This document shows, in pieces, positions 1-64,000 of a stretch of DNA of 64,000 nt. Within the stretch, counting starts at the first letter, position 1. Every line of letters begins with the position of its first letter. Below the pieces are notes generated by a model, which saw only the letters and a program-made list of their open reading frames with translations, was not told the DNA's origin and did not search any database. Both the position numbers and the translations under genes were made by a program. Source of the DNA: Clostridia bacterium (GTDB taxonomy: Bacteria > Bacillota > Clostridia > Christensenellales > Aristaeellaceae); assembly GCA_017484085.1 (NCBI GenBank), contig JAFUTW010000037.1, forward strand, positions 34,369 to 98,368, written 5' to 3'.

Positions 1-1
1 G

Positions 2-634
2 CAGAAGCTTGCCGTGCAGACGGTTCTGGCGCTGCTTTTTTCAATCTGGTGCAGCCGGCAGAGCGCCGTGGGGACGGCGATTGAGATCCCCTTCCTCCAT
101 GCGCAGCTGGATCTGGGACTGCTGTATGTGCCGCTGATGACCTTCGTCATCGTGGGCACGACGAACAGCGCCAATCTGCTCGACGGGCTGGACGGCCTTC
201 TGTCATCGGTGTCAATGGTGGACTTCATCACGCTGGGCGTCCTCTGTGTGCTGGCGGGAAAGGAGAACCTGGGCATCGGCTGCGCCGCGCTGTGCGGCGG
301 CTGCATGGCTTTCCTGCTGTACAATGCGTATCCGGCCAGGATGTTCATGGGCGATACCGGCTCCATGTTCATCGGCGGCGCGGTCTCGGCGGCCGCCGTT
401 CTCCTGCGGCAGCCGCTGCTGCTCATCCTCATCGCCTTCTGGATGATGATGTCCAGCGTATCGGACCTTATCCAGTTTGCGTATTTCCGTGCGACGCATG
501 GGAAGCGGATCTTCCGCATGGCGCCGATCCATCACCATTTTGAACTGGGCGGCATGCACGAGGCAAAAATCGTCATGATGTATCTGGTCACCACCCTGGC
601 GCTCTGTGTGCTGGCGCTGCTGGGCGCGGCGTGA
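2..634 (+). CDS. mraY: MraY, phospho-N-acetylmuramoyl-pentapeptide transferase (5' end outside window)
   Basis: Membrane enzyme that moves phospho-MurNAc-pentapeptide from the UDP precursor to undecaprenyl phosphate, making lipid I. The frame is open back to the window edge, so about 210 C-terminal residues of a usual ~320 are present. Visible family motifs are NLLDGLDGL, the FMGDTGSMFIGG block carrying a catalytic Asp, and the PIHHHFELGG histidine block; hydrophobic segments alternate throughout, as in this polytopic family. The true start lies upstream. Its stop overlaps the sequence just before murD, so the two are co-transcribed. Confidence 0.95.
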   Translation, partial: QKLAVQTVLALLFSIWCSRQSAVGTAIEIPFLHAQLDLGLLYVPLMTFVIVGTTNSANLLDGLDGLLSSVSMVDFITLGVLCVLAGKENLGIGCAALCGGCMAFLLYNAYPARMFMGDTGSMFIGGAVSAAAVLLRQPLLLILIAFWMMMSSVSDLIQFAYFRATHGKRIFRMAPIHHHFELGGMHEAKIVMMYLVTTLALCVLALLGAA

Positions 635-645
635 GGAGGATGGAT

Positions 646-2007
646 ATGGATTTGAAGGATAAAAGGATACTGGTCTGCGGATTGGCGCGCAGCGGCTTGG
701 CCGCCGCGCGTCTGCTTGTCGAATCGGGCGCAGCCGTCACGGCTTACGACGCAAAGGAAGAGAGCCAGCTGAGCGGCGATTTCGACGCGCTGAGAAGGGC
801 CGGCTGCCGCTTTGCCTTTGGCGGCGATCCCGCAGCACTGCTTGAGAATACGGATCTGGTCGTCATCAGCCCCGGCATTCCGTGGAAGGCGCCGCTGGTG
901 CAGTCTGCGCTGGCCAAGGGCATCGAGGTGATCGGTGAACTGGAGCTTGGGGCAAGGCTAACCCGGGGGCGGCTGGTGGCGATCACCGGCACCAACGGAA
1001 AGACGACGACGACGACGCTGACCGGTGAGTTTTTCCGTGCAACGGGAAAGACGACCCATGTAGTAGGCAACATCGGCTATCCCATCACCGAGACGGCCGG
1101 CATCAGCAGGCCGGATGATGTCACGGTGGCGGAGGTCAGCTCTTATCAGTGCGAGTCCATTTCGGCTTTTCACCCGGATGTCGCGGCCTGTCTGAACATC
1201 ACGGAAGACCATCTCGCGCGCCATGGAACGATGGCAGAATATGTCCGCATGAAACGGCGCATCTTTGAGCGGCAGACGCCGCACGACGTGGCGGTATTCA
1301 ATTACGACGACGAAACGTGCCGCAGGATGGCGGAGGGCCTTCGCGCCCACATCGCCTGGTTTTCGAGGAAGACGCGCGTCCCTTACGGGGCCTACGCGGA
1401 GGACGGGATCGTGTACCTGGCGCTGGATGAGACCAGCGCGGTATGCCGCTGCGATGAGATTCGGATCCCCGGGAACCACAACCTGGAAAACGCGCTCGCT
1501 GCCGTTGCGATAGCGGGTGTGCTCGGTGTCTCCTGCGAGCGGATGAGGGATGTGCTGAAAAGCTTTGCGGGCGTGGAGCACCGGATCGAGACCGTGCGGG
1601 AGCTGGACGGCGTGACCTGGATCAACGACTCCAAGGGAACGAATGTGGATTCGACGCTCAAGGCGATCGAAACGATGAAGCAGCCGACGGTCCTTATCCT
1701 GGGCGGCAGCGACAAGAAGGTCTCGTTTGACAAGCTGGCAGAGGCCATAGCCGCATGCGGGCTGATCCGCCACTGCGTGCTGATCGGGGATACCGCAGCG
1801 CAGATCAAAGAGGCGCTGGACAAGCAGAACTACAGCGCCTATGAGATGGCCGGGTATGATTTCGACCGATGCCTTGCGCGCTGCCGCAGCCTTGCGCAGC
1901 CGGGAGGTTGTGTGCTGCTTTCTCCGGCCTGCGCGAGTTTTGACATGTTCAAAGACTATGAGGACAGGGGCAGGATCTTCAAGGAGAAGGTCATGGCGCT
2001 TGGGTGA
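646..2007 (+). CDS. murD: MurD, UDP-N-acetylmuramoylalanine-D-glutamate ligase
   Basis: Cytoplasmic ATP-dependent ligase adding D-Glu to UDP-MurNAc-L-Ala in peptidoglycan precursor synthesis. About 453 residues, normal for MurD. The N-terminal Rossmann part begins RILVCGLARSG; the ATP loop GTNGKTTTTT is near residues 115-124; a WINDSKGTN block and a C-terminal ligase domain (LSPACASFDMF) follow. I chose the ATG at 646 because AGGAGG at 634-639 sits six bases upstream; GTG 631 and ATG 640 overlap that site. It directly follows mraY and precedes ftsQ by 16 bases, as in a shortened dcw cluster. Confidence 0.96.
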   Translation: MDLKDKRILVCGLARSGLAAARLLVESGAAVTAYDAKEESQLSGDFDALRRAGCRFAFGGDPAALLENTDLVVISPGIPWKAPLVQSALAKGIEVIGELELGARLTRGRLVAITGTNGKTTTTTLTGEFFRATGKTTHVVGNIGYPITETAGISRPDDVTVAEVSSYQCESISAFHPDVAACLNITEDHLARHGTMAEYVRMKRRIFERQTPHDVAVFNYDDETCRRMAEGLRAHIAWFSRKTRVPYGAYAEDGIVYLALDETSAVCRCDEIRIPGNHNLENALAAVAIAGVLGVSCERMRDVLKSFAGVEHRIETVRELDGVTWINDSKGTNVDSTLKAIETMKQPTVLILGGSDKKVSFDKLAEAIAACGLIRHCVLIGDTAAQIKEALDKQNYSAYEMAGYDFDRCLARCRSLAQPGGCVLLSPACASFDMFKDYEDRGRIFKEKVMALG

Positions 2008-2023
2008 GCGGAGACAGCGCGCA

Positions 2024-2842
2024 ATGAAGAGAAAGAAGCGAAGAGGAAACAGGCTTTGGATGCCGCTGCTCCTCGTTTTTCTGGCGCTGGCAGCGGCGGT
2101 GATCGTGCGCTATGTCATCGTGGTCCGCGGCATCCAGGTGGTGGGGAACCGGAGCATCCCCAAGGAGACGGTCATCGAGCTTAGCGGGATCCACCTGGGG
2201 GACAGCTATCTGCTGATCTCCACGTCGGAGCTCCGTTCCCGCCTGGAGGCCAATCGGTACATAGAGTACCTCGGCCGGGATTACAATTACAAAGGCACGC
2301 TGACCCTGAGGATCCATGAGCGAACGGGGATGGGGACCGTAAACGTCCTGGGCCTGTACTACGTCCTGGATGATACGGGGATGATCCTTGAATGCACCGG
2401 AGTGGAACGCGCCGAAGGCATTTCGGGACCGGCCATCAACGGCCTGCGTGTCAACGAGGGCTTCCGCATGACCATCGGTGAAAGCATCCCAGTACGGGAC
2501 AACTATCAGCTGGAGCAGATGCGAAGCGCGCTGCACGCGCTGTATGAGGCGAATATGCTGGCGCGCGTCACGGAACTGAACTTGGAGAATCCCGATAATC
2601 TGTATCTGATGACGCGCGAAGGCGCGCGCATCATCCTCGGAGACGACAGCAACATGCTGGTAAAGCTGCTGATCGCCAGAGAGGTGCTGTCCATCCGCAA
2701 GGAGCAGGGCGGTCTGTACGGTTCCCGCATCGACGTATCCAGCGGAAGCGACGCGCACTTCATCCCGGACGTGCTGCCGACGATGACGCCGACACCCACG
2801 GCGACGCCGACAGCCGAGACGGAAGCAACGCCCAAAAAGTGA
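2024..2842 (+). CDS. ftsQ: FtsQ/DivIB-type division protein with POTRA domain
   Basis: About 272 residues. A basic N-terminus (MKRKKRRGNR) precedes one membrane segment at about residues 11-33, then a POTRA-like region beginning VRGIQVVGNRSIPKETV, which is the FtsQ/DivIB signature. This family is a divisome scaffold acting outside the membrane. The last ~20 residues are a Thr/Pro-rich tail (TPTPTATPTAETEATPKK), probably disordered; similar tracts occur in two other exported proteins of this window. The ATG at 2024 fits the start of the basic segment, although the ribosome site is weak (GAGACAG region). Position between murD and ftsA supports the call. Confidence 0.88.
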   Translation: MKRKKRRGNRLWMPLLLVFLALAAAVIVRYVIVVRGIQVVGNRSIPKETVIELSGIHLGDSYLLISTSELRSRLEANRYIEYLGRDYNYKGTLTLRIHERTGMGTVNVLGLYYVLDDTGMILECTGVERAEGISGPAINGLRVNEGFRMTIGESIPVRDNYQLEQMRSALHALYEANMLARVTELNLENPDNLYLMTREGARIILGDDSNMLVKLLIAREVLSIRKEQGGLYGSRIDVSSGSDAHFIPDVLPTMTPTPTATPTAETEATPKK

Positions 2843-2880
2843 AGAATATTCAGACAGAATGAAAAAATTGCAGACAAACC

Positions 2881-2909
2881 TTGCAAGCATGGAGAATATG
2901 GTTTACAAT
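2881..2909 (+). promoter_or_regulatory. SigA-type promoter for ftsA-ftsZ
   Basis: TTGCAA at 2881-2886, a 17-base spacer, TACAAT at 2904-2909. It lies in the 148-base gap between ftsQ and ftsA and would give a leader of about 75 bases, suggesting ftsAZ can be transcribed separately from murD-ftsQ. Confidence 0.65.
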
Positions 2910-2990
2910 AACTTTGTATATGGCTGAACAGATGTATATGAATCGGTCGGCAGGTTTTCAGTATGCAGGAAGACGGGAGAATGAGTAGCG

Positions 2991-4169
2991 ATGGCAAATA
3001 AACCAACCGCGATTTTGGATTTCGGGACCTCGAAGATCCTTGCGCTCATGGCGGAAGAGGTTTCCGGACAAAAGCTGACCATCACCTCTGTCGGGATGGC
3101 GAAGTATGACGGCTACATGAACGGCGCCTGGAACGAGCCCGAGAAGGTGACCGACGCGATCGCCGCTGCGATCGGCGCCATGGAAGAGAAGATTTCCGCG
3201 CATGTCCGGCGCATCTATGTCGGCGTGCCGGGTGAATTCGTGCGGATTTATGTCATCGAGGCGAAGGTGTCCCTGCAGGGCGCCGACCCGAAGGTGACGC
3301 GCGAGGACGTGGAGAAGCTTCAGGCCCAGGCGACCGAGATGCTGGACAAGCCGTCCGGCGCGATCATCCACCGCTCGCCGGCCTGGTTCAGGATCGACGA
3401 CGGCCCAAAGACGCTGGAACCGGTAGACCAGAAGGGTTCCACGCTGGAGGGGATGATCAGCTTTGTCGTGGCGGATCAATTCTTCATCAGCGATGTGTCC
3501 AAGCGGCTCCGTCAGATCGGCATCGAGGCCAGCGGCTTCTTCTCCTCTTCCGTGGGCGAGGCAATCCAGCTGATCCCGTTCGAGGAGAGAGACAAGACGG
3601 CGGTACTGGTTGACGTGGGCTATCTCTCCACAGAGGTGATGACCGTCGAGGGCGACGCCGTGATCTGGCAGAAGGTGCTGCCGATCGGCGGCGCGCATAT
3701 CACGCTGGATCTGACCTACGGCTTCCACAAGCCTTTCGAGCTCTGCGAGAAGGTGAAGCGCAGCTACAGCTTTACCGAGACCAAGTCGCGCGGCATCGAA
3801 GTGGAGACGGAAGACGGCAAGAGCGAGACGTTCGAGGGCGAAAAGGTCAGTATGATCGTCGACGCCCGCGTGGATGAGATCCTTGAGATGGTGGAAGATG
3901 CCATCGAGCGCAGCGGCATCCGGCTGGGAAGGGATTCCGTCTATTACTTCACGGGCGGGGGCCTGATGCCGATGAAGGACGCGCGCATCTACATCACGGA
4001 CAAGATGAACCACAATGTGCGCGAGGGAAAGGCCAAGATCGACAAGCTGAAGCCCACGCAGATCTACACGAGCGGCAGCGGACTGCTGGAGCTGGTGTTC
4101 AACGCGCTGGATACGGAGTCGGAGGATGAAGGCTTCTTCGGAAAGATCCGGCGGCTTTTCGGAAGATAA
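2991..4169 (+). CDS. ftsA: FtsA-like actin-fold division ATPase
   Basis: Peripheral membrane protein expected to tether FtsZ to the membrane. 392 residues with an actin/Hsp70 fold: phosphate-1 motif AILDFGTSK at residues 8-16, an FtsA-type 1C region near 85-160, and a C-terminal amphipathic helix ending GFFGKIRRLFGR that fits membrane binding. The phosphate-2 region at 207-216 reads VDVGYLSTEV, not the usual glycine/threonine-rich DIGGGTTD type, so nucleotide use may be altered. It lies 43 bases before ftsZ. The call rests on ftsZ adjacency plus the N- and C-terminal motifs; overall it is a divergent member. Confidence 0.87.
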   Translation: MANKPTAILDFGTSKILALMAEEVSGQKLTITSVGMAKYDGYMNGAWNEPEKVTDAIAAAIGAMEEKISAHVRRIYVGVPGEFVRIYVIEAKVSLQGADPKVTREDVEKLQAQATEMLDKPSGAIIHRSPAWFRIDDGPKTLEPVDQKGSTLEGMISFVVADQFFISDVSKRLRQIGIEASGFFSSSVGEAIQLIPFEERDKTAVLVDVGYLSTEVMTVEGDAVIWQKVLPIGGAHITLDLTYGFHKPFELCEKVKRSYSFTETKSRGIEVETEDGKSETFEGEKVSMIVDARVDEILEMVEDAIERSGIRLGRDSVYYFTGGGLMPMKDARIYITDKMNHNVREGKAKIDKLKPTQIYTSGSGLLELVFNALDTESEDEGFFGKIRRLFGR

Positions 4170-4212
4170 AGCCCGTTGGGGCTCTCAGGTGTAATTGAAG
4201 GAGGATAAATCT

Positions 4213-5502
4213 GTGTTTGAAATGGAAATGGACGAGCATCCGGCGGCTTCCATCAAGGTAGTGGGCTGCGGCGGCGGCGGCGGAAACGCGCTGAACCGCA
4301 TGATCGACTGCGGTGTGAGCGGCGTCGATTTTATTGCCGTCAATACGGATGTGCAGGCACTGCGCACCAGCAAAGCGACCACCCTGATCCAGATCGGCGA
4401 GAAACTGACCAAGGGTCTGGGCGCGGGCGCTACGCCGGAAATCGGCAAGAAGGCGGCGGAGGAAAGCCGCGAAGAGATCGCCGGCGCGCTGAAAGGGGCC
4501 GATATGGTTTTCGTGACGGCCGGCATGGGCGGCGGAACGGGAACCGGCGCCGCGCCCGTCGTGGCGGAGATCGCGCGCGATATGGGGATCCTGACGATCG
4601 CTGTCGTCACCAAGCCGTTTGCCTTCGAGGGCAAGACGAGGATGCGCAAGGCGGAAATGGGTATCGACGAGCTGAAGCAGCGCGTGGATACGCTGGTCGT
4701 CATACCCAATGAGAAGCTGATGCAGGTCTGCCCCAAGGGGACTTCTTTCAAGGCGGCCTTCATGTTCGCGGACGATGTGCTGCGCCAGGGCATCCAGGGC
4801 ATCTCCGATCTGATCTCCCAGACGGGCATCATCAACCTGGATTTCGCGGATGTCAAAGCCGTCATGGAATCGGGCGGTATGGCGCACCTGGGCATCGGTG
4901 TCGGCAAGGGCGAGAAGGCCATGGCCGATGCGGCGCAGAATGCCATTGCGTCCCCGATGCTGGAGACTACGATCGACGGAGCCCGCGCTGTGCTGATCAA
5001 CGTCACCTGCAACCCGGACTGCAGCATCGTGGATATCAACGACGCAGTGGAAATGATTACGGCTGCCGCGGACAGCGAGGCCAACATCATCTTCGGCGCG
5101 AGCCTGGATGACAGCCTGGGCGATGAAGTCCGCATCACAGTGATCGCGACCGGCTTTGAAAAAGAGCCGTTCCCGCCGCGCTCCAGCAGCATTGACCGGC
5201 CGGCGACACTGCCCTCTCAGGCACCGTATGTGCCGCAGAGCTTCGCAGGCTCCTACCAGCCTGCCGCGAACCGCAGCTACGGAAGGTATGATTCCACGTT
5301 CCAGCCGGCTGCCGGTTACACCGCGCCGGCCTCCGGAAGCGGCGAGCCGAGCGTTCCCTCCTTTGTCAATGAGAGCGCCCAGCGGACCTCACCGTTTGCC
5401 GAGACTGCAGCCGGCACCGCCCCTGCGCAGGAGGCGGATGACAGCCGCAGCGCTTCCAGAAGCTTTATGGATGACGTCCCCGCATATATCCGCAGAAAAT
5501 AA
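4213..5502 (+). CDS. ftsZ: FtsZ, tubulin-like cell division GTPase
   Basis: Forms the cytokinetic ring. About 429 residues. GTP-binding glycines [15 protein letters not shown] near the N-terminus, tubulin signature GGGTGTG at about residues 106-112, and T7-region NLDFADVK are intact. A ~100-residue Ser/Pro/Ala-rich linker leads to the conserved C-terminal peptide [10 protein letters not shown], the binding site for FtsA and SepF. The GTG at 4213 is eight bases after AAGGAGG (4198-4204); the upstream in-frame TTG at 4195 contains this site and cannot be the start. Followed by a strong terminator. Confidence 0.98.
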
Positions 5503-5506
5503 AAGG

Positions 5507-5534
5507 AAAGGACGCCGTCACGGCGTCCTTTTTT
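5507..5534 (+). terminator. Rho-independent terminator after ftsZ
   Basis: An 11-bp stem (AAAGGACGCCG paired with CGGCGTCCTTT) closes a 3-base loop and runs into a T tract, directly after the ftsZ stop. Confidence 0.92.
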
Positions 5535-5548
5535 GAGGGAGGCGGCCT

Positions 5549-5860
5549 ATGGAGATCACCGCGAGGCTGAAAGCCCTGCTGAATGAGCGGGGATGGACCG
5601 TAGCCAGGCTGGCCAAGGAAGCAGGGCTTCCCGAGTCCACGCTACGCAGCCTTTTCAGCAGGAATACGGAACCGACGATGAAGACGCTGGAAGCTGTCTG
5701 CGCAGGGCTCAAAATCACACCGGATCAGTTCTTCAACGATGCCAGTGAGATCGGGCTGAGGGAGGAGGAGCGCAGGCTGCTGTTTCAGTGGGCATGTCTC
5801 CGGGAGAGCGATAAGGAACTGGTTTACGCGCTGATCGAATCCCTGGCTGAGAAGGGATAA
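5549..5860 (+). CDS. Small XRE/Cro-type HTH regulator
   Basis: 103 residues. An N-terminal Cro/CI-type helix-turn-helix is visible at about residues 3-62 (LKALLNERGWTVARLAKEAG then ESTLRSLFSR), followed by a charged helical tail (REEERRLLFQWACLRESDK) that may mediate dimer formation. A good GGGAGG site lies at 5536-5541. It sits alone between the ftsZ terminator and a bidirectional terminator, so it may be a single-gene unit or depend on readthrough; I saw no clear promoter of its own. The target is unknown; no operator was identified. Confidence 0.85.
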   Translation: MEITARLKALLNERGWTVARLAKEAGLPESTLRSLFSRNTEPTMKTLEAVCAGLKITPDQFFNDASEIGLREEERRLLFQWACLRESDKELVYALIESLAEKG

Positions 5861-5862
5861 AG

Positions 5863-5888
5863 AAAACGCCCGGTATACCGGGCGTTTT
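5863..5888. terminator. Bidirectional terminator between convergent genes
   Basis: A perfect 26-base palindrome, AAAACGCCCGGTA followed by its complement, with A and T runs at the ends. It serves the HTH gene from the left and the secreted-protein gene from the right. Confidence 0.9.
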
Positions 5889-5899
5889 CAGTTAAACGA

Positions 5900-6619
5900 T
5901 CAGAGGAACTTGAAGGAGGAGCGCACCTTGCGGAAAGCGTGCTCGTAATAAGCGTACCACTCACGTGGGGCCGTGATCCGGATCTGGTAGAGCGCATTGC
6001 CCTGGGCGACGATCATGATACGGCCGTTCATCCGGTAAGTGTGTTCACCCTCCGTATACTCCGCCTTATAGTAACAGTAGGCACCGTTGGCTTTCCCGAT
6101 GGAGGCAGAAGCGATATTGCCGGGTGTAAAGGACGTGAATCCGCCGGCGAGGGTGTCGAGCGTGGTTTCCAGATAAGCTCGGGCGTCCGCAGCGGTCTGG
6201 CTGAGGCCGCGGTTGACCTTTTCCACGGTCAGTCGCGTCTGGTAGCCGTTGTCGTCCATCATCTCGCCCTTCGGTTCCACGAACTGGACAGTCGTGTCAT
6301 GGTTCGTGTTGGGGTTGAGAAGCCAGGTATAGGGGATGGAGAAGGAGACGCCCATCGTATCGTTCTGATACGCTTCGTAGATGAAGTTCGGCGTCGGCGC
6401 CGGGGTCGGGGTCGGCATGTCGATCGGGTCGATCGCAACTGGAGTTGCGGCTGCGTTGCTGACCGTCGTCTGCGAGAAATCGAAAGCAGCTGAAGCGTCG
6501 CTGCTTTGCTGCCCGGAAGTCGGGGCGAAAACCGTATTGTTTTCGGACGGGAGCGACTCGGCCAAAGCGCCTGCGCACATGAGAAGCGCCAGCAGGAAAA
6601 GGACGGATAAACGTTTCAT
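5900..6619 (-). CDS. Secreted protein, possible PsbP/DUF1795-like domain
   Basis: 239 residues. A signal peptide (MKRLSVLFLLALLMCAGALA) is followed by a low-complexity Ser/Thr stretch and a short PTPTPAPTP linker, then a folded part from about residue 80. That part begins YQNDTMGVSFSIPYTW, resembling the start of PsbP/DcrB-type small beta-sheet domains (Y-N-x-x-G-x-S-F-x-x-P-x-x-W), which is only a suggestive match. The Cys in the signal is not in a proper lipobox, so it is probably cleaved by signal peptidase I. GGAGG lies just upstream of the ATG and a strong promoter precedes it. Function unknown. Confidence 0.75.
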   Translation of the reverse strand: MKRLSVLFLLALLMCAGALAESLPSENNTVFAPTSGQQSSDASAAFDFSQTTVSNAAATPVAIDPIDMPTPTPAPTPNFIYEAYQNDTMGVSFSIPYTWLLNPNTNHDTTVQFVEPKGEMMDDNGYQTRLTVEKVNRGLSQTAADARAYLETTLDTLAGGFTSFTPGNIASASIGKANGAYCYYKAEYTEGEHTYRMNGRIMIVAQGNALYQIRITAPREWYAYYEHAFRKVRSSFKFL

Positions 6620-6678
6620 AATAACCTCCGCGTGGAATCATTTCTTAGCGGGCCAACAATGGATAATGTATCAGATTC

Positions 6679-6707
6679 AGTATAACAGCGTGACCCTCAA
6701 AAGTCAA
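6679..6707 (-). promoter_or_regulatory. Promoter of the secreted-protein gene
   Basis: Read on the minus strand: TTGACT (6707-6702), 17-base spacer, TATACT (6684-6679). About 60 bases upstream of the gene ending at 5900. Confidence 0.75.
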
Positions 6708-6738
6708 TCACAGGGCACGAGGCGAAAGGAACGGAACG

Positions 6739-7455
6739 ATGAAAACGGTTTGCGAAAGAATAAAGCGGCAGCTGCCGGCGAAGGTCAGGGGGCTGATTTT
6801 CGACCTGGACGGGACGCTTGCAGATACGGAAGGGCTTTATCAGCGCTTCTGGCTGGAAGCGGCACATGAATTCGGCTATCCCATGGAACGAAAGCATGCG
6901 CTGATGATCCGCTCCATGGCGTCCGCCGTGGCGGGCCCGCTGATGCAGCGGGAGGTATGCCCGGATTTTGACTATGAAGCGGTCCGGGACCGCCGAAGGG
7001 TGATCATGGCGGCATGGATGGATGAACACGGGGTGCAGGCCAAAGCCGGCGCGGAAGAGATCCTGCGGTTCGCGGAGGAAAACGGCATCCCCGTTGCCCT
7101 GGCGACGACGACGCCCCTTGCGCGGGTCGAAAAGGTGCTTTCCGGCCTGGGGCTGCGGCAGTATGTCGCAGAGGTCGTCAGCGGGGACATGATCGAACAC
7201 GGCAAGCCTGCGCCCGATATCTACCTGAAGGCTGCAGAGCGGCTGAAAATCGCGCCTGAAGAGGCCGTCGGCGTCGAGGATTCGCCGACAGGCATACGCG
7301 CCTGCAGCGCCGCGGGGCTTTACACGGTGCTGATCCCCGACCAGGACGAGCCGGGACCGGAAATCGAGGAACTGAGCGATGCGGTGCTGCCTTCTCTGTT
7401 TGCGCTGAAGGAAATGCTGGCGCAGGGCAGCGCGGCCGCGGCCAAAGAAGAATGA
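6739..7455 (+). CDS. HAD-superfamily hydrolase, beta-phosphoglucomutase-like
   Basis: 238 residues; cytoplasmic phosphatase or phosphomutase. HAD motif I FDLDGTLADTEG (nucleophile Asp near residue 22), a helical cap, motif II ALATTTPLAR, motif III Lys in HGKPAPDIY, and motif IV VGVEDSPTGI are all present. The SPTGI form and cap type place it with the PgmB/phosphatase-like subfamily; substrate cannot be told. Start at ATG 6739 with AAAGGAACGG upstream. It is divergent from the secreted-protein gene and followed by an independent promoter for prmC. Confidence 0.88.
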   Translation: MKTVCERIKRQLPAKVRGLIFDLDGTLADTEGLYQRFWLEAAHEFGYPMERKHALMIRSMASAVAGPLMQREVCPDFDYEAVRDRRRVIMAAWMDEHGVQAKAGAEEILRFAEENGIPVALATTTPLARVEKVLSGLGLRQYVAEVVSGDMIEHGKPAPDIYLKAAERLKIAPEEAVGVEDSPTGIRACSAAGLYTVLIPDQDEPGPEIEELSDAVLPSLFALKEMLAQGSAAAAKEE

Positions 7456-7466
7456 CAGCTTGTGGT

Positions 7467-7494
7467 TTGCAAGCGGCCGGAAAGGGAGTATAAT
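7467..7494 (+). promoter_or_regulatory. Promoter for prmC-prfA-tsaC
   Basis: TTGCAA at 7467-7472, 16-base spacer, TATAAT at 7489-7494, 45 bases before the prmC start. Confidence 0.75.
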
Positions 7495-7538
7495 CAGCTT
7501 ACGGTGGGAACGGCGAATGAGGGAACGGGGGAAATCGG

Positions 7539-8396
7539 ATGATCCGGATCGGGCAGGCAGTGAAGCAGGCAAAAGAGCGCCTGGAGCATTGCGGCGTGGA
7601 GAACGCCGCGCACGACGCTTGGAGACTGCTGGCTCTGGTGCTCAGAGGGGATCCGCTCTCTCTCCGGCTGCGCGCCGCCGAGGTACTCACTGATCAGCAG
7701 GAGAGCGCGTTTGACAAGTTTGTGGAACGCCGTGCACGGCGCGAGCCGCTGCAGTATATCGAAGGGGATGCGGAGTTTATGGGCGTCCGCCTGGAAGTAA
7801 ACGGCAGCGTCCTCATCCCCAGGCAGGATACGGAAACGCTGTGTCTGGAAGCGCTGCGGCTGCTGAAGGCGGGGGACCGGGTCCTGGATATCGGGACGGG
7901 GTCGGGCGCGATTGCCGTCGCGCTCAAGCACGGCTGCTCCGGAGCGGCCGTAACGGCGGTGGATATCAGCGCTGATGCGCTCACCGTGGCAAAGAAAAAC
8001 GCGGAGGGCTGCGGGACAGAAATCGAGTTCCTTAAGAGCGACTGTTTCGGGGCGCTCGGCGGGCGCCGCTTTGATATGATCGTTTCCAACCCGCCGTACC
8101 TGAACGATGCGGAGATGAAGACGCTGATGCCGGAGGTGTGCTGCGAGCCGGAAGGAGCGCTTTACGGCGGCACAGACGGCCTGGATTATTACCGCAGGAT
8201 CTGCAGGGAAGCGCCTCAGCATCTTTCGCCCGGCGGCCGGCTGCTCTTTGAAATCGGATGGCAGCAGAAGGATGCGGTCTCGGATCTGATGCGGCAGTTC
8301 GTCGGTGAACCGTACGCGCTGAAGGATCTGTCGGGCAACTGGCGGGTCGTCTGCGCCGAATGGCGCGGTACGGCGGAAGGCGGAAAAAAGGATTGA
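7539..8396 (+). CDS. prmC: PrmC, release factor glutamine methyltransferase
   Basis: Methylates the GGQ glutamine of class I release factors using SAM. 285 residues: an N-terminal helical substrate domain, then a Rossmann methyltransferase with SAM loop DIGTGSGA at about 117-124 and catalytic NPPY at 184-187. It is four bases upstream of prfA, its substrate. Order here is prmC-prfA-tsaC; Bacillus subtilis has prfA first. Confidence 0.96.
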
Positions 8397-8400
8397 GAAC

Positions 8401-9480
8401 ATGAGCAAGGAACAATTGGACTGGGTGCATCCCCGCGTGGAAGAGCTGGGGGCGCTGCTGTCCCAGCCGGATGCGATGCAGGACAGGGAACGGTTTCTCG
8501 CCCTTATGCAGGAATACAACCGCCTGGCGCCGATCGATGCGATCCTCAAAGAGACAGAGGCGCTGCAAAGAGAATATGCCGAAGCGCAGCAGCTGGAGCA
8601 GGATGCGGATTTTGCCGAGGTCGCAGGCCAGGAAAAGCTGCGCATCGAAGAGGAGATCCGCAGAAAACAGGCCGAGCTTTCCGCCATGCTGGATACGCAG
8701 CAGGAGGACACACGTAGGGCTATCGTGGAGATCCGCAGCGGCGCAGGCGGTGAGGAAGCCGCGCTGTTTGCGGCTATGCTGCTGAGAATGTATACGCGCT
8801 ACGCCGAGAAGCAGGGCTGGCAGACGGAACTGCTGGAGCTCAGCGATACGGAGATGGGCGGCGTGAAGGAAGCGGTCTTTTCCGTTACGGGAAAGGGTGC
8901 GCTGACGAAGCTGGAAGGAGAAAGCGGCGTACACCGGATCCAGCGCATCCCCGTCACAGAGAGCAACGGGAAGCGCCAGACGAGCACCGCGACAGTCGCC
9001 GTGCTGCCGGAAGCCACGGATGTGGACGTACAGATCGATCCAGGCGACCTGCGCATTGACGTCTACCGCGCTTCCGGGCACGGCGGGCAGTACATCAACA
9101 AGACGGACAGCGCTGTTCGCATCACCCATCTGCCGACGGGGATCGTCGCGACCTGCCAGGACGAGAAGAGCCAGCTGCGCAACAAAGAAAAGGCGATGGA
9201 AGTGCTGCGTGCCAGGCTGTACGATCACCTGCAGCGGGAGAACGAATCCTCGTACGCGGACAACCGGAAAAGCCAGGTGGGCACCGGGGACCGCAGCGAG
9301 CGCATCCGGACTTACAACTTCAACGACGGCAGGATCACGGACCACCGGCTGGCAAAGACGATCTACTCGGTGGATGCTTTCCTGGACGGGGATATGGATG
9401 TGCTGATCGAGCCGCTGCTGCAGATGCGCCGCGAAAACCAGGCTAAAGAGAACAATGAAGCGATGAGGGAGAACCTTTGA
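8401..9480 (+). CDS. prfA: PrfA, peptide chain release factor 1
   Basis: Reads UAA and UAG and triggers peptidyl-tRNA hydrolysis. 359 residues, the usual RF1 length. The stop-codon-reading tripeptide is PVT at 184-186, the RF1-type P-x-T (RF2 has SPF), and the catalytic GGQ lies at 228-230 in [16 protein letters not shown]. Because RF1 is intact, UAG should act as a stop here, which bears on the interrupted gene at 31243. The TTGA overlap with the next gene indicates translational coupling. Confidence 0.97.
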
Positions 9481-10520
9481 AAACGGAAGTCATACGCGCG
9501 GATGCAGACGGCATCCGCCGGGGAGCGAAGCTGATCCGCGCTGGAGAGGTCGTCGGGATGCCGACGGAAACGGTATACGGCCTTGCCGCCAACGCGCTGG
9601 ATGAAAATGCTGTCAAAAAGATCTTTGCGGCAAAGGGCCGGCCTGCGGACAATCCGCTGATCGTGCACATTGCCTCCGAAAAGGAACTGGAAGGGCTGGT
9701 TACCCGTGTGCCGGAGATGGCCAGGGCGCTGATGCGGGCATACTGGCCGGGCCCGATGACGCTGATCATGCCCAAGACGGAAGCGATCCCGGCTATCGTT
9801 ACGGCCGGCGGCGATACGGTGGGCATCCGTATGCCCGAAAGCGAGGCGGCGAGAGCGCTGATCCGGGAGAGCGGCTGCCCGATCGCGGCACCAAGCGCCA
9901 ACACCAGCGGCAAGCCCAGCCCGACGACCGCGCAACATGTCCTATCGGATATGAACGGGAAAATACCGCTGATCCTGGATGCGGGAGCCTGCGGCGTCGG
10001 CGTGGAATCCACCGTGATCGATACGACGGGAGAGGAGCCGGTGGTGCTGCGGCCCGGCGCGATCACACCGGAGATGATCCGAAGGACGCTCGGCTCCGTG
10101 GAAGTGGACGAGCATGTCATGAAGCCGCTGGCGGAGGGCGAAGCAGTCCGCTCGCCGGGGATGAAGTACCGCCATTACGCACCGAGCGCCAGGCTGACGC
10201 TCTTTGAGGGGGAACACGAACAGGTCAAGGCCGAAATGTGTGCCCGATACGATGCGGCGCTGAAAGCGGGCGGAAAGCCGGCTATCCTCGGAAACCCGCA
10301 AGAGGATTACGGAGGGCGGCTCGTATTTGCACTGGGACATGACGGAAACGCGGAAGACGCCGCAGTCCGGATCTTTGCCTGCCTCCGGGAACTGGATGAC
10401 GCGGGGATCACCGCCGCTTTCTGTGAAACGATCCCGCTTCGGGGAATGGGCCTGGCGGTGATGAACAGGCTGGGCCGCGCGGCGGGGTTCAACATCGAGA
10501 AGGCAGGAGAAAACACGTGA
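9477..10520 (+). CDS. tsaC: TsaC/Sua5, threonylcarbamoyl-AMP synthase
   Basis: Makes L-threonylcarbamoyladenylate from Thr, bicarbonate and ATP for the t6A37 tRNA modification. 347 residues: the YrdC domain ([40 protein letters not shown]) covers about residues 1-205, followed by a Sua5 C-terminal domain, so it is the long Sua5 form. It starts with TTG overlapping the prfA stop; GGGAG lies eight bases upstream. Confidence 0.95.
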
Positions 10521-11005
10521 TCTGCGAATGCTTTGCACCCATCGGAAAGACGGACGCGAGGGTGCTGATCGTCGGCTCTATGCCGGGCGCGGCCTCCCTT
10601 GCGGCCGGCGAGTACTACGCACATCCGCAGAACGCATTTTGGAGGATCCTCTTCGGGTTCTTCGGCAGGCCGCTGCCGCGGGACTATGAGGAGAAAAAGC
10701 GGCTGATCGGGGAAAACGGCCTCGCCCTGTGGGATACGGTGCAAAGCTGCAGCCGCGAAGGAAGCCTCGACGGAAATATGCGGGGGATCCGGCCGAACGA
10801 CTTTGAGGCCTTTTTCGCCGCATATCCGCAAATACGGACCGTTCTGTGTAACGGCAAGACAGCCTATGACCTTTTTCTCGGTGCGTACAAAGGAGAGGAC
10901 AAAACGGTTTTGAGGATGCCGAGCACGAGCCCGGCGTATACGCTTTGCTACGGGGATAAAGCCGCAATCTGGACGGAAGCGCTGACTGAGGCACTGAAGA
11001 GATGA
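10517..11005 (+). CDS. Uracil-DNA glycosylase superfamily protein, DNA-deoxyinosine glycosylase type
   Basis: 162 residues. The motif GSMPGAASLAAGEYYAHPQNAFWRIL near residues 20-45 matches the family 6 (HDG, hypoxanthine-DNA glycosylase) motif with its catalytic Asn in HPQNAFW; the second motif MPSTSPAY appears near residue 135. It would remove deaminated bases from DNA. GTG start at 10517 overlaps the tsaC stop (GTGA), so it is translationally coupled. Activity towards deoxyinosine versus uracil cannot be separated by eye. Confidence 0.85.
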   Translation: MICECFAPIGKTDARVLIVGSMPGAASLAAGEYYAHPQNAFWRILFGFFGRPLPRDYEEKKRLIGENGLALWDTVQSCSREGSLDGNMRGIRPNDFEAFFAAYPQIRTVLCNGKTAYDLFLGAYKGEDKTVLRMPSTSPAYTLCYGDKAAIWTEALTEALKR

Positions 11006-11017
11006 GGAGGGAACGGC

Positions 11018-12334
11018 ATGAATATGGTTGACATCATACTGAAGAAAAAGGCAGGCCTGCCCCTGAACAAGGAGGAGATCCATGCCTTTGCGGAAGGCGC
11101 TGCCAGAGGGACGGTGCCCGACTATCAGCTTGCCGCCCTGCTGATGGCGATTTGTTTCCAGGGCATGAACGAAGAAGAAACAACGACGCTGACCATGGAG
11201 ATGATGCATTCCGGCAGCGTGGTCGATCTCAGCGGCATCGGCGAAATCTGCGTCGACAAGCATTCCACCGGCGGGGTCGGGGATACGACGACGCTGGTGC
11301 TCGTGCCGCTGGTCGCTGCCTGCGGCGTAAAGGTGGCCAAGCTCTCCGGTCGCGGGCTCGGCCATACGGGCGGCACGCTGGACAAGCTGGAGAGCATCCC
11401 GGGCTGCAGCGTGGACATGGATGAGGCACAGTTTATCCGCCAGGTCCGTGACGTGGGCTGCGCGGTCATCGGACAGACCCGGGAGCTGTGCCCGGCCGAC
11501 AAGGCGCTCTACGCCCTGCGCGACGTTACGGGGACCGTCGGCTCCATTCCCCTGATCGCTTCCAGCATCGTCTCGAAAAAGCTAGCCAGTGGCGCCGGCG
11601 CGATCGTGCTGGATGTCAAGACCGGCAGCGGCGCGCTGATGCATACCGTGGAGGATTCCGTGCGCCTGGCCAGGACCATGGTTGCGATCGGCAAACGCGC
11701 AGGCAAGCCGATCTATGCCGTCGTGACCGGCATGGAGCAGCCGCTGGGGACGCATGTCGGCAACGCGCTGGAGGTGAAAGAGGCTGTGGACCTGCTGGCC
11801 GGGCGCGCACGGGGCGATCTGCTGACGGTTTCGCTGGGGCTGGGGGCGCGGATGCTGATGGCCGCCGGAAAGGCCATGACGCTGGAGGAAGGCGAGGCGA
11901 TGCTGGAGGAAGCGCTCTCCTCCGGGCGCGGCCTTGCAAAGCTGAAGGAGATGATCACGGCCCAGGGCGGGGATGCGCGCATCTGCGACGACGTGTCGCT
12001 GCTGCCGCATGCATCCCGGCGAATGCCTGTGACGGCGGACAGGGACGGCTGGATCGCGGGAATGGATACAACAGCGATCGGATACTGCGCCCAGGATCTC
12101 GGGGCAGGGCGCAAGACCAAAGCGGACCGGATCGATCCGGCTGTCGGCCTGGTGATGCAGGTGCGGCTCGGCGACTATGTGCACAAAGGGGATGCGCTGG
12201 CTGTGCTGCATATCAATAAACCGGACGGCGCTTCGGAAGTCGCCGCAAGGGTTGCTGCCGCCATCCGCATCAGTGAAGAAAAGCCGGAGATCCCGCCGCT
12301 GTTCTATGCGGGCATCGGGCCTTCTGACGTGTGA
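11018..12334 (+). CDS. pdp: Pyrimidine-nucleoside (thymidine) phosphorylase
   Basis: Cleaves uridine or thymidine with phosphate to the base and (deoxy)ribose-1-phosphate. 438 residues with the family signature KHSTGGVGDT at 81-90, a glycine-rich SGRGLGHTGGTLDKLE block, and the C-terminal swivelling domain (VMQVRLGDYVHKGDALAVLH). Preceded by GAGGAGGG. It complements deoB and the nucleoside-type importer elsewhere in this window. Pdp and DeoA types are hard to tell apart; length and context suit Pdp. Confidence 0.94.
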   Translation: MNMVDIILKKKAGLPLNKEEIHAFAEGAARGTVPDYQLAALLMAICFQGMNEEETTTLTMEMMHSGSVVDLSGIGEICVDKHSTGGVGDTTTLVLVPLVAACGVKVAKLSGRGLGHTGGTLDKLESIPGCSVDMDEAQFIRQVRDVGCAVIGQTRELCPADKALYALRDVTGTVGSIPLIASSIVSKKLASGAGAIVLDVKTGSGALMHTVEDSVRLARTMVAIGKRAGKPIYAVVTGMEQPLGTHVGNALEVKEAVDLLAGRARGDLLTVSLGLGARMLMAAGKAMTLEEGEAMLEEALSSGRGLAKLKEMITAQGGDARICDDVSLLPHASRRMPVTADRDGWIAGMDTTAIGYCAQDLGAGRKTKADRIDPAVGLVMQVRLGDYVHKGDALAVLHINKPDGASEVAARVAAAIRISEEKPEIPPLFYAGIGPSDV

Positions 12335-12364
12335 TTCGACTTAAGGCGCTCATGGTGTTTATTG

Positions 12365-12393
12365 TTGAAGAAACGGGGATTTTCTGCTATACT
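12365..12393 (+). promoter_or_regulatory. Promoter of the SpoU methylase-plsX unit
   Basis: TTGAAG at 12365-12370, 17-base spacer, TATACT at 12388-12393. Its predicted start near 12400 rules out the longer reading frame beginning at 12362 and supports the TTG at 12428. Confidence 0.75.
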
Positions 12394-12427
12394 GGCGCGA
12401 GGAATTCCGGCTGGAGGGGGGATCGGC

Positions 12428-13168
12428 TTGCCGAAACTGGCTGCATATGACAGGAATTTGCCGTATTCCTATGCGCTGGGGATCTTTCCGGCGACGGAAT
12501 GCCTGAAACACGCGCAGGACCGCTGCATGCGCCTGCTCGTATCCGCTGACAGCGCAGAGAGCGAGGGCGTGATGCGCCTGCGTTCCGCGGCGGAAGCGGC
12601 GGGCATCCGCTGTGAAGAAGCGGGAAGGCTTCTGGAGAAGATCTCCCGCAAGGAAAACTGCCATGCGGCGATGGTGTACCGGAAGGCAGAAGGACAGCTG
12701 TCCCCGGACGGGGATCATCTTGTCCTCCATCACCCCAGCGACATGGGCAACCTGGGCACGATCCTGAGGACGGCGCTGGGCTTTGGCTACCGGAATGTGG
12801 CCATCATCCGGCCTGCGGCGGACTCCGATGATCCGCGCGTCGTGCGCGCTTCCATGGGGGCTGCGTTTTCGCTGGCCATCTGCCATTACGACACTTTTGA
12901 GGCGTATCGCACGGATTTCCCGGAACACGGCGTCTATCCGTTCATGCTGACGGGTTCCACGCCGCTGGACGAGGCTGTGGCTTCACGGGCGGCAAAGTGT
13001 GCGCTTGTGATGGGCAACGAGGCCACCGGGCTGCCGGAGAGCTTTTCGGAGATTGGAATGCCTGTGCGGATACCGCACAGCGGGGATATCGACTCTTTGA
13101 ATCTCGCCATCGCGGCGGGAATCGGCATGTATGCCTTTGCGAGAAACAGACGAGGAGAATGCACATGA
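12428..13168 (+). CDS. TrmH/SpoU-family RNA methyltransferase
   Basis: About 246 residues; a SPOUT-fold 2'-O-ribose methylase acting on rRNA or tRNA. The three SpoU motifs are visible: HPSDMGNLGTILRTALGFG, ALVMGNEATGLPES and IPHSGDIDSLNLAIAAGIGMY, the last forming the trefoil-knot SAM site. The N-terminal ~100 residues resemble the L30e-like substrate domain in position. TTG start at 12428 has GGAGGGGG eight bases upstream. It overlaps plsX by ATGA. The exact target nucleotide is unknown. Confidence 0.88.
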   Translation: MPKLAAYDRNLPYSYALGIFPATECLKHAQDRCMRLLVSADSAESEGVMRLRSAAEAAGIRCEEAGRLLEKISRKENCHAAMVYRKAEGQLSPDGDHLVLHHPSDMGNLGTILRTALGFGYRNVAIIRPAADSDDPRVVRASMGAAFSLAICHYDTFEAYRTDFPEHGVYPFMLTGSTPLDEAVASRAAKCALVMGNEATGLPESFSEIGMPVRIPHSGDIDSLNLAIAAGIGMYAFARNRRGECT

Positions 13169-14202
13169 GAATCGTTTTGGATGCGACCGGCGGCGACAAC
13201 GCACCGGATATCAACCTGCAGGGCGCGATCGAAGCGCTGGGCATGTTTCCGGATGTGGAGATCATCCTTGCCGGTGACAAAGCGGCACTGGAAGCCGAAC
13301 TGCAGCAAAAATACGCAGCGGAGCTGACGGAGGAGAAGAAAGCGCGCCTTTCTGTCGTGGACGCTCCCGAGGTCATCACCCCGGAGGAGCATCCTGTGAT
13401 GGCGCTGCGGAAGAAGAAAGCATCTCCGTTCTGCGTGGGTATGGACATGGTGCGCAGGAAAGAGGCGGAAGCCTTCGTCTCTGCCGGCTCCACCGGCGCG
13501 GTGATGGCGGGATCCATGTTCAAGATCGGCCGGATCAAGGGCATCGCGAGGCCGGCTCTGGGCGCAGTGGTTCCCGTGCCAGGAAGGCCGCTGCTGCTGA
13601 TCGACGCGGGCGCCAATGTGGACTGCAAGCCCAACTGGCTGCTGCAGTTTGCACTCATGGGCAGCATATACATGAGCAAGGTGATGGGGATCGAGAGCCC
13701 TGCGGTCGGCCTGCTGAACATCGGCACGGAAGCGGCCAAGGGAAACGATACGGCGAAGCGCACGTATGAGCTGATGGAAAAGCCGCAGCCGTTCCGCTTC
13801 ATCGGCAACGTTGAGGCAAGGGACGCGCTGTCCGGTTGCTGTGACGTGCTGGTGGCCGACGGATTTGCCGGCAACGTGCTGCTGAAGAATACGGAGGGTG
13901 TCGCCTCCCTGCTGTTTTCCCTGATCAAGAAGGAATTGTACGGCAGCTTGAAGGGCAAGATCGCCGGACTGCTGGCCAAAGACGGATTCAGGAGGATCAA
14001 GAAGTCCTTTGATTCTACAGAGGTCGGCGGAGCGCCCCTGCTGGGTGCGGAAGGCGCAGTGGTGAAAGCGCACGGCAATTCCAACGGGCACGCCATCGCC
14101 TGCGCGATCCGGCAGGCCCGCGCGATGGTCGAAGGCGACGTGACAGAGCAGATCCGGTCGGCGCTGGGCGAATTGAATCTGGAAGCATCGACAGAAGAAT
14201 GA
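13165..14202 (+). CDS. plsX: PlsX, phosphate acyltransferase
   Basis: Converts acyl-ACP to acyl-phosphate for phosphatidic acid synthesis by PlsY. 345 residues beginning MRIVLDATGGDNAP, the family start, with GAVVPVPGRPLLLIDAGAN and VADGFAGNVLLK blocks. The ATG at 13165 is chosen over 13159 because CGAGGAG at 13151-13157 is then well spaced. acpP follows by 25 bases. Confidence 0.96.
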   Translation: MRIVLDATGGDNAPDINLQGAIEALGMFPDVEIILAGDKAALEAELQQKYAAELTEEKKARLSVVDAPEVITPEEHPVMALRKKKASPFCVGMDMVRRKEAEAFVSAGSTGAVMAGSMFKIGRIKGIARPALGAVVPVPGRPLLLIDAGANVDCKPNWLLQFALMGSIYMSKVMGIESPAVGLLNIGTEAAKGNDTAKRTYELMEKPQPFRFIGNVEARDALSGCCDVLVADGFAGNVLLKNTEGVASLLFSLIKKELYGSLKGKIAGLLAKDGFRRIKKSFDSTEVGGAPLLGAEGAVVKAHGNSNGHAIACAIRQARAMVEGDVTEQIRSALGELNLEASTEE

Positions 14203-14227
14203 GAAGGCTGAAAGCCGAGGAGGAAGT

Positions 14228-14458
14228 ATGATTTTTGAGAAACTGAAAGCCATGGCAGCGGAGCAGCTGGATGTCAGCCCCGAGAAGATCACGATGGACA
14301 GCCGCCTGAAGGAAGACCTCGAGGCGGACAGCGCCAGCGTGATGATGCTCGTCATGGATATCGAGAGCGAGTTCGGCATCACCGTGGAGGATGACGCGAT
14401 CGAGAAGGTCAAGACGGTCGGGGACATGGTTGCTTATATCGAGCAAAAGCAGGGCTGA
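14228..14458 (+). CDS. acpP: Acyl carrier protein
   Basis: 76 residues, acidic, four-helix ACP. The phosphopantetheine attachment site is Ser35 in LEADSASVMM; the residue after DS is Ala rather than the common Leu, a mild departure. Position between plsX and rnc is typical of the fatty-acid ACP. GAGGAGG lies just upstream. Confidence 0.95.
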   Translation: MIFEKLKAMAAEQLDVSPEKITMDSRLKEDLEADSASVMMLVMDIESEFGITVEDDAIEKVKTVGDMVAYIEQKQG

Positions 14459-14484
14459 GGCAGGAAGGAAGCCTGTACGCTGTT

Positions 14485-15162
14485 ATGGACATAACTGAAT
14501 TGGAGGGCAGGCTGGGGTACGTCTTTCGGGACAAGACCCTGCCGCGCCTTGCCTTGACACATCCGTCCTACGTTTCCAGGGACAAGGAGCCGGATAACCA
14601 GCGGCTGGAGTTCCTGGGTGACGCTGTGCTGCAGCTGTGCGTCAGCCAGGCGCTTTATCAGCGCTATCCGGAGATGAAAGAGGGAAAACTGACCAGAAGG
14701 CGGGCTGCCCTGGTCTGTGAAGCCAACCTCGCGCACTTGGCATCCAGCCTGGGGATAGGGAAACAGCTCCTTCTCAGCAACGGGGAGGAACTGCTGCACG
14801 GACGCAGGAACCCGTCCATCCTGGGCGACGCGATGGAAGCCGTGATCGCGGCGGTTTATCTGGACGGCGGTTTTGCGGCTGCGGCATCGCTGGTGGAGAG
14901 GCTGATGGGCGATTTTGAACCGCGCAGCGAAAACGACAAGGACGCTAAAAGCATCTTGCAGGAACTGCTACAGGCCAAAGGCGAACCCGCCCCTGTCTAT
15001 GAGATCATCGATCAGCAGGGGCCGCCCCATGCGCGTGTCTTCACTGCGCGTGCGATCCGCGGCAACGGGGAGGAGATCGGCCGCGGCACGGGCGACCGGA
15101 AGCAGCGTGCGGAAGAAGCGGCTGCGGCTTCTGCGCTGAAGGCGATCAAAGAAAACAGCTGA
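14485..15162 (+). CDS. rnc: Ribonuclease III
   Basis: Double-strand RNA endonuclease for rRNA and mRNA processing. 225 residues: RNase III domain with signature NQRLEFLGDAVLQL (38-51) and the second metal-site helix LGDAMEAVIAAVYLDGG near residue 112, then a dsRNA-binding domain from about residue 150 ending in GDRKQRAEEAAAASALKAI. Followed closely by smc, as in many Firmicutes. Confidence 0.97.
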   Translation: MDITELEGRLGYVFRDKTLPRLALTHPSYVSRDKEPDNQRLEFLGDAVLQLCVSQALYQRYPEMKEGKLTRRRAALVCEANLAHLASSLGIGKQLLLSNGEELLHGRRNPSILGDAMEAVIAAVYLDGGFAAAASLVERLMGDFEPRSENDKDAKSILQELLQAKGEPAPVYEIIDQQGPPHARVFTARAIRGNGEEIGRGTGDRKQRAEEAAAASALKAIKENS

Positions 15163-15196
15163 CAGGTGAAGTCAGCGACAGAAAGGGGTCGCACCG

Positions 15197-18100
15197 GTGC
15201 GACTGAAAAGACTGGAAATCTACGGATTCAAATCCTTCGCGGACAGAACGGTTATCGAATTTAATCAGGGGATCACCGGCGTTGTCGGACCGAACGGCAG
15301 CGGAAAGTCGAATCTTTCCGATGCCGTGCGCTGGGTTTTGGGTGAACAATCCGCCAAATCGCTGCGCGGCGGCAAGATGGAGGATATCATCTTCGGCGGG
15401 ACGGAAAAACGCAGGCGACTTGGCTACTGTGAGGTGTCTCTGGTTTTCGACAACGAGGACCACACGCTGCCCATCGATTACACCGAGGTCATGGTGACAA
15501 GACGCGCCTACCGGTCCGGTGAGGGTGAATACTATCTCAATAAAACGGCCTGCCGGCTCAAGGACATCCTGGAGCTCTTCCGGGATACAGGAATCGGCAG
15601 GGACGGCTATTCCATCGTGGGTCAGGGCAGGATCGACTCGATCCTGTCCGCAAAGAGCGAGGACCGGCGCGGCGTCTTTGAAGAGGCGGCCGGCATCGTG
15701 AAATACAGGACCCGTAAGGAAGAGAGCGAAAAGCGCCTTGCCAATATGCAGGACAATCTCGTCCGCATCGAGGACATCCTGTCTGAACTTGAAAAGCAGC
15801 TTGGGCCGCTGGAGAAGGCCAGCCAGACGGCAAGGCGCTATCTTGCGCTGCGTGATGAGCTGCGGAAGCTGGAATGCACGTCGTTTGTCCTGCGCAGCGA
15901 CAGGGACGGGAAGCGGATCGCAGAAATCGCACAGCTCCTTGAGGAGCTGCGCGGGCAGATCCAAAGGCAGGAAGAAGAGGCCGCTGAAAAGAGCATCGAG
16001 CGCGAGCGCCTTGGTGAAGAGGTTCAGACGCTGGAAAACGCCGTGACCGAAGGTCATTCCGTTTTGCTCAACCTGACGCGGGAAGCAGAAGCGCGCGAAG
16101 GCATGCTGAACGTGCTCGGAACGGAGATCGCGGGCGCGGAGAAGGAAGCGGCAGCTGCCAGGGAAAGCCTGGACGCCGCGGACGAACGCCTTGGCGCGAT
16201 CACCGTCGAGCAGACGGCGGGAGAAAAGAGCAGAGCGGAGGACGAGGAAGCGATCCGCCTGCTGGAAGGACAGTGCGCCGCGGCCGAGGAGGCCGTAAAC
16301 GAAAAGCAGACCGTTGTGAAAAACGCGGAAGCCGAGCTCGAAAACCACCAGTCCAGGGTCATCCACGCGATCAACCGGCTGAGCGACGTGAAGACGAGGG
16401 AAGCGCGCCTCACGACGATGCGCTCCCAGCTCAGCGAGCGGCGTGCGGAAGCTGAAAATGAAAAAGAATCCCTGCTGGGGGAAGCGGAGAGTATCAAAGA
16501 GCAGCTTGAGGAAGCGAAAGCATATGAGGAAAGCTGCGCCGCAAGGGAAAAGGACGCCCTGCGGTCCCTGCAGGAGACGGACGAAAAGCAGAAGGCGGTC
16601 TCACAGCAAATCGGCACCTTGTACGGAACGCTGGACGAGCAGAACGCCGTCAAGTCGAAAACCGAGAGCCGGCTGCACGTGCTGCGAGAGATGGTGCGTG
16701 ATTACGCCGGATACCAGCAGCCTGTCAAGCGTGTGCTGCAGAAAGCGGAAGGCGATCCGCGCATTCACGGCGTCGTAGCCACGCTGATCAAAGTGCCGTC
16801 AAAATACGAAAAGGCCATTGAGGCCGTTCTGGGCGGCGCGCTCCAGCATATCGTGACGGAGGATGAGTACGCTGCGCGGGATATGATCGAGTATCTGCGC
16901 CGAAACAATATCGGCAGGGCGACCTTCCTGCCGCTCTCAACGATCCGCGGACACTCGCTGCAGCCGGCAGAGCGCCAGGCGCTTGGCCTGAAAGGCGCCC
17001 TAGGCGTTGCCAGCGAGCTGATCTCCTACGATCCGCGCTATAAGGGGATCGTGGAAAATCTGCTGGGCCGCACGGTGATCGCAGAGGATCTGGATTCCGG
17101 TATTGAGATCATGCGCAAAGGCCGTCATGCCTTCCGGCTGGTTACGCTGGCGGGCGATGTCATGCACTCCGGCGGCTCCATGACGGGCGGAAGCGCGGCA
17201 TCCAGGATGACGAGCCTGCTCTCCCGCGACCGTGAAATCGAGGAGCATGTCCGCCTGCTGGAAAAGACGGATGCGGACATCCGTGAGACGAAGGCCGCTA
17301 TACAGGAGGCCAGGGCGAAAAAGGATGCCCTGACAGCCGAGAGGACGCAGACGGAAGGAGACCTTCAGCGCAGCCGGATCGACCTCTCGATCGCCAGCGA
17401 GCGTATCCGGACGCTGCGGCGTCATGAGGCCGAATGCGCGGAAGCGACGGAGCGGAACGGGGAACTGCTGGAGCAGATCAGCATGCAGCTGACGGACCTG
17501 GAAGCGGAACTCTCCAGCGCATATACGGCTCAGGAGGGCGAGCAGAAGTCCAGCGAAGAGATGCACAGAAGGACGCAGGAGCTGAGCGACGCGCTCGCCT
17601 CGGCCCGCGAGGCCCTTGAAAGCGGCCGGAACGCGGCGCAGGCGCTTCAGCTTCAGCTGACGGGAAGGAGAAAAGATCTGGAGGAGACGCTCCGCAACCT
17701 GAAGAGGCTTGCGCAGGAGCGCCAGACGGTCTCCTCGCAGCGTGAGACGCTGGAGCAGCGGATCGGAGAACTGATCCTGCTGCACCAGCAAAAGATGGAG
17801 GAACAGGCTGCTGCGCAGAAGGAAAAGGACGTATGCGCCGCCAAACTGAAAGAAGCCGAGACTGAACTGGAAGCGCGGCGCCAGCGCAGATCTGCCGCCG
17901 CCAAACAAGTGGAAAGCCTCACTGCGGAGATCGAGCAGATCCGCGAAACGGCTGCAGCAGCCTCCGAGAGGGCGCATAAATCGGAGATCCTGATGAACCG
18001 CCTGCAGAGCGAGCTCAGCCAGCAGGAACAGCGGATCTGGGAAGAGTACGAGCTGACCTACGCGGGCGCCAAGGAGTACGTGCTGCCGGAATTCGACGCG

Positions 18101-18766
18101 GCCAAAGACGGGCAGCGGATCGGCTCCATCCGGCAGGAGATCAGGGCGATTGGCCCGGTGAACCTGTCCGCTACGGAGGAGTACCTCAGCTGCAAGGAAC
18201 GCTTTGACGACCTTACGCGGCAGAGGGACGATCTCATCAAGGCGCGCGAGGATCTGCAGCGGATCATCGATGCGCTGCAGCGGGAGATGGAAACGCAGTT
18301 TATGGTGAGTTTCAGGCTCCTGCAGCAGTATCTTTCGGAGACCTTCACCAGGCTCTTCGGCGGTGGCAGCGCGGAGCTTCGCCTCTCGGATGAAAGCGAC
18401 GTGCTGGGCAGCGGCATTGAGATCGCGGCACAGCCGCCGGGCAAAAAACTGCAGATGCTTTCTTTGCTTTCCGGCGGCGAACGCGCACTGACGGCCATCG
18501 CGATCCTGTTTGCCATGCTGAAGCTGAAGCCGACGCCGTTCTGTTTCCTGGATGAAATCGAAGCAGCGCTTGATGACGGCAACATTTCGACTTTTGCCGC
18601 GTATCTGCAGGAATTCTCGAAGCAGACCCAGTTTGTCATCGTCACGCACCGCAAGGGGACGATGGAATACTGCGACAGCCTATACGGCGTATCCATGGAG
18701 GAAAAGGGCGTCTCGAAGATGCTGAGCGTTGAACTGAAGGACGTGAAAGAGGATTCCGCTGTCTGA
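15197..18766 (+). CDS. smc: SMC chromosome partition protein
   Basis: Condensin ATPase for chromosome organisation, working with ScpA and ScpB. 1189 residues. Walker A GPNGSGKSNLSDAVRWVLGE lies near residue 32, a long coiled coil follows, the flexible hinge is at about 510-670 (IHGVVATLIKVPSKYEKAIE onwards), a second coiled coil follows, then signature LLSGGERALTAIAILFA and Walker B FCFLDEIEAALDD. GTG start preceded by AAAGGGG. Both ATPase half-sites look intact. Confidence 0.98.
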   Translation: MRLKRLEIYGFKSFADRTVIEFNQGITGVVGPNGSGKSNLSDAVRWVLGEQSAKSLRGGKMEDIIFGGTEKRRRLGYCEVSLVFDNEDHTLPIDYTEVMVTRRAYRSGEGEYYLNKTACRLKDILELFRDTGIGRDGYSIVGQGRIDSILSAKSEDRRGVFEEAAGIVKYRTRKEESEKRLANMQDNLVRIEDILSELEKQLGPLEKASQTARRYLALRDELRKLECTSFVLRSDRDGKRIAEIAQLLEELRGQIQRQEEEAAEKSIERERLGEEVQTLENAVTEGHSVLLNLTREAEAREGMLNVLGTEIAGAEKEAAAARESLDAADERLGAITVEQTAGEKSRAEDEEAIRLLEGQCAAAEEAVNEKQTVVKNAEAELENHQSRVIHAINRLSDVKTREARLTTMRSQLSERRAEAENEKESLLGEAESIKEQLEEAKAYEESCAAREKDALRSLQETDEKQKAVSQQIGTLYGTLDEQNAVKSKTESRLHVLREMVRDYAGYQQPVKRVLQKAEGDPRIHGVVATLIKVPSKYEKAIEAVLGGALQHIVTEDEYAARDMIEYLRRNNIGRATFLPLSTIRGHSLQPAERQALGLKGALGVASELISYDPRYKGIVENLLGRTVIAEDLDSGIEIMRKGRHAFRLVTLAGDVMHSGGSMTGGSAASRMTSLLSRDREIEEHVRLLEKTDADIRETKAAIQEARAKKDALTAERTQTEGDLQRSRIDLSIASERIRTLRRHEAECAEATERNGELLEQISMQLTDLEAELSSAYTAQEGEQKSSEEMHRRTQELSDALASAREALESGRNAAQALQLQLTGRRKDLEETLRNLKRLAQERQTVSSQRETLEQRIGELILLHQQKMEEQAAAQKEKDVCAAKLKEAETELEARRQRRSAAAKQVESLTAEIEQIRETAAAASERAHKSEILMNRLQSELSQQEQRIWEEYELTYAGAKEYVLPEFDAAKDGQRIGSIRQEIRAIGPVNLSATEEYLSCKERFDDLTRQRDDLIKAREDLQRIIDALQREMETQFMVSFRLLQQYLSETFTRLFGGGSAELRLSDESDVLGSGIEIAAQPPGKKLQMLSLLSGGERALTAIAILFAMLKLKPTPFCFLDEIEAALDDGNISTFAAYLQEFSKQTQFVIVTHRKGTMEYCDSLYGVSMEEKGVSKMLSVELKDVKEDSAV

Positions 18767-18786
18767 AAGCGGGAGAGGAGGACGCA

Positions 18787-19791
18787 ATGGGGCTTTTCGG
18801 ATTCGGAAAGAAAAAGGACGAGACACAGTCATCCGCCACGAACAGTGAAGCTGTACATACAGCCAGCGAACAGCCGGTGGAGGAACAGGAGAAGAGCGGC
18901 GTCTTCAGCCGGTTCTGGAAAGGGCTTACCAAGACGCGCACCCATGTCTCAAGCCAGGTGGATGATCTGATCGAAAACACGGAAAAGATCGACGAAGACT
19001 TTTACGAGTCGCTGATCGACATCCTCATCATGAGCGATATGGGCGTGAAGACGAGCGAGAAGGTGATCGGGGAGCTGAAGCGCCGGGTTGCGGAGCAGCG
19101 GATCACCGACGCCGGAGAAGCCCGCAAGGCGCTGAAAACGATCCTCAAGGAGATCATGGACAAGCCGCGCGAGCCGCTGAACTGGCCCATGGTGATGCTG
19201 GTGGTCGGCGTCAACGGCGTAGGCAAGACGACGACGATCGGCAAGCTTGCGCTGCGCTTTAAGAATGCACGCCACAGCGTCGTTCTGGCCGCGGCAGACA
19301 CGTTCCGCGCGGCAGCTGCGGATCAGCTGGAGATATGGTCGCAGCGCGCGGGCGTTCCCATCGTGCGCCATGCGGAGGGTGCGGATCCCGCTGCGGTTGT
19401 GTTTGACGGTGTGCAGAAGGCCAAAGCGACGGAAGCGGATCTGCTGATCGTCGATACGGCAGGCCGCCTCCACAATAAAAAGAACCTCATGGAGGAACTC
19501 CGCAAGATCGCCAAGGTGATCGACAGGGAGTACCAGGGGGCGACGGTCCGCACGCTGCTGGTGCTGGACGCAACGACGGGCCAAAACGGTTTGCAGCAGG
19601 CCAAGGAGTTTGCCGAGGTCACAGATCTTTCCGGCATCGTCCTCACCAAGCTGGACGGGACGGCAAAGGGCGGTATCGTCGTTGCCATCATGGAGGAACT
19701 GGGGCTGCCGGTACTCTACGTCGGCATGGGCGAGGGGATCGACGACCTCCAGGCTTTTGATGCGGAAGCGTTTGTCGAGGCCATTTTCTGA
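18787..19791 (+). CDS. ftsY: FtsY, signal recognition particle receptor
   Basis: Membrane-associated GTPase that receives ribosome-SRP complexes. 334 residues: a short charged N-terminal region with GLFGFGKKK, the NG domain helical bundle, then G1 GVNGVGKTTTIGKL, AADTFRAAAADQL, DTAGRLHNKKNL, and TKLDGTAKGG. The acidic A domain is short, as in many Gram-positives. AGAGGAGG precedes the ATG. The smc-ftsY order is conserved. Confidence 0.97.
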   Translation: MGLFGFGKKKDETQSSATNSEAVHTASEQPVEEQEKSGVFSRFWKGLTKTRTHVSSQVDDLIENTEKIDEDFYESLIDILIMSDMGVKTSEKVIGELKRRVAEQRITDAGEARKALKTILKEIMDKPREPLNWPMVMLVVGVNGVGKTTTIGKLALRFKNARHSVVLAAADTFRAAAADQLEIWSQRAGVPIVRHAEGADPAAVVFDGVQKAKATEADLLIVDTAGRLHNKKNLMEELRKIAKVIDREYQGATVRTLLVLDATTGQNGLQQAKEFAEVTDLSGIVLTKLDGTAKGGIVVAIMEELGLPVLYVGMGEGIDDLQAFDAEAFVEAIF

Positions 19792-19813
19792 CGGGACAGG
19801 GAGGCGGTAAGCC

Positions 19814-20350
19814 ATGAGAGCGATTCGGCGGTTTCTGACGTTTATCGCCAGCAGACTGTTCTTTGTCACGCTTGTCTTGTCGCTGGCCATCCTGTCGTTT
19901 TATACCGCGATGAACGTGGCCAATATCTGGATTCTGACGGACGAAGGGCTTGAAGCCCGTGCCCGCGCAGTGATCCAGGGCACTGAAACGGCCCAGCTGA
20001 CGAATTACTTCACGGAAGACTTTATCCTGCAGGATCCGGTGCTGATGGTCGGAACAGGCGCATCTTCCCCGTATCGGGACTACTCGATCCGCTCCGTATC
20101 GCACAAGACGAGGATGCATACCATTTGGGCATGGCCTTGGGACAATACCGCGACAGCCGAGGTGACAGAGAGCATCCCGGCGATTGATGGCACGATCCTG
20201 GCCGCTCAGCGGGAAGCGGCGCTGGCTGCCGGCGGCGAAGAGCGGCTGAAGCCGCCCGCGTGGGAGACCAGCCGGTACCGCGTGATGCTGCAGCGGACGG
20301 GTGGACGGTGGAAGATATCCGCGCTTCAGCGGATGGAGATGCGGAACTGA
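19814..20350 (+). CDS. Membrane-anchored protein of unknown function between ftsY and dus
   Basis: 178 residues. One N-terminal membrane segment (about residues 8-32, LTFIASRLFFVTLVLSLAIL) leaves an extracytoplasmic part of about 145 residues with ANIWILTDEGLEARARAVIQ, FTEDFILQDP and a terminal RYRVMLQRTGGRWKISALQRME, resembling NTF2-like or Cystatin-like small mixed folds only loosely. GGGAGG is placed before the ATG. Its stop overlaps the next start (TGATG), so it is coupled to the dus gene. I do not recognise the family. Confidence 0.75.
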   Translation: MRAIRRFLTFIASRLFFVTLVLSLAILSFYTAMNVANIWILTDEGLEARARAVIQGTETAQLTNYFTEDFILQDPVLMVGTGASSPYRDYSIRSVSHKTRMHTIWAWPWDNTATAEVTESIPAIDGTILAAQREAALAAGGEERLKPPAWETSRYRVMLQRTGGRWKISALQRMEMRN

Positions 20351-21333
20351 TGGAAGCGCTCTGGCTAAACGGCGCCGCCCTGGCCCCGATGGCGGGGACG
20401 ACGGATCTCCCCTTCCGGCTGCTGTGCCTGGAAATGGGCTGCGCCATGGTGACCACCGAGATGGTCAGCGCCAAAGGCTATCTCATGTCACCCAGGGACG
20501 CGTACGCATCCAGGACGCTGCTGGCGACCTCCGAAGCGGAGCGGGGGCGTGCGGGCTTGCAGATCTTCGGCCATGAGCCGGAGGTGATCCGCGAAGCCGC
20601 CGGGCGGCTGACAGAGGAAGGCCGCTGGGGCTTTTTGGACATCAATATGGGCTGTCCGGTTCCGAAGATCGTCGGCAACGGAGAAGGCAGCGCGCTTCTG
20701 CGGGATCCGGAGGCGGCAGCGCGTGTGATACGTGCCGCGGCGGAAGGTTCCGGGGTGCCGGTCAGCATAAAACTGAGGCTTGGTTTTGAAGACAGAAACA
20801 GGACGTTTCTGGAAGTCGGGCGTTTGGCGGAGGCGGCAGGGGCTGCTTTCCTCACCCTTCACGCGCGGAGTCGTGAGCAGTTTTACAGCGGCAGCGCGGA
20901 TTGGGACGCCATCCGGGAGCTGAAGCGGGCCGTATCGATCCCCGTGATCGGGAACGGCGACATCATCAGTGCGGAGGACGCGCTGCATATGCTGAGGGAG
21001 ACGGGCTGCGACGGGGTCGCGGTCGGGCGCGCCGCACAGGGCAACCCGTGGATCTTCGCGGAGATCCGGGATGCGCTTGCAGGAAAAAAGCCGCGCCGGC
21101 CGGAGGCGGAGGAGCGGCTTTCCGTGATGCTGCGGCACCTCGATATGCTGCTTGAACTGAAGGGCGAGGTCACCGCTGTCAAGGAGATGCGCAGGCATGC
21201 GGCGGACTACATCCGAGGGATGCGGGATGCGGCAAAAATGCGCGAGCGAATCAACCAGATCGTCAGCCGGGCAGAATTCTGCGACGTGCTGACAGGATAT
21301 ATGAAAGAGAAAGCTGAGGAGGATCAATCATGA
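20350..21333 (+). CDS. dus: tRNA-dihydrouridine synthase, DusB-like
   Basis: FMN enzyme reducing uridine to dihydrouridine in tRNA. 327 residues: TIM barrel beginning LAPMAGTTDLPFR, catalytic Cys in DINMGCPVPKIVGNGEGSAL, Lys in VSIKLRLGF, His in TLHARSREQFYSG, FMN site IGNGDIISAEDA and GVAVGRAAQGNPWIF. The ATG at 20350 shares bases with the upstream stop; longer in-frame starts overlap the preceding gene. It overlaps the flavodiiron gene by ATGA. Confidence 0.95.
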   Translation: MEALWLNGAALAPMAGTTDLPFRLLCLEMGCAMVTTEMVSAKGYLMSPRDAYASRTLLATSEAERGRAGLQIFGHEPEVIREAAGRLTEEGRWGFLDINMGCPVPKIVGNGEGSALLRDPEAAARVIRAAAEGSGVPVSIKLRLGFEDRNRTFLEVGRLAEAAGAAFLTLHARSREQFYSGSADWDAIRELKRAVSIPVIGNGDIISAEDALHMLRETGCDGVAVGRAAQGNPWIFAEIRDALAGKKPRRPEAEERLSVMLRHLDMLLELKGEVTAVKEMRRHAADYIRGMRDAAKMRERINQIVSRAEFCDVLTGYMKEKAEEDQS

Positions 21334-22490
21334 ATCGCAAGATTACGGAAGGGATCGTCGAGATTTCCACACATGACAAGGAGATCCGGCGTTTTGAAGG
21401 ACAGTATCCGGTACCCGAAGGGATCACCTATAATACCTGGCTGATCGAGGACGACAAGTTTATCCTGATGGACACGGTGGATTCCGCGTTTGCGAAACCC
21501 TGGCTGACGGAGCTTGCGGCGGTGCTGGGGGACAGAAAGCCCGACCTGCTGGTCATTTCGCATGCGGAGCCGGACCATTCGGGCTCCATCGCGGCACTGG
21601 TCGAGGCGTATCCGGAGGTGACGCTGGTCGGCAACGCGAAGACCTTTACCATGCTCGACCAGTTCTTCCCGCAGCCGCTCAAGGCGGCCCGGCAGGTCGT
21701 AAAGGACGGAGACTGCATCGAAACGGCGAACCACAGGCTCCGGTTCGTCTTTGCGCCTATGGTTCACTGGCCCGAGGTGATGTTTACCTTTGATGAAGCG
21801 ACCGGAACGCTTTTCTCTGCGGATGCCTTCGGCACGTTCGGCGCCGCAGAACTGACGGGCGAGTGGGAGAGCGAAGCGCGCCGCTACTACGGCAACATCG
21901 TCGGCAAATACGGCGCACAGGTGCAGGCAGTATTAAAGAAAGCGGCAGCGCTCCCTGTAAAACGCGCCTGCCCGCTGCATGGCCCGATGCTGGAGGGCGC
22001 GAACCTGAGCGCCGCTGTTTCGGCCTACGAAAAGTGGTCCGCTTGGCAGCCGGAAAGCGACGGAACGCTGATCGTCTGCGCGGGCTTCCACGGCCATACG
22101 CTCGCGGCGGCGGAGAAGATCCGGGGCGAACTCGAAGCCTCCGGCCATGAGGCTGTGGTCGTCGATCTGACGGAGACGGACAAGTCCTTTGCCGTTGGCA
22201 TGGCGTTCCGGTACCGGCATATCGTGCTGGCTGCTGCGACCTATGACGGCGCTTACGCACCTGCAATGGAAGCCTTTATCGGCTCCATGAAGATGAAGGG
22301 GCTCCAGAACCGGGTCTTCGGCCTGGTGGAGAACGGAACGTGGGCACCGATGGCAGCCAAGCAGATGACGGCGGCTCTGGAAGGCATGAAGAACATCACC
22401 GTGCTGGAAACGAAGGTGACTCTGCGTTCGGCGATGAATGCCAAAAACGAAGAAGAGATCCGGGCGCTCTGCGAAGCGCTGTATGCGTAA
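21330..22490 (+). CDS. FprA-type flavodiiron protein (A-type flavoprotein)
   Basis: Reduces O2 to water or NO to N2O in anaerobes. 386 residues: a metallo-beta-lactamase-like diiron domain with ligands H78-x-E80-x-D82-H83 (HAEPDHSG), H146, D165 and H217, all present, then a flavodoxin-like FMN domain from about residue 250 (LIVCAGFHGHTLAAAEKI). The first FMN loop is GFHGHT rather than a typical S/T-x-T/Y-G-x-T, a small variation. Electron donor is probably a separate rubredoxin, not seen here. It ends the operon at a terminator. Confidence 0.93.
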   Translation: MNRKITEGIVEISTHDKEIRRFEGQYPVPEGITYNTWLIEDDKFILMDTVDSAFAKPWLTELAAVLGDRKPDLLVISHAEPDHSGSIAALVEAYPEVTLVGNAKTFTMLDQFFPQPLKAARQVVKDGDCIETANHRLRFVFAPMVHWPEVMFTFDEATGTLFSADAFGTFGAAELTGEWESEARRYYGNIVGKYGAQVQAVLKKAAALPVKRACPLHGPMLEGANLSAAVSAYEKWSAWQPESDGTLIVCAGFHGHTLAAAEKIRGELEASGHEAVVVDLTETDKSFAVGMAFRYRHIVLAAATYDGAYAPAMEAFIGSMKMKGLQNRVFGLVENGTWAPMAAKQMTAALEGMKNITVLETKVTLRSAMNAKNEEEIRALCEALYA

Positions 22491-22496
22491 AAAACT

Positions 22497-22527
22497 AAAC
22501 TGCCCTGCTTCCGACGGGGCAGTTTTT
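22497..22527. terminator. Terminator between convergent flavodiiron and RluA-family genes
   Basis: A 9-bp stem AAACTGCCC/GGGCAGTTT with an 11-base loop and flanking A and T runs; usable from both sides. Confidence 0.88.
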
Positions 22528-23449
22528 ATGGTTTCTTCAAAAGCGCGAGCATCTCCAGATCATTTTCAGCCTGCAGCCGTATCTCTGCGTGCGTTACGGG
22601 GTGGACAAAGCACAGCCTGTCGCCGCACAGCTGCTGCCGCGCAAGCCCAAGCTCCGAAGACAGGGCGGCAGAGGCTTCGGTGGCATAACGCGCATCTCCC
22701 AGGATAGGGCAGCCGATGCTGTGCAGATGCACGCGCAGCTGGTGTGTGCGGCCGGTCAGAGGAGACAGGCGGACTACGGAAACCGGCGCCTCCAGCGCGC
22801 CGGCCGGGAAGGTCATCAGGCAGCGGTAACGCGTGAGGGCGCGCCGGCCTTCCGCCGAGACGCATCGGGTGAAGCTGTCCGGGGCGATTCTCGCGATCGG
22901 CGCGTCGATGACGCCCTCGGACGGGGACGGCGCACCGCAGACGGCAGCCAGGTAGCCTTTTTCAAAGGCGCTGCCGGAGAGCTTCTGCTGCAGCAGCCAC
23001 TGGATGTACGGCAGCTTCGAAAAGAGGACGATGCCGCTGGTTTCGCTGTCCAGCCGGTGGACGGGATGGGCCGGATATCCGAGATAAGAAAGGACCCGGT
23101 TCTCCAGCGTATCGCTCCAGCGCGGCATGGAAGGGGAAGGGTGTGTCTGCAGCATCGGCGGCTTCCATACGGCCAGCAGGAAGTCGTCTTCAAAAAGCAC
23201 TTTCAGCGGCTTGGCGCAGTCAGGGGCGGGGCTGTCGGCGGAGGGCGCATAGGCGGGGATATCGACGGCGACCCGCTCCCCGGCTCGAACAGGCTGATTG
23301 GTGTAGCGGGGCTCCCCGTCAACCGTCAGTTCCAGCCCCTCGCGCTTGATGCGCCGCAGCAGGGTGGAGGACAGACCGGCCCGGCGGCGCAGAAACAAAT
23401 CCAGGCGGAGCCCGTCGTCTTCCGGCGGGACGCTGAAATGAAAAACCAT
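22526..23449 (-). CDS. RluA-family pseudouridine synthase
   Basis: Isomerises uridine to pseudouridine in rRNA or tRNA. 307 residues: N-terminal S4-like RNA-binding part (LRLDLFLRRRAGLSSTLLRRI), catalytic HRLDSETSG with Asp134, and LTGRTHQLRVHLHSIGCPILGD. Alone on the minus strand with its own promoter. Target site cannot be assigned; the second RluA-type gene at 57209 is closer to RluD. Confidence 0.93.
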   Translation of the reverse strand: MVFHFSVPPEDDGLRLDLFLRRRAGLSSTLLRRIKREGLELTVDGEPRYTNQPVRAGERVAVDIPAYAPSADSPAPDCAKPLKVLFEDDFLLAVWKPPMLQTHPSPSMPRWSDTLENRVLSYLGYPAHPVHRLDSETSGIVLFSKLPYIQWLLQQKLSGSAFEKGYLAAVCGAPSPSEGVIDAPIARIAPDSFTRCVSAEGRRALTRYRCLMTFPAGALEAPVSVVRLSPLTGRTHQLRVHLHSIGCPILGDARYATEASAALSSELGLARQQLCGDRLCFVHPVTHAEIRLQAENDLEMLALLKKP

Positions 23450-23493
23450 AGGATCCCTTCTTTTTCAGAGTGATCACCGTGCTTACGGGGATT

Positions 23494-23522
23494 ATCGTAG
23501 CAAAGGAAAGGGTGAGCGTCAA
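23494..23522 (-). promoter_or_regulatory. Promoter of the minus-strand RluA-family gene
   Basis: Minus strand: TTGACG (23522-23517), 17-base spacer, TACGAT (23499-23494). Confidence 0.7.
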
Positions 23523-23592
23523 CCTAAAAATGAGAAAGCGGAAGGAATGCGGCAAAAAGTACGGAATATGTGAAAAAAACGTAAAATGGCAG

Positions 23593-23621
23593 TTTACAAA
23601 AGAACGGGAGAATGTTAAAAT
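23593..23621 (+). promoter_or_regulatory. Promoter of rpsO
   Basis: TTTACA at 23593-23598, 17-base spacer, TAAAAT at 23616-23621. It leaves a leader of about 90 bases before rpsO that contains short self-complementary G+C-rich segments. Confidence 0.75.
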
Positions 23622-23716
23622 AGCGGACGGTCCGAACCGCATGCGCGGCAGTGCGCCTCTCCAAGACGGCTTGCCATGCTTGCGGCGATTGGAAATAAAA
23701 AATTGGAGGAAGTACC

Positions 23717-23980
23717 ATGGATAAGGCAACCAAGGAAGCAATCATCAAAGAGTATGCCCGTCACGAGGGCGACACCGGCAGCCCCGAGGTTCAGATCGCG
23801 CTGCTTACAGCCCGCATCAACCACCTCAACGAGCATCTCAAGGATCACAAGAAGGATCATCATTCTCATCGCGGCCTGCTGCTGATGGTTGGTCAGCGCC
23901 GCAGCATGATGGAATATCTGCGTCGGATCGACATCGAGCGCTACCGCGCTCTGATTGCAAAGCTGGGCCTGCGCAAGTAA
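23717..23980 (+). CDS. rpsO: 30S ribosomal protein S15
   Basis: 87 residues, standard S15: [35 protein letters not shown] and [10 protein letters not shown] are the 16S rRNA-contacting blocks. TTGGAGGAAG precedes the ATG. Followed by a terminator and pnp, the classical rpsO-pnp order. Confidence 0.98.
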
Positions 23981-24011
23981 GCCGGATTCGCAGCGGGATG
24001 AGTCCCAGATG

Positions 24012-24050
24012 GCCGTCGTTTGGGAGCAGCTTCCAAACGGCGGCTTTTTT
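24012..24050 (+). terminator. Terminator between rpsO and pnp
   Basis: Stem GCCGTCGTTTGG paired with CCAAACGGCGGC (one G-T pair) followed by six T. Partial readthrough probably supplies pnp, since I see no clear pnp promoter. Confidence 0.88.
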
Positions 24051-24112
24051 CGGGTCAGGAGGGTTCCTGCCCTGTGGTGTGTGGAGTGGAAGAGTATTGA
24101 AAGGAGTATCCC

Positions 24113-26260
24113 ATGGAAAAGGTTTACAGCATGGAACTGGCGGGCCGTACGCTCAGCCTGGAGTTCGGCAAGTACTGCGGACAGGCTAACGGTTCCGTGT
24201 TCGTGCATTTGGGCGATACCGTTGTGATGGTCAATGTCACCGCGGCGGATAAGCCCCGCGAGGGTCAGGATTTCTTCCCCCTCAGTGTCGATTTTGAGGA
24301 GAAGATGTATTCCGTCGGCAAGCTTCCCGGCGGCTTCATCAAGCGCGAGGGACGTCCTTCCGAGAAGGCGACGCTGACCGCGCGCCTCATCGACCGTCCG
24401 CTGCGCCCGCTCTTTAACAAGGGTATGCGCAACGACGTGCAGGTCGTCTGCACCGTTCTCTCCGTGGAGCAGGATGTGCCCCCGGATATCCCCGCGATGA
24501 TCGGCGCTTCCGCCGCGATCGCGGTCAGCGACATCCCGTGGGCCGGCCCGATCGGCGGCGTATCCGTTGGCCTGGTGGGCAGCGATGTGGTCATCAACCC
24601 CGATCTGGAGCAGCGCGCCGTCTCCCGCCTGAATCTGACTGTCGCCGGCACGGATGAAGCGGTGCTGATGGTGGAAGCGGGCGCCAAGGAGATCAGCGAA
24701 GACGATATGCTGAGGGCGATCCTCACCGGCCACGAAGCGATCAAGAAGATCGTGGCCTTCCAGAAGGAGATCGTCGCCGAGATCGGCAAGGAAAAGAAGG
24801 ACTTCCCGGTTTACGAGACCGGCGAGGACGTGAAGCAGGCAGTGCACGAGGACTTCCTCGGCCGTACTGAGTGGGCGTTCGAGGCGTTTGACCGCCACGA
24901 GCGCGGCGACCGCGAGAACATCGTCAAGGCGGAAGCGCACGAGAAGTACGCGGAGCGCTTTGAAGGCCGCATGGCGGAAGTCGACGATGCCCTGTATTAC
25001 CTCGACAAAGAGGTCATGCGCCGCAAGATCCTGGAGCAGGGCGTCCGTCCCGACGGGCGCAGCCTGACGCAGATCCGCCCCATCTGGTGCGAGACCGGCG
25101 TGCTGCCCAGGGTGCACGGCTCCGGCGTTTTCACGCGCGGTGAGACGCAGGTCATGTCCGTGGCGACGCTCGCGCCCGTCAGCGAAGCGCAGGTCATCGA
25201 AGGCCTCGGCGCAGAGACGAGCGAGCGCTATATGCACAACTACAACATGCCGCCCTACGCCTCCGGCGAAGCGGGCCGCATGAAGAGCCCGGGCCGCCGC
25301 GAGATCGGTCACGGCGCGCTGGCTAAGCGCGCATTGGAGCCGGTCATCCCGCCGGTTGAGGAGTTCCCGTACGCCATCCGCGTGGTCAGCGAGGTTCTGA
25401 GCTCCAACGGCTCCACCTCCCAGGCTTCCGTCTGCGGCTCCACGCTGGCGCTGATGGACGCGGGCGTGCCGATCGCGGCGCCTGTTGCGGGCGTGGCCAT
25501 GGGCCTCATCAAGGACGCGGAGAGCGGCAAGGTTGCCGTGCTGACCGACATCCAGGGCTTGGAAGACTTCCTGGGTGATATGGACTTCAAGGTCGCGGGC
25601 ACCATGAACGGCATCACCGCCATTCAGATGGACATCAAGATCAAGGGCATCGACGAGGCGATCCTGCGCCAGGCGCTCTCCCAGGCGCTGGACGGACGGC
25701 TCTTCATCCTGCAGAAGATGCTGGAGGTCCTCCCGCAGCCGCGTGAGCACCTTTCCAAGTATGCGCCCAAGATCATGCGCTTCATGATCAACCCGGAGAA
25801 GATCAGCGAAGTCATCGGCCCGCGCGGCAAGATGATCAACAAGATCATCGACGAGACCGGCGTCAAGATCGACATTGAGGACGACGGTAGCGTTTACATC
25901 GCCACGCCGGATGAGGAAGCCGCGCTGAAGGCGCGCCGCCTCATCGAGGGCATCGCCAAGGAGATCGAGGTCGGCGAGGTGTATCTCGGTAAGGTCGTGA
26001 GGATGATGAACTTCGGCGTCTTTGTCGAGCTGCTGCCCGGCAAGGACGGCATGATCCACATCTCCAAGCTTGCCAAGGGCCGCGTGGAGAAGTGTGAGGA
26101 CGTCGTCTCGATCGGTGACGAGATCGAGGTCAAGGTCGCGGAGATCGATGCGCAGGGCAGGATCAATCTGATCCGCAACGACATCGATTACGGCTCCGCC
26201 CCGGAGACGCCGCGCCGCACAGCCGGCCAGCGTCCGCCCCGCAGGGAATCGAACCGCTGA
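24113..26260 (+). CDS. pnp: Polynucleotide phosphorylase (PNPase)
   Basis: 3'-5' phosphorolytic exoribonuclease of RNA decay. 715 residues: two RNase PH domains joined by a helical linker ([40 protein letters not shown]), then KH domain ([20 protein letters not shown], ~560-620) and S1 domain ([20 protein letters not shown], ~625-695). A basic tail follows. AAAGGAG precedes the ATG. The hairpin after the stop may end the rpsO-pnp transcript. Confidence 0.98.
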
Positions 26261-26276
26261 TTGAATGAGAAAGAGA

Positions 26277-26302
26277 GGGCCGCCGGATTCGGCGGCCCTT
26301 TT
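26277..26302 (+). terminator. Terminator after pnp
   Basis: Stem GGGCCGCCG/CGGCGGCCC, 4-base loop, then TTTT. It lies before the peptidase start, so the longer in-frame start at 26265 is unlikely. Confidence 0.85.
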
Positions 26303-26315
26303 CGGTGGAAAGACG

Positions 26316-27605
26316 ATGAAGGAAACAACCCAAGTGCTACAAACGGAACTAAGGACGGCGACCCTGCCCGGAGGGCTGCGGATCGTGCTGGAAAACCGCC
26401 CGTACGCGCCCTGCGTCAGCGTGGGGGTCTGGATCGGCGCGGGCTCCATGCACGAGACGGCGGAAGAGAACGGCTGCGCCCACTTTCTGGAGCACATGGC
26501 CTTTAAGAGCACGGAAAACCGCACGGCAGGCGGGATCCTGGAGGAGATGGACCGGCTGGGCGGGCACATCAACGCCTTTACGGAGAAGGAATGCACCTGC
26601 TATTATGCGCGCGTCATCCCGGAGCATCTGGGGCAGCTGCTGGACCTCTTTGCCGACCTGCTGCTGCATCCGCTGACGGACCGGCAGGAGATGGAGAAGG
26701 AGCGCGGCGTGATCCTGGAGGAAATCGCCATGTGCGAGGACAATCCGGAGGACCGGACGGGCGACCTGCTTTCGGCGGCCTTCTTCGGTGGTCAGCCGAT
26801 GGGGCGGCCCATCCTGGGCAGTGCCGAGGGCATCCGGACGATGACGAGGGAGCGCCTGCTGGGCTACCGACGGGCGCACTACGTGCCGGGCAGCACCGTT
26901 GTGGCGCTTTCCGGCAGGATGCCTGATGCGGATGCCGTACTGGAGGCCATCGCGCAGGCGTTTGCCGGCTGGACAGGGGAAGCGGCCGCGCAGGCCGCGC
27001 CGAAACGCGCAGCGCAGCTGCGCAGGCTGTGCGACGAAAGCTCCTTTGAGCAGACGCACCTCTCCTTTGCGTGGCCGGGCCCCGTGCTGGATGCGCCTGA
27101 GACGCCCGCCGCATGGGCGCTCAGCATGATCCTGGGCGAGGGCAACAGCTCCAGGCTGTTCCGGCGCATCCGGGAAGAGATGGGCGCGGTGTACAACATC
27201 TACAGCGATGTGGTTTCGTACCCTTCCTGCGGCATGGTGTCCGTTTTTGCTGAGACCTCTCCGCAGCAGGCGCAGAAGGTGCTGGATACGCTGGGGGAAG
27301 AGCTGGACAGGCTGCTTGAGGGCGGAGTGACTGCCGAGGAGATGGACATGGCCAAGGAACAGCTGCGCATCGCCTGCCTCCTGGGCGACGAGAGCTCCGA
27401 GGAGCGGATGACCGCGCTGGGGCGGAGCCTGCTGCTGCGCGGGCGCATCCGCGAAAAGGAAGAAGTGCTCTCGGCTATCGACAGGGTCTCTCCGGAGGAG
27501 ATCAACAGCCTGCTGCGTGAAATCTTCGCGCAGCCCAGTGCGTCCGCGTTTGTGGGCAAAGGGGTCAAAAAGCTGAAGATCCCCGGTATCATACGGACAG
27601 AATGA
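26316..27605 (+). CDS. M16-family zinc peptidase (YmxG/PqqL-like)
   Basis: About 429 residues. Inverted zinc motif HFLEH at 56-60 with the downstream glutamate in ERGVILEEIAM, and the second M16 domain with LSMILGEGNSSRLFRRIREE, the residues that close on substrate. Processing-peptidase-like M16 genes are commonly beside pnp in Firmicutes. No signal peptide, so it is cytoplasmic. ATG 26316 is preceded by GGTGGAAAG; a terminator follows. Confidence 0.92.
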   Translation: MKETTQVLQTELRTATLPGGLRIVLENRPYAPCVSVGVWIGAGSMHETAEENGCAHFLEHMAFKSTENRTAGGILEEMDRLGGHINAFTEKECTCYYARVIPEHLGQLLDLFADLLLHPLTDRQEMEKERGVILEEIAMCEDNPEDRTGDLLSAAFFGGQPMGRPILGSAEGIRTMTRERLLGYRRAHYVPGSTVVALSGRMPDADAVLEAIAQAFAGWTGEAAAQAAPKRAAQLRRLCDESSFEQTHLSFAWPGPVLDAPETPAAWALSMILGEGNSSRLFRRIREEMGAVYNIYSDVVSYPSCGMVSVFAETSPQQAQKVLDTLGEELDRLLEGGVTAEEMDMAKEQLRIACLLGDESSEERMTALGRSLLLRGRIREKEEVLSAIDRVSPEEINSLLREIFAQPSASAFVGKGVKKLKIPGIIRTE

Positions 27606-27608
27606 GAT

Positions 27609-27632
27609 AAGGAGCGCTGCGGCGCTCCTTTT
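27609..27632 (+). terminator. Terminator after the M16 peptidase; left border of the A+T-rich region
   Basis: Stem AAGGAGCGC/GCGCTCCTT, 4-base loop, TTTT. Base composition drops sharply just after it. Confidence 0.87.
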
Positions 27633-27680
27633 GAAATGAAATTGCTTTTCGTATAGTTTGTTTAGCAGTCATCAGCAAAC

Positions 27681-28247
27681 TCAATTCTTGAGATAGGAGA
27701 TAGTTTTTATAATGTCATCAAAATATGATATGCCATTCTGATCAATCTGTGAAAACATATTAACGCAATTTATCAACAATAGCTCATTCTCGTTGAGACG
27801 TCTCGCATATAAAACCTGATATCTGTTAAGAGATAGTATCCTCACATAGCGTCTTGCGAAAAAACCAATACCAGAATTAACGACTGACATTTTATCAAGC
27901 GATTCAATATCAGACAGAAACTCTTCAGGATACATAGCAAGATAATAAGCGTCATCTTTTATTTCGTGATCAATCGTAATAGCGATATATTCGCTGCGAT
28001 CATAATCAAAATTAACAATCGATGCTCTACCGTTACTTAACATGTTTAAAGCATCATCTAAAGTGAAACCACGTTTTTGAAATCCGTCTGGAACAGACTC
28101 CATACCAGAGTACAAAGTATCTGTTTCGTCCTCAAATGTTATAGATAAGGGAGCACCCGATGTGTCTATTACAAAAGTCTCACTATAAGCCCAGTTTAAA
28201 GCAAAAAGAATCGTAAGAAACACGTAAACAAAGACGTACTTTTTCAC
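27681..28247 (-). CDS. Exported protein of unknown function
   Basis: 188 residues from a GTG start at 28247 with GGAGGA eight bases upstream; longer in-frame starts would run into the repeat. A signal peptide (MKKYVFVYVFLTILFALNWAYS) is followed by an acidic, mixed alpha/beta domain (FEDETDTLYSGMESVPDGF, VQKRG-like turn, FARRYVRILSLNRYQVLYAR). The ending FDDIIKTISYLKN recalls small PsbP-like exported domains in layout only. Its neighbour at 28396 is on the same strand. I do not recognise the family. Confidence 0.65.
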   Translation of the reverse strand: MKKYVFVYVFLTILFALNWAYSETFVIDTSGAPLSITFEDETDTLYSGMESVPDGFQKRGFTLDDALNMLSNGRASIVNFDYDRSEYIAITIDHEIKDDAYYLAMYPEEFLSDIESLDKMSVVNSGIGFFARRYVRILSLNRYQVLYARRLNENELLLINCVNMFSQIDQNGISYFDDIIKTISYLKN

Positions 28248-28293
28248 AATGGTCTCCTCCGTTACCAACACCCTTAAAAACTTTGCCATCCAC

Positions 28294-28360
28294 GGCTTAC
28301 CCTGTGCACCGCGGGAAAAGAGCATTTCGTCAGTTCCTTCTTCAGGTGAACGAGAATGGC
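28294..28360 (+). repeat. Dispersed repeat, degenerate copy 1
   Basis: About 67 bases resembling the left half of the copies at 30970 and 34481, sharing the GGCTT, GCACCG, GAAAA, GTTCCTTCT and CAGGTGA blocks in the same order and orientation. It is the most diverged copy and lacks the right half. Confidence 0.55.
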
Positions 28361-28395
28361 AGTTATCTCGCTCCAAGGAATACAAGTACGGTATT

Positions 28396-28770
28396 CTATA
28401 ATGAAAAGTTTAAATCCTCATAATTCACAACCCTGGCAATTATAGCAATTATACCGGCTGAGACCCTTGATGGATAGATGTCAATTTTATCAGATGAAAT
28501 AGTATCTCTATAAGCAAGATCATTACCAATTACTTTGCATTGAAAGGTTTTAAACTTCCGCGGCTGTATCACCAGATCATATATTCTTATATCTTTATAC
28601 ATCTCAAGAGGGCCTTTAGCAAGAGTCCAGTCAACACGTCCTGTGAAATATGGACCTATAACATAACTATAGGATAACACTTCTTCTTTTGTACATGGGA
28701 CAGTGAATCGGTCTTCGAATACCATTCGATCAAACAATGAACGAAATAACGCATTATTACTGTTTAGCAT
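28396..28770 (-). CDS. Hypothetical protein, 124 residues
   Basis: Small, no signal peptide or membrane segment. It contains MVFEDRFTVPCTKEEVLSYS, a GPYFTGRVDWTLAKG turn and a C-terminal ISSDKIDIYPSRVSAGIIAII stretch that suggests a beta-sheet domain. A clear AGGAGAGG site precedes the ATG and a promoter-like pair lies further up, so I think it is expressed. No family recognised. Confidence 0.6.
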   Translation of the reverse strand: MLNSNNALFRSLFDRMVFEDRFTVPCTKEEVLSYSYVIGPYFTGRVDWTLAKGPLEMYKDIRIYDLVIQPRKFKTFQCKVIGNDLAYRDTISSDKIDIYPSRVSAGIIAIIARVVNYEDLNFSL

Positions 28771-28825
28771 CGGGATCCTCTCCTAGGCTTTTGTGAAATA
28801 CCCGGCATCTTTCAAAGAGTAGGGG

Positions 28826-28855
28826 AGTATACCTCTTTCTAGCCGTTTGTTGTAA
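28826..28855 (-). promoter_or_regulatory. Promoter candidate for the 28396 gene
   Basis: Minus strand: TTACAA (28855-28850), 18-base spacer, TATACT (28831-28826), 56 bases before the gene. Confidence 0.55.
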
Positions 28856-28873
28856 CGAATAGCGACTATTACT

Positions 28874-29638
28874 TCAAAAGTTATCATGGGTGCACTTATG
28901 TCTGATTTCAATTAATGCATATACTAGAACAAGCACAGAACAAATACAAATCGCGACGTATAGTTTTCTTTGATCCTTTTCCATTAGAACGGTATGGTTA
29001 CGTTGATAGAGTTCATAGGCATCAGAATGATCATAGATTGTCTTAGTGATTCCATTTTCCTTTGAAATGATTAATCTACCTTCTGACATATTTGCAATTG
29101 ACCACTCGGATTCATAATACATTGAATATGATTCATTACCAAATGTGTAGCCGGGTATTTCATAATAATCAATGGTACCTTTATTAATGTTGACTTTAGC
29201 AATTGTTGCTGGATAAACGCGATAACTTACTGCTATGAAATTATCAGGCTCCGGGGTCAGTGCAATTCCTGTATAATCTGCACATGATAGTTTATATCCA
29301 TATAGGAAATTCCCATCTGTATCAAAGCAGAATACCTGCGTGTTACCATAATCAGAACCCCGAAAATGAAGGAGCAATCGCTCTCCTTGTATTACGGCGG
29401 CATCTGGATCCCAAGGGGGAATATCATCAACAGATTGCTTGCAAATCAAGGAAAAGTCGTGTTTGGCTTTTTCCAATACGGAACCCGTTGCCTTTGGAAA
29501 ATCTAAAAGGTTTATATAATAGTTTTCTGCAACTGCAGAACAGCTAAAGAACAGCAGAAAAAGAAAGACAGACAACAAATGCTTAGTTCTCTTCCTGTAG
29601 GCGTGGTATCTTACAAAAAGCATTGTCTTATATCGCAC
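28874..29638 (-). CDS. Exported protein with C-terminal membrane anchor, unknown function
   Basis: 254 residues (GTG 29638; an ATG five codons later is equally possible). An N-terminal signal (KHLLSVFLFLLFFSCSAVAE) leads to a ~190-residue outer domain with beta-propeller-like strands (FCFDTDGNFLYGYKLS, KVNINKGTIDYYEIPGY), then a C-terminal membrane helix (VAICICSVLVLVYALIEI) and a short basic tail: a type I membrane protein. The strand pattern resembles blade repeats of WD/NHL-like sensors, an inference only. The ribosome site is weak. Confidence 0.6.
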   Translation of the reverse strand: MRYKTMLFVRYHAYRKRTKHLLSVFLFLLFFSCSAVAENYYINLLDFPKATGSVLEKAKHDFSLICKQSVDDIPPWDPDAAVIQGERLLLHFRGSDYGNTQVFCFDTDGNFLYGYKLSCADYTGIALTPEPDNFIAVSYRVYPATIAKVNINKGTIDYYEIPGYTFGNESYSMYYESEWSIANMSEGRLIISKENGITKTIYDHSDAYELYQRNHTVLMEKDQRKLYVAICICSVLVLVYALIEIRHKCTHDNF

Positions 29639-29776
29639 TCTTGTTATGTTGTATATGAGTATGACATGATTACCGCGAGGGAAGCCCAGTGGAATCGCAC
29701 TAATACAGGGCTAGCCCTAAGAGTCTTGAAGAATGGGTATGAGATTAGCAGTGATGAGACTATTGGTGTTGGTCTC

Positions 29777-30229
29777 TTAAGATAAATCTAGAAGGGTAAT
29801 CTTTTTACATGCGATAGAAATAAGTCCGTCACTTAAAACAATTAACATGTGTATATCGCTATCTTTGGCAAACCACACATCTAAGACCTGCGAGAGATGA
29901 GGTATCTTACGCTTATCAATCGGAGTGGAGAAGGGTTCAGAAGTAAACGCATTGTCTAATCGCAAAGAAGAGATTCCCTCAAAGCCTATGGTTACTGTTT
30001 TTTCATCCTGGCTTTGTATAAGAACAAGATGAAGCTCTTCATTGGTGATATTGAGTTGCGTGAGAAGCCAGTCATGAAAATGCGTTTTTTCGTATATCTG
30101 TTGTATTCCCTGTGGAATGGTGTTTTTGCAATCGTTATAATACTGTGTTAGAATTGGAATTCCATTAGAGTTGAAAAACGAATATACATCATAGCCATCT
30201 TTAAGAGCCGATGCAAAAACAGATAACAT
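29777..30229 (-). CDS. Hypothetical protein, 150 residues
   Basis: No signal peptide or membrane segment. GCAGGAGGATAAG directly precedes the ATG, a strong ribosome site. The C-terminal half reads as alternating strands (KTVTIGFEGISSLRLDN, DIHMLIVLSDGLISIACKKI). No recognised family. It is divergent from the exported gene at 30322; the ~92-base gap should hold both promoters, but I could not define them. Confidence 0.6.
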   Translation of the reverse strand: MLSVFASALKDGYDVYSFFNSNGIPILTQYYNDCKNTIPQGIQQIYEKTHFHDWLLTQLNITNEELHLVLIQSQDEKTVTIGFEGISSLRLDNAFTSEPFSTPIDKRKIPHLSQVLDVWFAKDSDIHMLIVLSDGLISIACKKITLLDLS

Positions 30230-30321
30230 CTTATCCTCCTGCAGTATGTATCCTCTTTGATGAAATACAAGTGTTGGAGCACCTTAAATCATAATTCCGG
30301 TTTACGAAGGGAGTGACTATT

Positions 30322-30942
30322 TTGGGCCAAATAGTAAGAAAGCTGATCATTTTACCCATCCTCATGCTTGTCTTTGCAGGCATTGCTCTTGCTGATACGG
30401 ATGAGGATTATGAAATAAACGGCGATTTGCTCAATTCGATTATCTCTTCTATAGATGATGCATCGATTGTCACTTTTGATATGACAAGCATGGACATCGC
30501 AGAGGGTAATGGTTTCATCTATCTGATCACCCAGGATGACGGAGGTCTTGCTTTTCACATCTGCGAAGTTACGCAGAATCAACTGAAGCAGATGTATTCT
30601 TCCAGCGAAATTCTGTATCAAAACCGGGGTATCCCGGGGATATCCGTCGAAACGGATGGTGAGGTTACGGTTTTTTATGAAACCGGCGGGGGGATAACGA
30701 TCATAAATACGAACGGCTCATGGCAGATGGCGGGGTATAACATCGTCAACGAAAGCCACGAAACGATCAGCGTGGGATTCATCGATGATCAAACGATAGA
30801 GGTTACGATAATAGATCAGAATGGAGAGGTGAAACAGCGCGGCTCGTCCCCGATTTCCCGCCGCATCTCTCTCCGGTTCGAGGATATCGACATCCGATTG
30901 TTGCCGCAGACCTTATCTGAGATTCAACAATTGTCGCAATAA
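30322..30942 (+). CDS. Exported protein of unknown function
   Basis: 206 residues from TTG 30322, which has AGGGAG eight bases upstream; GTG 30313 overlaps that site. Signal peptide (LIILPILMLVFAGIALA) then a domain of repeated beta-strand pairs (GNGFIYLITQDDGGLAFHI, VETDGEVTVFYETGGGITII, DQTIEVTIIDQNGEV), suggesting a beta-propeller or beta-sandwich exodomain. Base composition is less A+T-biased than its neighbours. No family recognised. Confidence 0.62.
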   Translation: MGQIVRKLIILPILMLVFAGIALADTDEDYEINGDLLNSIISSIDDASIVTFDMTSMDIAEGNGFIYLITQDDGGLAFHICEVTQNQLKQMYSSSEILYQNRGIPGISVETDGEVTVFYETGGGITIINTNGSWQMAGYNIVNESHETISVGFIDDQTIEVTIIDQNGEVKQRGSSPISRRISLRFEDIDIRLLPQTLSEIQQLSQ

Positions 30943-30969
30943 AAGCAGTCCGTTGAACCGTACTATCGC

Positions 30970-31086
30970 AGGCTTGCCCAGCGCACCGCACGAAAAAGTA
31001 TATCCCATCCGTTCCTTCTACAGGTGAGCTATGATTCTTTCTGCTTTGAGTATACTCCGTGACAACACCGCCTGCAACCATTTTGT
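30970..31086 (+). repeat. Dispersed repeat, copy 2
   Basis: About 117 bases, closely matching 34481-34600. Positions 31035-31079 are identical over 45 bases to 34549-34593. It lies in the 300-base gap between two plus-strand genes, which otherwise shows nothing I can assign. GCAGGC near its left end and GCCTGC near its right end are complementary, but this pairing is absent from copy 3. Confidence 0.85.
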
Positions 31087-31242
31087 GTGCATGCTGCTGT
31101 GGTGAAGCGTGGAATGTACAGCGGTGTCGCTCTTCATTGATACACGATGGATGAATAGGCTTTCACTGTTTAATACGCTTGACTTTTTAACTGACCGGCC
31201 ACATAATCGAGTACATCGTTACTGAAAACAATGGGGGGATGA

Positions 31243-31698
31243 ATGATGCGAAGGGTATTATTCGCTGTTCTCCTTGTATTAACAGGTTTTTCGTACATAT
31301 CGTATGCAGATAGTTTATAGGATTATCGTTTTTTTGATCTACAGACCGAATACAATTCTTTGAGAGATACAGATACTTCTCCTATCAACGAGGGATTCTT
31401 AACGATTCGAGAAAGCTCAATAATTACTGAGCTTTCTCTTGCGATTGATCCTCTGCCGAACAAGATCATGCTTATTAATCATGATCCCGAGGTAACATCC
31501 GGCGTGGATGAAGACTTTGAGTGGATTGAATTTGCTATGCCTGATGAGCATAATCCGTCCAGATTCCAATATGAAGGGCAATATGACAGAAGAGTATCTC
31601 GTATCTATTATGTACTTCTATATGATGACGAAGAAACCGAAGTGTGGTTTAATAACGAAAAATTTGAAGTTGGCGTTTTGACAGAGGTTCATTTTTAA
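31243..31698 (+). pseudogene. Exported-protein gene interrupted by an in-frame TAG
   Basis: An ATG at 31243 after GGGGGGATGA encodes a clean signal peptide (MMRRVLFAVLLVLTGFSYIS followed by YADSL), then TAG at 31318-31320, after which the same frame stays open for 125 codons (DYRFFDLQTEYNSLRDTDTS onwards) to a TAA at 31698. The downstream part is an acidic small domain rich in Asp and Glu (FEWIEFAMPDEHNPSRFQYE). A single base change explains the break. As intact RF1 is present, loss of function is likelier than recoding; a sequencing error is also possible. No family recognised. Confidence 0.75.
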
Positions 31699-31760
31699 TT
31701 ACAAGTATGTAATCAGTAGATAGCACAAAGGGGCTAACCCCAGTAAAACCAAGAAGGAAA

Positions 31761-31778
31761 AAACAGGCGCGCCTGTTT
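31761..31778. terminator. Palindrome, possible weak terminator
   Basis: Perfect 18-base palindrome AAACAGGCGCGCCTGTTT, preceded by an A run and followed by GTAAG. About 60 bases after the interrupted gene. Confidence 0.4.
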
Positions 31779-31804
31779 GTAAGAGCGTTCATTACCAATG
31801 AAAG

Positions 31805-31829
31805 TTGCTGCGCCAGTAAAGCGCAGCAA
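31805..31829. terminator. Hairpin upstream of the 31935 gene
   Basis: Perfect 9-bp stem TTGCTGCGC/GCGCAGCAA with a 7-base loop. There is no strong T run, so it could be a terminator or a leader structure. The rest of 31699-31934 shows nothing else clear. Confidence 0.4.
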
Positions 31830-31934
31830 TGATTTTAAACCTTGTTATCAGTTTTCAGGTGGGCATTCATTCTGCAATGCAGTTCGTTACTTGCCCTTTG
31901 TATCCAAACTTTCTTATAAGGAGGATTCACAGTT

Positions 31935-32645
31935 ATGCGAAGGTTTTCAATCTTTTTCCTGCTCCTGTTAATGGCTTCTTTTCCGGTTTTTATCAGGGGA
32001 GAAGAGGCTGGATGGTATAATCCTCAGGGAGGGAAGAAGTATCACAGAATCGGAATATGCGATACGATCGATCAGCAATATTGGCATGCCATGCAAATCA
32101 TCTTTATATCCGAAGCCGAGGATAAGGGCCTGAAGAAATGCGAAACCTGCTTTGCTGAGGATTATCTGTATGAGCGGTTTATCAGGTTTACCCAGCAGGC
32201 GGATAGAATCCGTCTGAATGAAGAAAGCGTTCTTGCTTATGCATCCGATTATGTAATGGCATTATCGATGATGGATGAGTATACACAAACGCATCCGGAT
32301 TACAATTATCAGTTTGAGGCGGAAACCTTCGCAAATTGGACGGAAGAAGAAATTGCAGCTTTCGGTTGGTGGAAATGCTCTCTGGCACCAAAGGATGAGC
32401 TACAGTGGGATCAGGTTGTTTTACTCGGATACGCTTATCTTGACCAGGTATGCCGTGTTAATAAAGATAAACTGATGTACTATTTTTCGGATCCCATGTA
32501 CCATATTCTTCCCGATGGAAGCACCCGCTGGAGAATCAGTATGCAGGTCGCGTTGAACTATGGAAAAGTCTCGTTGCCTCATCGATCATACGATATCTAT
32601 ATCAACACGAAAAATGCAGAATTGCTGGACATAGAAAAGCATTAA
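31935..32645 (+). CDS. Exported protein with YNPxGGKxYH...CxxC metal-binding-like motif
   Basis: 236 residues, AAGGAGG at 31918-31924 before the ATG. Signal peptide (FSIFFLLLLMASFPVFIRG), then WYNPQGGKKYHRIGIC, a spacer of about 30 residues, and GLKKCETCF: the His/Cys pattern of small Ada-like or secreted zinc-site modules in Firmicutes. The rest is helical (LNEESVLAYASDYVMALSMM) followed by a strand-rich end (RWRISMQVALNYGKVSLPH). A related Cys motif occurs in the gene at 47840. Function unknown; metal binding is inferred. Confidence 0.65.
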   Translation: MRRFSIFFLLLLMASFPVFIRGEEAGWYNPQGGKKYHRIGICDTIDQQYWHAMQIIFISEAEDKGLKKCETCFAEDYLYERFIRFTQQADRIRLNEESVLAYASDYVMALSMMDEYTQTHPDYNYQFEAETFANWTEEEIAAFGWWKCSLAPKDELQWDQVVLLGYAYLDQVCRVNKDKLMYYFSDPMYHILPDGSTRWRISMQVALNYGKVSLPHRSYDIYINTKNAELLDIEKH

Positions 32646-32715
32646 GATCTTCCGTACAGTGACGCTGCGGGGTAGAGAATGGTGTTTAAGGATCAAAAAC
32701 GCCGCTTTGAAATCG

Positions 32716-33108
32716 TTATTCTTCATATTCAATATTGTTAATCAAACACCAAGATTCTGCGGCAATTCTCAGAATGCTTTGTTCATAATTATGCCAGACA
32801 GAAAACAGGTCGTTGTCGTCAATATATATTTTGAATTCGCGATCAAAATCTTTTGAACCCCTACAGCTCAAATCTTCAATCAGTTTTGCCTTTTCAATGC
32901 TTCGCAGGAACTCTTTTTCTGCTGTTATCATGTCAACGGCAAAAACCGGACATACATCGCCGTTATGGCTTAATTCGTCAAGAATTTCTTTTGAATCATT
33001 GACGAAGAAAAACTGATCATCACTTTTATTGTAATACCAATGGTGATGAATTCTATTATGCTCATCCCGATAACACCTGCCGTAGTAGACTATATCTATT
33101 AATTTCAT
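32716..33108 (-). CDS. Hypothetical acidic protein, 130 residues
   Basis: No signal peptide. Begins MKLIDIVYYGRCYRDEHNRI, with HHHWYYNKSDDQFFFVND and a helical DMITAEKEFLRSIEKAKLIE stretch. Acidic composition and small size would suit an immunity-type or antitoxin-type protein, but nothing in the sequence proves this. A weak AAAGGA site precedes the ATG. Convergent with the gene ending at 32645. Confidence 0.55.
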   Translation of the reverse strand: MKLIDIVYYGRCYRDEHNRIHHHWYYNKSDDQFFFVNDSKEILDELSHNGDVCPVFAVDMITAEKEFLRSIEKAKLIEDLSCRGSKDFDREFKIYIDDNDLFSVWHNYEQSILRIAAESWCLINNIEYEE

Positions 33109-33172
33109 GACATTCTTTATCCTTTAAACCATTAATGTATTGCTTATGCACTATACCAAATTGAAAAGTAAA

Positions 33173-33733
33173 TTATTCATTATCTACATATGGATCTGTT
33201 AGGGCTGCAATTACTCCGTCGTGATTAATCCATGCATTGTCATATCCGTATCGTGTCTTATATGTTACCATTCCATACCCTCCGGAGAATGGTTCTGCCC
33301 ATTCCCATTGGGGTGGAATTACAATGCTTCCATGATTATCTAAATAACCGAATTTACCGCCAATCGAAACAGGTGCTAAATTCTCCTCGAAACGAAAAAA
33401 ATCATCGAAAATGAATCCACTAAAGTATTCATCGGATGGCAAGTATATCGCTATAGATGCTTGATTGTCATCCTTTAAGATATTATAAACACAAACTTTG
33501 AAACTATCACCAGAAGAATAATCGTTAAAAGAGTATATATCGCTAAGTATAATTCTATCTTCAATCGGGGTATGCATTGGCATTGAGTCAGCATCAAAGA
33601 CTGCGTAGTATGATGTATCATTTTCAATAACTTGTTTGACTTCTGGAATATAATCCTCTTCCGCGAAGCACTGGGCGAAAGGAATGGAGAACACAAATAA
33701 TAATAACCTCAATTTGTAAACAAAGCTAAGCAC
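33173..33733 (-). CDS. Exported WG-repeat-like protein
   Basis: 186 residues. Signal peptide (LRLLLFVFSIPFAQCFAEE) then an unrecognised region, and from about residue 120 a WG/KWG-type unit: FEENLAPVSIGGKFGYLDNH followed by GSIVIPPQWEWAEPFSGGYG and a partial second unit (KTRYGYDNAWINHDGVI). WG repeats form small beta units in secreted bacterial proteins, commonly in interaction roles. The repeat-like end is well supported; the function is unknown. GGAGGAT lies upstream of the ATG. Confidence 0.68.
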   Translation of the reverse strand: MLSFVYKLRLLLFVFSIPFAQCFAEEDYIPEVKQVIENDTSYYAVFDADSMPMHTPIEDRIILSDIYSFNDYSSGDSFKVCVYNILKDDNQASIAIYLPSDEYFSGFIFDDFFRFEENLAPVSIGGKFGYLDNHGSIVIPPQWEWAEPFSGGYGMVTYKTRYGYDNAWINHDGVIAALTDPYVDNE

Positions 33734-33871
33734 AGATATCCTCCCTTAAGAGTTAAATAGTCTTCAATCGACATTCAACTATTCCAAATTGAATTATTAA
33801 CCACCACTCATTATATGCTTTAGCCCAAACCACTTTTCAGAACCCCAGTTTTGTCAGATCGAAACAGTACA

Positions 33872-34444
33872 TTAACGCTTTAAATGAAAAAGAGAAGAGA
33901 ACGCATGCTCTGCTTCACGTATAGACCTTGCATCCGCGATTGGCCGAATCATGCCTGAATCTAATAAACCCAGCGTTCTTGTGGCGATTGAAATATCGAT
34001 GATTGACGGCGCGATTTCAAAATCATCTAAGCAATCGCTTATAGTGTGGGATGTCAACTCTTGACCTTGCTGGCAAATTCCCATTATCCATATATCATCA
34101 TCAAAATTAGAACAATAAACGATAGGTAAGGAAATGCTGCTTGATAGTTTTATCGCTGCGTCTTGGATAGTCTCAAATGTCAGCTCTTGGTCCTTTATAA
34201 GCCACAGGTCATCACACCAACGAATAGAAAGACGATCTTCAAATGCATTCTGAGCAGAAGATCTGTATAAGTCAATGATAACATCCGAAGGCTCTTCTTT
34301 ATACTTGTATCTCCATCTCTCTATATCTTTCTTTACAATTTCTTCAATTGATCCACTTGGTAATGCAAAGCTTGCACGGATTCTTTCATCTGAAAGTGTA
34401 TGTGCGTTATCCTTTATTACTATTAAAGCATATTTTTTGCCCAT
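33872..34444 (-). CDS. Hypothetical protein, 190 residues
   Basis: ATG at 34444 has AAGGAGAG seven bases upstream; the longer in-frame start at 34516 would enter repeat copy 3. No signal peptide. Reads as mixed alpha/beta: KKYALIVIKDNAHTLSDERI, DVIIDLYRSSAQNAFEDRLS, SSISLPIVYCSNFDDDIWIM. Probably cytoplasmic. No family recognised. Confidence 0.58.
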   Translation of the reverse strand: MGKKYALIVIKDNAHTLSDERIRASFALPSGSIEEIVKKDIERWRYKYKEEPSDVIIDLYRSSAQNAFEDRLSIRWCDDLWLIKDQELTFETIQDAAIKLSSSISLPIVYCSNFDDDIWIMGICQQGQELTSHTISDCLDDFEIAPSIIDISIATRTLGLLDSGMIRPIADARSIREAEHAFSSLFHLKR

Positions 34445-34480
34445 TTTGCTCTCCTTATAACAAGCTGCCTTACCGGCCTT

Positions 34481-34600
34481 GGCTTGCTTACTCTGCGCAC
34501 CACACGAAAAGCACATACCGTCCGTTCTCTTCTACAGGCGGACGATGCTTCTTTCTGCTTTGAGTATACTCCGTGACAACACCGCCTGCAACCGTTTTGT
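34481..34600 (+). repeat. Dispersed repeat, copy 3 at the island's right edge
   Basis: About 120 bases aligned along its length with copy 2, with 45 identical bases at 34549-34593. It ends about 30 bases before the ABC-importer terminator, where G+C-rich sequence resumes. Same orientation as the other copies. Confidence 0.85.
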
Positions 34601-34627
34601 ATGTGCCTCGTAATGAACAGTGAACCG

Positions 34628-34660
34628 AAAAAAGAGAGGAGCGGCTTACCGCTCCTCTCT
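34628..34660 (-). terminator. Terminator of the nucleoside-importer operon
   Basis: Minus strand: 12-bp stem AGAGAGGAGCGG/CCGCTCCTCTCT with a 4-base loop, followed by six T. It overlaps the last codons of the permease gene. Confidence 0.9.
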
Positions 34661-35641
34661 GAAATAGGGCAATCCCAGGCTTGCCGGGGGCTGGCTCTCG
34701 CGCTTGTTGCGCAGGCTGGTGAAGATCAGCACGATGATGGTGACGACGTAGGGGAGCATCTTGTAGAGCTCCTTCACGGCCAGGTTCATGCCGGAGGGAA
34801 TGTACATGTGCAGGATGTACAGCCCGCCGAAGAGGAAGGAGGCCAGCACGCCGATGTTCGGCCGCCATACCGTGAAGATGACCAGCGCGATGGCCAGCCA
34901 GCCGCGGTCGCCGAAGGCGTTGTTGGACCATACGCCGCTGGCGTAGTCCATGACGTAGTAGAGGCCGCCGAGGCCGGCGATCATGCTGCCGATGCAGGTG
35001 GCCGCGTACTTGTAGCGCCCGACGTTGATGCCGGCAGCATCCGCCGTGTTGGGGTTCTCACCCACGGCGCGCAGGTGCAATCCGAGGCGCGTGTGCCGCA
35101 GGATGTAGGAGACGATGAGCGCGACGGCGACGGCGACGTAAGCGAGGAATCCGTAGGAGAGGAACAGCTTGCCGAAGACGCCGCACTTGTCCGCAAAGGG
35201 CAGGGAACGGTGGAAGTACGCGCTGGTGGCGCTGAGCGCGATGGAGGGCACCGCGCTGCCGGACAGCTTGATGAGGGAGCCGCCGAAGAAGTTGCCGATG
35301 CCCACGCCGAAGGTGGTGAGCGCCAGGCCGGTCACGTTCTGGTTGGCGCGCAGGGTGACGGTGAGGAAGCAGTAGATAAACCCGGCCAGAAGGGATCCCA
35401 GCAGGCAGGTGCACAGCGGGATGGCGACAGCCAGGAAGCCGTTCATGTCCGCCGGGGTGGGCAGGGACTGCTCGTAGAGGAAGGCGCCGATGACGCCGCA
35501 GATGCCGCCGATGTACATGACGCCGGGAATGCCGAGGTTGAGGTTGCCGGATTTCTCCGTCAGCGTCTCGCCGGTGCTGCCGAAGAGCAGCGGGATGCCC
35601 TGCACGACGGCGCGGGGAATGAAGGAAATGAGATCGAACAT
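34646..35641 (-). CDS. ABC importer permease, nucleoside type (NupQ/YufQ-like)
   Basis: 331 residues, polytopic membrane protein of the BPD_transp_2 type. Begins MFDLISFIPRAVVQGIPLLF, with GETLTEKSGNLNLGIPGVMY and the cytoplasmic coupling loop HLRAVGENPNTADAAGINV, both typical of the second permease in BmpA-linked nucleoside importers. Starts one base after the first permease stops. Exact substrate is inferred from family only. Confidence 0.9.
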   Translation of the reverse strand: MFDLISFIPRAVVQGIPLLFGSTGETLTEKSGNLNLGIPGVMYIGGICGVIGAFLYEQSLPTPADMNGFLAVAIPLCTCLLGSLLAGFIYCFLTVTLRANQNVTGLALTTFGVGIGNFFGGSLIKLSGSAVPSIALSATSAYFHRSLPFADKCGVFGKLFLSYGFLAYVAVAVALIVSYILRHTRLGLHLRAVGENPNTADAAGINVGRYKYAATCIGSMIAGLGGLYYVMDYASGVWSNNAFGDRGWLAIALVIFTVWRPNIGVLASFLFGGLYILHMYIPSGMNLAVKELYKMLPYVVTIIVLIFTSLRNKRESQPPASLGLPYFREER

Positions 35642-35642
35642 C

Positions 35643-36746
35643 TTATTTAAGCTCCTTTCCCGCGGCGTGACGGAAGTTCAGCCGGTAGTTGATGAAGAAG
35701 TCGCTGCCGATGATGAAGAAGAGGATGATGCCGGTCAGGATATCGGCAAAGGACTGGTTGAGGCCGAAGTTGGTGGAGATCTCACCGGCGCCGCGCTCCA
35801 GGAAGACGATGAGGAAGCTGGTGAGGATCATCCATACGGGGTTGAACTTGGCCAGCCAGGAGACCATGACGGCGGTGAAGCCCCTGCCGCCGACCAGCGT
35901 GGTGGTCAGCGTGTGGTTGGTGCTGCCGACGAGCAGCAGGCCGGCCAGGCCGCAGATGCCGCCGGAAAGGAGCATGGTGCGGATGATGATGCGGTCCACC
36001 TTGATGCCGACGTAGCGCGCCGTACGCTCGCTTTCGCCGACGACGGCGATCTCATAGCCGTGCTTGGAGTAGCCGAGGTAGATATACATGAGCACGCAGA
36101 GCACCGCGACGATGATGATGTTGAGCAGGTACTTCTGCCCGCCGACGACAGGCAGCCAGCCGATCTCCGTGCGGGAGTTGATGACGCCGATCTGGCCGGA
36201 GCCCTTGGGCGACTCCCAGACGACGCAGAAGTAGGCGACCAGCTGCGTGGCGATGTAGTTCATCATCAGGGTGAACAGGGTCTCGTTGGTGTTCCAGCGC
36301 GCCTTGAAGATCGCGGGGATCGCCCCCCAGAGGGCGCCGGCCGCGATGCTGGTGACGACCATGCAGCAGATGATGGCCCAGTGCGGCAGCGTATCGCGCA
36401 GAAGGATCATGCAGGCGGCGCTGGCAAAGCAGCCGGCGAGTGCCTGGCCTTCGCCGCCGATGTTCCAAAAGCGCATCCGGAAGGCCGGAGTGACCGCCAG
36501 CGAGACGCACAGCAGCATGGAGATGTTCTGCATCAGCACCCAGATCTTGCGCGGGGTGCCGAAGGATCCGTTGATGATGGTGGCGTAGATGCGGATGGGG
36601 TTTTCGCCGGTCATCAGCATGGTGATGACCGCGCAGACGACGAGCGCCAGCAGCACGGCGGAGCCGCGGATGAGCCAGGAGACGTACCACTTGACTGCGC
36701 CGCGCTTGGAAATGTGAAAGAGGGGTTCACGCGTATCTTTATTCAT
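35643..36746 (-). CDS. ABC importer permease, nucleoside type (NupP/YufP-like)
   Basis: 367 residues. An N-terminal basic segment precedes about eight to nine hydrophobic helices; the coupling loop YGYEIAVVGESERTARYVGI matches this family. WNIGGEGQALAG near residue 90 resembles the N-I-G-x-E-G-Q block seen in BmpA-linked permeases. It overlaps the ATPase gene by eight bases, indicating coupled translation. Confidence 0.9.
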   Translation of the reverse strand: MNKDTREPLFHISKRGAVKWYVSWLIRGSAVLLALVVCAVITMLMTGENPIRIYATIINGSFGTPRKIWVLMQNISMLLCVSLAVTPAFRMRFWNIGGEGQALAGCFASAACMILLRDTLPHWAIICCMVVTSIAAGALWGAIPAIFKARWNTNETLFTLMMNYIATQLVAYFCVVWESPKGSGQIGVINSRTEIGWLPVVGGQKYLLNIIIVAVLCVLMYIYLGYSKHGYEIAVVGESERTARYVGIKVDRIIIRTMLLSGGICGLAGLLLVGSTNHTLTTTLVGGRGFTAVMVSWLAKFNPVWMILTSFLIVFLERGAGEISTNFGLNQSFADILTGIILFFIIGSDFFINYRLNFRHAAGKELK

Positions 36747-38268
36747 TGGCTGTTCCTCCGACTCTCGTCATCATAAGGCCGACCTCCTGCTTGGTGGCGG
36801 TTTTGCCGTCGACGATACCGCTCACCCGGCCGCCGCAGAGGACGAGGATGCGGTCCGCCAGCTCCAGCAGCACATCCAGATCCTCGCCGACATAGATGAC
36901 GGCGACGCCGTCCTTCTTCTGCCGGTTGATCAGGTCGTAGATGGTGTAGGAGGAGTTGATGTCCAGGCCGCGGACGGCGTAGGCCGTGAGCAGCACGGTG
37001 GGGGCGGAGGTGATTTCGCGACCGACCAGCACCTTCTGCACGTTGCCGCCGGAGAGCCTGCGCACCGGCGTCGAGAGGCCGGGGGTGGAGACCTCCAGCT
37101 CGCTTACGACGGTCTCGGCCACGTGGCGCGGCGTATTCCGGTCGGTGAACAGGGAATGGCCGCTGCGGAAGGAGCGCAGCATCATGTTGTCGGTCAGGTC
37201 CATGTTAGCGACCAGACCCATGCCGAGGCGGTCTTCAGGGACGAAGGAGAGGGAGACGCCCATAGCGGCGATCTTGAGCGGATCCTTGCCGATCAGCTCT
37301 TCGCGCTCACCGTTGTCTTCGATGTAGGTGATGGTGCCGGACTCCGTCGGCTGCAGGCCGGCGATCGCTTCCAGCAGCTCTTTCTGGCCGGAGCCGGAGA
37401 TGCCGGCGATACCGAGGATCTCGCCGGAGTTGGCGGTAAAGGAGACGTCCTCCAACCGGAGGATGCCTTCCTCATTGCGGACGGTGAGCCCTTTCACCTC
37501 GATGCGGGGCCTGGGGTTGACGGGCTCCGGCCGGTCGATGTTCAGCGTCACGCTGTGGCCGACCATAAGGTCCGTCATCTCCTGCGCGTTGGTGGAAGCC
37601 GTCGGCAGGTCGCAGATATAGCGCCCGTCGCGCAGCACGGCAACGCGGTCGGACAGGGACTCCACCTCGTGCATCTTGTGCGTGATGATGATAATGGCCT
37701 TGCCGTCGTCACGCATCTTCCGCAGGACAGCAAAGAGCCGGTCGGACTCCTGCGGGGTGAGGACGGCGGTCGGCTCGTCGAGGATCAGGATGTCCGCGCC
37801 ACGGTAGAGCACCTTGACGATCTCGACCGTCTGCTTCTGCGAAACGGACATGTCGTAGATCTTCTGCTCCGGATTCAGCTCAAAGCCGTACAGGTCGCAG
37901 ATCGCGCGGATCTTCTCTGTGGACTTGCGCAGATCCAGCCGTCCCTCCAGGCCCAGGATGATGTTTTCGGCCGCGGTGAGCACATCCACCAGCTTGAAGT
38001 GCTGATGGATCATGCCGATGCCCAGGGCAAACGCGTCCTTGGGCGAGCGGATGACGACCTCGCGGCCGTCGATCTCGATCGTGCCTTCATCCGGGTAGTA
38101 AATGCCGGAAAGCATGTTCATCAGCGTCGTCTTGCCGCTGCCGTTTTCACCCAGCAGGGCGAGAATCTCGCCGCGGTAGATGGTCAGCTCCGCTCTGTCA
38201 TTTGCCAGAACCGGCCCGAAGCGCTTGGTGATGTTCTTCATACGGACGGCGGGTACTTCTTGATTCAA
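36739..38268 (-). CDS. Duplicated ABC importer ATPase, nucleoside type (NupO/YufO-like)
   Basis: 509 residues, two nucleotide-binding domains. Domain 1 has Walker A GENGSGKTT and Walker B ILILDEPTAVLTPQE; its signature region reads MSVSQKQTVEI, with Ser where Gly is common. Domain 2 has a degenerate Walker A (GISGSGQKEL) but a normal RLSGGNVQK signature, as in other dual importers of this type. The TTG at 38268 has AAGGAG nine bases upstream; the longer start at 38307 lies inside a hairpin. Confidence 0.92.
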   Translation of the reverse strand: MNQEVPAVRMKNITKRFGPVLANDRAELTIYRGEILALLGENGSGKTTLMNMLSGIYYPDEGTIEIDGREVVIRSPKDAFALGIGMIHQHFKLVDVLTAAENIILGLEGRLDLRKSTEKIRAICDLYGFELNPEQKIYDMSVSQKQTVEIVKVLYRGADILILDEPTAVLTPQESDRLFAVLRKMRDDGKAIIIITHKMHEVESLSDRVAVLRDGRYICDLPTASTNAQEMTDLMVGHSVTLNIDRPEPVNPRPRIEVKGLTVRNEEGILRLEDVSFTANSGEILGIAGISGSGQKELLEAIAGLQPTESGTITYIEDNGEREELIGKDPLKIAAMGVSLSFVPEDRLGMGLVANMDLTDNMMLRSFRSGHSLFTDRNTPRHVAETVVSELEVSTPGLSTPVRRLSGGNVQKVLVGREITSAPTVLLTAYAVRGLDINSSYTIYDLINRQKKDGVAVIYVGEDLDVLLELADRILVLCGGRVSGIVDGKTATKQEVGLMMTRVGGTANE

Positions 38269-38299
38269 TCGGATTCGCTCCTTCCGTGGGATGTTTGGG

Positions 38300-38346
38300 T
38301 CGTACAAAGGGCAGGGCTGGACAAGTCAGCGCTGCCCTTTGTACGA
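38300..38346 (-). terminator. Intercistronic hairpin 1 between bmp and the ATPase gene
   Basis: Perfect 15-bp stem (38300-38314 with 38332-38346) and a 17-base loop, with no T run. Suited to stabilising the upstream binding-protein mRNA or to partial termination. Confidence 0.8.
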
Positions 38347-38350
38347 CGAC

Positions 38351-38384
38351 GCGGGCTGGCCCGGCCGGAACCGGGCCAACCCGC
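38351..38384 (-). terminator. Intercistronic hairpin 2 between bmp and the ATPase gene
   Basis: 14-bp G+C-rich stem (38351-38364 with 38371-38384, one G-T pair) and a 6-base loop, just after the bmp stop codon. In tandem with hairpin 1. Confidence 0.8.
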
Positions 38385-38400
38385 ATGATTTGTGATGGGA

Positions 38401-39567
38401 TTACGCGCCGAGGAGGCTGATGCCGTCGATGTCGAGATCGAAGTACGGGGCAGAGCGATACTCGGACTCGTGGAAGTAGCCGTCGGAGATGACCTCGGTT
38501 TCGGGCTGATAGTCGCCCATGTCATCCACGTCCGCCAGGTAGCTGGTCAGCGTTTCGCCGTTCACGGTGAAGGTGGCGGTGTCGTAAACCTTGACGGAAC
38601 CGTCCTGCAGAGCGGCCTTGACTTCTTCCAGCTTCTGAACGGTGCCGGCAGCGGCGGCGGCCTCGTTCACCTCGGAGAGCTCGACGGAGCCGGTCTCGAT
38701 GGTGCCGGTCCAGTCAGCCTCGATGGCTTCGCCGTTCGCGACGCAGTTAATCATGTGCTCCATGTAGGGGACCCAGTTGATGCGGGAAGAGACGATGAAG
38801 GTGTTGGGGCAGGCGGCGACGGTGCTGCCGTTGTAGGAGACGTCCGGGACACCGGCGTCTTCGCACGCGGTGGGGGCGCCCATGGAGTCGGCATGCTGGC
38901 TGATCAGCTTGCAGCCGTTTCCGATGAGCTTGACGGCGCCTTCCTTCTCGAGGGCTTCGTCATACCAGGAGTTGGTGAAGGTCACTTCCATGGTGACGGT
39001 GGGGCAGACGGAGCGGGCACCCAGGAAGAAAGAGGTGTAGCCGGACTTCACCTCGGCGTAGGGATAAGCGCCGACGTAGCCCATCTTGGCTTCTTCCGCG
39101 GTGAATTCGCCGTTTGCGATCATCTCGTTGAGCTTGAGGCCCGCGGCGACGCCGGCGAGGAAACGGCCCTCGTAGATGGAAGCGAAAGCGTTGTGATAGT
39201 TGTCAAGGCCGACGGTGTGCGCCTGCGTGCCGGTGGCATGGCAGAACTGCACGTCGGTGAACTCCTTGGCAGCCTGGATGAGATAGGACTCATGGCCGAA
39301 GCTGTCCGCGAAGACGATGTTGCAGCCGGCATCGACGAGCTCAGCAGCGGCGTCATAGCACTGCTCGCCTTCTTCGATGTTGGTCTTCAGGATGTACTCG
39401 ACGCCCTGCTTCTCGCAGGCTTCCTTCGCGGCGTTCAGGAAGTTGAGGTCATAAGTGGAGTTCTCATCGTGAAGGAAGATGAAGCCGACCTTCACACCCT
39501 CCGCCACAGCGGCGAAGGAGACGAGGCAGAGCGCGGCGACAAGCACCGCAGCCAGGAACTTTTTCAT
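38401..39567 (-). CDS. BMP-family ABC substrate-binding protein
   Basis: 388 residues; extracytoplasmic binding protein of the nucleoside-type importer downstream. Signal peptide MKKFLAAVLVAALCLVSFAA, then a BMP/PnrA fold: KVGFIFLHDENSTYDLNFLN, CNIVFADSFGHESYLIQAAK, and a QHADSMGAP block typical of the ligand pocket. The only Cys in the signal (AALC) does not make a lipobox, so it looks signal-peptidase-I cleaved (AVA/EG), unusual for a Gram-positive binding protein. AAAGGAGG lies before the ATG. Confidence 0.93.
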   Translation of the reverse strand: MKKFLAAVLVAALCLVSFAAVAEGVKVGFIFLHDENSTYDLNFLNAAKEACEKQGVEYILKTNIEEGEQCYDAAAELVDAGCNIVFADSFGHESYLIQAAKEFTDVQFCHATGTQAHTVGLDNYHNAFASIYEGRFLAGVAAGLKLNEMIANGEFTAEEAKMGYVGAYPYAEVKSGYTSFFLGARSVCPTVTMEVTFTNSWYDEALEKEGAVKLIGNGCKLISQHADSMGAPTACEDAGVPDVSYNGSTVAACPNTFIVSSRINWVPYMEHMINCVANGEAIEADWTGTIETGSVELSEVNEAAAAAGTVQKLEEVKAALQDGSVKVYDTATFTVNGETLTSYLADVDDMGDYQPETEVISDGYFHESEYRSAPYFDLDIDGISLLGA

Positions 39568-39616
39568 GTTTTTTCCTCCTTTGTCCAGTTAAACGCTTGT
39601 GCATTAAGACTGCGCT

Positions 39617-39646
39617 ATCATACAGCAAGAAAGGAGTGCTTGTAAA
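39617..39646 (-). promoter_or_regulatory. Promoter of the nucleoside-importer operon
   Basis: Minus strand: TTTACA (39646-39641), 18-base spacer, TATGAT (39622-39617). About 50 bases upstream of the binding-protein start. The rest of the 277-base gap is A+T-rich and shows no operator I can name. Confidence 0.75.
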
Positions 39647-39770
39647 GAGAAATTAGAAAAATAACAATCGAAAATCGAATATTCAAAGATAATTAGTTAA
39701 AAAGGTTCGCCTTTTTGGCAAAGAGAGGATGAGGTGACGGGCAGCCGGGCCTGTTGCGGCTGTGCCGTGC

Positions 39771-39799
39771 TTTACAGGAAAACGAAAAAGCGGTAAAAT
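39771..39799 (+). promoter_or_regulatory. Promoter of the ZorAB-like-nrdR-deoB operon
   Basis: TTTACA at 39771-39776, 17-base spacer, TAAAAT at 39794-39799, 45 bases before the first start codon. Confidence 0.78.
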
Positions 39800-39844
39800 A
39801 GAGAACATATAAAGGAAGCAAACGGCCTGAGAGGAGATGCAGGC

Positions 39845-41290
39845 ATGACAGAGGCTTTAACGCTGATCAGAAGCTTTTTCTCACTGGAGACGCTGATTTA
39901 TGCGGCGATCGTGCTGGTGACGGTTTTTTCCATGCTCCGCTGCTTTGTGCCCCTGGCGGCCGCGGCATCCCGGCTGCGCAAGGCTGCGCGGACGATGGTG
40001 CTGGAGAACAAGCAGAACAAGGAGCGCAAATCCTGGCGCGATCTGCAGTTCCTGGGCGGACAGATGGAAGCGATCTGGGCAGACTTTCTGCAGAACGCGG
40101 AGCTGCGCGAAGCCCATGGGGAAACCTGCGATGTGTCCCTGTACGTGAATGAGGAATCGGTGATCTACACAGCCGGCAGCGTGGCGCTGGCCGATATCGT
40201 CCCCGGGATCCTGACCTCTCTGGGCATCCTGGGCACTTTCCTGGGGCTGGTCAGAGGCCTGTCGGGCCTCAGGCTGGACGCGGCGGATACTCAGCAGCTG
40301 CTTTCTGCGATGGAACAGCTGATCGGCGGCATGAGCACCGCCTTCCTCACCTCCATCGCCGGCGTCAGCGCGTCGCTGCTGTTCAGCCTGCTCAACAACC
40401 ATTACATGGGCAAATGCCGCAAGGCGATCGACCGGTTCTGCGAGGTCTTCAGCCTGTATGCGATGCCCAAGCCGGTTTCGCAGGAGACGGAGCTGCTGAC
40501 GCTGCAGCAGGAGATGACGGCTTATCTTCGCCAGGCGGCGGATGAGATGGGGCAGAGGCTCGCCTCCCAGATGGAGGGCAGCATCCTGCGCGCCACATTG
40601 CCGATGCAGCGCTCTATGGACAATTTCATCGTCGCCGCGACGCAGGCACAGGTGGAAGGCGTCGACCGGATCGTACAGCTGTTCATCCAGCGCATGAACA
40701 GCGCGCTGGGCGGGGAACTGGAATACCTGCGCAAGAGCCTCGCCGAGGCGCGCAGCGCGCAGCAGGTTTCCTCGCAGGAGCTGACGGCGGCAACGCAGGC
40801 CATTTCCGAAATGGGGCACGACGTCATCAACATGCACCAAATGTCCCAGGGACTGCTGGAGCACTTCAAGGCCTATGTGACGGAGATGGATGGGAGCCGT
40901 GCGCGCGCGGATGAGCAGCAGAAACAGACGGCAGAGGCCATTGCTGCCGCCGAAAAGCAGATCGCCGGGCAGACGCAGCTGCTGGAACGCCTGATAGCGG
41001 CGCAGGATGCGCTGGAGAAGGCGAGCCGGAGCTATCTGGAGGCCTCCGAACGGTTTGCCAAACAGACGTCGCCGAAGCTGAAGGCAGCTTTGCAGAGTGC
41101 CGAAGAAGCCGCGGATCACCTGCAGGAGGGCGCCAGGGCGCTTTCCGGCGCATCGGATCAGCTCGTGCGAGAGAGCGCGGGGCGTGCCGAAGCACTGACG
41201 CAAGCAAGCCGTGAACTCGCGGCAGCGGTGCAGGAGCTGAGCGACGCACTGGCGCAAACAGCCGCAAAGCCGGAGCGTGATGACGCATGA
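39845..41290 (+). CDS. ZorA-like MotA/TolQ/ExbB-family channel protein with long coiled tail
   Basis: 481 residues. Three membrane segments: about 16-40 (LIYAAIVLVTVFSMLRCFVP), 114-138 (ALADIVPGILTSLGILGTFL) and 162-185 (MSTAFLTSIAGVSASLLFSL), the last two forming the MotA/ExbB channel core. The remaining ~290 residues are a predicted cytoplasmic coiled tail rich in Gln, Glu and Ala, which is the ZorA layout rather than flagellar MotA (four segments, short tail). It should form a pentamer around a dimer of the next protein. Its stop overlaps the next start by four bases. Neighbours are not known Zorya effectors. Confidence 0.85.
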   Translation: MTEALTLIRSFFSLETLIYAAIVLVTVFSMLRCFVPLAAAASRLRKAARTMVLENKQNKERKSWRDLQFLGGQMEAIWADFLQNAELREAHGETCDVSLYVNEESVIYTAGSVALADIVPGILTSLGILGTFLGLVRGLSGLRLDAADTQQLLSAMEQLIGGMSTAFLTSIAGVSASLLFSLLNNHYMGKCRKAIDRFCEVFSLYAMPKPVSQETELLTLQQEMTAYLRQAADEMGQRLASQMEGSILRATLPMQRSMDNFIVAATQAQVEGVDRIVQLFIQRMNSALGGELEYLRKSLAEARSAQQVSSQELTAATQAISEMGHDVINMHQMSQGLLEHFKAYVTEMDGSRARADEQQKQTAEAIAAAEKQIAGQTQLLERLIAAQDALEKASRSYLEASERFAKQTSPKLKAALQSAEEAADHLQEGARALSGASDQLVRESAGRAEALTQASRELAAAVQELSDALAQTAAKPERDDA

Positions 41291-42219
41291 AGCCGCGGGG
41301 AAAAGCGAGGCGGTCCGGCGCAAGCTCCAGCTACTGGATCTCCTATTCGGATATGATGGCCGGAATGCTGTTCACCTTTGCGCTGATCCTCTTTATGGCG
41401 ATCTTCCAGCTGGTGGATCTGCAGCAGAAAAAGACCATCGAACTGGAGACCAAGGAAGCGCAGCTCTCCACCCAGCAAAGCATCCTGCTGGATCAGCAGA
41501 GCCAGCTGGAGGATAAGGAAGAGCTGCTGGCAGCGACGACGCTGGCCCTGCAGGAGCAGGAGGAAGAGCTGGAGAAAAACCGTACGGCCCTGTCCTCGGC
41601 GCAGCAGAGCCTGTCCCTACAGCAGAGCAAAATCGAAGAACAGGCAGCGCTGCTGGCTTCCCAGCAGGCGAGGATCGACAAGCTGGTCGGCCTGCGCTCC
41701 GAGATCATCGAAGCGCTGCGCGACGAGCTGCGAAGCGCAGGCGTGGATGCCGGCGTGGACAGGAACACGGGCGCCATCACCTTTTCAGGCGCCGTGCTCT
41801 TCGATATCGGCCGGAACGAGCTGAAGGACAGCGGCAAGGCGCTGCTGGACCGCTTCATCCCGATCTATTTGAGAACGCTGATGAGCGACGAATACGAGGA
41901 GTATATCGGCGAAATCATCATCGAGGGGCATACGGACACCTCCGGCAGCTATCTCAGCAACCTGAAGCTCTCACAGGAGCGGGCGCTTGCGGTCGCCAAC
42001 TATTGCTTTACCGGTGAAAGCATGCAGCTGACATCGAACGAAAGAGCGCTGCTGCAGCAGGTGCTGACGGTAAACGGCCGTTCCTATGCCGATCCAGTGT
42101 ACAGGACGGACGGAACGGTGGATATGGACGCCTCCCGGCGCGTCGTCTTCAAATTCCGCATGAAGGATTCCGAGATGATCGATCAGATGAGCGCTATCTT
42201 GGAGAGAAAAGGAGAATAA
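41287..42219 (+). CDS. ZorB-like MotB/OmpA-domain protein
   Basis: 310 residues. A short basic N-terminus leads to SYWISYSDMMAGMLFTFALI, one membrane segment carrying Asp22 in the position of the proton-carrying Asp of MotB/ZorB. A coiled stalk (about 44-140) follows, then an OmpA-like domain (VLFDIGRNELKDSGKALLDR; IIIEGHTDTSGSYLSNLKLS, ~165-240) with the peptidoglycan-binding motif. It would anchor the motor in the wall and use the ion gradient. Overlaps the upstream gene by ATGA. Confidence 0.88.
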   Translation: MKPRGKARRSGASSSYWISYSDMMAGMLFTFALILFMAIFQLVDLQQKKTIELETKEAQLSTQQSILLDQQSQLEDKEELLAATTLALQEQEEELEKNRTALSSAQQSLSLQQSKIEEQAALLASQQARIDKLVGLRSEIIEALRDELRSAGVDAGVDRNTGAITFSGAVLFDIGRNELKDSGKALLDRFIPIYLRTLMSDEYEEYIGEIIIEGHTDTSGSYLSNLKLSQERALAVANYCFTGESMQLTSNERALLQQVLTVNGRSYADPVYRTDGTVDMDASRRVVFKFRMKDSEMIDQMSAILERKGE

Positions 42220-42223
42220 CCCG

Positions 42224-42754
42224 GTGAAACGGTTTTTAAAGGTACTGGCGGTCTTGGTTCTGGTTCTTACGCTGGCGGCGGCAGGCGTGGCGGCTTACGG
42301 CTGGAGGCACTTTATGCCGGAAGCGGTTTCCTGCCAAACGGCGCTTTTGCCGTCGGCGAAATACGCGCAGCAAAAGCAGGAGTGGTTTTCGCAAGCGCAG
42401 GACGGCGTTTTCCAGGGGGCTCTTGCTGAAAACTGGAAAGACTTCGGCGATGAGGAGCTGGTTTTCTGGCAATGCACCCTGCGCGTGCGAAACGATGGTT
42501 TTTTCCCGGCTGAATGGATCGCACTGGAACCGCAGCCGGTGCCGGGCGACGTAATGATCCTGCCGGACGCGCAGCCAAAGGTCCTGCAGTCGCGCTCGGA
42601 GGGTGACCTGACGGTGACTGTTCTGTGCAGCGAAAAAGCGGCTGAGGCGGAACGGCCCCTGGTGCTCAGCTGTTACGTGCTGGGCCGGAAGACAGAAGCA
42701 ACTTATACGGTGGCAGAAGGCAAACTGATAAAGAAAGAGGGGACAGGCGAATGA
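42224..42754 (+). CDS. Membrane-anchored protein of unknown function, third gene of the ZorAB-like unit
   Basis: 176 residues from GTG 42224, five bases after the ZorB-like stop, so co-translated. One N-terminal membrane segment (FLKVLAVLVLVLTLAAAGVA) then an outer beta-rich domain with VFWQCTLRVRNDGFFPAEWI and GDLTVTVLCSEKAAEAERPL, an immunoglobulin- or FixG-like pattern. It overlaps nrdR by ATGA. It is not similar by eye to ZorC, ZorD or ZorE; a partner role in the motor is inferred from position. Confidence 0.7.
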   Translation: MKRFLKVLAVLVLVLTLAAAGVAAYGWRHFMPEAVSCQTALLPSAKYAQQKQEWFSQAQDGVFQGALAENWKDFGDEELVFWQCTLRVRNDGFFPAEWIALEPQPVPGDVMILPDAQPKVLQSRSEGDLTVTVLCSEKAAEAERPLVLSCYVLGRKTEATYTVAEGKLIKKEGTGE

Positions 42755-43227
42755 AATGCATCTACTGTGGCTGTACCGAAAGCCGGGTCGTCGATTCGCG
42801 GCCGACAGAGGACGGCGCTATCCGCCGCAGGCGCGAATGTGAGGAGTGCAAGCGCCGCTTTACGACTTACGAAAAAGTGGAAATGCTGCCGGTTTACGTC
42901 GTCAAGAAGGACGAACGAAGGGAGCAGTTTGACGCGTCGAAGGTCCGGAGCGGCATCCTGAAAGCCTGCGAAAAGAGACCGATTTCCCTGGACGCCATAG
43001 AGGCGCTGGTGGGGCAGATCGAGACCAAGGTTTGCCAGCAGCCCGACCAGGAAGTCACGACGGAGGAGATCGGCCGCCTGGTGATGAACGGCCTGCGGGA
43101 GCTGGACGAGGTGGCTTACATCCGTTTTGCCTCCGTCTATCGCCAGTTCAAGGACGTACAGTCGTTTATGGAAGAACTGCAGCAGATGCTGGACAAGAAC
43201 CATACCGTGAAGGAGGATGCGCAATGA
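42751..43227 (+). CDS. nrdR: NrdR, ribonucleotide reductase repressor
   Basis: 158 residues. Zinc ribbon with Cys pairs MKCIYCGC and RRECEECKRRF, then an ATP-cone domain (PVYVVKKDERREQFDASKVR to about 140). Represses nrd operons by binding NrdR boxes. It is fused into the operon by ATGA overlaps on both sides. No nrd gene lies in the window. Confidence 0.96.
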   Translation: MKCIYCGCTESRVVDSRPTEDGAIRRRRECEECKRRFTTYEKVEMLPVYVVKKDERREQFDASKVRSGILKACEKRPISLDAIEALVGQIETKVCQQPDQEVTTEEIGRLVMNGLRELDEVAYIRFASVYRQFKDVQSFMEELQQMLDKNHTVKEDAQ

Positions 43228-44396
43228 AGGGGAAAAAGGCAATCCTGATCGTGCTGGACAGCGTCGGGATCGGAGAAGCACCTGATTCGGGCGCCTACGG
43301 TGATGCGGGCGCGGATACGCTGGGCCACATCTGGGCGGCGTGTCACCCGGCCATACCGAATATGATGAGCCTGGGCCTTGGCAACGTGCAGGGCGCGAAG
43401 CTGGGCGGCGGCGTTGAGGCACCGAAGGGCTGCTTCGGCAAATGCCTGGAGGTATCCGCCGGCAAGGATACGACGACCGGACACTGGGAGATCGCCGGCG
43501 TACAGCTGAAAAAGGCGTTTCCCACCTTCCCGGACGGATTCCCGCAGGATTTCATCGAAGCGTTCGAAAAGGCTGTCGGGCGCGGAACGCTGGGCAACAA
43601 ACCGGCCAGCGGCACGGCCATCCTGGATGAACTGGGCGAAGAGCATCTGGCAACAGGCAAACTGATCGTCTACACCTCTGCGGACAGCGTGTTCCAGATT
43701 GCGGCCAATGAGGATATGGTGCCGCCGCAGGAGCTCTACCGCATCTGCCGTATCGCCAGGGAGATGCTGAAGGGCGATCTGGAGGTCGGCCGCGTCATCG
43801 CAAGACCTTTCGTCGGCACGCATGCGGGCGCCTTCAAACGGACGGGCAATCGCAGGGACTTCAGTGCTCTGCCGCCGACGACCTGCTGCGACGTGTTGGC
43901 GGCGGCAGGAAAAACCGTGTACGGCATCGGAAAGATCGAAGACATCTTCGCCGAAAAAGGGATCACGAAGTCTAACCATGCGGCGGGGAATCCGGCCTGC
44001 ATCGAAGCGACCCTGAAGGCCATGGAAGAGGAATACGAAGGCCTGCTGTTTGTGAACCTGGTTGACTTTGACAGCGTATACGGCCACCGCCGCGACGTGA
44101 AAGGCTATGCCGAGGCGCTGGAGGCGTTTGACCGGGCGCTGCCGGAGATCCAGAAACGGATGGGACCGGAGGACCTGCTGATGCTGACGGCGGACCATGG
44201 ATGCGACCCGACCTACAGCGGGACGGATCACACGAGGGAGTACATCCCGATCGTCGCATGGGGCCAGGGCTTCAGGAGCAGCGTGGATCTCGGCGTCCGC
44301 GGGACGTATGCCGACATCAGCGCTACGGTGCTCGATTACTTCGGCTTGCCCAACACCCTCTGCGGCACATCTTTTTTGCCGGAACTGCGCGGCTGA
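43224..44396 (+). CDS. deoB: Phosphopentomutase
   Basis: Interconverts ribose or deoxyribose 1- and 5-phosphates in nucleoside catabolism, downstream of nucleoside phosphorylases such as the one at 11018. 390 residues, alkaline-phosphatase fold: nucleophile region VLDSVGIGEAPDS, GKDTTTGHWEIAG, and metal site TADHGCDPTYSGTDHTREY. The ATG at 43224 overlaps the nrdR stop (ATGA); GAAGGAGG lies upstream. Ends at a hairpin. Confidence 0.97.
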   Translation: MKGKKAILIVLDSVGIGEAPDSGAYGDAGADTLGHIWAACHPAIPNMMSLGLGNVQGAKLGGGVEAPKGCFGKCLEVSAGKDTTTGHWEIAGVQLKKAFPTFPDGFPQDFIEAFEKAVGRGTLGNKPASGTAILDELGEEHLATGKLIVYTSADSVFQIAANEDMVPPQELYRICRIAREMLKGDLEVGRVIARPFVGTHAGAFKRTGNRRDFSALPPTTCCDVLAAAGKTVYGIGKIEDIFAEKGITKSNHAAGNPACIEATLKAMEEEYEGLLFVNLVDFDSVYGHRRDVKGYAEALEAFDRALPEIQKRMGPEDLLMLTADHGCDPTYSGTDHTREYIPIVAWGQGFRSSVDLGVRGTYADISATVLDYFGLPNTLCGTSFLPELRG

Positions 44397-44414
44397 ATCA
44401 GAAAACAGAATAAA

Positions 44415-44446
44415 ACGGACCTCCGCCTGATTTGGCGGAGGTCCGT
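44415..44446. terminator. Terminator between convergent deoB and gltX
   Basis: 13-bp stem ACGGACCTCCGCC/GGCGGAGGTCCGT with a 6-base loop. The T run is better on the minus strand (TTTTATTC), so it mainly serves gltX. Confidence 0.82.
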
Positions 44447-44462
44447 CGGTTTGAAAAGGGGA

Positions 44463-45983
44463 TCAGCCCAGGGCATCCATGGCTTTCTGCAGGCGGTGGA
44501 GGGTTTCCTCGCGGCCGAGCAGGTAGGCCATTTCAAATGCGCCGCCGGGGGTGGCAGCCTTGCCGGTGATCGCGATGCGCAGCGGCCAGAGGATTTGGCC
44601 GTTCTTCATGCCTGTGGCAGGGATGGCGGCCATCACGATGTCGTGCAGGGTGGATTCGGTCCAGTCGGTGATGCTTTCCAGGATGGGCTGTACCAGACGG
44701 AGCGCTTCCTTTGCGATTTCGACAGTCGTTTTGCTCTTCTTGTTGACATACAGTTCGGGGGAGAATTCGGGCATTTCGGCGAGGAAATCGACCATGGAAG
44801 GCAGCTGGCTGAAGACCTCCGTTCGGCCCTGCAGGAGCTCGCACAGCCGCGCGAAATCGGTGCGCGCAGGATCAAGCACCTTTGAGAGCCAGGGCGCCGC
44901 CGCTTCGCGGTAGGCTTCCGGGGACATGCGGCGGATATACTCCGCGTTGAACCAAGTCAGCTTCTCCATATTGAAGATGGCAGGGCTTTTGTTGACACCG
45001 CTTTCATCAAAGACCTTCACGAGGTCCTCCAGGGAGAAGAACTCCTCGTTGGTGCCCTTCGGCGCCCAGCCCAGCAGCGCGATGAAATTGATGATCGCTT
45101 CTTTCAGGTAGCCCTGCTCCAGCAGGTCTTCAAAGGAAGGATCCCCGTAGCGCTTGGAGAGCTTGCGGACGACGGGCTGCGTATTGCCGTTCTCATCCAG
45201 GATGGGCTGTCGTGTGGTTTTGTCCATCAGCACGGACTCCACCATGACGGCCGGCAGGTGCAGATAGAGCGGAGGCTGCCAGCCGAAGGCCTCATACAGC
45301 AGGTTGTACTTGGGGGCGGAGGAGAGATACTCCGTGCCGCGGGTGACATGGGTGATGGCCATCAGGTGGTCGTCCACAACGTTGGCAAAGTTATAGGTGG
45401 GCAGACCGTCCGCCTTGATGAGCACGTTGTCATCCAGGGTGGAGCAGTCCACTTCCACATGGCCGTAAAGCAAATCGTCAAACCCCGCCTTGCCCTCGGT
45501 GGGGACGTTCTGGCGGATGACGTAGGATTCGCCGGCTGCGATGCGGCGTTTGGCTTCAGCCAGGGGGACGTTATGCAGGCACTTCTTGTTGTATTTCCAG
45601 GTTTCACCCTTGGCTTCCGCTTCCCTGCGCTGCTCGTCCAGTTCCTCTTTGGTGCAGAAGCAGCAGTAGGCGCCGCCGCGCTCCACCAGTTCCCAGGCAT
45701 ACTTGGGATAGATATCCCGGCGCTGGGTCTGAATGTACGGGCCGTAATCGCCGCCGACATCCGGGCCTTCGTCGTAAGTGAGGCCCGCCTGCCGCATGCT
45801 CTTGTAGATCAGGTCGACTGCGCCGGGGACCTCGCGCTCCTGATCCGTATCCTCGATGCGGAGGATGAACTTGCCGCCGTGCTTCTTGGCCAGCAGATAG
45901 GTATACAGCGCCGTGCGCAGCCCTCCAAGGTGCAGATAGCCTGTCGGGCTGGGGGCAAAGCGTGTACGAACTTCCTGATTCAT
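44463..45983 (-). CDS. gltX: Glutamyl-tRNA synthetase
   Basis: About 506 residues. Class I motif PSPTGYLHLGGLRTALYTYL and KMSKS-type VRKLSKRYGDP are present, with zinc-type Cys residues near CCFCTKEELDEQR and a C-terminal anticodon-binding helical part. ATG 45983 is preferred over GTG 45992, though the ribosome site is weak. It is downstream of glnS with a 24-base gap, so both share a promoter. The presence of GlnRS suggests this enzyme is discriminating, an inference. Confidence 0.95.
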   Translation of the reverse strand: MNQEVRTRFAPSPTGYLHLGGLRTALYTYLLAKKHGGKFILRIEDTDQEREVPGAVDLIYKSMRQAGLTYDEGPDVGGDYGPYIQTQRRDIYPKYAWELVERGGAYCCFCTKEELDEQRREAEAKGETWKYNKKCLHNVPLAEAKRRIAAGESYVIRQNVPTEGKAGFDDLLYGHVEVDCSTLDDNVLIKADGLPTYNFANVVDDHLMAITHVTRGTEYLSSAPKYNLLYEAFGWQPPLYLHLPAVMVESVLMDKTTRQPILDENGNTQPVVRKLSKRYGDPSFEDLLEQGYLKEAIINFIALLGWAPKGTNEEFFSLEDLVKVFDESGVNKSPAIFNMEKLTWFNAEYIRRMSPEAYREAAAPWLSKVLDPARTDFARLCELLQGRTEVFSQLPSMVDFLAEMPEFSPELYVNKKSKTTVEIAKEALRLVQPILESITDWTESTLHDIVMAAIPATGMKNGQILWPLRIAITGKAATPGGAFEMAYLLGREETLHRLQKAMDALG

Positions 45984-46007
45984 GGATGACACTCGCTTTC
46001 TTTCGGA

Positions 46008-47699
<1,692 letters not shown>

Positions 47700-47735
47700 A
47701 AATGAGTACCCCTCCTCAAACCATCATAATAGGAA

Positions 47736-47764
47736 AGTATACCTTAATTGGCCCGCTGTTGCAA
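47736..47764 (-). promoter_or_regulatory. Promoter of glnS-gltX
   Basis: Minus strand: TTGCAA (47764-47759), 17-base spacer, TATACT (47741-47736). Confidence 0.78.
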
Positions 47765-47784
47765 GGATTGAGGGGAAACTATTG

Positions 47785-47815
47785 AAAAAACCCTGCCTTC
47801 CAAAGGAAAGCAGGG
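47785..47815 (-). terminator. Terminator of the SH3-domain gene
   Basis: Minus strand: stem CCCTGCTTTCC/GGAAGGCAGGG (one G-T pair), 3-base loop, six T. Confidence 0.88.
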
Positions 47816-47839
47816 AAAGAGGTTTCAGTTTAAACGGTC

Positions 47840-48430
47840 TTAAGGCTTGCAGATCTCGCAGGCGCGGTAGCCTTCATTTACAGCCTTGGTGCGGGAGGAG
47901 AAACTGACCTGGTTCTCCTGGTTGGGCAGATGCGAGCAGGTCGGCAGATGGAAGACCTTGCTGTTGCTGTTGCCGATGTAACCGCGGCTGGAGATGGGTT
48001 CGTTGTTGCGCTCTGCCGGCTTGGAGGTGGCGGTAGCCCTGGCGCTCTTCTTGGGTGTTGCGGTGGGCTTGGGCGTGGCCGTCGGCTTTACATCCAGCAG
48101 CACGGCCTCAGCGGGCAGGAAGCCTTCCTTCTTGCTGCTCTTGGTCGTCACGGCATACCAGAGGCTGCCGTCGTTCGCGTAGCTGGCACCAGTTACGGTG
48201 AGCTTCAGGCCTTTTTTCAGGGTGTCGACGATCTTGCCGCGGGAATACGCCGTGGCACGCAGGACCGTGTCGGCTTCCGCCGTGGAACCGTCAACCGGGA
48301 ACACCGACTGGTCGATCGGCTTGGGCGTAGGCGTAGGCTTCGGAGTGGCTGTCGCCCTGGGGGCGGCATAGGAGACGGACGTAAGACAGATGAGTACAGC
48401 CAGCAAAACAAGGGCAAGTTTCCGCTTCAT
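47840..48430 (-). CDS. Exported protein with SH3-like domain and Ada-type Cys motif
   Basis: 196 residues from ATG 48430 (AGGAGG upstream). Signal peptide (LALVLLAVLICLTSVSYA), a Thr/Pro linker, an SH3b-type domain (about 50-115; LRATAYSRGKIVDTLKKGLK ... YAVTTKSSKKEGFLPAEAVL), a second Thr/Pro/Ala linker, and a C-terminal module SKVFHLPTCSHLPNQENQ ... EGYRACEICKP, the His/Cys pattern of Ada-like zinc modules. SH3b suggests wall binding. Start upstream of 48430 would place extra residues before the signal and is rejected. Confidence 0.82.
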   Translation of the reverse strand: MKRKLALVLLAVLICLTSVSYAAPRATATPKPTPTPKPIDQSVFPVDGSTAEADTVLRATAYSRGKIVDTLKKGLKLTVTGASYANDGSLWYAVTTKSSKKEGFLPAEAVLLDVKPTATPKPTATPKKSARATATSKPAERNNEPISSRGYIGNSNSKVFHLPTCSHLPNQENQVSFSSRTKAVNEGYRACEICKP

Positions 48431-48464
48431 ACGAGCAACCTCCTGATTCGTATCATTTGTGAAT

Positions 48465-48493
48465 ATGGTATCATTTTTACGGTATTTTTTCAA
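48465..48493 (-). promoter_or_regulatory. Promoter of the SH3-domain gene
   Basis: Minus strand: TTGAAA (48493-48488), 17-base spacer, TACCAT (48470-48465), so a weak -10. Confidence 0.5.
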
Positions 48494-48518
48494 GTAAAAC
48501 CTGCTGCGGAGAAATAAG

Positions 48519-48542
48519 AAAAAACCTCCCGAAAAGGGGAGG
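48519..48542 (-). terminator. Terminator of rpsT
   Basis: Minus strand: stem CCTCCC/GGGAGG with a 6-base loop and six T. Confidence 0.8.
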
Positions 48543-48561
48543 CGGCAGTGCAAAGCGTTGA

Positions 48562-48816
48562 TCAGGCCTTGGCCAGTTCGCGTGCCATACGGGCTTTCTG
48601 ACGATTGGCGGCATTCTTGGAAATAACGCCCTTCGCGGCAGCCTTATCCACAGCGGAAGCGGCGGCACTCAGCATCTCGGCGTTGGCGGTCTTCTCGGCG
48701 ACGGCGGTGTCAAACTTCTTTACAGCAGTCTTGGTGCTGGAACGAACCATCTTGTTGCGCAGAGTCTTGTGCTCCGTGACGCTCACGCGCTTAATAGCGG
48801 ATTTAATATTCGGCAA
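48562..48816 (-). CDS. rpsT: 30S ribosomal protein S20
   Basis: 84 residues, all-helical and basic, starting MPNIKSAIKRVSVTEHKTLR, the usual S20 start. TTG 48816 has GAGGAGG eight bases upstream; GTG 48825 would overlap that site. Own promoter and terminator. A TTG start on an abundant ribosomal protein gene is notable: S20 genes in several bacteria use weak starts for autocontrol. Confidence 0.95.
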   Translation of the reverse strand: MPNIKSAIKRVSVTEHKTLRNKMVRSSTKTAVKKFDTAVAEKTANAEMLSAAASAVDKAAAKGVISKNAANRQKARMARELAKA

Positions 48817-48858
48817 AGGATTCACCTCCTCAGATTTAATCCATAATCAGCAATGATC

Positions 48859-48887
48859 ATAATAACATATGAAAACGCTGAATGCAA
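48859..48887 (-). promoter_or_regulatory. Promoter of rpsT
   Basis: Minus strand: TTGCAT (48887-48882), 17-base spacer, TATTAT (48864-48859). Confidence 0.72.
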
Positions 48888-48915
48888 GAGCAAAATGCGA
48901 TTTTGTTGCGGAAAC

Positions 48916-49599
48916 TCAGGTCCTCAGGTAAGCGCACAGCAGCTTGACGGACTGCGCGGCGGCCATCTGAACAAAAGCGGGGTAATCCATAACGGAATCG
49001 TCGTTGGCACCGTCCGAGATCGCGCGGAGGACACAGAAGGGTACGCGGTTGACGAAGCAAACCTGGCCGATGGCCGCGCCTTCCATCTCGCAGGCGATGG
49101 CGCCGAAGGTATTCACGATCTGCTGCTTGCGCGCTTCGCTGGAGATGAACTGGTCGCCGGAGGCGATGACGCCGGAGAGCGTCCGGACGCCGAGGACGCG
49201 CGCACAGGCATCCAGCTGGCCGCGAAGGGATGCATCGGCCGGGATCTCGATCTTATTGATGCCGGAAATGAGCCCGACGGGGTCGCCGATCGCGCTGGTG
49301 TCCATATCGTGCTGGACGACAGCGGTGGAGATGGCGATGGAGCCGATGGAAAGCTTGTCTGTCAGCGTGCCGGCCACACCGGTGTTGATGATCACGTCCG
49401 GATGGAAACGCAGGATCATCGCCTGCGCGCAGAGGGCGGCGAACACCTTGCCCACGCCGCAGACAGCGGTGACGACCTCTTTACCCTCGATCGTGCCGCT
49501 GACAAAGCGTATGCCGCTGATGGTCTCACTGACGGGATCGTCGATGAACTCCCGAAGGCTCTCCATCTCAACGTTCATAGCTGCGATAATACCGATCAT
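48916..49599 (-). CDS. mtnN: 5'-methylthioadenosine/S-adenosylhomocysteine nucleosidase
   Basis: 227 residues; hydrolyses MTA and SAH to adenine and a thioribose product, clearing SAM by-products. MIGIIAAMNVEMESL at the start, NTGVAGTLTDKLSIGS, CEMEGAAIGQVCF and the catalytic AISDGANDDS are all present. GGGAGG precedes the ATG; a strong promoter lies just above. Confidence 0.96.
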   Translation of the reverse strand: MIGIIAAMNVEMESLREFIDDPVSETISGIRFVSGTIEGKEVVTAVCGVGKVFAALCAQAMILRFHPDVIINTGVAGTLTDKLSIGSIAISTAVVQHDMDTSAIGDPVGLISGINKIEIPADASLRGQLDACARVLGVRTLSGVIASGDQFISSEARKQQIVNTFGAIACEMEGAAIGQVCFVNRVPFCVLRAISDGANDDSVMDYPAFVQMAAAQSVKLLCAYLRT

Positions 49600-49641
49600 T
49601 CAAAAACCTCCCGCGCGGCACTGCCGCTCATAAATGCGAGC

Positions 49642-49670
49642 ATTATACCGAAAGAAGCAGCGGAATGCAA
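49642..49670 (-). promoter_or_regulatory. Promoter of mtnN
   Basis: Minus strand: TTGCAT (49670-49665), 17-base spacer, TATAAT (49647-49642). Confidence 0.8.
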
Positions 49671-49675
49671 GTGTT

Positions 49676-50233
49676 TTATTGAAAGAAACGGGCAAGACGG
49701 GGACGGACCCGGTCCCAGTAGAGCAGGGACAGCGGATAGAGCACCCTGTCGTACAGCAGCATGCAGAGGTTGAGCATCAGCGCGAAACCGAGCAGGAGCG
49801 CCGGCCCCATGCCGCTGAAGTCCGCCACGATCGCCGGGATGGGGAAGATGAAGCAGAGAACGGCGTACATGAGGCCGATGCTGAGATTGAAGACCGCAAG
49901 TTTGGCCAGCAGCCGCCGCAAGGGGCCATGCAGCCGGTCCAGATCCCATTTGATCAGGGGATAATAGCCGATGGCCATATAGAAGAAGGCAGCTTCCTTG
50001 TCAGCGCTGAGGAAGAGGGAAAGGAGCGCAACGGCGATGTAAGCAACCCAGCCCATCCGGTTGCCGTACTCGAATTTCACCGGCAGCAGCAGTACGGCAG
50101 CTGCCATCGGCGCACAGTAGGTCGCGATGGGGATGAGGCCGCCGGAAAGCATCAGTGCGGCGGAAAGGCCGGCCATCATGCCGCAGAAGGCCATGCAGCG
50201 GCTGCTTTCACGGCCGAACTGACGGTTGCTCAT
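49676..50233 (-). CDS. Polytopic membrane protein downstream of thiT
   Basis: 185 residues with about five hydrophobic helices (CMAFCGMMAGLSAALMLSGG, GWVAYIAVALLSLFL, LLGFALMLNLCMLLY). The start-of-helix layout resembles small ECF S components, but no substrate motif is clear. It starts 25 bases after thiT, with GGAAGGAG, so it is under the same TPP riboswitch and may aid thiamine or precursor uptake. I do not recognise a specific family. Confidence 0.7.
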   Translation of the reverse strand: MSNRQFGRESSRCMAFCGMMAGLSAALMLSGGLIPIATYCAPMAAAVLLLPVKFEYGNRMGWVAYIAVALLSLFLSADKEAAFFYMAIGYYPLIKWDLDRLHGPLRRLLAKLAVFNLSIGLMYAVLCFIFPIPAIVADFSGMGPALLLGFALMLNLCMLLYDRVLYPLSLLYWDRVRPRLARFFQ

Positions 50234-50258
50234 GCGAAAACTCCTTCCGGGGAAAGTA

Positions 50259-50921
50259 TCAGTGCCTGCCGTCTGTAAAGGAAAGCTGCCGGGCCAGGCG
50301 CTGGATGGACGGCACGAGTGCCAGGGTGATGCAGATGATGGCTTCCGGAATCAGATAGAAACCATTGTATACTGCAGAGTAAACAAAGACATTCTGGCCT
50401 TCGGGCGCATACATGCCGAAAAAGATAATGCCGGAAAGGAAGGCACAGACGAATCTGCCTACAGTTCCCAGCACAATGCCGAAGACGAGGCTTTGGCGAT
50501 CGGTCCTGTTATGCGCGATGCCGGCAAGCCCAAGCATGGCGAAAGCCAGCGGATAGTCCAGAATCAGTTCTACGGGGTGGACAAAGTACGCATCCTGAAT
50601 GAACTGGAGAATACCGTATGCTGCGCCGGTCAGCATGCCGGGCACCGTGCCGTAGGCATAGGCAAACAAGAAAAGGGGCAGCATGGAAGCCAGCGTAATG
50701 GAACCGCCCTGGGGCAGACGGTACAGACGGATGCAGGAAAGGATGAAAGAAAGGGCAATACAGAGCGCGGCGTTTGCCAGCATTCGCGTAGACCAGCGCC
50801 GTTTATCCCGGGAAATGACGAAAATGACAATGCCGAGGATCAGCAATGCGCAGAGGACGGCCCAAGCGGTCCCGGACAAACTGGCAAATTTGGAAAAGAC
50901 GGACGCAAACCATTCAGACAT
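50259..50921 (-). CDS. thiT: ThiT, thiamine ECF-transporter S component
   Basis: 220 residues. After an N-terminal extra helix, the ThiT block RLYRLPQGGSITLASMLPLF and DAYFVHPVELILDYPLAFAM, which line the thiamine pocket in this family, are clear. It needs EcfA, EcfA' and EcfT encoded elsewhere. Preceded by a TPP riboswitch and TTGACA/TATAAT promoter. CTGGAGG precedes the ATG. Confidence 0.93.
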   Translation of the reverse strand: MSEWFASVFSKFASLSGTAWAVLCALLILGIVIFVISRDKRRWSTRMLANAALCIALSFILSCIRLYRLPQGGSITLASMLPLFLFAYAYGTVPGMLTGAAYGILQFIQDAYFVHPVELILDYPLAFAMLGLAGIAHNRTDRQSLVFGIVLGTVGRFVCAFLSGIIFFGMYAPEGQNVFVYSAVYNGFYLIPEAIICITLALVPSIQRLARQLSFTDGRH

Positions 50922-50955
50922 ATCGATTTCCTCCAGTTTTTTTATTCAACTGATA

Positions 50956-50989
50956 AAACCAGCCGGAGACCACAGGGCGCGGCTGGTTT
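50956..50989 (-). terminator. Expression-platform terminator of the TPP riboswitch
   Basis: Minus strand: 9-bp stem AAACCAGCC/GGCTGGTTT, 16-base loop, followed by a short T run. It lies between the aptamer and thiT, so thiamine pyrophosphate would favour this stem. Confidence 0.75.
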
Positions 50990-51000
50990 AAAGAAACCGA

Positions 51001-51080
51001 TCGCTTCCCTACGGTAGGATTATCTACACAGGTTCAAAGGGACAGGCCGAAGCCATCTCAGCAAATTGCGCCCCCAGCGG
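51001..51080 (-). promoter_or_regulatory. TPP (THI-box) riboswitch aptamer
   Basis: On the minus strand the conserved core appears in order: GGGGGCGC, GCTGAGATGG, a CTTCGGCC stem-loop, CCCTTTGAACCTG, TAGATAATCCTACCGTAGGGAAGC. These are the THI-box blocks that bind the pyrimidine and pyrophosphate of TPP. It lies between the promoter and thiT. Confidence 0.96.
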
Positions 51081-51101
51081 ATTTATCCAGTTGTCGGCAG
51101 A

Positions 51102-51130
51102 ATTATAGGCTGAATTGCAGCCGCTGTCAA
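51102..51130 (-). promoter_or_regulatory. Promoter of the thiT transcript
   Basis: Minus strand: TTGACA (51130-51125), 17-base spacer, TATAAT (51107-51102), a perfect consensus just upstream of the riboswitch. Confidence 0.92.
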
Positions 51131-51201
51131 TCACAAACGCGGATAAGAGAGCAGTTTTTATCGTGCTTTTTATGGTTTTGTATGTAATCTTTTACGAAAC
51201 C

Positions 51202-51230
51202 TTGAAAAAAACGGCCTGTACCTTTACAAT
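51202..51230 (+). promoter_or_regulatory. Promoter of the NUDIX gene
   Basis: TTGAAA at 51202-51207, 17-base spacer, TACAAT at 51225-51230. Confidence 0.72.
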
Positions 51231-51267
51231 AATAAAGATTAGGGCATGAGCGGGAAGGATGAACAAC

Positions 51268-51801
51268 ATGATGGATACGAAAGCAGAAGTCTGGGATCTG
51301 TATGATGCACGCGGGGAAAAGACAGGCGAGACGATGATACGGGGAGAGGAAATCCCCAAAGGACGATATCACATCGGCGTACACATCTGGCCGATCAACG
51401 AGAAAGGGGAATACCTCATCCAGCGGCGGGCACAGACCGTGCAGTGGAAGCCGGGGATCTGGGCAGTAACCGGCGGTTCGGCGCTTGCAGGGGAGGATCC
51501 GCTGACGGCTGCGCTGCGCGAATTAAAGGAAGAACTGGGTTATACCGCAAGACCGGGCGAGCTGGAACGCGTGGCCTGCCTGAGGCGCACGAATTCATTT
51601 TGCAATGTTTTTGCGATCCGGCTGCAGATGGATGCAGAGGATTTTGTCCTGCAGGAAGAAGAGGTCGCGGCGGTTCGCTGGTGCGGCGCCGGCCGGCTGC
51701 GGCAGATGGTCAGTGAGGGAACGATGTATAACTACGGCGATGCCTACTACCGGATGCTGTTTGCCTATGTCCAGAAAGGGAACCGGACGAAGGAGAACTG
51801 A
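51268..51801 (+). CDS. NUDIX hydrolase, IPP-isomerase-like type
   Basis: 177 residues. Begins VWDLYDARGEKTGETMIRGE, a layout shared with YfcD/Idi-like NUDIX proteins, with HIGVHIWPINEKGEYLIQRR and a complete NUDIX box GSALAGEDPLTAALRELKEE then LGY. The ATG at 51268 is nine bases after GGAAGG; ATG 51259 touches that site. Substrate unknown; the family includes nucleotide and isoprenoid pyrophosphate enzymes. Confidence 0.9.
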   Translation: MMDTKAEVWDLYDARGEKTGETMIRGEEIPKGRYHIGVHIWPINEKGEYLIQRRAQTVQWKPGIWAVTGGSALAGEDPLTAALRELKEELGYTARPGELERVACLRRTNSFCNVFAIRLQMDAEDFVLQEEEVAAVRWCGAGRLRQMVSEGTMYNYGDAYYRMLFAYVQKGNRTKEN

Positions 51802-51807
51802 GTAGAG

Positions 51808-52788
51808 ATGAAAAGACTGTATTATTCCGCCGTGATCCCCGGCCTGGAGCCGGTTGCCGTGCGGCTGCTGCAGAAGGAAGGCGGTGTTTCGGTGGAGCAG
51901 GCGCTCGCGGGCGGCGTGCTGTACCGCAGCGTAAAAGCGCCCGACTTTGCTTTCTGCCGCCGCACTTTCCTGGTTCTGGCGCGGATGACCGGGATACGGG
52001 ATCCGGAAGCGGCATTGAAGCGGCTGTCCACCTCGGGCGGGTGGCTGGACAACATCCCTTACGAAGAAGCTGAACACGTGCATTTCAGGATCACCGTTTC
52101 GGACGGAGATTCCAAGGTGCACGTCAACATGAAAAGCGTGGCGCTCCTGGAACGGACCATTGCGGAGCAGACGGGCATGCACATCGACCGGGAACGCCCG
52201 ACGGTGGAGCTGTGGCTGATCGCCGGGGATGCCGGCTCCCTCTTCCTGTGGCGCAGAAAAGAGAAGAAAGACCGCGATCAGGGAAGGCTTCCGGCGGATT
52301 TTTCCGATATGATGGCTTTTCTCATCGGGTACGATAAGAAGAATGTGGCAGTGTTGGGCTGCAGGGATGACGGTCTCCCCAGAGCCATGCTCGCCAGGGG
52401 GGCCCGAAAGGTCGCCTGCGTGCTGACTGCGCCGGAAGCGGCGGACAGGGTGAAGCGGATTCCGGGGCTTACAGCCGTCACGGCGGACGCGGCGCACACC
52501 GGGCTGGAGACGGAAGGATTCGACGCGCTGTGCGTGAACCTCATCCCGGAGAAGGACAAGCCGGCTGAGGACAGCAATGTGCTGCGCTCCGTATTCCACG
52601 AGGCGGCCAGACTGACCCGCAAGGGCGGCAGGATGGTGGCTGTGCTGCCTGCGGGCTCCGGCAGAGAAGTGCTGTCGCGGAACCGTGAATGGGCCGAAGA
52701 GGAACGCTACGGCTGCACCCTGGGCGGCAGAAAGCTGGAAATCTGTGTCATGATGCGGCAAACCGGCAGTGTGGAGGATGAAGAGTAG
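51808..52788 (+). CDS. THUMP-domain protein with degenerate methyltransferase-like part
   Basis: 326 residues. N-terminus YYSAVIPGLEPVAVRLLQKE and the THUMP region (HVHFRITVSDGDSKVHVNMK to about 145) resemble the RNA-binding half of YpsC/RlmL-type methylases. The C-terminal part has Rossmann-like strands (VAVLGCRDDGLPRAMLARGA, DALCVNLIPEKDK) but no NPPY motif and no normal SAM GxGxG loop, so catalysis is doubtful. It is coupled to the NUDIX and HlyD-like genes by short gaps. Confidence 0.75.
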   Translation: MKRLYYSAVIPGLEPVAVRLLQKEGGVSVEQALAGGVLYRSVKAPDFAFCRRTFLVLARMTGIRDPEAALKRLSTSGGWLDNIPYEEAEHVHFRITVSDGDSKVHVNMKSVALLERTIAEQTGMHIDRERPTVELWLIAGDAGSLFLWRRKEKKDRDQGRLPADFSDMMAFLIGYDKKNVAVLGCRDDGLPRAMLARGARKVACVLTAPEAADRVKRIPGLTAVTADAAHTGLETEGFDALCVNLIPEKDKPAEDSNVLRSVFHEAARLTRKGGRMVAVLPAGSGREVLSRNREWAEEERYGCTLGGRKLEICVMMRQTGSVEDEE

Positions 52789-52794
52789 TCGGCT

Positions 52795-54048
52795 ATGGCA
52801 AAACGCAAACAGAAGAAAAACAGCAAAAGCAGACCGACCCGGAAAAACCGGAAGGGTATGAGGCTGCCGCTGGCCGTCCTGCTGATCGCGGCGGCGTTGG
52901 CAGTGGCCGCCGTATCGGCTGTTTCCGTGCGGCGCTTTCTGCTGCGCAACGCTTCGACTGCAGTGGCCAGGGAGAGCACGCTGGGCAATTATTACAGCGG
53001 TACGCTTGTCGTGGCGCGAAACGAACGCGTCACAGAGGCGGAGAGCAATACCACCGTGGATTTCGTTGCGGCGGAAGGCAGCCACGTCAGCCGGGGCGAC
53101 ACCATCTGCCGCGTCTACTCATCCGGTTACAATCAGACGGAAATCAACCGGCTGCAGAATTATCGGGAAGAAATACAGGCTTACCACGTGGGACAGGTGT
53201 TTTCGAGCTATGTGGATGCCGCGCTGGACAGCGAAAACCGCGAAATCGACTCGCTGGCCCAGCAGGTGCGCACGATGGTGAACGGCAAGGGCGTGGGCAG
53301 CCTCTCCAACCTGGAACGGCAGCTGACCAGCGCGATGGCGGTGCGGAAGAACTACCTGAAGCAAAAGTATCCGGACGACCAGACGCTCAATGAGCTGTAC
53401 AAGATCGAAAACGACCAGCTGAAAAAGATCGAGAGCTGGACGACGACCTATACGGCCACTGAGGACTGCCGAGTCAGCTTCTATACCGACGGTTTTGAAA
53501 GCATGCTGAATGGGAATACCTACCAGACGCTGACACCGGAAGAGGCCAAGCAGGTCATCCGCGGGATACTGCCCGAAAGGACCACCGTTTCCCGCGGCAA
53601 CAGCGCGATCTTCCGTACGGTCAATGAAGACGAGTGGTATGCGCTGTTCCTCTGCCAGGACAGGGACTGGAACCCCGTCGTAGGTGAGAACTATCAGATG
53701 CAGCTCTCCGGATTTGACAACTACGTGGTCCGTGGCGTGGTGGAATCGTTCTCACGGATCGGCAGCGACCTGCTGCTCAGGATGCGCGTGCCCCAGCAGA
53801 GCGTCGTACCGATGCTGAACATCCGTACCTGCAATGCGACGGTCGGAGACTTCGTCTCCGGCATCCATGTGCCCATCCGCGCGCTCTACACACTGGACAA
53901 CACGATCGGCGTCGTGGTGCAGGACGGCAGCTTGCAGACGTTTGTCGCCGTAACGGTCATATCCTATCCGGATTCCGAGACGGCTTTCGTGCGCCCGACG
54001 CTGGAGGGCTCGCCGCTGATGGATGGCAAAACCATCCTGCTGTTTTAA
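52795..54048 (+). CDS. HlyD-like membrane-anchored protein of the ylm/sepF cluster
   Basis: 417 residues. A very basic N-terminus (KRKQKKNSKSRPTRKNRKG) and one membrane helix (LPLAVLLIAAALAVAAVSAV) are followed by a biotinyl-lipoyl-like hairpin region (FVAAEGSHVSRGDTICRVYS), a helical stretch, and beta-barrel-type parts, in the HlyD adaptor order. Genes of this type precede yggS-sepF in many Clostridia. It may act in envelope or division rather than export; no ABC partner is adjacent. Confidence 0.85.
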   Translation: MAKRKQKKNSKSRPTRKNRKGMRLPLAVLLIAAALAVAAVSAVSVRRFLLRNASTAVARESTLGNYYSGTLVVARNERVTEAESNTTVDFVAAEGSHVSRGDTICRVYSSGYNQTEINRLQNYREEIQAYHVGQVFSSYVDAALDSENREIDSLAQQVRTMVNGKGVGSLSNLERQLTSAMAVRKNYLKQKYPDDQTLNELYKIENDQLKKIESWTTTYTATEDCRVSFYTDGFESMLNGNTYQTLTPEEAKQVIRGILPERTTVSRGNSAIFRTVNEDEWYALFLCQDRDWNPVVGENYQMQLSGFDNYVVRGVVESFSRIGSDLLLRMRVPQQSVVPMLNIRTCNATVGDFVSGIHVPIRALYTLDNTIGVVVQDGSLQTFVAVTVISYPDSETAFVRPTLEGSPLMDGKTILLF

Positions 54049-54059
54049 CGGAGGAAGAG

Positions 54060-54764
54060 ATGGACGGGATCAGAGAACGGGTAGAGTCGATCCGTCAGCG
54101 GGTCAGTGATCTTTCACTGGAGCGCTGGGGCCGTGCGGCACAGATCATCGCCGTAACCAAAACGGTCGAGCCGGAGCGCATCCATGAGCTGCTCGCATGC
54201 GGGATAACGCGCATCGGAGAGAACCGGGCGCAGGAGATCCTGCAGAAGCGCCCGCTGCTGGATGCGTCTTTCCGAATTGACTGCATCGGAAGGTTGCAAA
54301 CGAACAAAGTTAAATATATAATAGATCAGGTAGGTATGATTCAGTCGCTGGACAGGATGAATCTGGCTTTGGAGATCGACCGGCGTGCTGTAAAGATGGG
54401 CAGAAGGATGCCGGTCCTGATCGAAATCAATATCGGCAATGAGCCTCAGAAGGGTGGGATCCCTGCAGAAGAGCTGATGCCTTTTGCCAGGGAGGCAGCC
54501 GGACTGGAGGGCCTGCAGATCCGCGGGCTCATGGCTGTCATGCCTGAGACGGATCAGCCGCAGGAACTGCGCCCGCTGTTTGCAAAGATGCGCTCGCTGT
54601 TTGAGCAGCTGCAGAGCGAGGCGATCCGGGGGACCCAGATCGACGAGCTTTCGATGGGAATGTCCGGAGATTACGAAGTGGCGGCTGAAGAAGGGGCGAC
54701 GCATCTGCGTCTGGGTTCCGCAATATTCGGCAAGCGGCCGCTGTTAAAGCTGAAAAATGCTTGA
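54060..54764 (+). CDS. ylmE: YggS/YlmE, PLP homeostasis protein
   Basis: 234 residues, alanine-racemase-like barrel binding PLP without known enzyme activity. IIAVTKTVEPERIHELLACG carries the PLP Lys, GENRAQEILQK, CIGRLQTNKVKYI, and the phosphate-binding LSMGMSGDYEVAAEEGATHL RLG end are all typical. Placed between the HlyD-like gene and sepF, its usual position in Gram-positives. Confidence 0.95.
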   Translation: MDGIRERVESIRQRVSDLSLERWGRAAQIIAVTKTVEPERIHELLACGITRIGENRAQEILQKRPLLDASFRIDCIGRLQTNKVKYIIDQVGMIQSLDRMNLALEIDRRAVKMGRRMPVLIEINIGNEPQKGGIPAEELMPFAREAAGLEGLQIRGLMAVMPETDQPQELRPLFAKMRSLFEQLQSEAIRGTQIDELSMGMSGDYEVAAEEGATHLRLGSAIFGKRPLLKLKNA

Positions 54765-54778
54765 AAGGGAGATAACGG

Positions 54779-55375
54779 ATGGGTCTTTTGGATGGTGCCA
54801 GGAACTTTATCGAAAAACTGGGCTACTTTGGCGATGCCGAAGAGGAACAGGACGAAGAAGAACTGGAAGAAGACGGCGCAGAAGAGGAAGTGTTTGACGA
54901 GGAGGAAGAAGAAGCCTCAGGCGCTTTCCTTGGGCGTATCCTGAGTCCGTTTGCAGGCCGCGGAAGAAGACGCACCGTGCAGCAGGCGGCCGAAGAAGAG
55001 CCTGTACAGCCGGTTCCCGTGCGGGAAACCAGGAGCGCGGTGCGGGATAACGTGATCCGGGACGAGCGCCTGACAGCGCGCCCGCAGCAGCAGGGCAGTA
55101 CGCGGCATACCGAGCATGTGGTCAATGTCCGTCAGATCGAAGAGTGCCGGGAGATCATCAAGTGCCTCCTCAGCGGGGAAAGCGTGCTGCTGAACCTTGA
55201 AAATGTGGATCCGAAGGATTGCGGGCGGATCGTCGACCTCCTCAGCGGGGCTGCGTTCGCGCTGCAGGGGCGCATGATCAAGGTTGCGCATCTGGCTTAC
55301 CTCCTGGCGCCGCAGACAGTGGAGGTCGTTGAGGAACAGGACGGCAGCGCGGGCTATCAGGGCCGGTACAGATGA
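54779..55375 (+). CDS. sepF: SepF, FtsZ-bundling membrane anchor
   Basis: 198 residues. N-terminal amphipathic helix MGLLDGARNFIEKLGYF binds membrane; an unusually acidic linker (runs of Glu and Asp, ~22-48) follows, then the SepF globular domain at ~110-190 (HVVNVRQIEECREIIKCLLS, GGESVLLNLENVDPKDCGRI). It tethers and bends FtsZ filaments. Overlaps ylmH by ATGA. Confidence 0.94.
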   Translation: MGLLDGARNFIEKLGYFGDAEEEQDEEELEEDGAEEEVFDEEEEEASGAFLGRILSPFAGRGRRRTVQQAAEEEPVQPVPVRETRSAVRDNVIRDERLTARPQQQGSTRHTEHVVNVRQIEECREIIKCLLSGESVLLNLENVDPKDCGRIVDLLSGAAFALQGRMIKVAHLAYLLAPQTVEVVEEQDGSAGYQGRYR

Positions 55376-56121
55376 AGAGGGACGGAGAATCAGACCGGCT
55401 TTCTCTGGAGTATGCCGCAAAGATGGCGGAAACCCGGATGAGGCCCAGGTTTACCAGATTTCTGGATCCCGCCGATCTGGCAGAGGCGAAGAGCGTCTTG
55501 CAGGGCAGGACGCTTGATTTTGTCAGCTGGGGCGGATATGAAGGCGCTGAGCGGCAGATCGGCTGCTTTTGCCCGGCGGGCGAGACGCCGGAACCGGAAG
55601 AATTCCCTGTCGTCTGTCTTCGCTCTGCTTATAACAGCAGGTTTGCTTCGATTTCTCACAGGGACGTGCTGGGTGCCTACATGGCGCTGGGCTTGACAAG
55701 AAACTGTTTGGGCGATATTATAGTGGGTGATACGGATGTTTTTTTGTTTGTCGAGAAAGCATCCGCGCCGTATATAGAGGAACAGTTTGAATCGGCGGGG
55801 CGCGTGCACCTCGCGTTCAGACAGACGGATCCGGCCGGTATGCTTCCCGAACCGAAGGGCAGTTACTTCCGGGCGGTCATTCCTTCGCTCCGGCTGGATG
55901 CTGCTGTGGCAGCCGCTTTCAAGACATCCCGCACCAAGGCGGCGGAATGGATCCGGGCGGGCGGGGTGAAGGTCGATCATCTGGTTTGTGAGAAGACGGA
56001 TCATGGTGTCGCGGCAGGCACGCTGCTGTCGGTACGGGGGCAGGGCAGGGCCCGCCTCACTTCCGTTGACGGAACGACCAGAAAAGATCGTATCGGCGTT
56101 ACTTTTTTTCGATTTGAATAA
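55372..56121 (+). CDS. ylmH: YlmH, S4-domain RNA-binding protein
   Basis: 249 residues. Central domain with SAYNSRFASISHRDVLGAYM and GLTRNCLGDIIVGDTDVFLF, then an S4 RNA-binding domain (LDAAVAAAFKTSRTKAAEWI RAGGVKVDH, ~179-240). Family members act on 50S-tRNA complexes in ribosome quality control and lie in the sepF-divIVA cluster, as here. Confidence 0.93.
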   Translation: MKRDGESDRLSLEYAAKMAETRMRPRFTRFLDPADLAEAKSVLQGRTLDFVSWGGYEGAERQIGCFCPAGETPEPEEFPVVCLRSAYNSRFASISHRDVLGAYMALGLTRNCLGDIIVGDTDVFLFVEKASAPYIEEQFESAGRVHLAFRQTDPAGMLPEPKGSYFRAVIPSLRLDAAVAAAFKTSRTKAAEWIRAGGVKVDHLVCEKTDHGVAAGTLLSVRGQGRARLTSVDGTTRKDRIGVTFFRFE

Positions 56122-56148
56122 ATCCCCATCCATGAAAGGAGAAGTACC

Positions 56149-56649
56149 ATGGCAATTACGCTGGACATTATTGCGGACAAGGTATTTAAGGACGTTGGCG
56201 GCGGATATGACAAAGGTGAGGTGGATGATTTCCTCAACGATATCCTCGACGAGATGGAAAAGCGCGAGGACGAAACCAAAGCGCTGAATGCCCAGATCGC
56301 GTCGCTGACCCAGCAGCTGGCGGATGCCAAGGCCGCCGTGGTGAGCGAGCCGGTGAAGGCGGAAGACAAGGGCAAGTACTCCGCAGAGAGCTTTGAACTT
56401 GTGCTCAGCAAGGCACAGGGCGTTTACGAAGAGATCGTCAGCGATGCGGATAAGAAGGCGGAAGAGATCGTCGCCAAGGCGAATGAGGACGCCGCGAGCA
56501 TCCGCGCCAGGGCAGAGAGCCGGATCACCGATCTGACGGACAAGTATGAGACCGTCAAGCAGCAGTCCCGGTCGTATTACGATCAGCTGAGGAAGATCGT
56601 CGATGATCAGAGCGCTTCCCTGACAGCACTGAAGAAACTGCTTAGCTAA
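56149..56649 (+). CDS. divIVA: DivIVA-family coiled-coil protein
   Basis: 166 residues. N-terminal DivIVA membrane-binding motif ITLDIIADKVFKDVGGGYDK GEVDDFLNDILDEM, then a coiled coil rich in Glu, Ala and Lys (SDADKKAEEIVAKANEDAAS) to the end. Locates division or wall growth at curved membrane. Follows ylmH by 27 bases; AAAGGAG precedes the ATG. Confidence 0.94.
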   Translation: MAITLDIIADKVFKDVGGGYDKGEVDDFLNDILDEMEKREDETKALNAQIASLTQQLADAKAAVVSEPVKAEDKGKYSAESFELVLSKAQGVYEEIVSDADKKAEEIVAKANEDAASIRARAESRITDLTDKYETVKQQSRSYYDQLRKIVDDQSASLTALKKLLS

Positions 56650-56656
56650 ACCAAAG

Positions 56657-56689
56657 GAGCAGCGGGACAGCCCACTGCTCTTTCTTTTT
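56657..56689 (+). terminator. Terminator after divIVA
   Basis: 10-bp stem GAGCAGCGGG/CCCACTGCTC with one mismatch, 4-base loop, then TTTCTTTTT. Confidence 0.8.
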
Positions 56690-56714
56690 CAACTGGGGAA
56701 AGGACAGGGCGGAA

Positions 56715-57212
56715 ATGAAGAGGGCATCAAAGCCGCGGATTCTGTTTGGCTTTGCCATGGCTGCGGTCTTTTGCATTGACAGGAGCATCAAGGCGGCGGT
56801 CCTGGCCTCTCCGGCAGACGTCCTGCTGACCGTGCCCGGGCTTCTGCGGATCGTGCGCGTTGCCAATGCGGGGTACGCTTTCAGCCTCTTTTCCGGGGGT
56901 AGTGCCGGCATCCTCGCGGCTTTCTCTGCGATCGCGCTGGCGGCTTTGGCCGCTGCGGAGTGGAAGTACCGGCATTACTGGCTCCAAAGGCCGATCGTCT
57001 TGACAGCGCTGGCTGCGGTAAACGGGGGCGCCATTGGGAACCTCTATGACAGGATCAGCACCGGTGCCGTGACGGATTATATCGAGCTTTCCTTCGTGCG
57101 CTTTCCCGTATTCAACTTTGCCGATATCTGTATCACCTGCGGGCTGCTGGTTGTGGCGTTGTTCCTCCTCGCCGGCCCGGAACTGTCCCAAAACAAAGGA
57201 GCGGATGTATGA
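56715..57212 (+). CDS. lspA: Signal peptidase II (lipoprotein signal peptidase)
   Basis: 165 residues with four membrane helices. Cleaves prolipoproteins at the lipidated Cys. The catalytic Asp pair lies in ISTGAVTDYIELSFV and FNFADICITCG, and NAGYAFSLFSGGSAG matches the NxGxAF motif. The N-terminal helix is slightly divergent. Overlaps the RluD-type gene by ATGA, a common pair. Confidence 0.93.
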   Translation: MKRASKPRILFGFAMAAVFCIDRSIKAAVLASPADVLLTVPGLLRIVRVANAGYAFSLFSGGSAGILAAFSAIALAALAAAEWKYRHYWLQRPIVLTALAAVNGGAIGNLYDRISTGAVTDYIELSFVRFPVFNFADICITCGLLVVALFLLAGPELSQNKGADV

Positions 57213-58120
57213 GCCGGCTGGAATACCGAGTATCACCGGAAGAGGCCGGGAAGCGGCTGGATCAGTTCCTTGCGGAGCGCGGAGAGCTTACGCGCTCCCG
57301 CGCGCAGACGCTCATCCGCGACGGACAGGTGACGGTGGACGGCGAGACGGTCCTGAAGCCTTCCCAGACAGTGACGGCGGATGTCCTGGCTCTTGTGGAC
57401 GTACCGGAGCCGAAGCCTGTGGGGATCGCGCCGCAAGACATCGCCATCGAGCTGCTGTACGAGGACGACGATATCGCCGTGGTGAACAAACCGGCGGGGA
57501 TGGTCGTCCATCCCGCGGCCGGAAACGAGGACGGCACGCTGGTCAATGCGCTGCTTTTCCGCCTGAGCGGCCTGTCCGGCATCGGCGGCGAGATGCGCCC
57601 GGGTATCGTCCACCGGTTGGACAAGGACACGTCGGGCGTGCTGGTCATCGCGAAAAATGACCGGGCACACCAGGGCCTTAGCGAGCAGTTCAAGGACAGG
57701 AGCATGGAAAAGCACTACCGTACCATCGTCAGCGGACAGATGAAGGAAGAGCAAGGGCTCATCGATGCGCCGATCGGCCGCCATAAACTGGACCGCAAGA
57801 AGATGGCCGTCACAGATGACGGACGCCCCTCCCAGACGGAATGGAAGCTGCTGGCGCCGCTGAAAGGCGCAAGCCTGCTGGACGTACATCTGCTGACAGG
57901 GCGGACACATCAGATCCGCGTGCACATGCTCTCCGTAGGGCACCCGGTGCTGGGGGACCGCATCTATGCGCCGAAGCTCAAGATGCCGGTAACGGTCCCC
58001 AGACTGATGCTGCACGCTTACAGCCTGGAACTGACGCATCCTGTATCAGGCGAGCGGCTGCGCTTCGAGGCGCCGCTGCCGGAGGCCTTCGGGATCCTCG
58101 CTCAGAAGCTGTCATTATAA
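57209..58120 (+). CDS. rluD: RluD-type pseudouridine synthase
   Basis: 303 residues: S4 domain ([20 protein letters not shown]), catalytic Asp in [17 protein letters not shown], and [23 protein letters not shown]. Modifies 23S rRNA in the RluD subfamily; the adjacent lspA is the usual neighbour. Target is inferred. Confidence 0.93.
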
Positions 58121-58149
58121 CAGGGCGGTGTCTGTTTTTAGCGGAACCA

Positions 58150-58178
58150 TTGAAACTGCAGGCATGTTTGTGTATAAT
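58150..58178 (+). promoter_or_regulatory. Promoter of ireB-ruvX
   Basis: TTGAAA at 58150-58155, 17-base spacer, TATAAT at 58173-58178. Confidence 0.88.
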
Positions 58179-58208
58179 ACGGGCAGTGAACAGGAAGGGG
58201 TATGCGAT

Positions 58209-58469
58209 ATGATTGATTCTTCCATGGGAACACAGCATTTCAAGGCGATCAGCGATAACCCGCAGGATGCGCAGACGATCCTGCTGTGTGTTTACCATGC
58301 CTTGTCCGATAAAGGGTATGATCCGATTACGCAGATCGTCGGCTATCTGATCAGCGGTGATCCGACCTACATTACGAGCTATCAGAATGCCCGTTCTCTG
58401 ATCTGCCGGATCGACCGCGATGAACTGCTGGAAGAGCTGGTTCAGTTCTATATTTCAAAGAAGGTATAA
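58209..58469 (+). CDS. ireB: IreB/YrzL (DUF965) regulatory phosphoprotein
   Basis: 86 residues from ATG 58209 with GGAAGGGG eight bases upstream; longer starts lie before the promoter's product begins. [40 protein letters not shown] and [20 protein letters not shown] match DUF965. In Enterococcus IreB is a substrate of the Ser/Thr kinase IreK and affects cephalosporin resistance. Four bases before ruvX. Confidence 0.93.
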
Positions 58470-58472
58470 CGG

Positions 58473-59171
58473 ATGGACAGGGTTCTTGGCCTTGACGTCG
58501 GCGACCGCAGGATCGGAGTCGCCGTCAGCGACGCGCTTGGGATCACCGCGCAGCCGGTCGAGACGTACTGGCGCGTCGGATACGGCCCCGACGTCCGGCA
58601 TTTCCTTGCCCTGTGTAAGCAGTACGGCACGCGCAGCATCGTATGCGGCCTGCCGCGCAATATGAGCGGGAGACAGGGAGATCAGGCGGACAAGGTCTTT
58701 GCCTTTGCCCAGCAGTTGGAAGATGCCGGGCTCCTTGTGCAGTATGAGGATGAGCGGCTGACCACGGTGCTGGCGGAGAACGCTCTGCTGGAAGCGGACA
58801 TGAGCCGTGAGGGCCGCAAGAAAAAGGTGGATATGATCGCCGCAACGCTGATCCTGCAGTCCTGGCTGGACAGACAAAAAGCGGAACAGCAGCGCACAGC
58901 GGAGGAAGAACCGGCAGCACCGGGAACTGAAGACACGGATCTCATGGAATTTGAAGATGAGAACGGGGAGGTCGTTCAGTTCCGGATCGTTGCGGACATC
59001 AGCAGGAACGGCGAAAGATATCTGCTGATGAGCGATCTGGCAGAAGAAGGTGACACCTTTTTCCTGCAGGAGCTCTCCGGCGAGGACGGCAGCGTAAGCT
59101 ACCGGTCAGTAGAAGAGCCGGCGCTGATCGAGGAACTCTATGAGGAGTATCTGAGGCAGTGTGAAGAATGA
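58473..59171 (+). CDS. ruvX: RuvX/YqgF nuclease fused to a DUF1292-like C-terminal domain
   Basis: 232 residues, against about 138-150 for the usual family. Residues 1-138 are YqgF: LGLDVGDRRIGVAVSDALGI, YEDERLTTVLAENALLEADM, KKKVDMIAATLILQSWLD, with the RNase H-like acidic residues; it acts in pre-16S rRNA maturation. An acidic linker then leads to a ~75-residue end (LMEFEDENGEVVQFRIVADI onwards) resembling DUF1292/YrzB. DUF1292 is normally a separate downstream gene, and one is also present at 59196. No frameshift is seen. Confidence 0.9.
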   Translation: MDRVLGLDVGDRRIGVAVSDALGITAQPVETYWRVGYGPDVRHFLALCKQYGTRSIVCGLPRNMSGRQGDQADKVFAFAQQLEDAGLLVQYEDERLTTVLAENALLEADMSREGRKKKVDMIAATLILQSWLDRQKAEQQRTAEEEPAAPGTEDTDLMEFEDENGEVVQFRIVADISRNGERYLLMSDLAEEGDTFFLQELSGEDGSVSYRSVEEPALIEELYEEYLRQCEE

Positions 59172-59195
59172 CGAAATACCGGAAAGGTTTCAGAT

Positions 59196-59591
59196 ATGGC
59201 ATCATTGAATCGGAATGAGGAAGTCGGCTGGTTTGAGGTCAGCGATGAGGAAGGTAGGGTGGCTGCCCTTCGCCCCATTGCAACTGTCGTCTACAATGCG
59301 AAAGTCTACTCGCTGATGGGCGCCATCCGTATGAACGAAGAGGGCGAAAGTGAAGGCGGCCTTGTGCTGGTGCGCCAAAGCAGCCTGCTGAACAGCGAGG
59401 GGACCCGCTATGAAGTGGTCAGCGACAACAACGAGATCGAGCACGTGATGGGCCAGGTGATGGCGGCTTTGCTGACGGAATCACCGGAGATTTCGGAACT
59501 CCTGGGCAGCGAGAATGCCGAAGCAGCCTGCGGCAGCGAGCATGGGCCTTTTGAATTCTGCTATTGCGACAATGACCGATATCTGCAGTGA
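59196..59591 (+). CDS. DUF1292/YrzB-like acidic protein
   Basis: 131 residues, acidic. FEVSDEEGRVAALRPIATVV YNAKVYSLMGAIRMNEEGES and GLVLVRQSSLLNSEGTRYEV have the length and position of the yrzB product after ireB-ruvX. A Cys/His-containing tail (AACGSEHGPFEFCYCDND) is unusual. Role unknown in the family. Confidence 0.78.
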   Translation: MASLNRNEEVGWFEVSDEEGRVAALRPIATVVYNAKVYSLMGAIRMNEEGESEGGLVLVRQSSLLNSEGTRYEVVSDNNEIEHVMGQVMAALLTESPEISELLGSENAEAACGSEHGPFEFCYCDNDRYLQ

Positions 59592-59619
59592 CCCTGCCTT
59601 GGACAAGTACCGCGTATAA

Positions 59620-59657
59620 CGCTGAGCGGGCCGGTGATGGCCGCTCAGCGTTTCTTT
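59620..59657 (+). terminator. Terminator of the ireB-ruvX operon
   Basis: 10-bp stem CGCTGAGCGG/CCGCTCAGCG, 11-base loop, then TTTCTTT. It ends before the chrA start and makes earlier in-frame chrA starts unlikely. Confidence 0.82.
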
Positions 59658-59714
59658 GAACATAATGAGGGACGAATCCCGATCGAAGGGATGGAAGACA
59701 AAGGAGGATGGGAT

Positions 59715-60299
59715 TTGAATCAGCTTCTGGAACTGTATTGGACCTTTGTGAAGCTTGGCTGTGTCACCTTTGGGGGCGGCTATGCCATGCTGCCGATCCT
59801 GGAGCGCGAGCTTGTGGACAAACGCCATTGGACGACGATGGACGATCTTCGCGACTATTTCTCGATCGGGCAGTGCACGCCCGGTTTGATCGCACTGAAT
59901 GTATCGACCTTTATCGGCGAAAAGCGGAAGGGCGTGTCCGGCGCATTGGCGGCGACCGTCGGCTTTGTCACAGGGCCGATCATCATCATCCTGCTGATCG
60001 CCACCTGCCTTACCAATTTTGCACATTTACCGGTGGTTCAGCATGCCTTTGCAGGCATCCGCGTCTGTGTCTGCGTGCTGATCCTGCAGGCTGTCCTGCG
60101 CCTCTGGAAGAAATCTGTCGTTGATAAGACGGCGCTGGTCCTGTATCTGGCGGTATTTCTCCTCAACGCGTTTTCAGGGGTTTTGCCGGTCCGCGTTCCC
60201 GCGGCGCTGCTGGTCATCCTGGCCGGGGCAGCGGGCATCGTGATCAGCAGCCGGCGTCAGGCGGCGAAGGATCAAAAGAAAGGAGGCAGCGGCAAATGA
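59715..60299 (+). CDS. Chromate transporter ChrA-type half protein 1
   Basis: 194 residues from TTG 59715, seven bases after AAGGAGG (59701-59707). Single ChrA half: LYWTFVKLGCVTFGGGYAML, FSIGQCTPGLIALNVSTFIG and GFVTGPIIIILLIATCLTNF, with about six hydrophobic helices. Two-gene split chromate transporters work as heterodimers. The neighbour at 60296 is the second half. Confidence 0.9.
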   Translation: MNQLLELYWTFVKLGCVTFGGGYAMLPILERELVDKRHWTTMDDLRDYFSIGQCTPGLIALNVSTFIGEKRKGVSGALAATVGFVTGPIIIILLIATCLTNFAHLPVVQHAFAGIRVCVCVLILQAVLRLWKKSVVDKTALVLYLAVFLLNAFSGVLPVRVPAALLVILAGAAGIVISSRRQAAKDQKKGGSGK

Positions 60300-60859
60300 C
60301 ACTGCTCCGGCTGATATTTGAATTTGCCAAGACCGGCCTCTTTTCGATCGGCGGCGGGCTTGCCACACTCCCATTCCTTTATGAGATGTCTGATAAAACC
60401 GGGTGGTTCAGCCATGCAGACATCGCGGATATGATCGCGGTATCCGAGTCCACGCCCGGAGCGATCGGCATCAACATGTCCACTTATGCGGGCTTTAAGA
60501 CGGCCGGCCTCGCAGGCGGCATCCTGGCGACGCTGGGGCTTGCGACCCCTTCGATCATCATCATCCTGATCATCGCGCGCTTTCTCAAGTCGTTCAGAGA
60601 CAATCCGTTGGTTGAGGGCGCATTCTTCGGCCTGAGACCGGCATCCATCGCGATGATCACAGCGGCGGGACTCAATGTTGCAAAGGTGGCGCTCGTCAAC
60701 CTTTCCGCTTATGCGGCAAGCGGCAGCCTGACAGATCTGTTTATCCCCAAGGCCATCGTACTGGCGGTGGTACTGTTTATCGCGCAGCGGAAGCTGAAAT
60801 GGAGCCCGATCTTCTTTATCGCCATTTCTGCGGCTGTCGGCATCGTGTTTCAATTTTGA
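60296..60859 (+). CDS. Chromate transporter ChrA-type half protein 2
   Basis: 187 residues. Carries the paired ChrA motifs FEFAKTGLFSIGGGLATLPF and AVSESTPGAIGINMSTYAGF, then hydrophobic helices. Overlaps half 1 by ATGA. The pair is predicted to export chromate or a similar anion; real substrate in anaerobes is uncertain. Confidence 0.9.
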   Translation: MTLLRLIFEFAKTGLFSIGGGLATLPFLYEMSDKTGWFSHADIADMIAVSESTPGAIGINMSTYAGFKTAGLAGGILATLGLATPSIIIILIIARFLKSFRDNPLVEGAFFGLRPASIAMITAAGLNVAKVALVNLSAYAASGSLTDLFIPKAIVLAVVLFIAQRKLKWSPIFFIAISAAVGIVFQF

Positions 60860-60876
60860 AAAACATAACAAAATCG

Positions 60877-60894
60877 CCCGCCGGTTTCGGCGGG
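60877..60894. terminator. Hairpin after the ChrA pair
   Basis: 7-bp stem CCCGCCG/CGGCGGG with a GTTT loop. There is no long T run, so it is a weak terminator candidate between convergent genes. Confidence 0.55.
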
Positions 60895-60915
60895 TGATCG
60901 CTTATATAGGCGGGC

Positions 60916-61380
60916 TCAGCGTGGCAGAAGCGAAAGATGGACTAATAGTCCCCGGCAGCCCTCCTCGATCTGGCGCAGCACGCCGTCAAAGTCACGCGTA
61001 TACCAGGGATCGTCAATTTCCCTCCCCGTTTTTCCTGCCCAATCCAGCAGCATGGACATCTTGCCGTCAGAGTCGCCGCCGCAGATTCTGCGCATGTCGG
61101 CCATGTTTTCTTCATCCATGCCGATCAGATAATCCCATTTTCCGTAATCGGAACGGGTCATCTGCCGGGCGGCGTGGGGGCGGCAGACGTAGCCGGCCGA
61201 CTGGAGAGACCGCTTCATCGGCGGATATACCTCGTTGCCGATTTCCTCACGGGTAGCCGCTGCGGATGATACAGTCAGCTGCGAGGCCAATCCGTTCTCT
61301 TCCGCCAGCTGCCGCAGCACCATTTCGGCAGCGGCACTCCTGCATATATTGCCGTGGCAGATAAATAAAATCTTGGTCAA
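60916..61380 (-). CDS. Low-molecular-weight protein tyrosine phosphatase
   Basis: 154 residues. The P-loop CHGNICRS (residues 8-15) with nucleophile Cys8 and the general acid in EIDDPWYTRDF are intact, with SSAAATREEIGNEVYPPMKR between. Dephosphorylates phosphotyrosine proteins, commonly BY-kinase targets; no kinase is adjacent. Alone on the minus strand. Confidence 0.93.
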   Translation of the reverse strand: MTKILFICHGNICRSAAAEMVLRQLAEENGLASQLTVSSAAATREEIGNEVYPPMKRSLQSAGYVCRPHAARQMTRSDYGKWDYLIGMDEENMADMRRICGGDSDGKMSMLLDWAGKTGREIDDPWYTRDFDGVLRQIEEGCRGLLVHLSLLPR

Positions 61381-61401
61381 TGTTACAGGAAGCTCCTTCC
61401 G

Positions 61402-61492
61402 GCAACGAAAAGCAACGTTTAGGCCACTCCCAGGGCATGTCGTATCTGGTCATTTTCGCGATGGTCAAAATTCATACCTTGCTTTTCGTTGC
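61402..61492. repeat. 14-bp inverted repeat around a 63-base core
   Basis: GCAACGAAAAGCAA at 61402-61415 and its exact reverse complement at 61479-61492. It lies in the 357-base gap between the phosphatase and the MFS gene. The rest of the gap shows the MFS terminator and no gene I can support. Confidence 0.75.
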
Positions 61493-61615
61493 TTTTTGTG
61501 ACTTATCGGGGCCATGAAAAGTAGTAAAATCGTAGTAAAACCGCTCGAAATTACTACTCGGAAGCCGTGCCCTGATCGCCTTGTAGAATACCATATTGAG
61601 CCCCTTGCAGGCAAC

Positions 61616-61642
61616 AAAAAAACGGCTGAGCTTCGTCAGCCG
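61616..61642 (-). terminator. Terminator of the MFS gene
   Basis: Minus strand: 7-bp stem CGGCTGA/TCAGCCG, 6-base loop, then seven T. Confidence 0.85.
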
Positions 61643-61737
61643 ATGGCAAATGCGGATATTTTATCCAACCCGGAACATCTTCTTCGAAATCCGGACCTCA
61701 TTCTCCTGCAAAGGCAGCATTTCATCTCCAGCGGGAC

Positions 61738-62952
61738 TCACGCTTCCTCTTTGATCGTGTAACAGAGCAGCGCCGCGGCGGCGGACAGCACGCCCCCGAG
61801 GATCCAAAGCAGCATATGCTGCCCGTTGGATCCCAGAATGCCGCCGAGCCAAGTGCTGATAAAACTGCCGATCTGGTGGAACACAAAGGCCGTGCCCAAC
61901 AGCAGGCCAACCTTCTGGACGCCGTACAGCTTGCTGATGAGGTTCGTGGTGGGCGGTACGGTTGAGTTGCCGATCAGCCCGAGGAATACCAGGAAAAAGT
62001 ACGCCGAAAACACCGAGGGCTTCATCAGATAAAAGACCAGAATCGCAACAGGCCGCAGGGCATAGCAGGTCCCCACCACCCACTTGCACTTCGTTTTGAC
62101 GCACAGGAAGCCGCTGATGGCGGGGCCGATCATGCCGAAGATGCCGTAGATGGTGAAGCCCAGCGCCGTCACACTGCCGGGTATGCCCCGGTCAATCAGC
62201 TGCGAATACAGTTGGGTTTCGATGATCGCCATAAAGAAACCGCATGTGAAGAAAGCAAGAGACACCTGCAGAAAGGCCCGGCTCCTGACAGCGGACGAGA
62301 TCTCCTTCAGGATATGGAGCTTTTCTTTCTCCTCTTCAGCGAGCTCTTTCTCCGCAGACTGTTCCTTGGTGTACAGCCACACGCAGATGGCAGCGATGCT
62401 CCCCGCCAGTATCGTATAGCAGACCATGATCAAACGGAGTCCGCCGCGATCCATAAGCGCCTGGGTCACCGGAGCGAGAATGGCGCCGCCGATCCCGCCA
62501 GCACCATTGATGATTCCGGATACGGCGGTGGCCCTCTTTGCTCCAAGGACCGGGGTGACAGCGCCCATGACGATCCCAAATGCCAGGGCGCCGGTGCCGC
62601 CGCCAACTAAAAGGCCCATCGCCAGTGTGAGAATCCACGGGCTATGCGAGACCATTGTCAGCAGGAACCCGGCTGCCAGCATCAGCGCACCGAGGATCAG
62701 GACAAACGAATTGTTCTTCTTCAGTGCCAGTGCGCCGAAGAAGGGCTGGGCAAAGCCATAGAACAGCTGAGCGATGGCGATGGAAAAGCCGACGCTTGCC
62801 GCCGCAATGCCGGTATAGCGCTCAATCGCGGCTGAGAGCAGCCCGTAGTTGACGCGGATACCGTTGTTGAGCATGAAGATCAGACAGCCCGCAAGAGTGA
62901 TCACAACAATTCCTGCAACCGACGACTTCTTCTCCACTGTGGGTTTGTTCAT
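61738..62952 (-). CDS. MFS transporter, oxalate/formate-antiporter-like type
   Basis: 404 residues from ATG 62952 (AGGGGAG upstream); longer starts precede its promoter's start point. About twelve hydrophobic helices with FMLNNGIRVNYGLLSAAIER, VSGIINGAGGIGGAILAPVT and GFTIYGIFGMIGPAISGFLC, similar in layout to OFA-type anion MFS carriers. It is divergent from the LysR gene and shares its control region, so the LysR probably regulates it. Confidence 0.88.
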   Translation of the reverse strand: MNKPTVEKKSSVAGIVVITLAGCLIFMLNNGIRVNYGLLSAAIERYTGIAAASVGFSIAIAQLFYGFAQPFFGALALKKNNSFVLILGALMLAAGFLLTMVSHSPWILTLAMGLLVGGGTGALAFGIVMGAVTPVLGAKRATAVSGIINGAGGIGGAILAPVTQALMDRGGLRLIMVCYTILAGSIAAICVWLYTKEQSAEKELAEEEKEKLHILKEISSAVRSRAFLQVSLAFFTCGFFMAIIETQLYSQLIDRGIPGSVTALGFTIYGIFGMIGPAISGFLCVKTKCKWVVGTCYALRPVAILVFYLMKPSVFSAYFFLVFLGLIGNSTVPPTTNLISKLYGVQKVGLLLGTAFVFHQIGSFISTWLGGILGSNGQHMLLWILGGVLSAAAALLCYTIKEEA

Positions 62953-63032
62953 GATAAATCTCCCCTGGAACCTGCTTACGTTGCCTGAACGGCAGAAAGA
63001 AAAGCAAAAAAACGTATCAGCCATTGAAAGGC

Positions 63033-63061
63033 TTGACATACGATCTGCCAGCCCCTATGAT
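63033..63061 (+). promoter_or_regulatory. Promoter of the LysR gene
   Basis: TTGACA at 63033-63038, 17-base spacer, TATGAT at 63056-63061. Its -10 box overlaps that of the divergent MFS promoter. Confidence 0.85.
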
Positions 63062-63085
63062 AGTGACGGAAAACAGTTTTGTCAA
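63057..63085 (-). promoter_or_regulatory. Promoter of the MFS gene
   Basis: Minus strand: TTGACA (63085-63080), 17-base spacer, TATCAT (63062-63057). It shares five -10 base pairs with the LysR promoter, so both cannot be bound at once. Confidence 0.85.
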
Positions 63086-63094
63086 TTTGAAATA

Positions 63095-63113
63095 ATTGAA
63101 ACAATGCTTCAAT
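63095..63113. promoter_or_regulatory. LysR-type operator candidate
   Basis: Perfect palindrome ATTGAA-N7-TTCAAT, which includes a T-N11-A pattern. Its centre is about 54 bases upstream of the predicted MFS start and about 36 downstream of the LysR start, suiting activation of the former and repression of the latter. Confidence 0.7.
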
Positions 63114-63141
63114 TACAACGAACAAAACAAGGGGGAAGCAT

Positions 63142-64000
63142 ATGGATCTCAAATATCTGCAGACATTTCTGACCATTGTTGAAGAGGGCGGTTTTTCGAA
63201 AGCAGCCAAAAAACTGAGTTTTACACAATCGACAATCACTTTTCAGATCGGGCAGCTGGAACAGGAACTGTCTGTACAACTCTTCGAAAAGATTGGGCGG
63301 TGCATGGTTCTGACAAAAGCAGGCGAACAGCTGGTGCCGTATGCCAACGAGGTCATGGCCTCTGTAGACCGGCTGCGTTTTTTTGAAAGCGATCTTGCAT
63401 CCTGTCAGGGCTCTCTTCATTTGGGCATGGCTGAAACACAACTGTGTTTTCGCTTTCCTGACATTATAGGGCGCTTTTGCCAAGGCGCGCCGAATGCCCG
63501 GCTTTTTCTGCGCTCCATGAACTGCTATGAGATCAGGGATGCCCTTCTCGATGGTACGCTGGATCTTGGCGTGTTGTATGAGGATGTAGGAGGGTTTGGA
63601 AGCCGGCTTGAGACAAACACGATCGGGGAATTTCCGCTGGTCCTCGTCGCCGCCCCGGAGACAGCGAGGCAGTTTCCGGATTTTGTCACGCCAGACCGAC
63701 AGCTTTCTGTACCGTTTCTGATCAACGAGCCAAACTGTATCTTCCGACAGATTTTTGAAGAGTACCTTCGGGAGAGGTCTATCCGTCTTGACCGGACGAT
63801 TGAGCTCTGGAGCATACCGACCATCAAAAATCTGGTGATCGGGGGATTTGGGATTACGTTTTTGCCTGAGTTTTCCGTACGGGAGGAACTGGCACGACGC
63901 GAACTTGCAGAGATCCCTGTAGCTATGGGAAAAAAGAGCATTACAGCAGTTTGTGCGCATCATCGAAACAAGTGGGTTAGTCCACTGATGAGATTGTTTA
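63142..64000 (+). CDS. LysR-family transcription regulator (3' end outside window)
   Basis: 286 codons are visible, open to the window edge. N-terminal winged HTH MDLKYLQTFLTIVEEGGFSK AAKKLSFTQSTITFQIGQLE, then a periplasmic-binding-like effector domain (GSLHLGMAETQLCFRFPDII; FLINEPNCIFRQIFEEYLRE). ATG 63142 has GGGGGAAG upstream. It is divergent from the MFS gene, its likely target. Confidence 0.93.
   Translation, partial: MDLKYLQTFLTIVEEGGFSKAAKKLSFTQSTITFQIGQLEQELSVQLFEKIGRCMVLTKAGEQLVPYANEVMASVDRLRFFESDLASCQGSLHLGMAETQLCFRFPDIIGRFCQGAPNARLFLRSMNCYEIRDALLDGTLDLGVLYEDVGGFGSRLETNTIGEFPLVLVAAPETARQFPDFVTPDRQLSVPFLINEPNCIFRQIFEEYLRERSIRLDRTIELWSIPTIKNLVIGGFGITFLPEFSVREELARRELAEIPVAMGKKSITAVCAHHRNKWVSPLMRLF

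Follow-up and report, generated by a model that had tools for sequence, protein, structure and literature searches.

The window, which is the whole stretch of 64,000 nucleotides analysed here, carries three open reading frames that are packed as one operon (Table 1), with overlaps of 4 bases between ORF1 and ORF2 and between ORF3 and the start of nrdR, and a gap of 4 bases between ORF2 and ORF3. The original prediction had described the packing of the three frames correctly except for the gap, which it gave as 5 bases. As it had also proposed, ORF1 is a MotA/ExbB-type protein with three hydrophobic stretches (approximately residues 17-35, 118-136 and 165-183) ahead of a long tail, predicted at about 290 residues and found to be about 300; ORF2 is a MotB/OmpA-type partner with one N-terminal hydrophobic stretch containing Asp22; and ORF3 has a single hydrophobic stretch at residues 4-22 that would anchor it in the membrane. 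Comparison with the nearest relative (G011; NG86) gave dN/dS values of 0.136, 0.053 and 0.173 for ORF1, ORF2 and ORF3 respectively, and therefore all three look like real genes. The single consensus promoter that had been proposed is present as a promoter-like site, but it is weak evidence for an operon promoter, with 3 such sites on the two strands of 39500-44600 against a mean of 1.2 (sd 0.9) in shuffled sequence. The housekeeping assignment of the neighbours stands for nrdR, and for the frame called deoB it extends to a metalloenzyme domain backed by Pfam. At the window nrdR is perhaps co-transcribed with the operon; among the neighbourhoods examined it directly adjoins the operon only here and at two other loci of the same genus (L062 and L063). 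nrdR is not a conserved partner, the wider surroundings of the operon differ between genera, and we rejected nrdR and deoB as partners.

Table 1. Features of the operon and its immediate surroundings (positions in the window)
Feature	Position	Strand	Description and basis
Promoter-like site TTTACA-17-TAAAAT	39771..39799	+	Upstream of the operon; consensus scan 10/12, not clearly above shuffles
ORF1, zorA-type motor subunit, 481 aa	39845..41290	+	Three membrane spans, then a coiled tail (~300 residues); PADLOC, Pfam, PDB profile
ORF2, zorB-type subunit, 310 aa	41287..42219	+	Span with Asp22, long coiled-coil rod, OmpA-type peptidoglycan-binding domain; PADLOC, Pfam, PDB profile
zorB residues 23-135	41353..41691	+	Rest of the span and coiled-coil rod; alignment, leucine positions, length rule
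ORF3, 176 aa	42224..42754	+	GTG start; N-terminal membrane anchor and Ig-like beta-sandwich, predicted outside the membrane
nrdR	42751..43227	+	Pfam Zn_ribbon_NrdR and ATP-cone; overlaps ORF3 by 4 bases

Profile searches showed that the best matches of both motor proteins are the Zorya subunits ZorA and ZorB: 1) ORF1 matches PADLOC ZorA1 (3.3e-23) and Pfam MotA_ExbB (2.2e-6), and its family profile aligns to the ZorA of PDB 8vvn (6.4e-30, 107 bits). 2) ORF2 matches PADLOC ZorB1 PDLC00609 (1.2e-69, 232 bits) and Pfam OmpA (7.1e-11), and its family profile aligns to the ZorB of PDB 8qyd (2.1e-30, 109 bits) and also to 8vvi and 8vvn. 3) Asp22 and the motifs EGHxD and LSQxRA are invariant in all 21 aligned ZorB sequences. 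Like a Zorya ZorA, ORF1 combines a MotA/ExbB channel domain with a long cytoplasmic tail; like a ZorB, ORF2 appears to pair a membrane Asp, within a WxSxxD motif, with an OmpA-type peptidoglycan-binding domain. From this kinship to both subunits of the solved motors we infer an ion-driven ZorAB-type motor, together with its 5:2 assembly, its rotation and its ion type. Unlike Zorya proper, the operon misses all listed NCBIfam Zorya score cut-offs (e.g. 84.8 of 400 bits for ZorB2 and 76.4 of 100 for ZorA_2).

Two other motor families share parts of this architecture. The flagellar stator MotA-MotB likewise has a channel, an OmpA-type wall anchor and an Asp in the membrane span; however, the ORF2 family profile scores MotB chains at 47-48 bits (1.1e-11 for 6ysf) versus 109 for ZorB, and FliG matched in 0 of 29 genus genomes (4 of 14 controls), the latter result leading us to reject a stator. 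ExbBD/TolQR share with ORF1 the channel fold of the A subunit (Pfam MotA_ExbB), whereas the B subunit of the operon is OmpA-type. Further, Omp85, used as the one marker, matched in 0 of 13 genus genomes and in 7 of 14 controls; an outer membrane on which ExbBD/TolQR could act is thus not indicated, and a Tol/Ton system was rejected. The host is apparently one of the single-membrane, non-flagellated gut Clostridia; the available part of PMC8035907 contains no passage on its genus.

A distinctive feature of ORF2 is its axle, which we define as the residues following the membrane Asp22 up to Gly135, where the wall-binding domain starts. Its rod bears leucines at residues 53, 60, 67, 74, 81, 88, 95, 102 and 109. 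Across 155 distinct sequences the axle takes 22 different lengths, from 113 to 344 residues, every one of which is 1 or 4 modulo 7, and such change of rod length in heptad steps argues for a rigid coiled-coil axle. In contrast, the axles of three true Zorya controls from Clostridia are only 43, 46 and 64 residues long, compared to at least 113 in the family.

Zorya types show a differential distribution that is typical of anti-phage systems, according to the available part of PMC11890865. Such patchiness was not seen here: ZorB was recovered in 140 of 150 genomes of the family and in 47 of its 50 genera, and a tree of 91 ZorB sequences from 17 genera required 16 changes of genus label, the minimum possible, against a mean of 73.7 after shuffling. 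The three true Zorya controls fall outside the clade, with a support of 99, that holds the family. As judged from these sequence comparisons, the operon belongs to the core genome of the family and is passed on vertically. These features, along with a new third gene and the lack of an adjoining ZorC, ZorD or ZorE, set it apart from Zorya; the core inheritance and the missing adjacent effector led us to reject an ordinary Zorya system. None of the literature matches listed, taken by title and start of abstract, deals with a ZorAB operon that stands alone and carries a third gene of this kind.

Searches with ORF3 found nothing in Pfam and PADLOC (E 1) or in PHROGs (0.001), and gave a single NCBIfam match at 0.034. 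Its AlphaFold2 model (pLDDT 94) predicts a membrane-anchored Ig-like beta-sandwich; a fold search with this model returned no match that reached E 0.001, and its top entries were generic beta-sandwiches (1.8e-3). The domain would lie on the outer face of the membrane, where it may contact the motor. No convincing relative was found outside the family in the samples searched, while within it ORF3 is present in 134 of 150 genomes. In one branch of the family a different small membrane protein (c12) occupies the slot of ORF3; its model is weak (pLDDT 68), and the shape of this model, together with Pfam hits at E 0.05 and 0.12, hints at an NTF2/SnoaL-like domain.

A Peptidase_M15 gene (PF01427) overlaps the end of ORF3 at 12 of the 90 distinct family loci and is fused to ORF3 at a 13th; the dipeptidase adjoins ORF3 in all five genomes of each of two genera among the 17 sampled. 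The fused frame occurs in two species (G034 and G081; 390 and 399 aa). These genes resemble those of VanX/DdpX-type D-Ala-D-Ala dipeptidases, but score 232 and 194 bits with the NCBIfam VanX model, below its equivalog cut-off of 320. The link is confined to one branch and is absent at the window. The predicted localisation of the dipeptidases is mixed: by eye, most copies examined begin with a signal-peptide-like stretch, which is missing from the three unfused copies of the genus with the fusion and from L275. In the fused proteins such a stretch, again identified by eye, lies between the two domains, and hence they may be cut apart.

Taken together, we consider it probable, with appreciable doubt remaining, that the operon encodes a core, vertically inherited, cell-wall-coupled ion-driven 5:2 motor of the ZorAB type, with ORF3 working alongside it at the wall. 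Five ORF1 subunits would surround an ORF2 dimer, and ion flow past Asp22 would turn the ORF1 ring about the axle formed by ORF2; this axle is likely fixed to peptidoglycan by the OmpA-type domain at the far end of its long rigid coiled-coil rod. ORF3, as an Ig-like domain anchored in the membrane and exposed on its outer face, would cooperate with the motor at the wall and probably serve wall-modifying enzymes, such as the D-Ala-D-Ala dipeptidase of some relatives, as an adaptor or gate. The motor might serve to remodel the wall, or to inform the cytoplasm of the state of the wall via the ZorA tail. The original prediction had left two readings, a domesticated envelope machine and a new effector-free or different-effector type of defence; we favor the former over the latter because the genes are core and vertically inherited and because, in one branch, the third gene is linked to that of a D-Ala-D-Ala dipeptidase.

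That ORF3 is a partner at all has to be weighed against the reading, which we regard as unlikely, that ZorA and ZorB function as a pair on their own and that ORF3, although in the same operon, is a small envelope protein unrelated to them. The partnership suggested in the original prediction is supported by co-occurrence, in that ORF3 and ZorB are found together in 131 of 150 family genomes while the wider neighbourhood varies by genus, but not by constant linkage: the two are linked in 80 of these 131 genomes (match-to-match gaps of 3-148 bases) and unlinked in 51. Three genomes hold ORF3 without a ZorB match and nine ZorB without ORF3; c12 replaces ORF3 in one branch, and ORF3 evolves faster. 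These points and the 51 unlinked genomes, but not the nine ZorB-only genomes, are counted in favor of an unrelated protein. Against it, ORF3 comes after zorB at 63 of the 90 distinct family loci, with the linkage seen in two deep branches, and the two frames overlap or are less than 40 bases apart in 64 of 70 linked loci (near-duplicates kept).

Phage defence is the setting from which ZorAB motors are known, and an anti-phage system, in the form of a Zorya variant that uses ORF3 as effector or an effector encoded elsewhere, fixed in this lineage as a core defence, would accord with the best matches of ORF1 and ORF2. It would also accord with the variation in extra genes between Zorya types, type III having other partners, as described in the accessible portion of PMC8565338. 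The same portion, however, reports ZorAB alone to be insufficient for defence. As had been predicted, no effector is adjacent at the window, the neighbours belonging to other families, whereas at L139, L140 and L151 effectors beside zorAB were recognised by the same approach. Beyond the neighbourhood, ZorE matched in 0 of 29 genus genomes, with Haloferax as the only control matched; in the ZorC search of the window's own genome the control genomes were silent, and the same Pfam model matches the ZorC of L139 and L140. The ZorD model does match all 29 genus genomes, but also 10 of 14 controls: the 100 strongest matches all fall between model positions 420 and 969, and those below them are isolated short fragments, some of them at 1005-1142. 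No match extends into the first 400 positions, unlike the true ZorD of L140, which spans 41-1164. These matches represent the generic core of common helicases and short weak pieces. With the near-universal, vertical presence of ZorB and the position of true Zorya controls outside the family clade, with shorter axles, also speaking against it, an anti-phage role is poorly supported and to us quite unlikely. We hold it very unlikely that the motor instead powers an activity at the cell surface, for example gliding-like movement or secretion. Gliding and type 9 secretion are powered by related 5:2 motors, as stated in the abstract of PMC11890865, and some ZorAB-like pairs of Clostridia (L136-L138) precede what by eye is an apparent pilus cluster; yet no surface or secretion gene was seen by eye to accompany the family operon in the neighbourhoods examined, and the wall is indicated both by the axle, with its wall-binding end, and by the linkage to the dipeptidase.

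The preferred reading, a wall-coupled motor, can tentatively be carried further, to a possible rotary machine dedicated to a thick wall of the Gram-positive type. In it the rigid axle of a 5:2 motor, extended by heptads, would reach the peptidoglycan, and a membrane-anchored Ig-like partner would couple ion-driven rotation to wall peptidases, e.g. the D-Ala-D-Ala dipeptidase; such a machine would be a source or sibling of the Zorya defence motors. If the dipeptidase link is functional, an ion-driven motor would here act on the wall of bacteria with a single membrane. A clade of ZorAB motors that belongs to the core genome of an entire bacterial family, with no known effector adjoining, also offers a relative for studying what ZorAB senses or moves. 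The heptad-step rod length provides a simple measurable rule, and the long rod is also found outside the family.

The products of the first two genes of the operon resemble the motor subunits of the Zorya phage defence systems. The PADLOC ZorA models match ORF1, the ZorA-type subunit (best 3.3e-23), as do solved ZorA chains, and ORF2, the ZorB-type subunit, is matched by the PADLOC ZorB1 model PDLC00609 (1.2e-69) and by Pfam OmpA; none of the listed NCBIfam Zorya models reached its cut-off with the window proteins. Our ZorA family profile scored 107 bits against the ZorA of 8vvn, and the ZorB family profile scored 109 bits against the ZorB of 8qyd, in contrast to only 48 bits for the best MotB. 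Asp22 and the EGHxD and LSQxRA motifs, the latter two being the putative wall-binding residues, are invariant in all 21 aligned relatives. All three genes are under purifying selection, with dN/dS of 0.136, 0.053 and 0.173 for ORF1, ORF2 and ORF3 (NG86, against the nearest relative, genome G011). Directly after ORF3, and overlapping it by 4 bases, comes nrdR, with a deoB-like metalloenzyme gene next in line; genes for a Bmp-type substrate-binding protein and an ABC transporter lie divergently upstream. The protein encoded at 33176-33733 of the window gave a WG repeat match.

Genes of the motor operon (window positions)
Gene	Positions	Strand	Arrangement
ORF1	39845-41290	+	packed with ORF2 and ORF3
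ORF2	41287-42219	+	second of three packed genes
ORF3	42224-42754	+	third of three packed genes

Among the other class members, L139 and L140 encode both ZorC and ZorD, and at L151 ZorE comes after zorB; Zorya effectors are hence recognised where they exist. A ZorB tree built from 123 rows (L096 and L098 left out, 9 near-duplicates removed earlier) places these three loci apart from a clade of 104 rows with support 99, in which the family groups with Lachnospiraceae, Oscillospiraceae and two further relatives, L141 and L154; the placement of L151, on a long branch, is unsure. ZorE was found in none of the 29 genomes of the genus. The ZorD model gave matches in all 29, the 100 strongest of which lie inside model positions 420-969 of 1171, the weaker ones being single short pieces, some at 1005-1142; no match in the genus reached the first 400 positions, in contrast to the ZorD of L140, which matches model positions 41-1164. 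The portions available to us of PMC11890865, PMC12505986, PMC9389320, PMC8565338 and PMC13192584 do not describe the operon.

ZorB is present in 140 of the 150 family genomes and 47 of the 50 genera, and in 82 of the 85 genomes of better quality (at least 90% complete, at most 5% contaminated). On a tree of 91 ZorB sequences drawn from 17 genera, the genus label changes 16 times, the minimum possible (mean 73.7 with shuffled labels); of the 15 genera listed individually, g14 takes 2 changes, and support is weak for g25 and g44. Sequence comparison shows a core gene vertically inherited in the family, with g14, g25 and g44 counting against this. The window and same-genus genomes share a 99-supported ZorB clade of 16 rows. 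A class-wide draw of 391 genomes yielded ZorB relatives with E-values of 1e-20 or below in 55, two of which are the genome of the window and a member of its family. Given that Omp85 was found in 0/13 and FliG in 0/29 genus genomes, many of them incomplete, with positive controls, the genus is apparently single-membrane and non-flagellated.

Of 134 loci, 70 have the third gene, ORF3, behind zorB; after removal of near-duplicates 63 of 125 do (both totals count outgroups), which amounts to 63 of the 90 distinct family loci. Its profile matches 134 of the 150 family genomes, some matches being weak or partial (G074, 6.8e-4; G601, 4.7e-6; G080, partial). Of the 131 genomes with both ZorB and ORF3, 80 have the two linked and 51 unlinked; ZorB alone occurs in 9, ORF3 alone in 3 and neither in 7 (Fisher p 4e-6, a value that ignores kinship and shared incompleteness). 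Outside the family, 391 class genomes gave two weak matches, at E about 1e-5 and covering the N-terminal part, and 398 phylum genomes gave at 1e-5 only the window's own ORF3. The predicted structure is a membrane helix followed by an Ig-like beta-sandwich (pLDDT 94), and its matches to solved structures are generic. In 22 of the 63 ORF3 loci (L065:7708-8280 and 21 others), though not in the window, a divergent MarR-type regulator gene (Pfam assignment from one copy) lies upstream of zorA at a distance of at most 700 bases. By eye, the unlinked ORF3-like genes of L084, L092, L254 and L257 adjoin a polA-like gene, and L086 and L088 also have a gene of that neighbour's cluster.

In one branch (17 of 90 family loci) the slot of ORF3 is taken by c12, a different, single-span protein. 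An ORF3-like gene is found elsewhere in the seven c12-bearing genomes inspected (G029, G031, G033, G048, G059, G562, G574); in G038, which also carries c12, ORF3 gave no match. In G031 (genus g4) c12 stands behind an inserted gene for an 883-aa protein, rhamnosidase-like by eye (L256:3392-7726). A coiled-coil protein of 332-960 aa (longest frames) is encoded near c12 in 11 of the 17 loci (L202:4944-6512 and 10 others).

The axle of ZorB, counted between the membrane Asp and the beginning of the wall-binding domain, takes 22 lengths in 155 distinct family ZorB (some being extra ZorB-like copies), from 113 residues in the window to 344. Modulo 7 these lengths equal 1 (142 of 155) or 4 (13 of 155) without exception, and 148 of 155 share the same value, 78, for a control distance within the wall domain. 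The chance of 22 lengths falling in some two of seven classes is at most 2e-11 if they are independent, which they are only partly. No length could be taken for ten ZorB: nine of them are outgroup rows, and the tenth is L098, an additional protein in one of the family genomes. Such extra proteins with a ZorB-type match lie at L098:8061-10490 (809 aa) and L099:3223-4860 (545 aa), as longest frames. Coiled coils tolerate residue classes three apart, and the window ZorB has leucines at 53, 60, 67, 74, 81, 88, 95, 102 and 109. With a coiled-coil rise of 0.15 nm per residue, its rod would extend about 14 nm beyond the membrane. In contrast to its 113 residues, the axles of the three Zorya controls measure 43, 46 and 64. 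The Lachnospiraceae and Oscillospiraceae relatives measured have axles of 106-183 residues, likewise 1 or 4 modulo 7, and TPR-linked and other distant relatives have axles of 110-151 in classes 4, 5 and once 2, so that the long rod is a trait of the wider stand-alone ZorAB group; the strict modulo-7 rule holds for the sequences of the family and its nearest kin. Engineering of MotB coiled coils has been reported (PMC10659934).

Given the conserved Asp and the channel domain, ZorA would form an ion-driven ring around a dimeric ZorB axle, with the ORF1 tail on the cytoplasmic side. The rigid ZorB rod would keep the wall anchor at a fixed distance and register, and ORF3, its N terminus being net positive, would lie outside the membrane, able to meet the rod or wall enzymes. 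We infer that the motor either applies torque to the wall or signals the state of the wall inwards.

At 12 of 90 family loci the end of ORF3 runs into a D-Ala-D-Ala dipeptidase gene, with overlaps of 8-55 bases, which are upper bounds because longest-frame starts were used; Peptidase_M15 was matched in four scanned proteins and the others were called via a profile built here. At a 13th locus, L209, ORF3 and the dipeptidase form a single reading frame, and at L207 the dipeptidase match is far away on the opposite strand. In the sample of 17 genera the enzyme occurs in 5/5 g31 and 5/5 g7 genomes and, within the fetched stretches, in none of the other 15 genera. Two g7 genomes encode fusions, one of 390 aa in G034 and one of 399 aa in G081, the latter being the gene of L209; the other three have two separate genes, adjacent or overlapping. 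The dipeptidases have SxH and EWWH motifs, which we take to be active-site-like. By eye, most have a signal-peptide-like start, the three unfused g7 enzymes and that of L275 have none, and the fused proteins have such a stretch between the domains.

In other Clostridia families, some ZorAB-like pairs precede a gene for a protein of roughly 300-370 aa (L144-L148, L150, L152, L155), and these pairs may form a further stand-alone type with a third gene of its own; of two such proteins scanned, that of L144 has TPR repeats and that of L146 belongs to no clear family. L136 (5399-14802), L137 and L138 combine a ZorAB-like pair, in whose ZorB we did not find the usual membrane Asp, with a 391-402-aa protein, for which the L137 copy gave no match in Pfam or PADLOC. 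By eye, the genes after these sets resemble type IV pilus ATPases and assembly genes.
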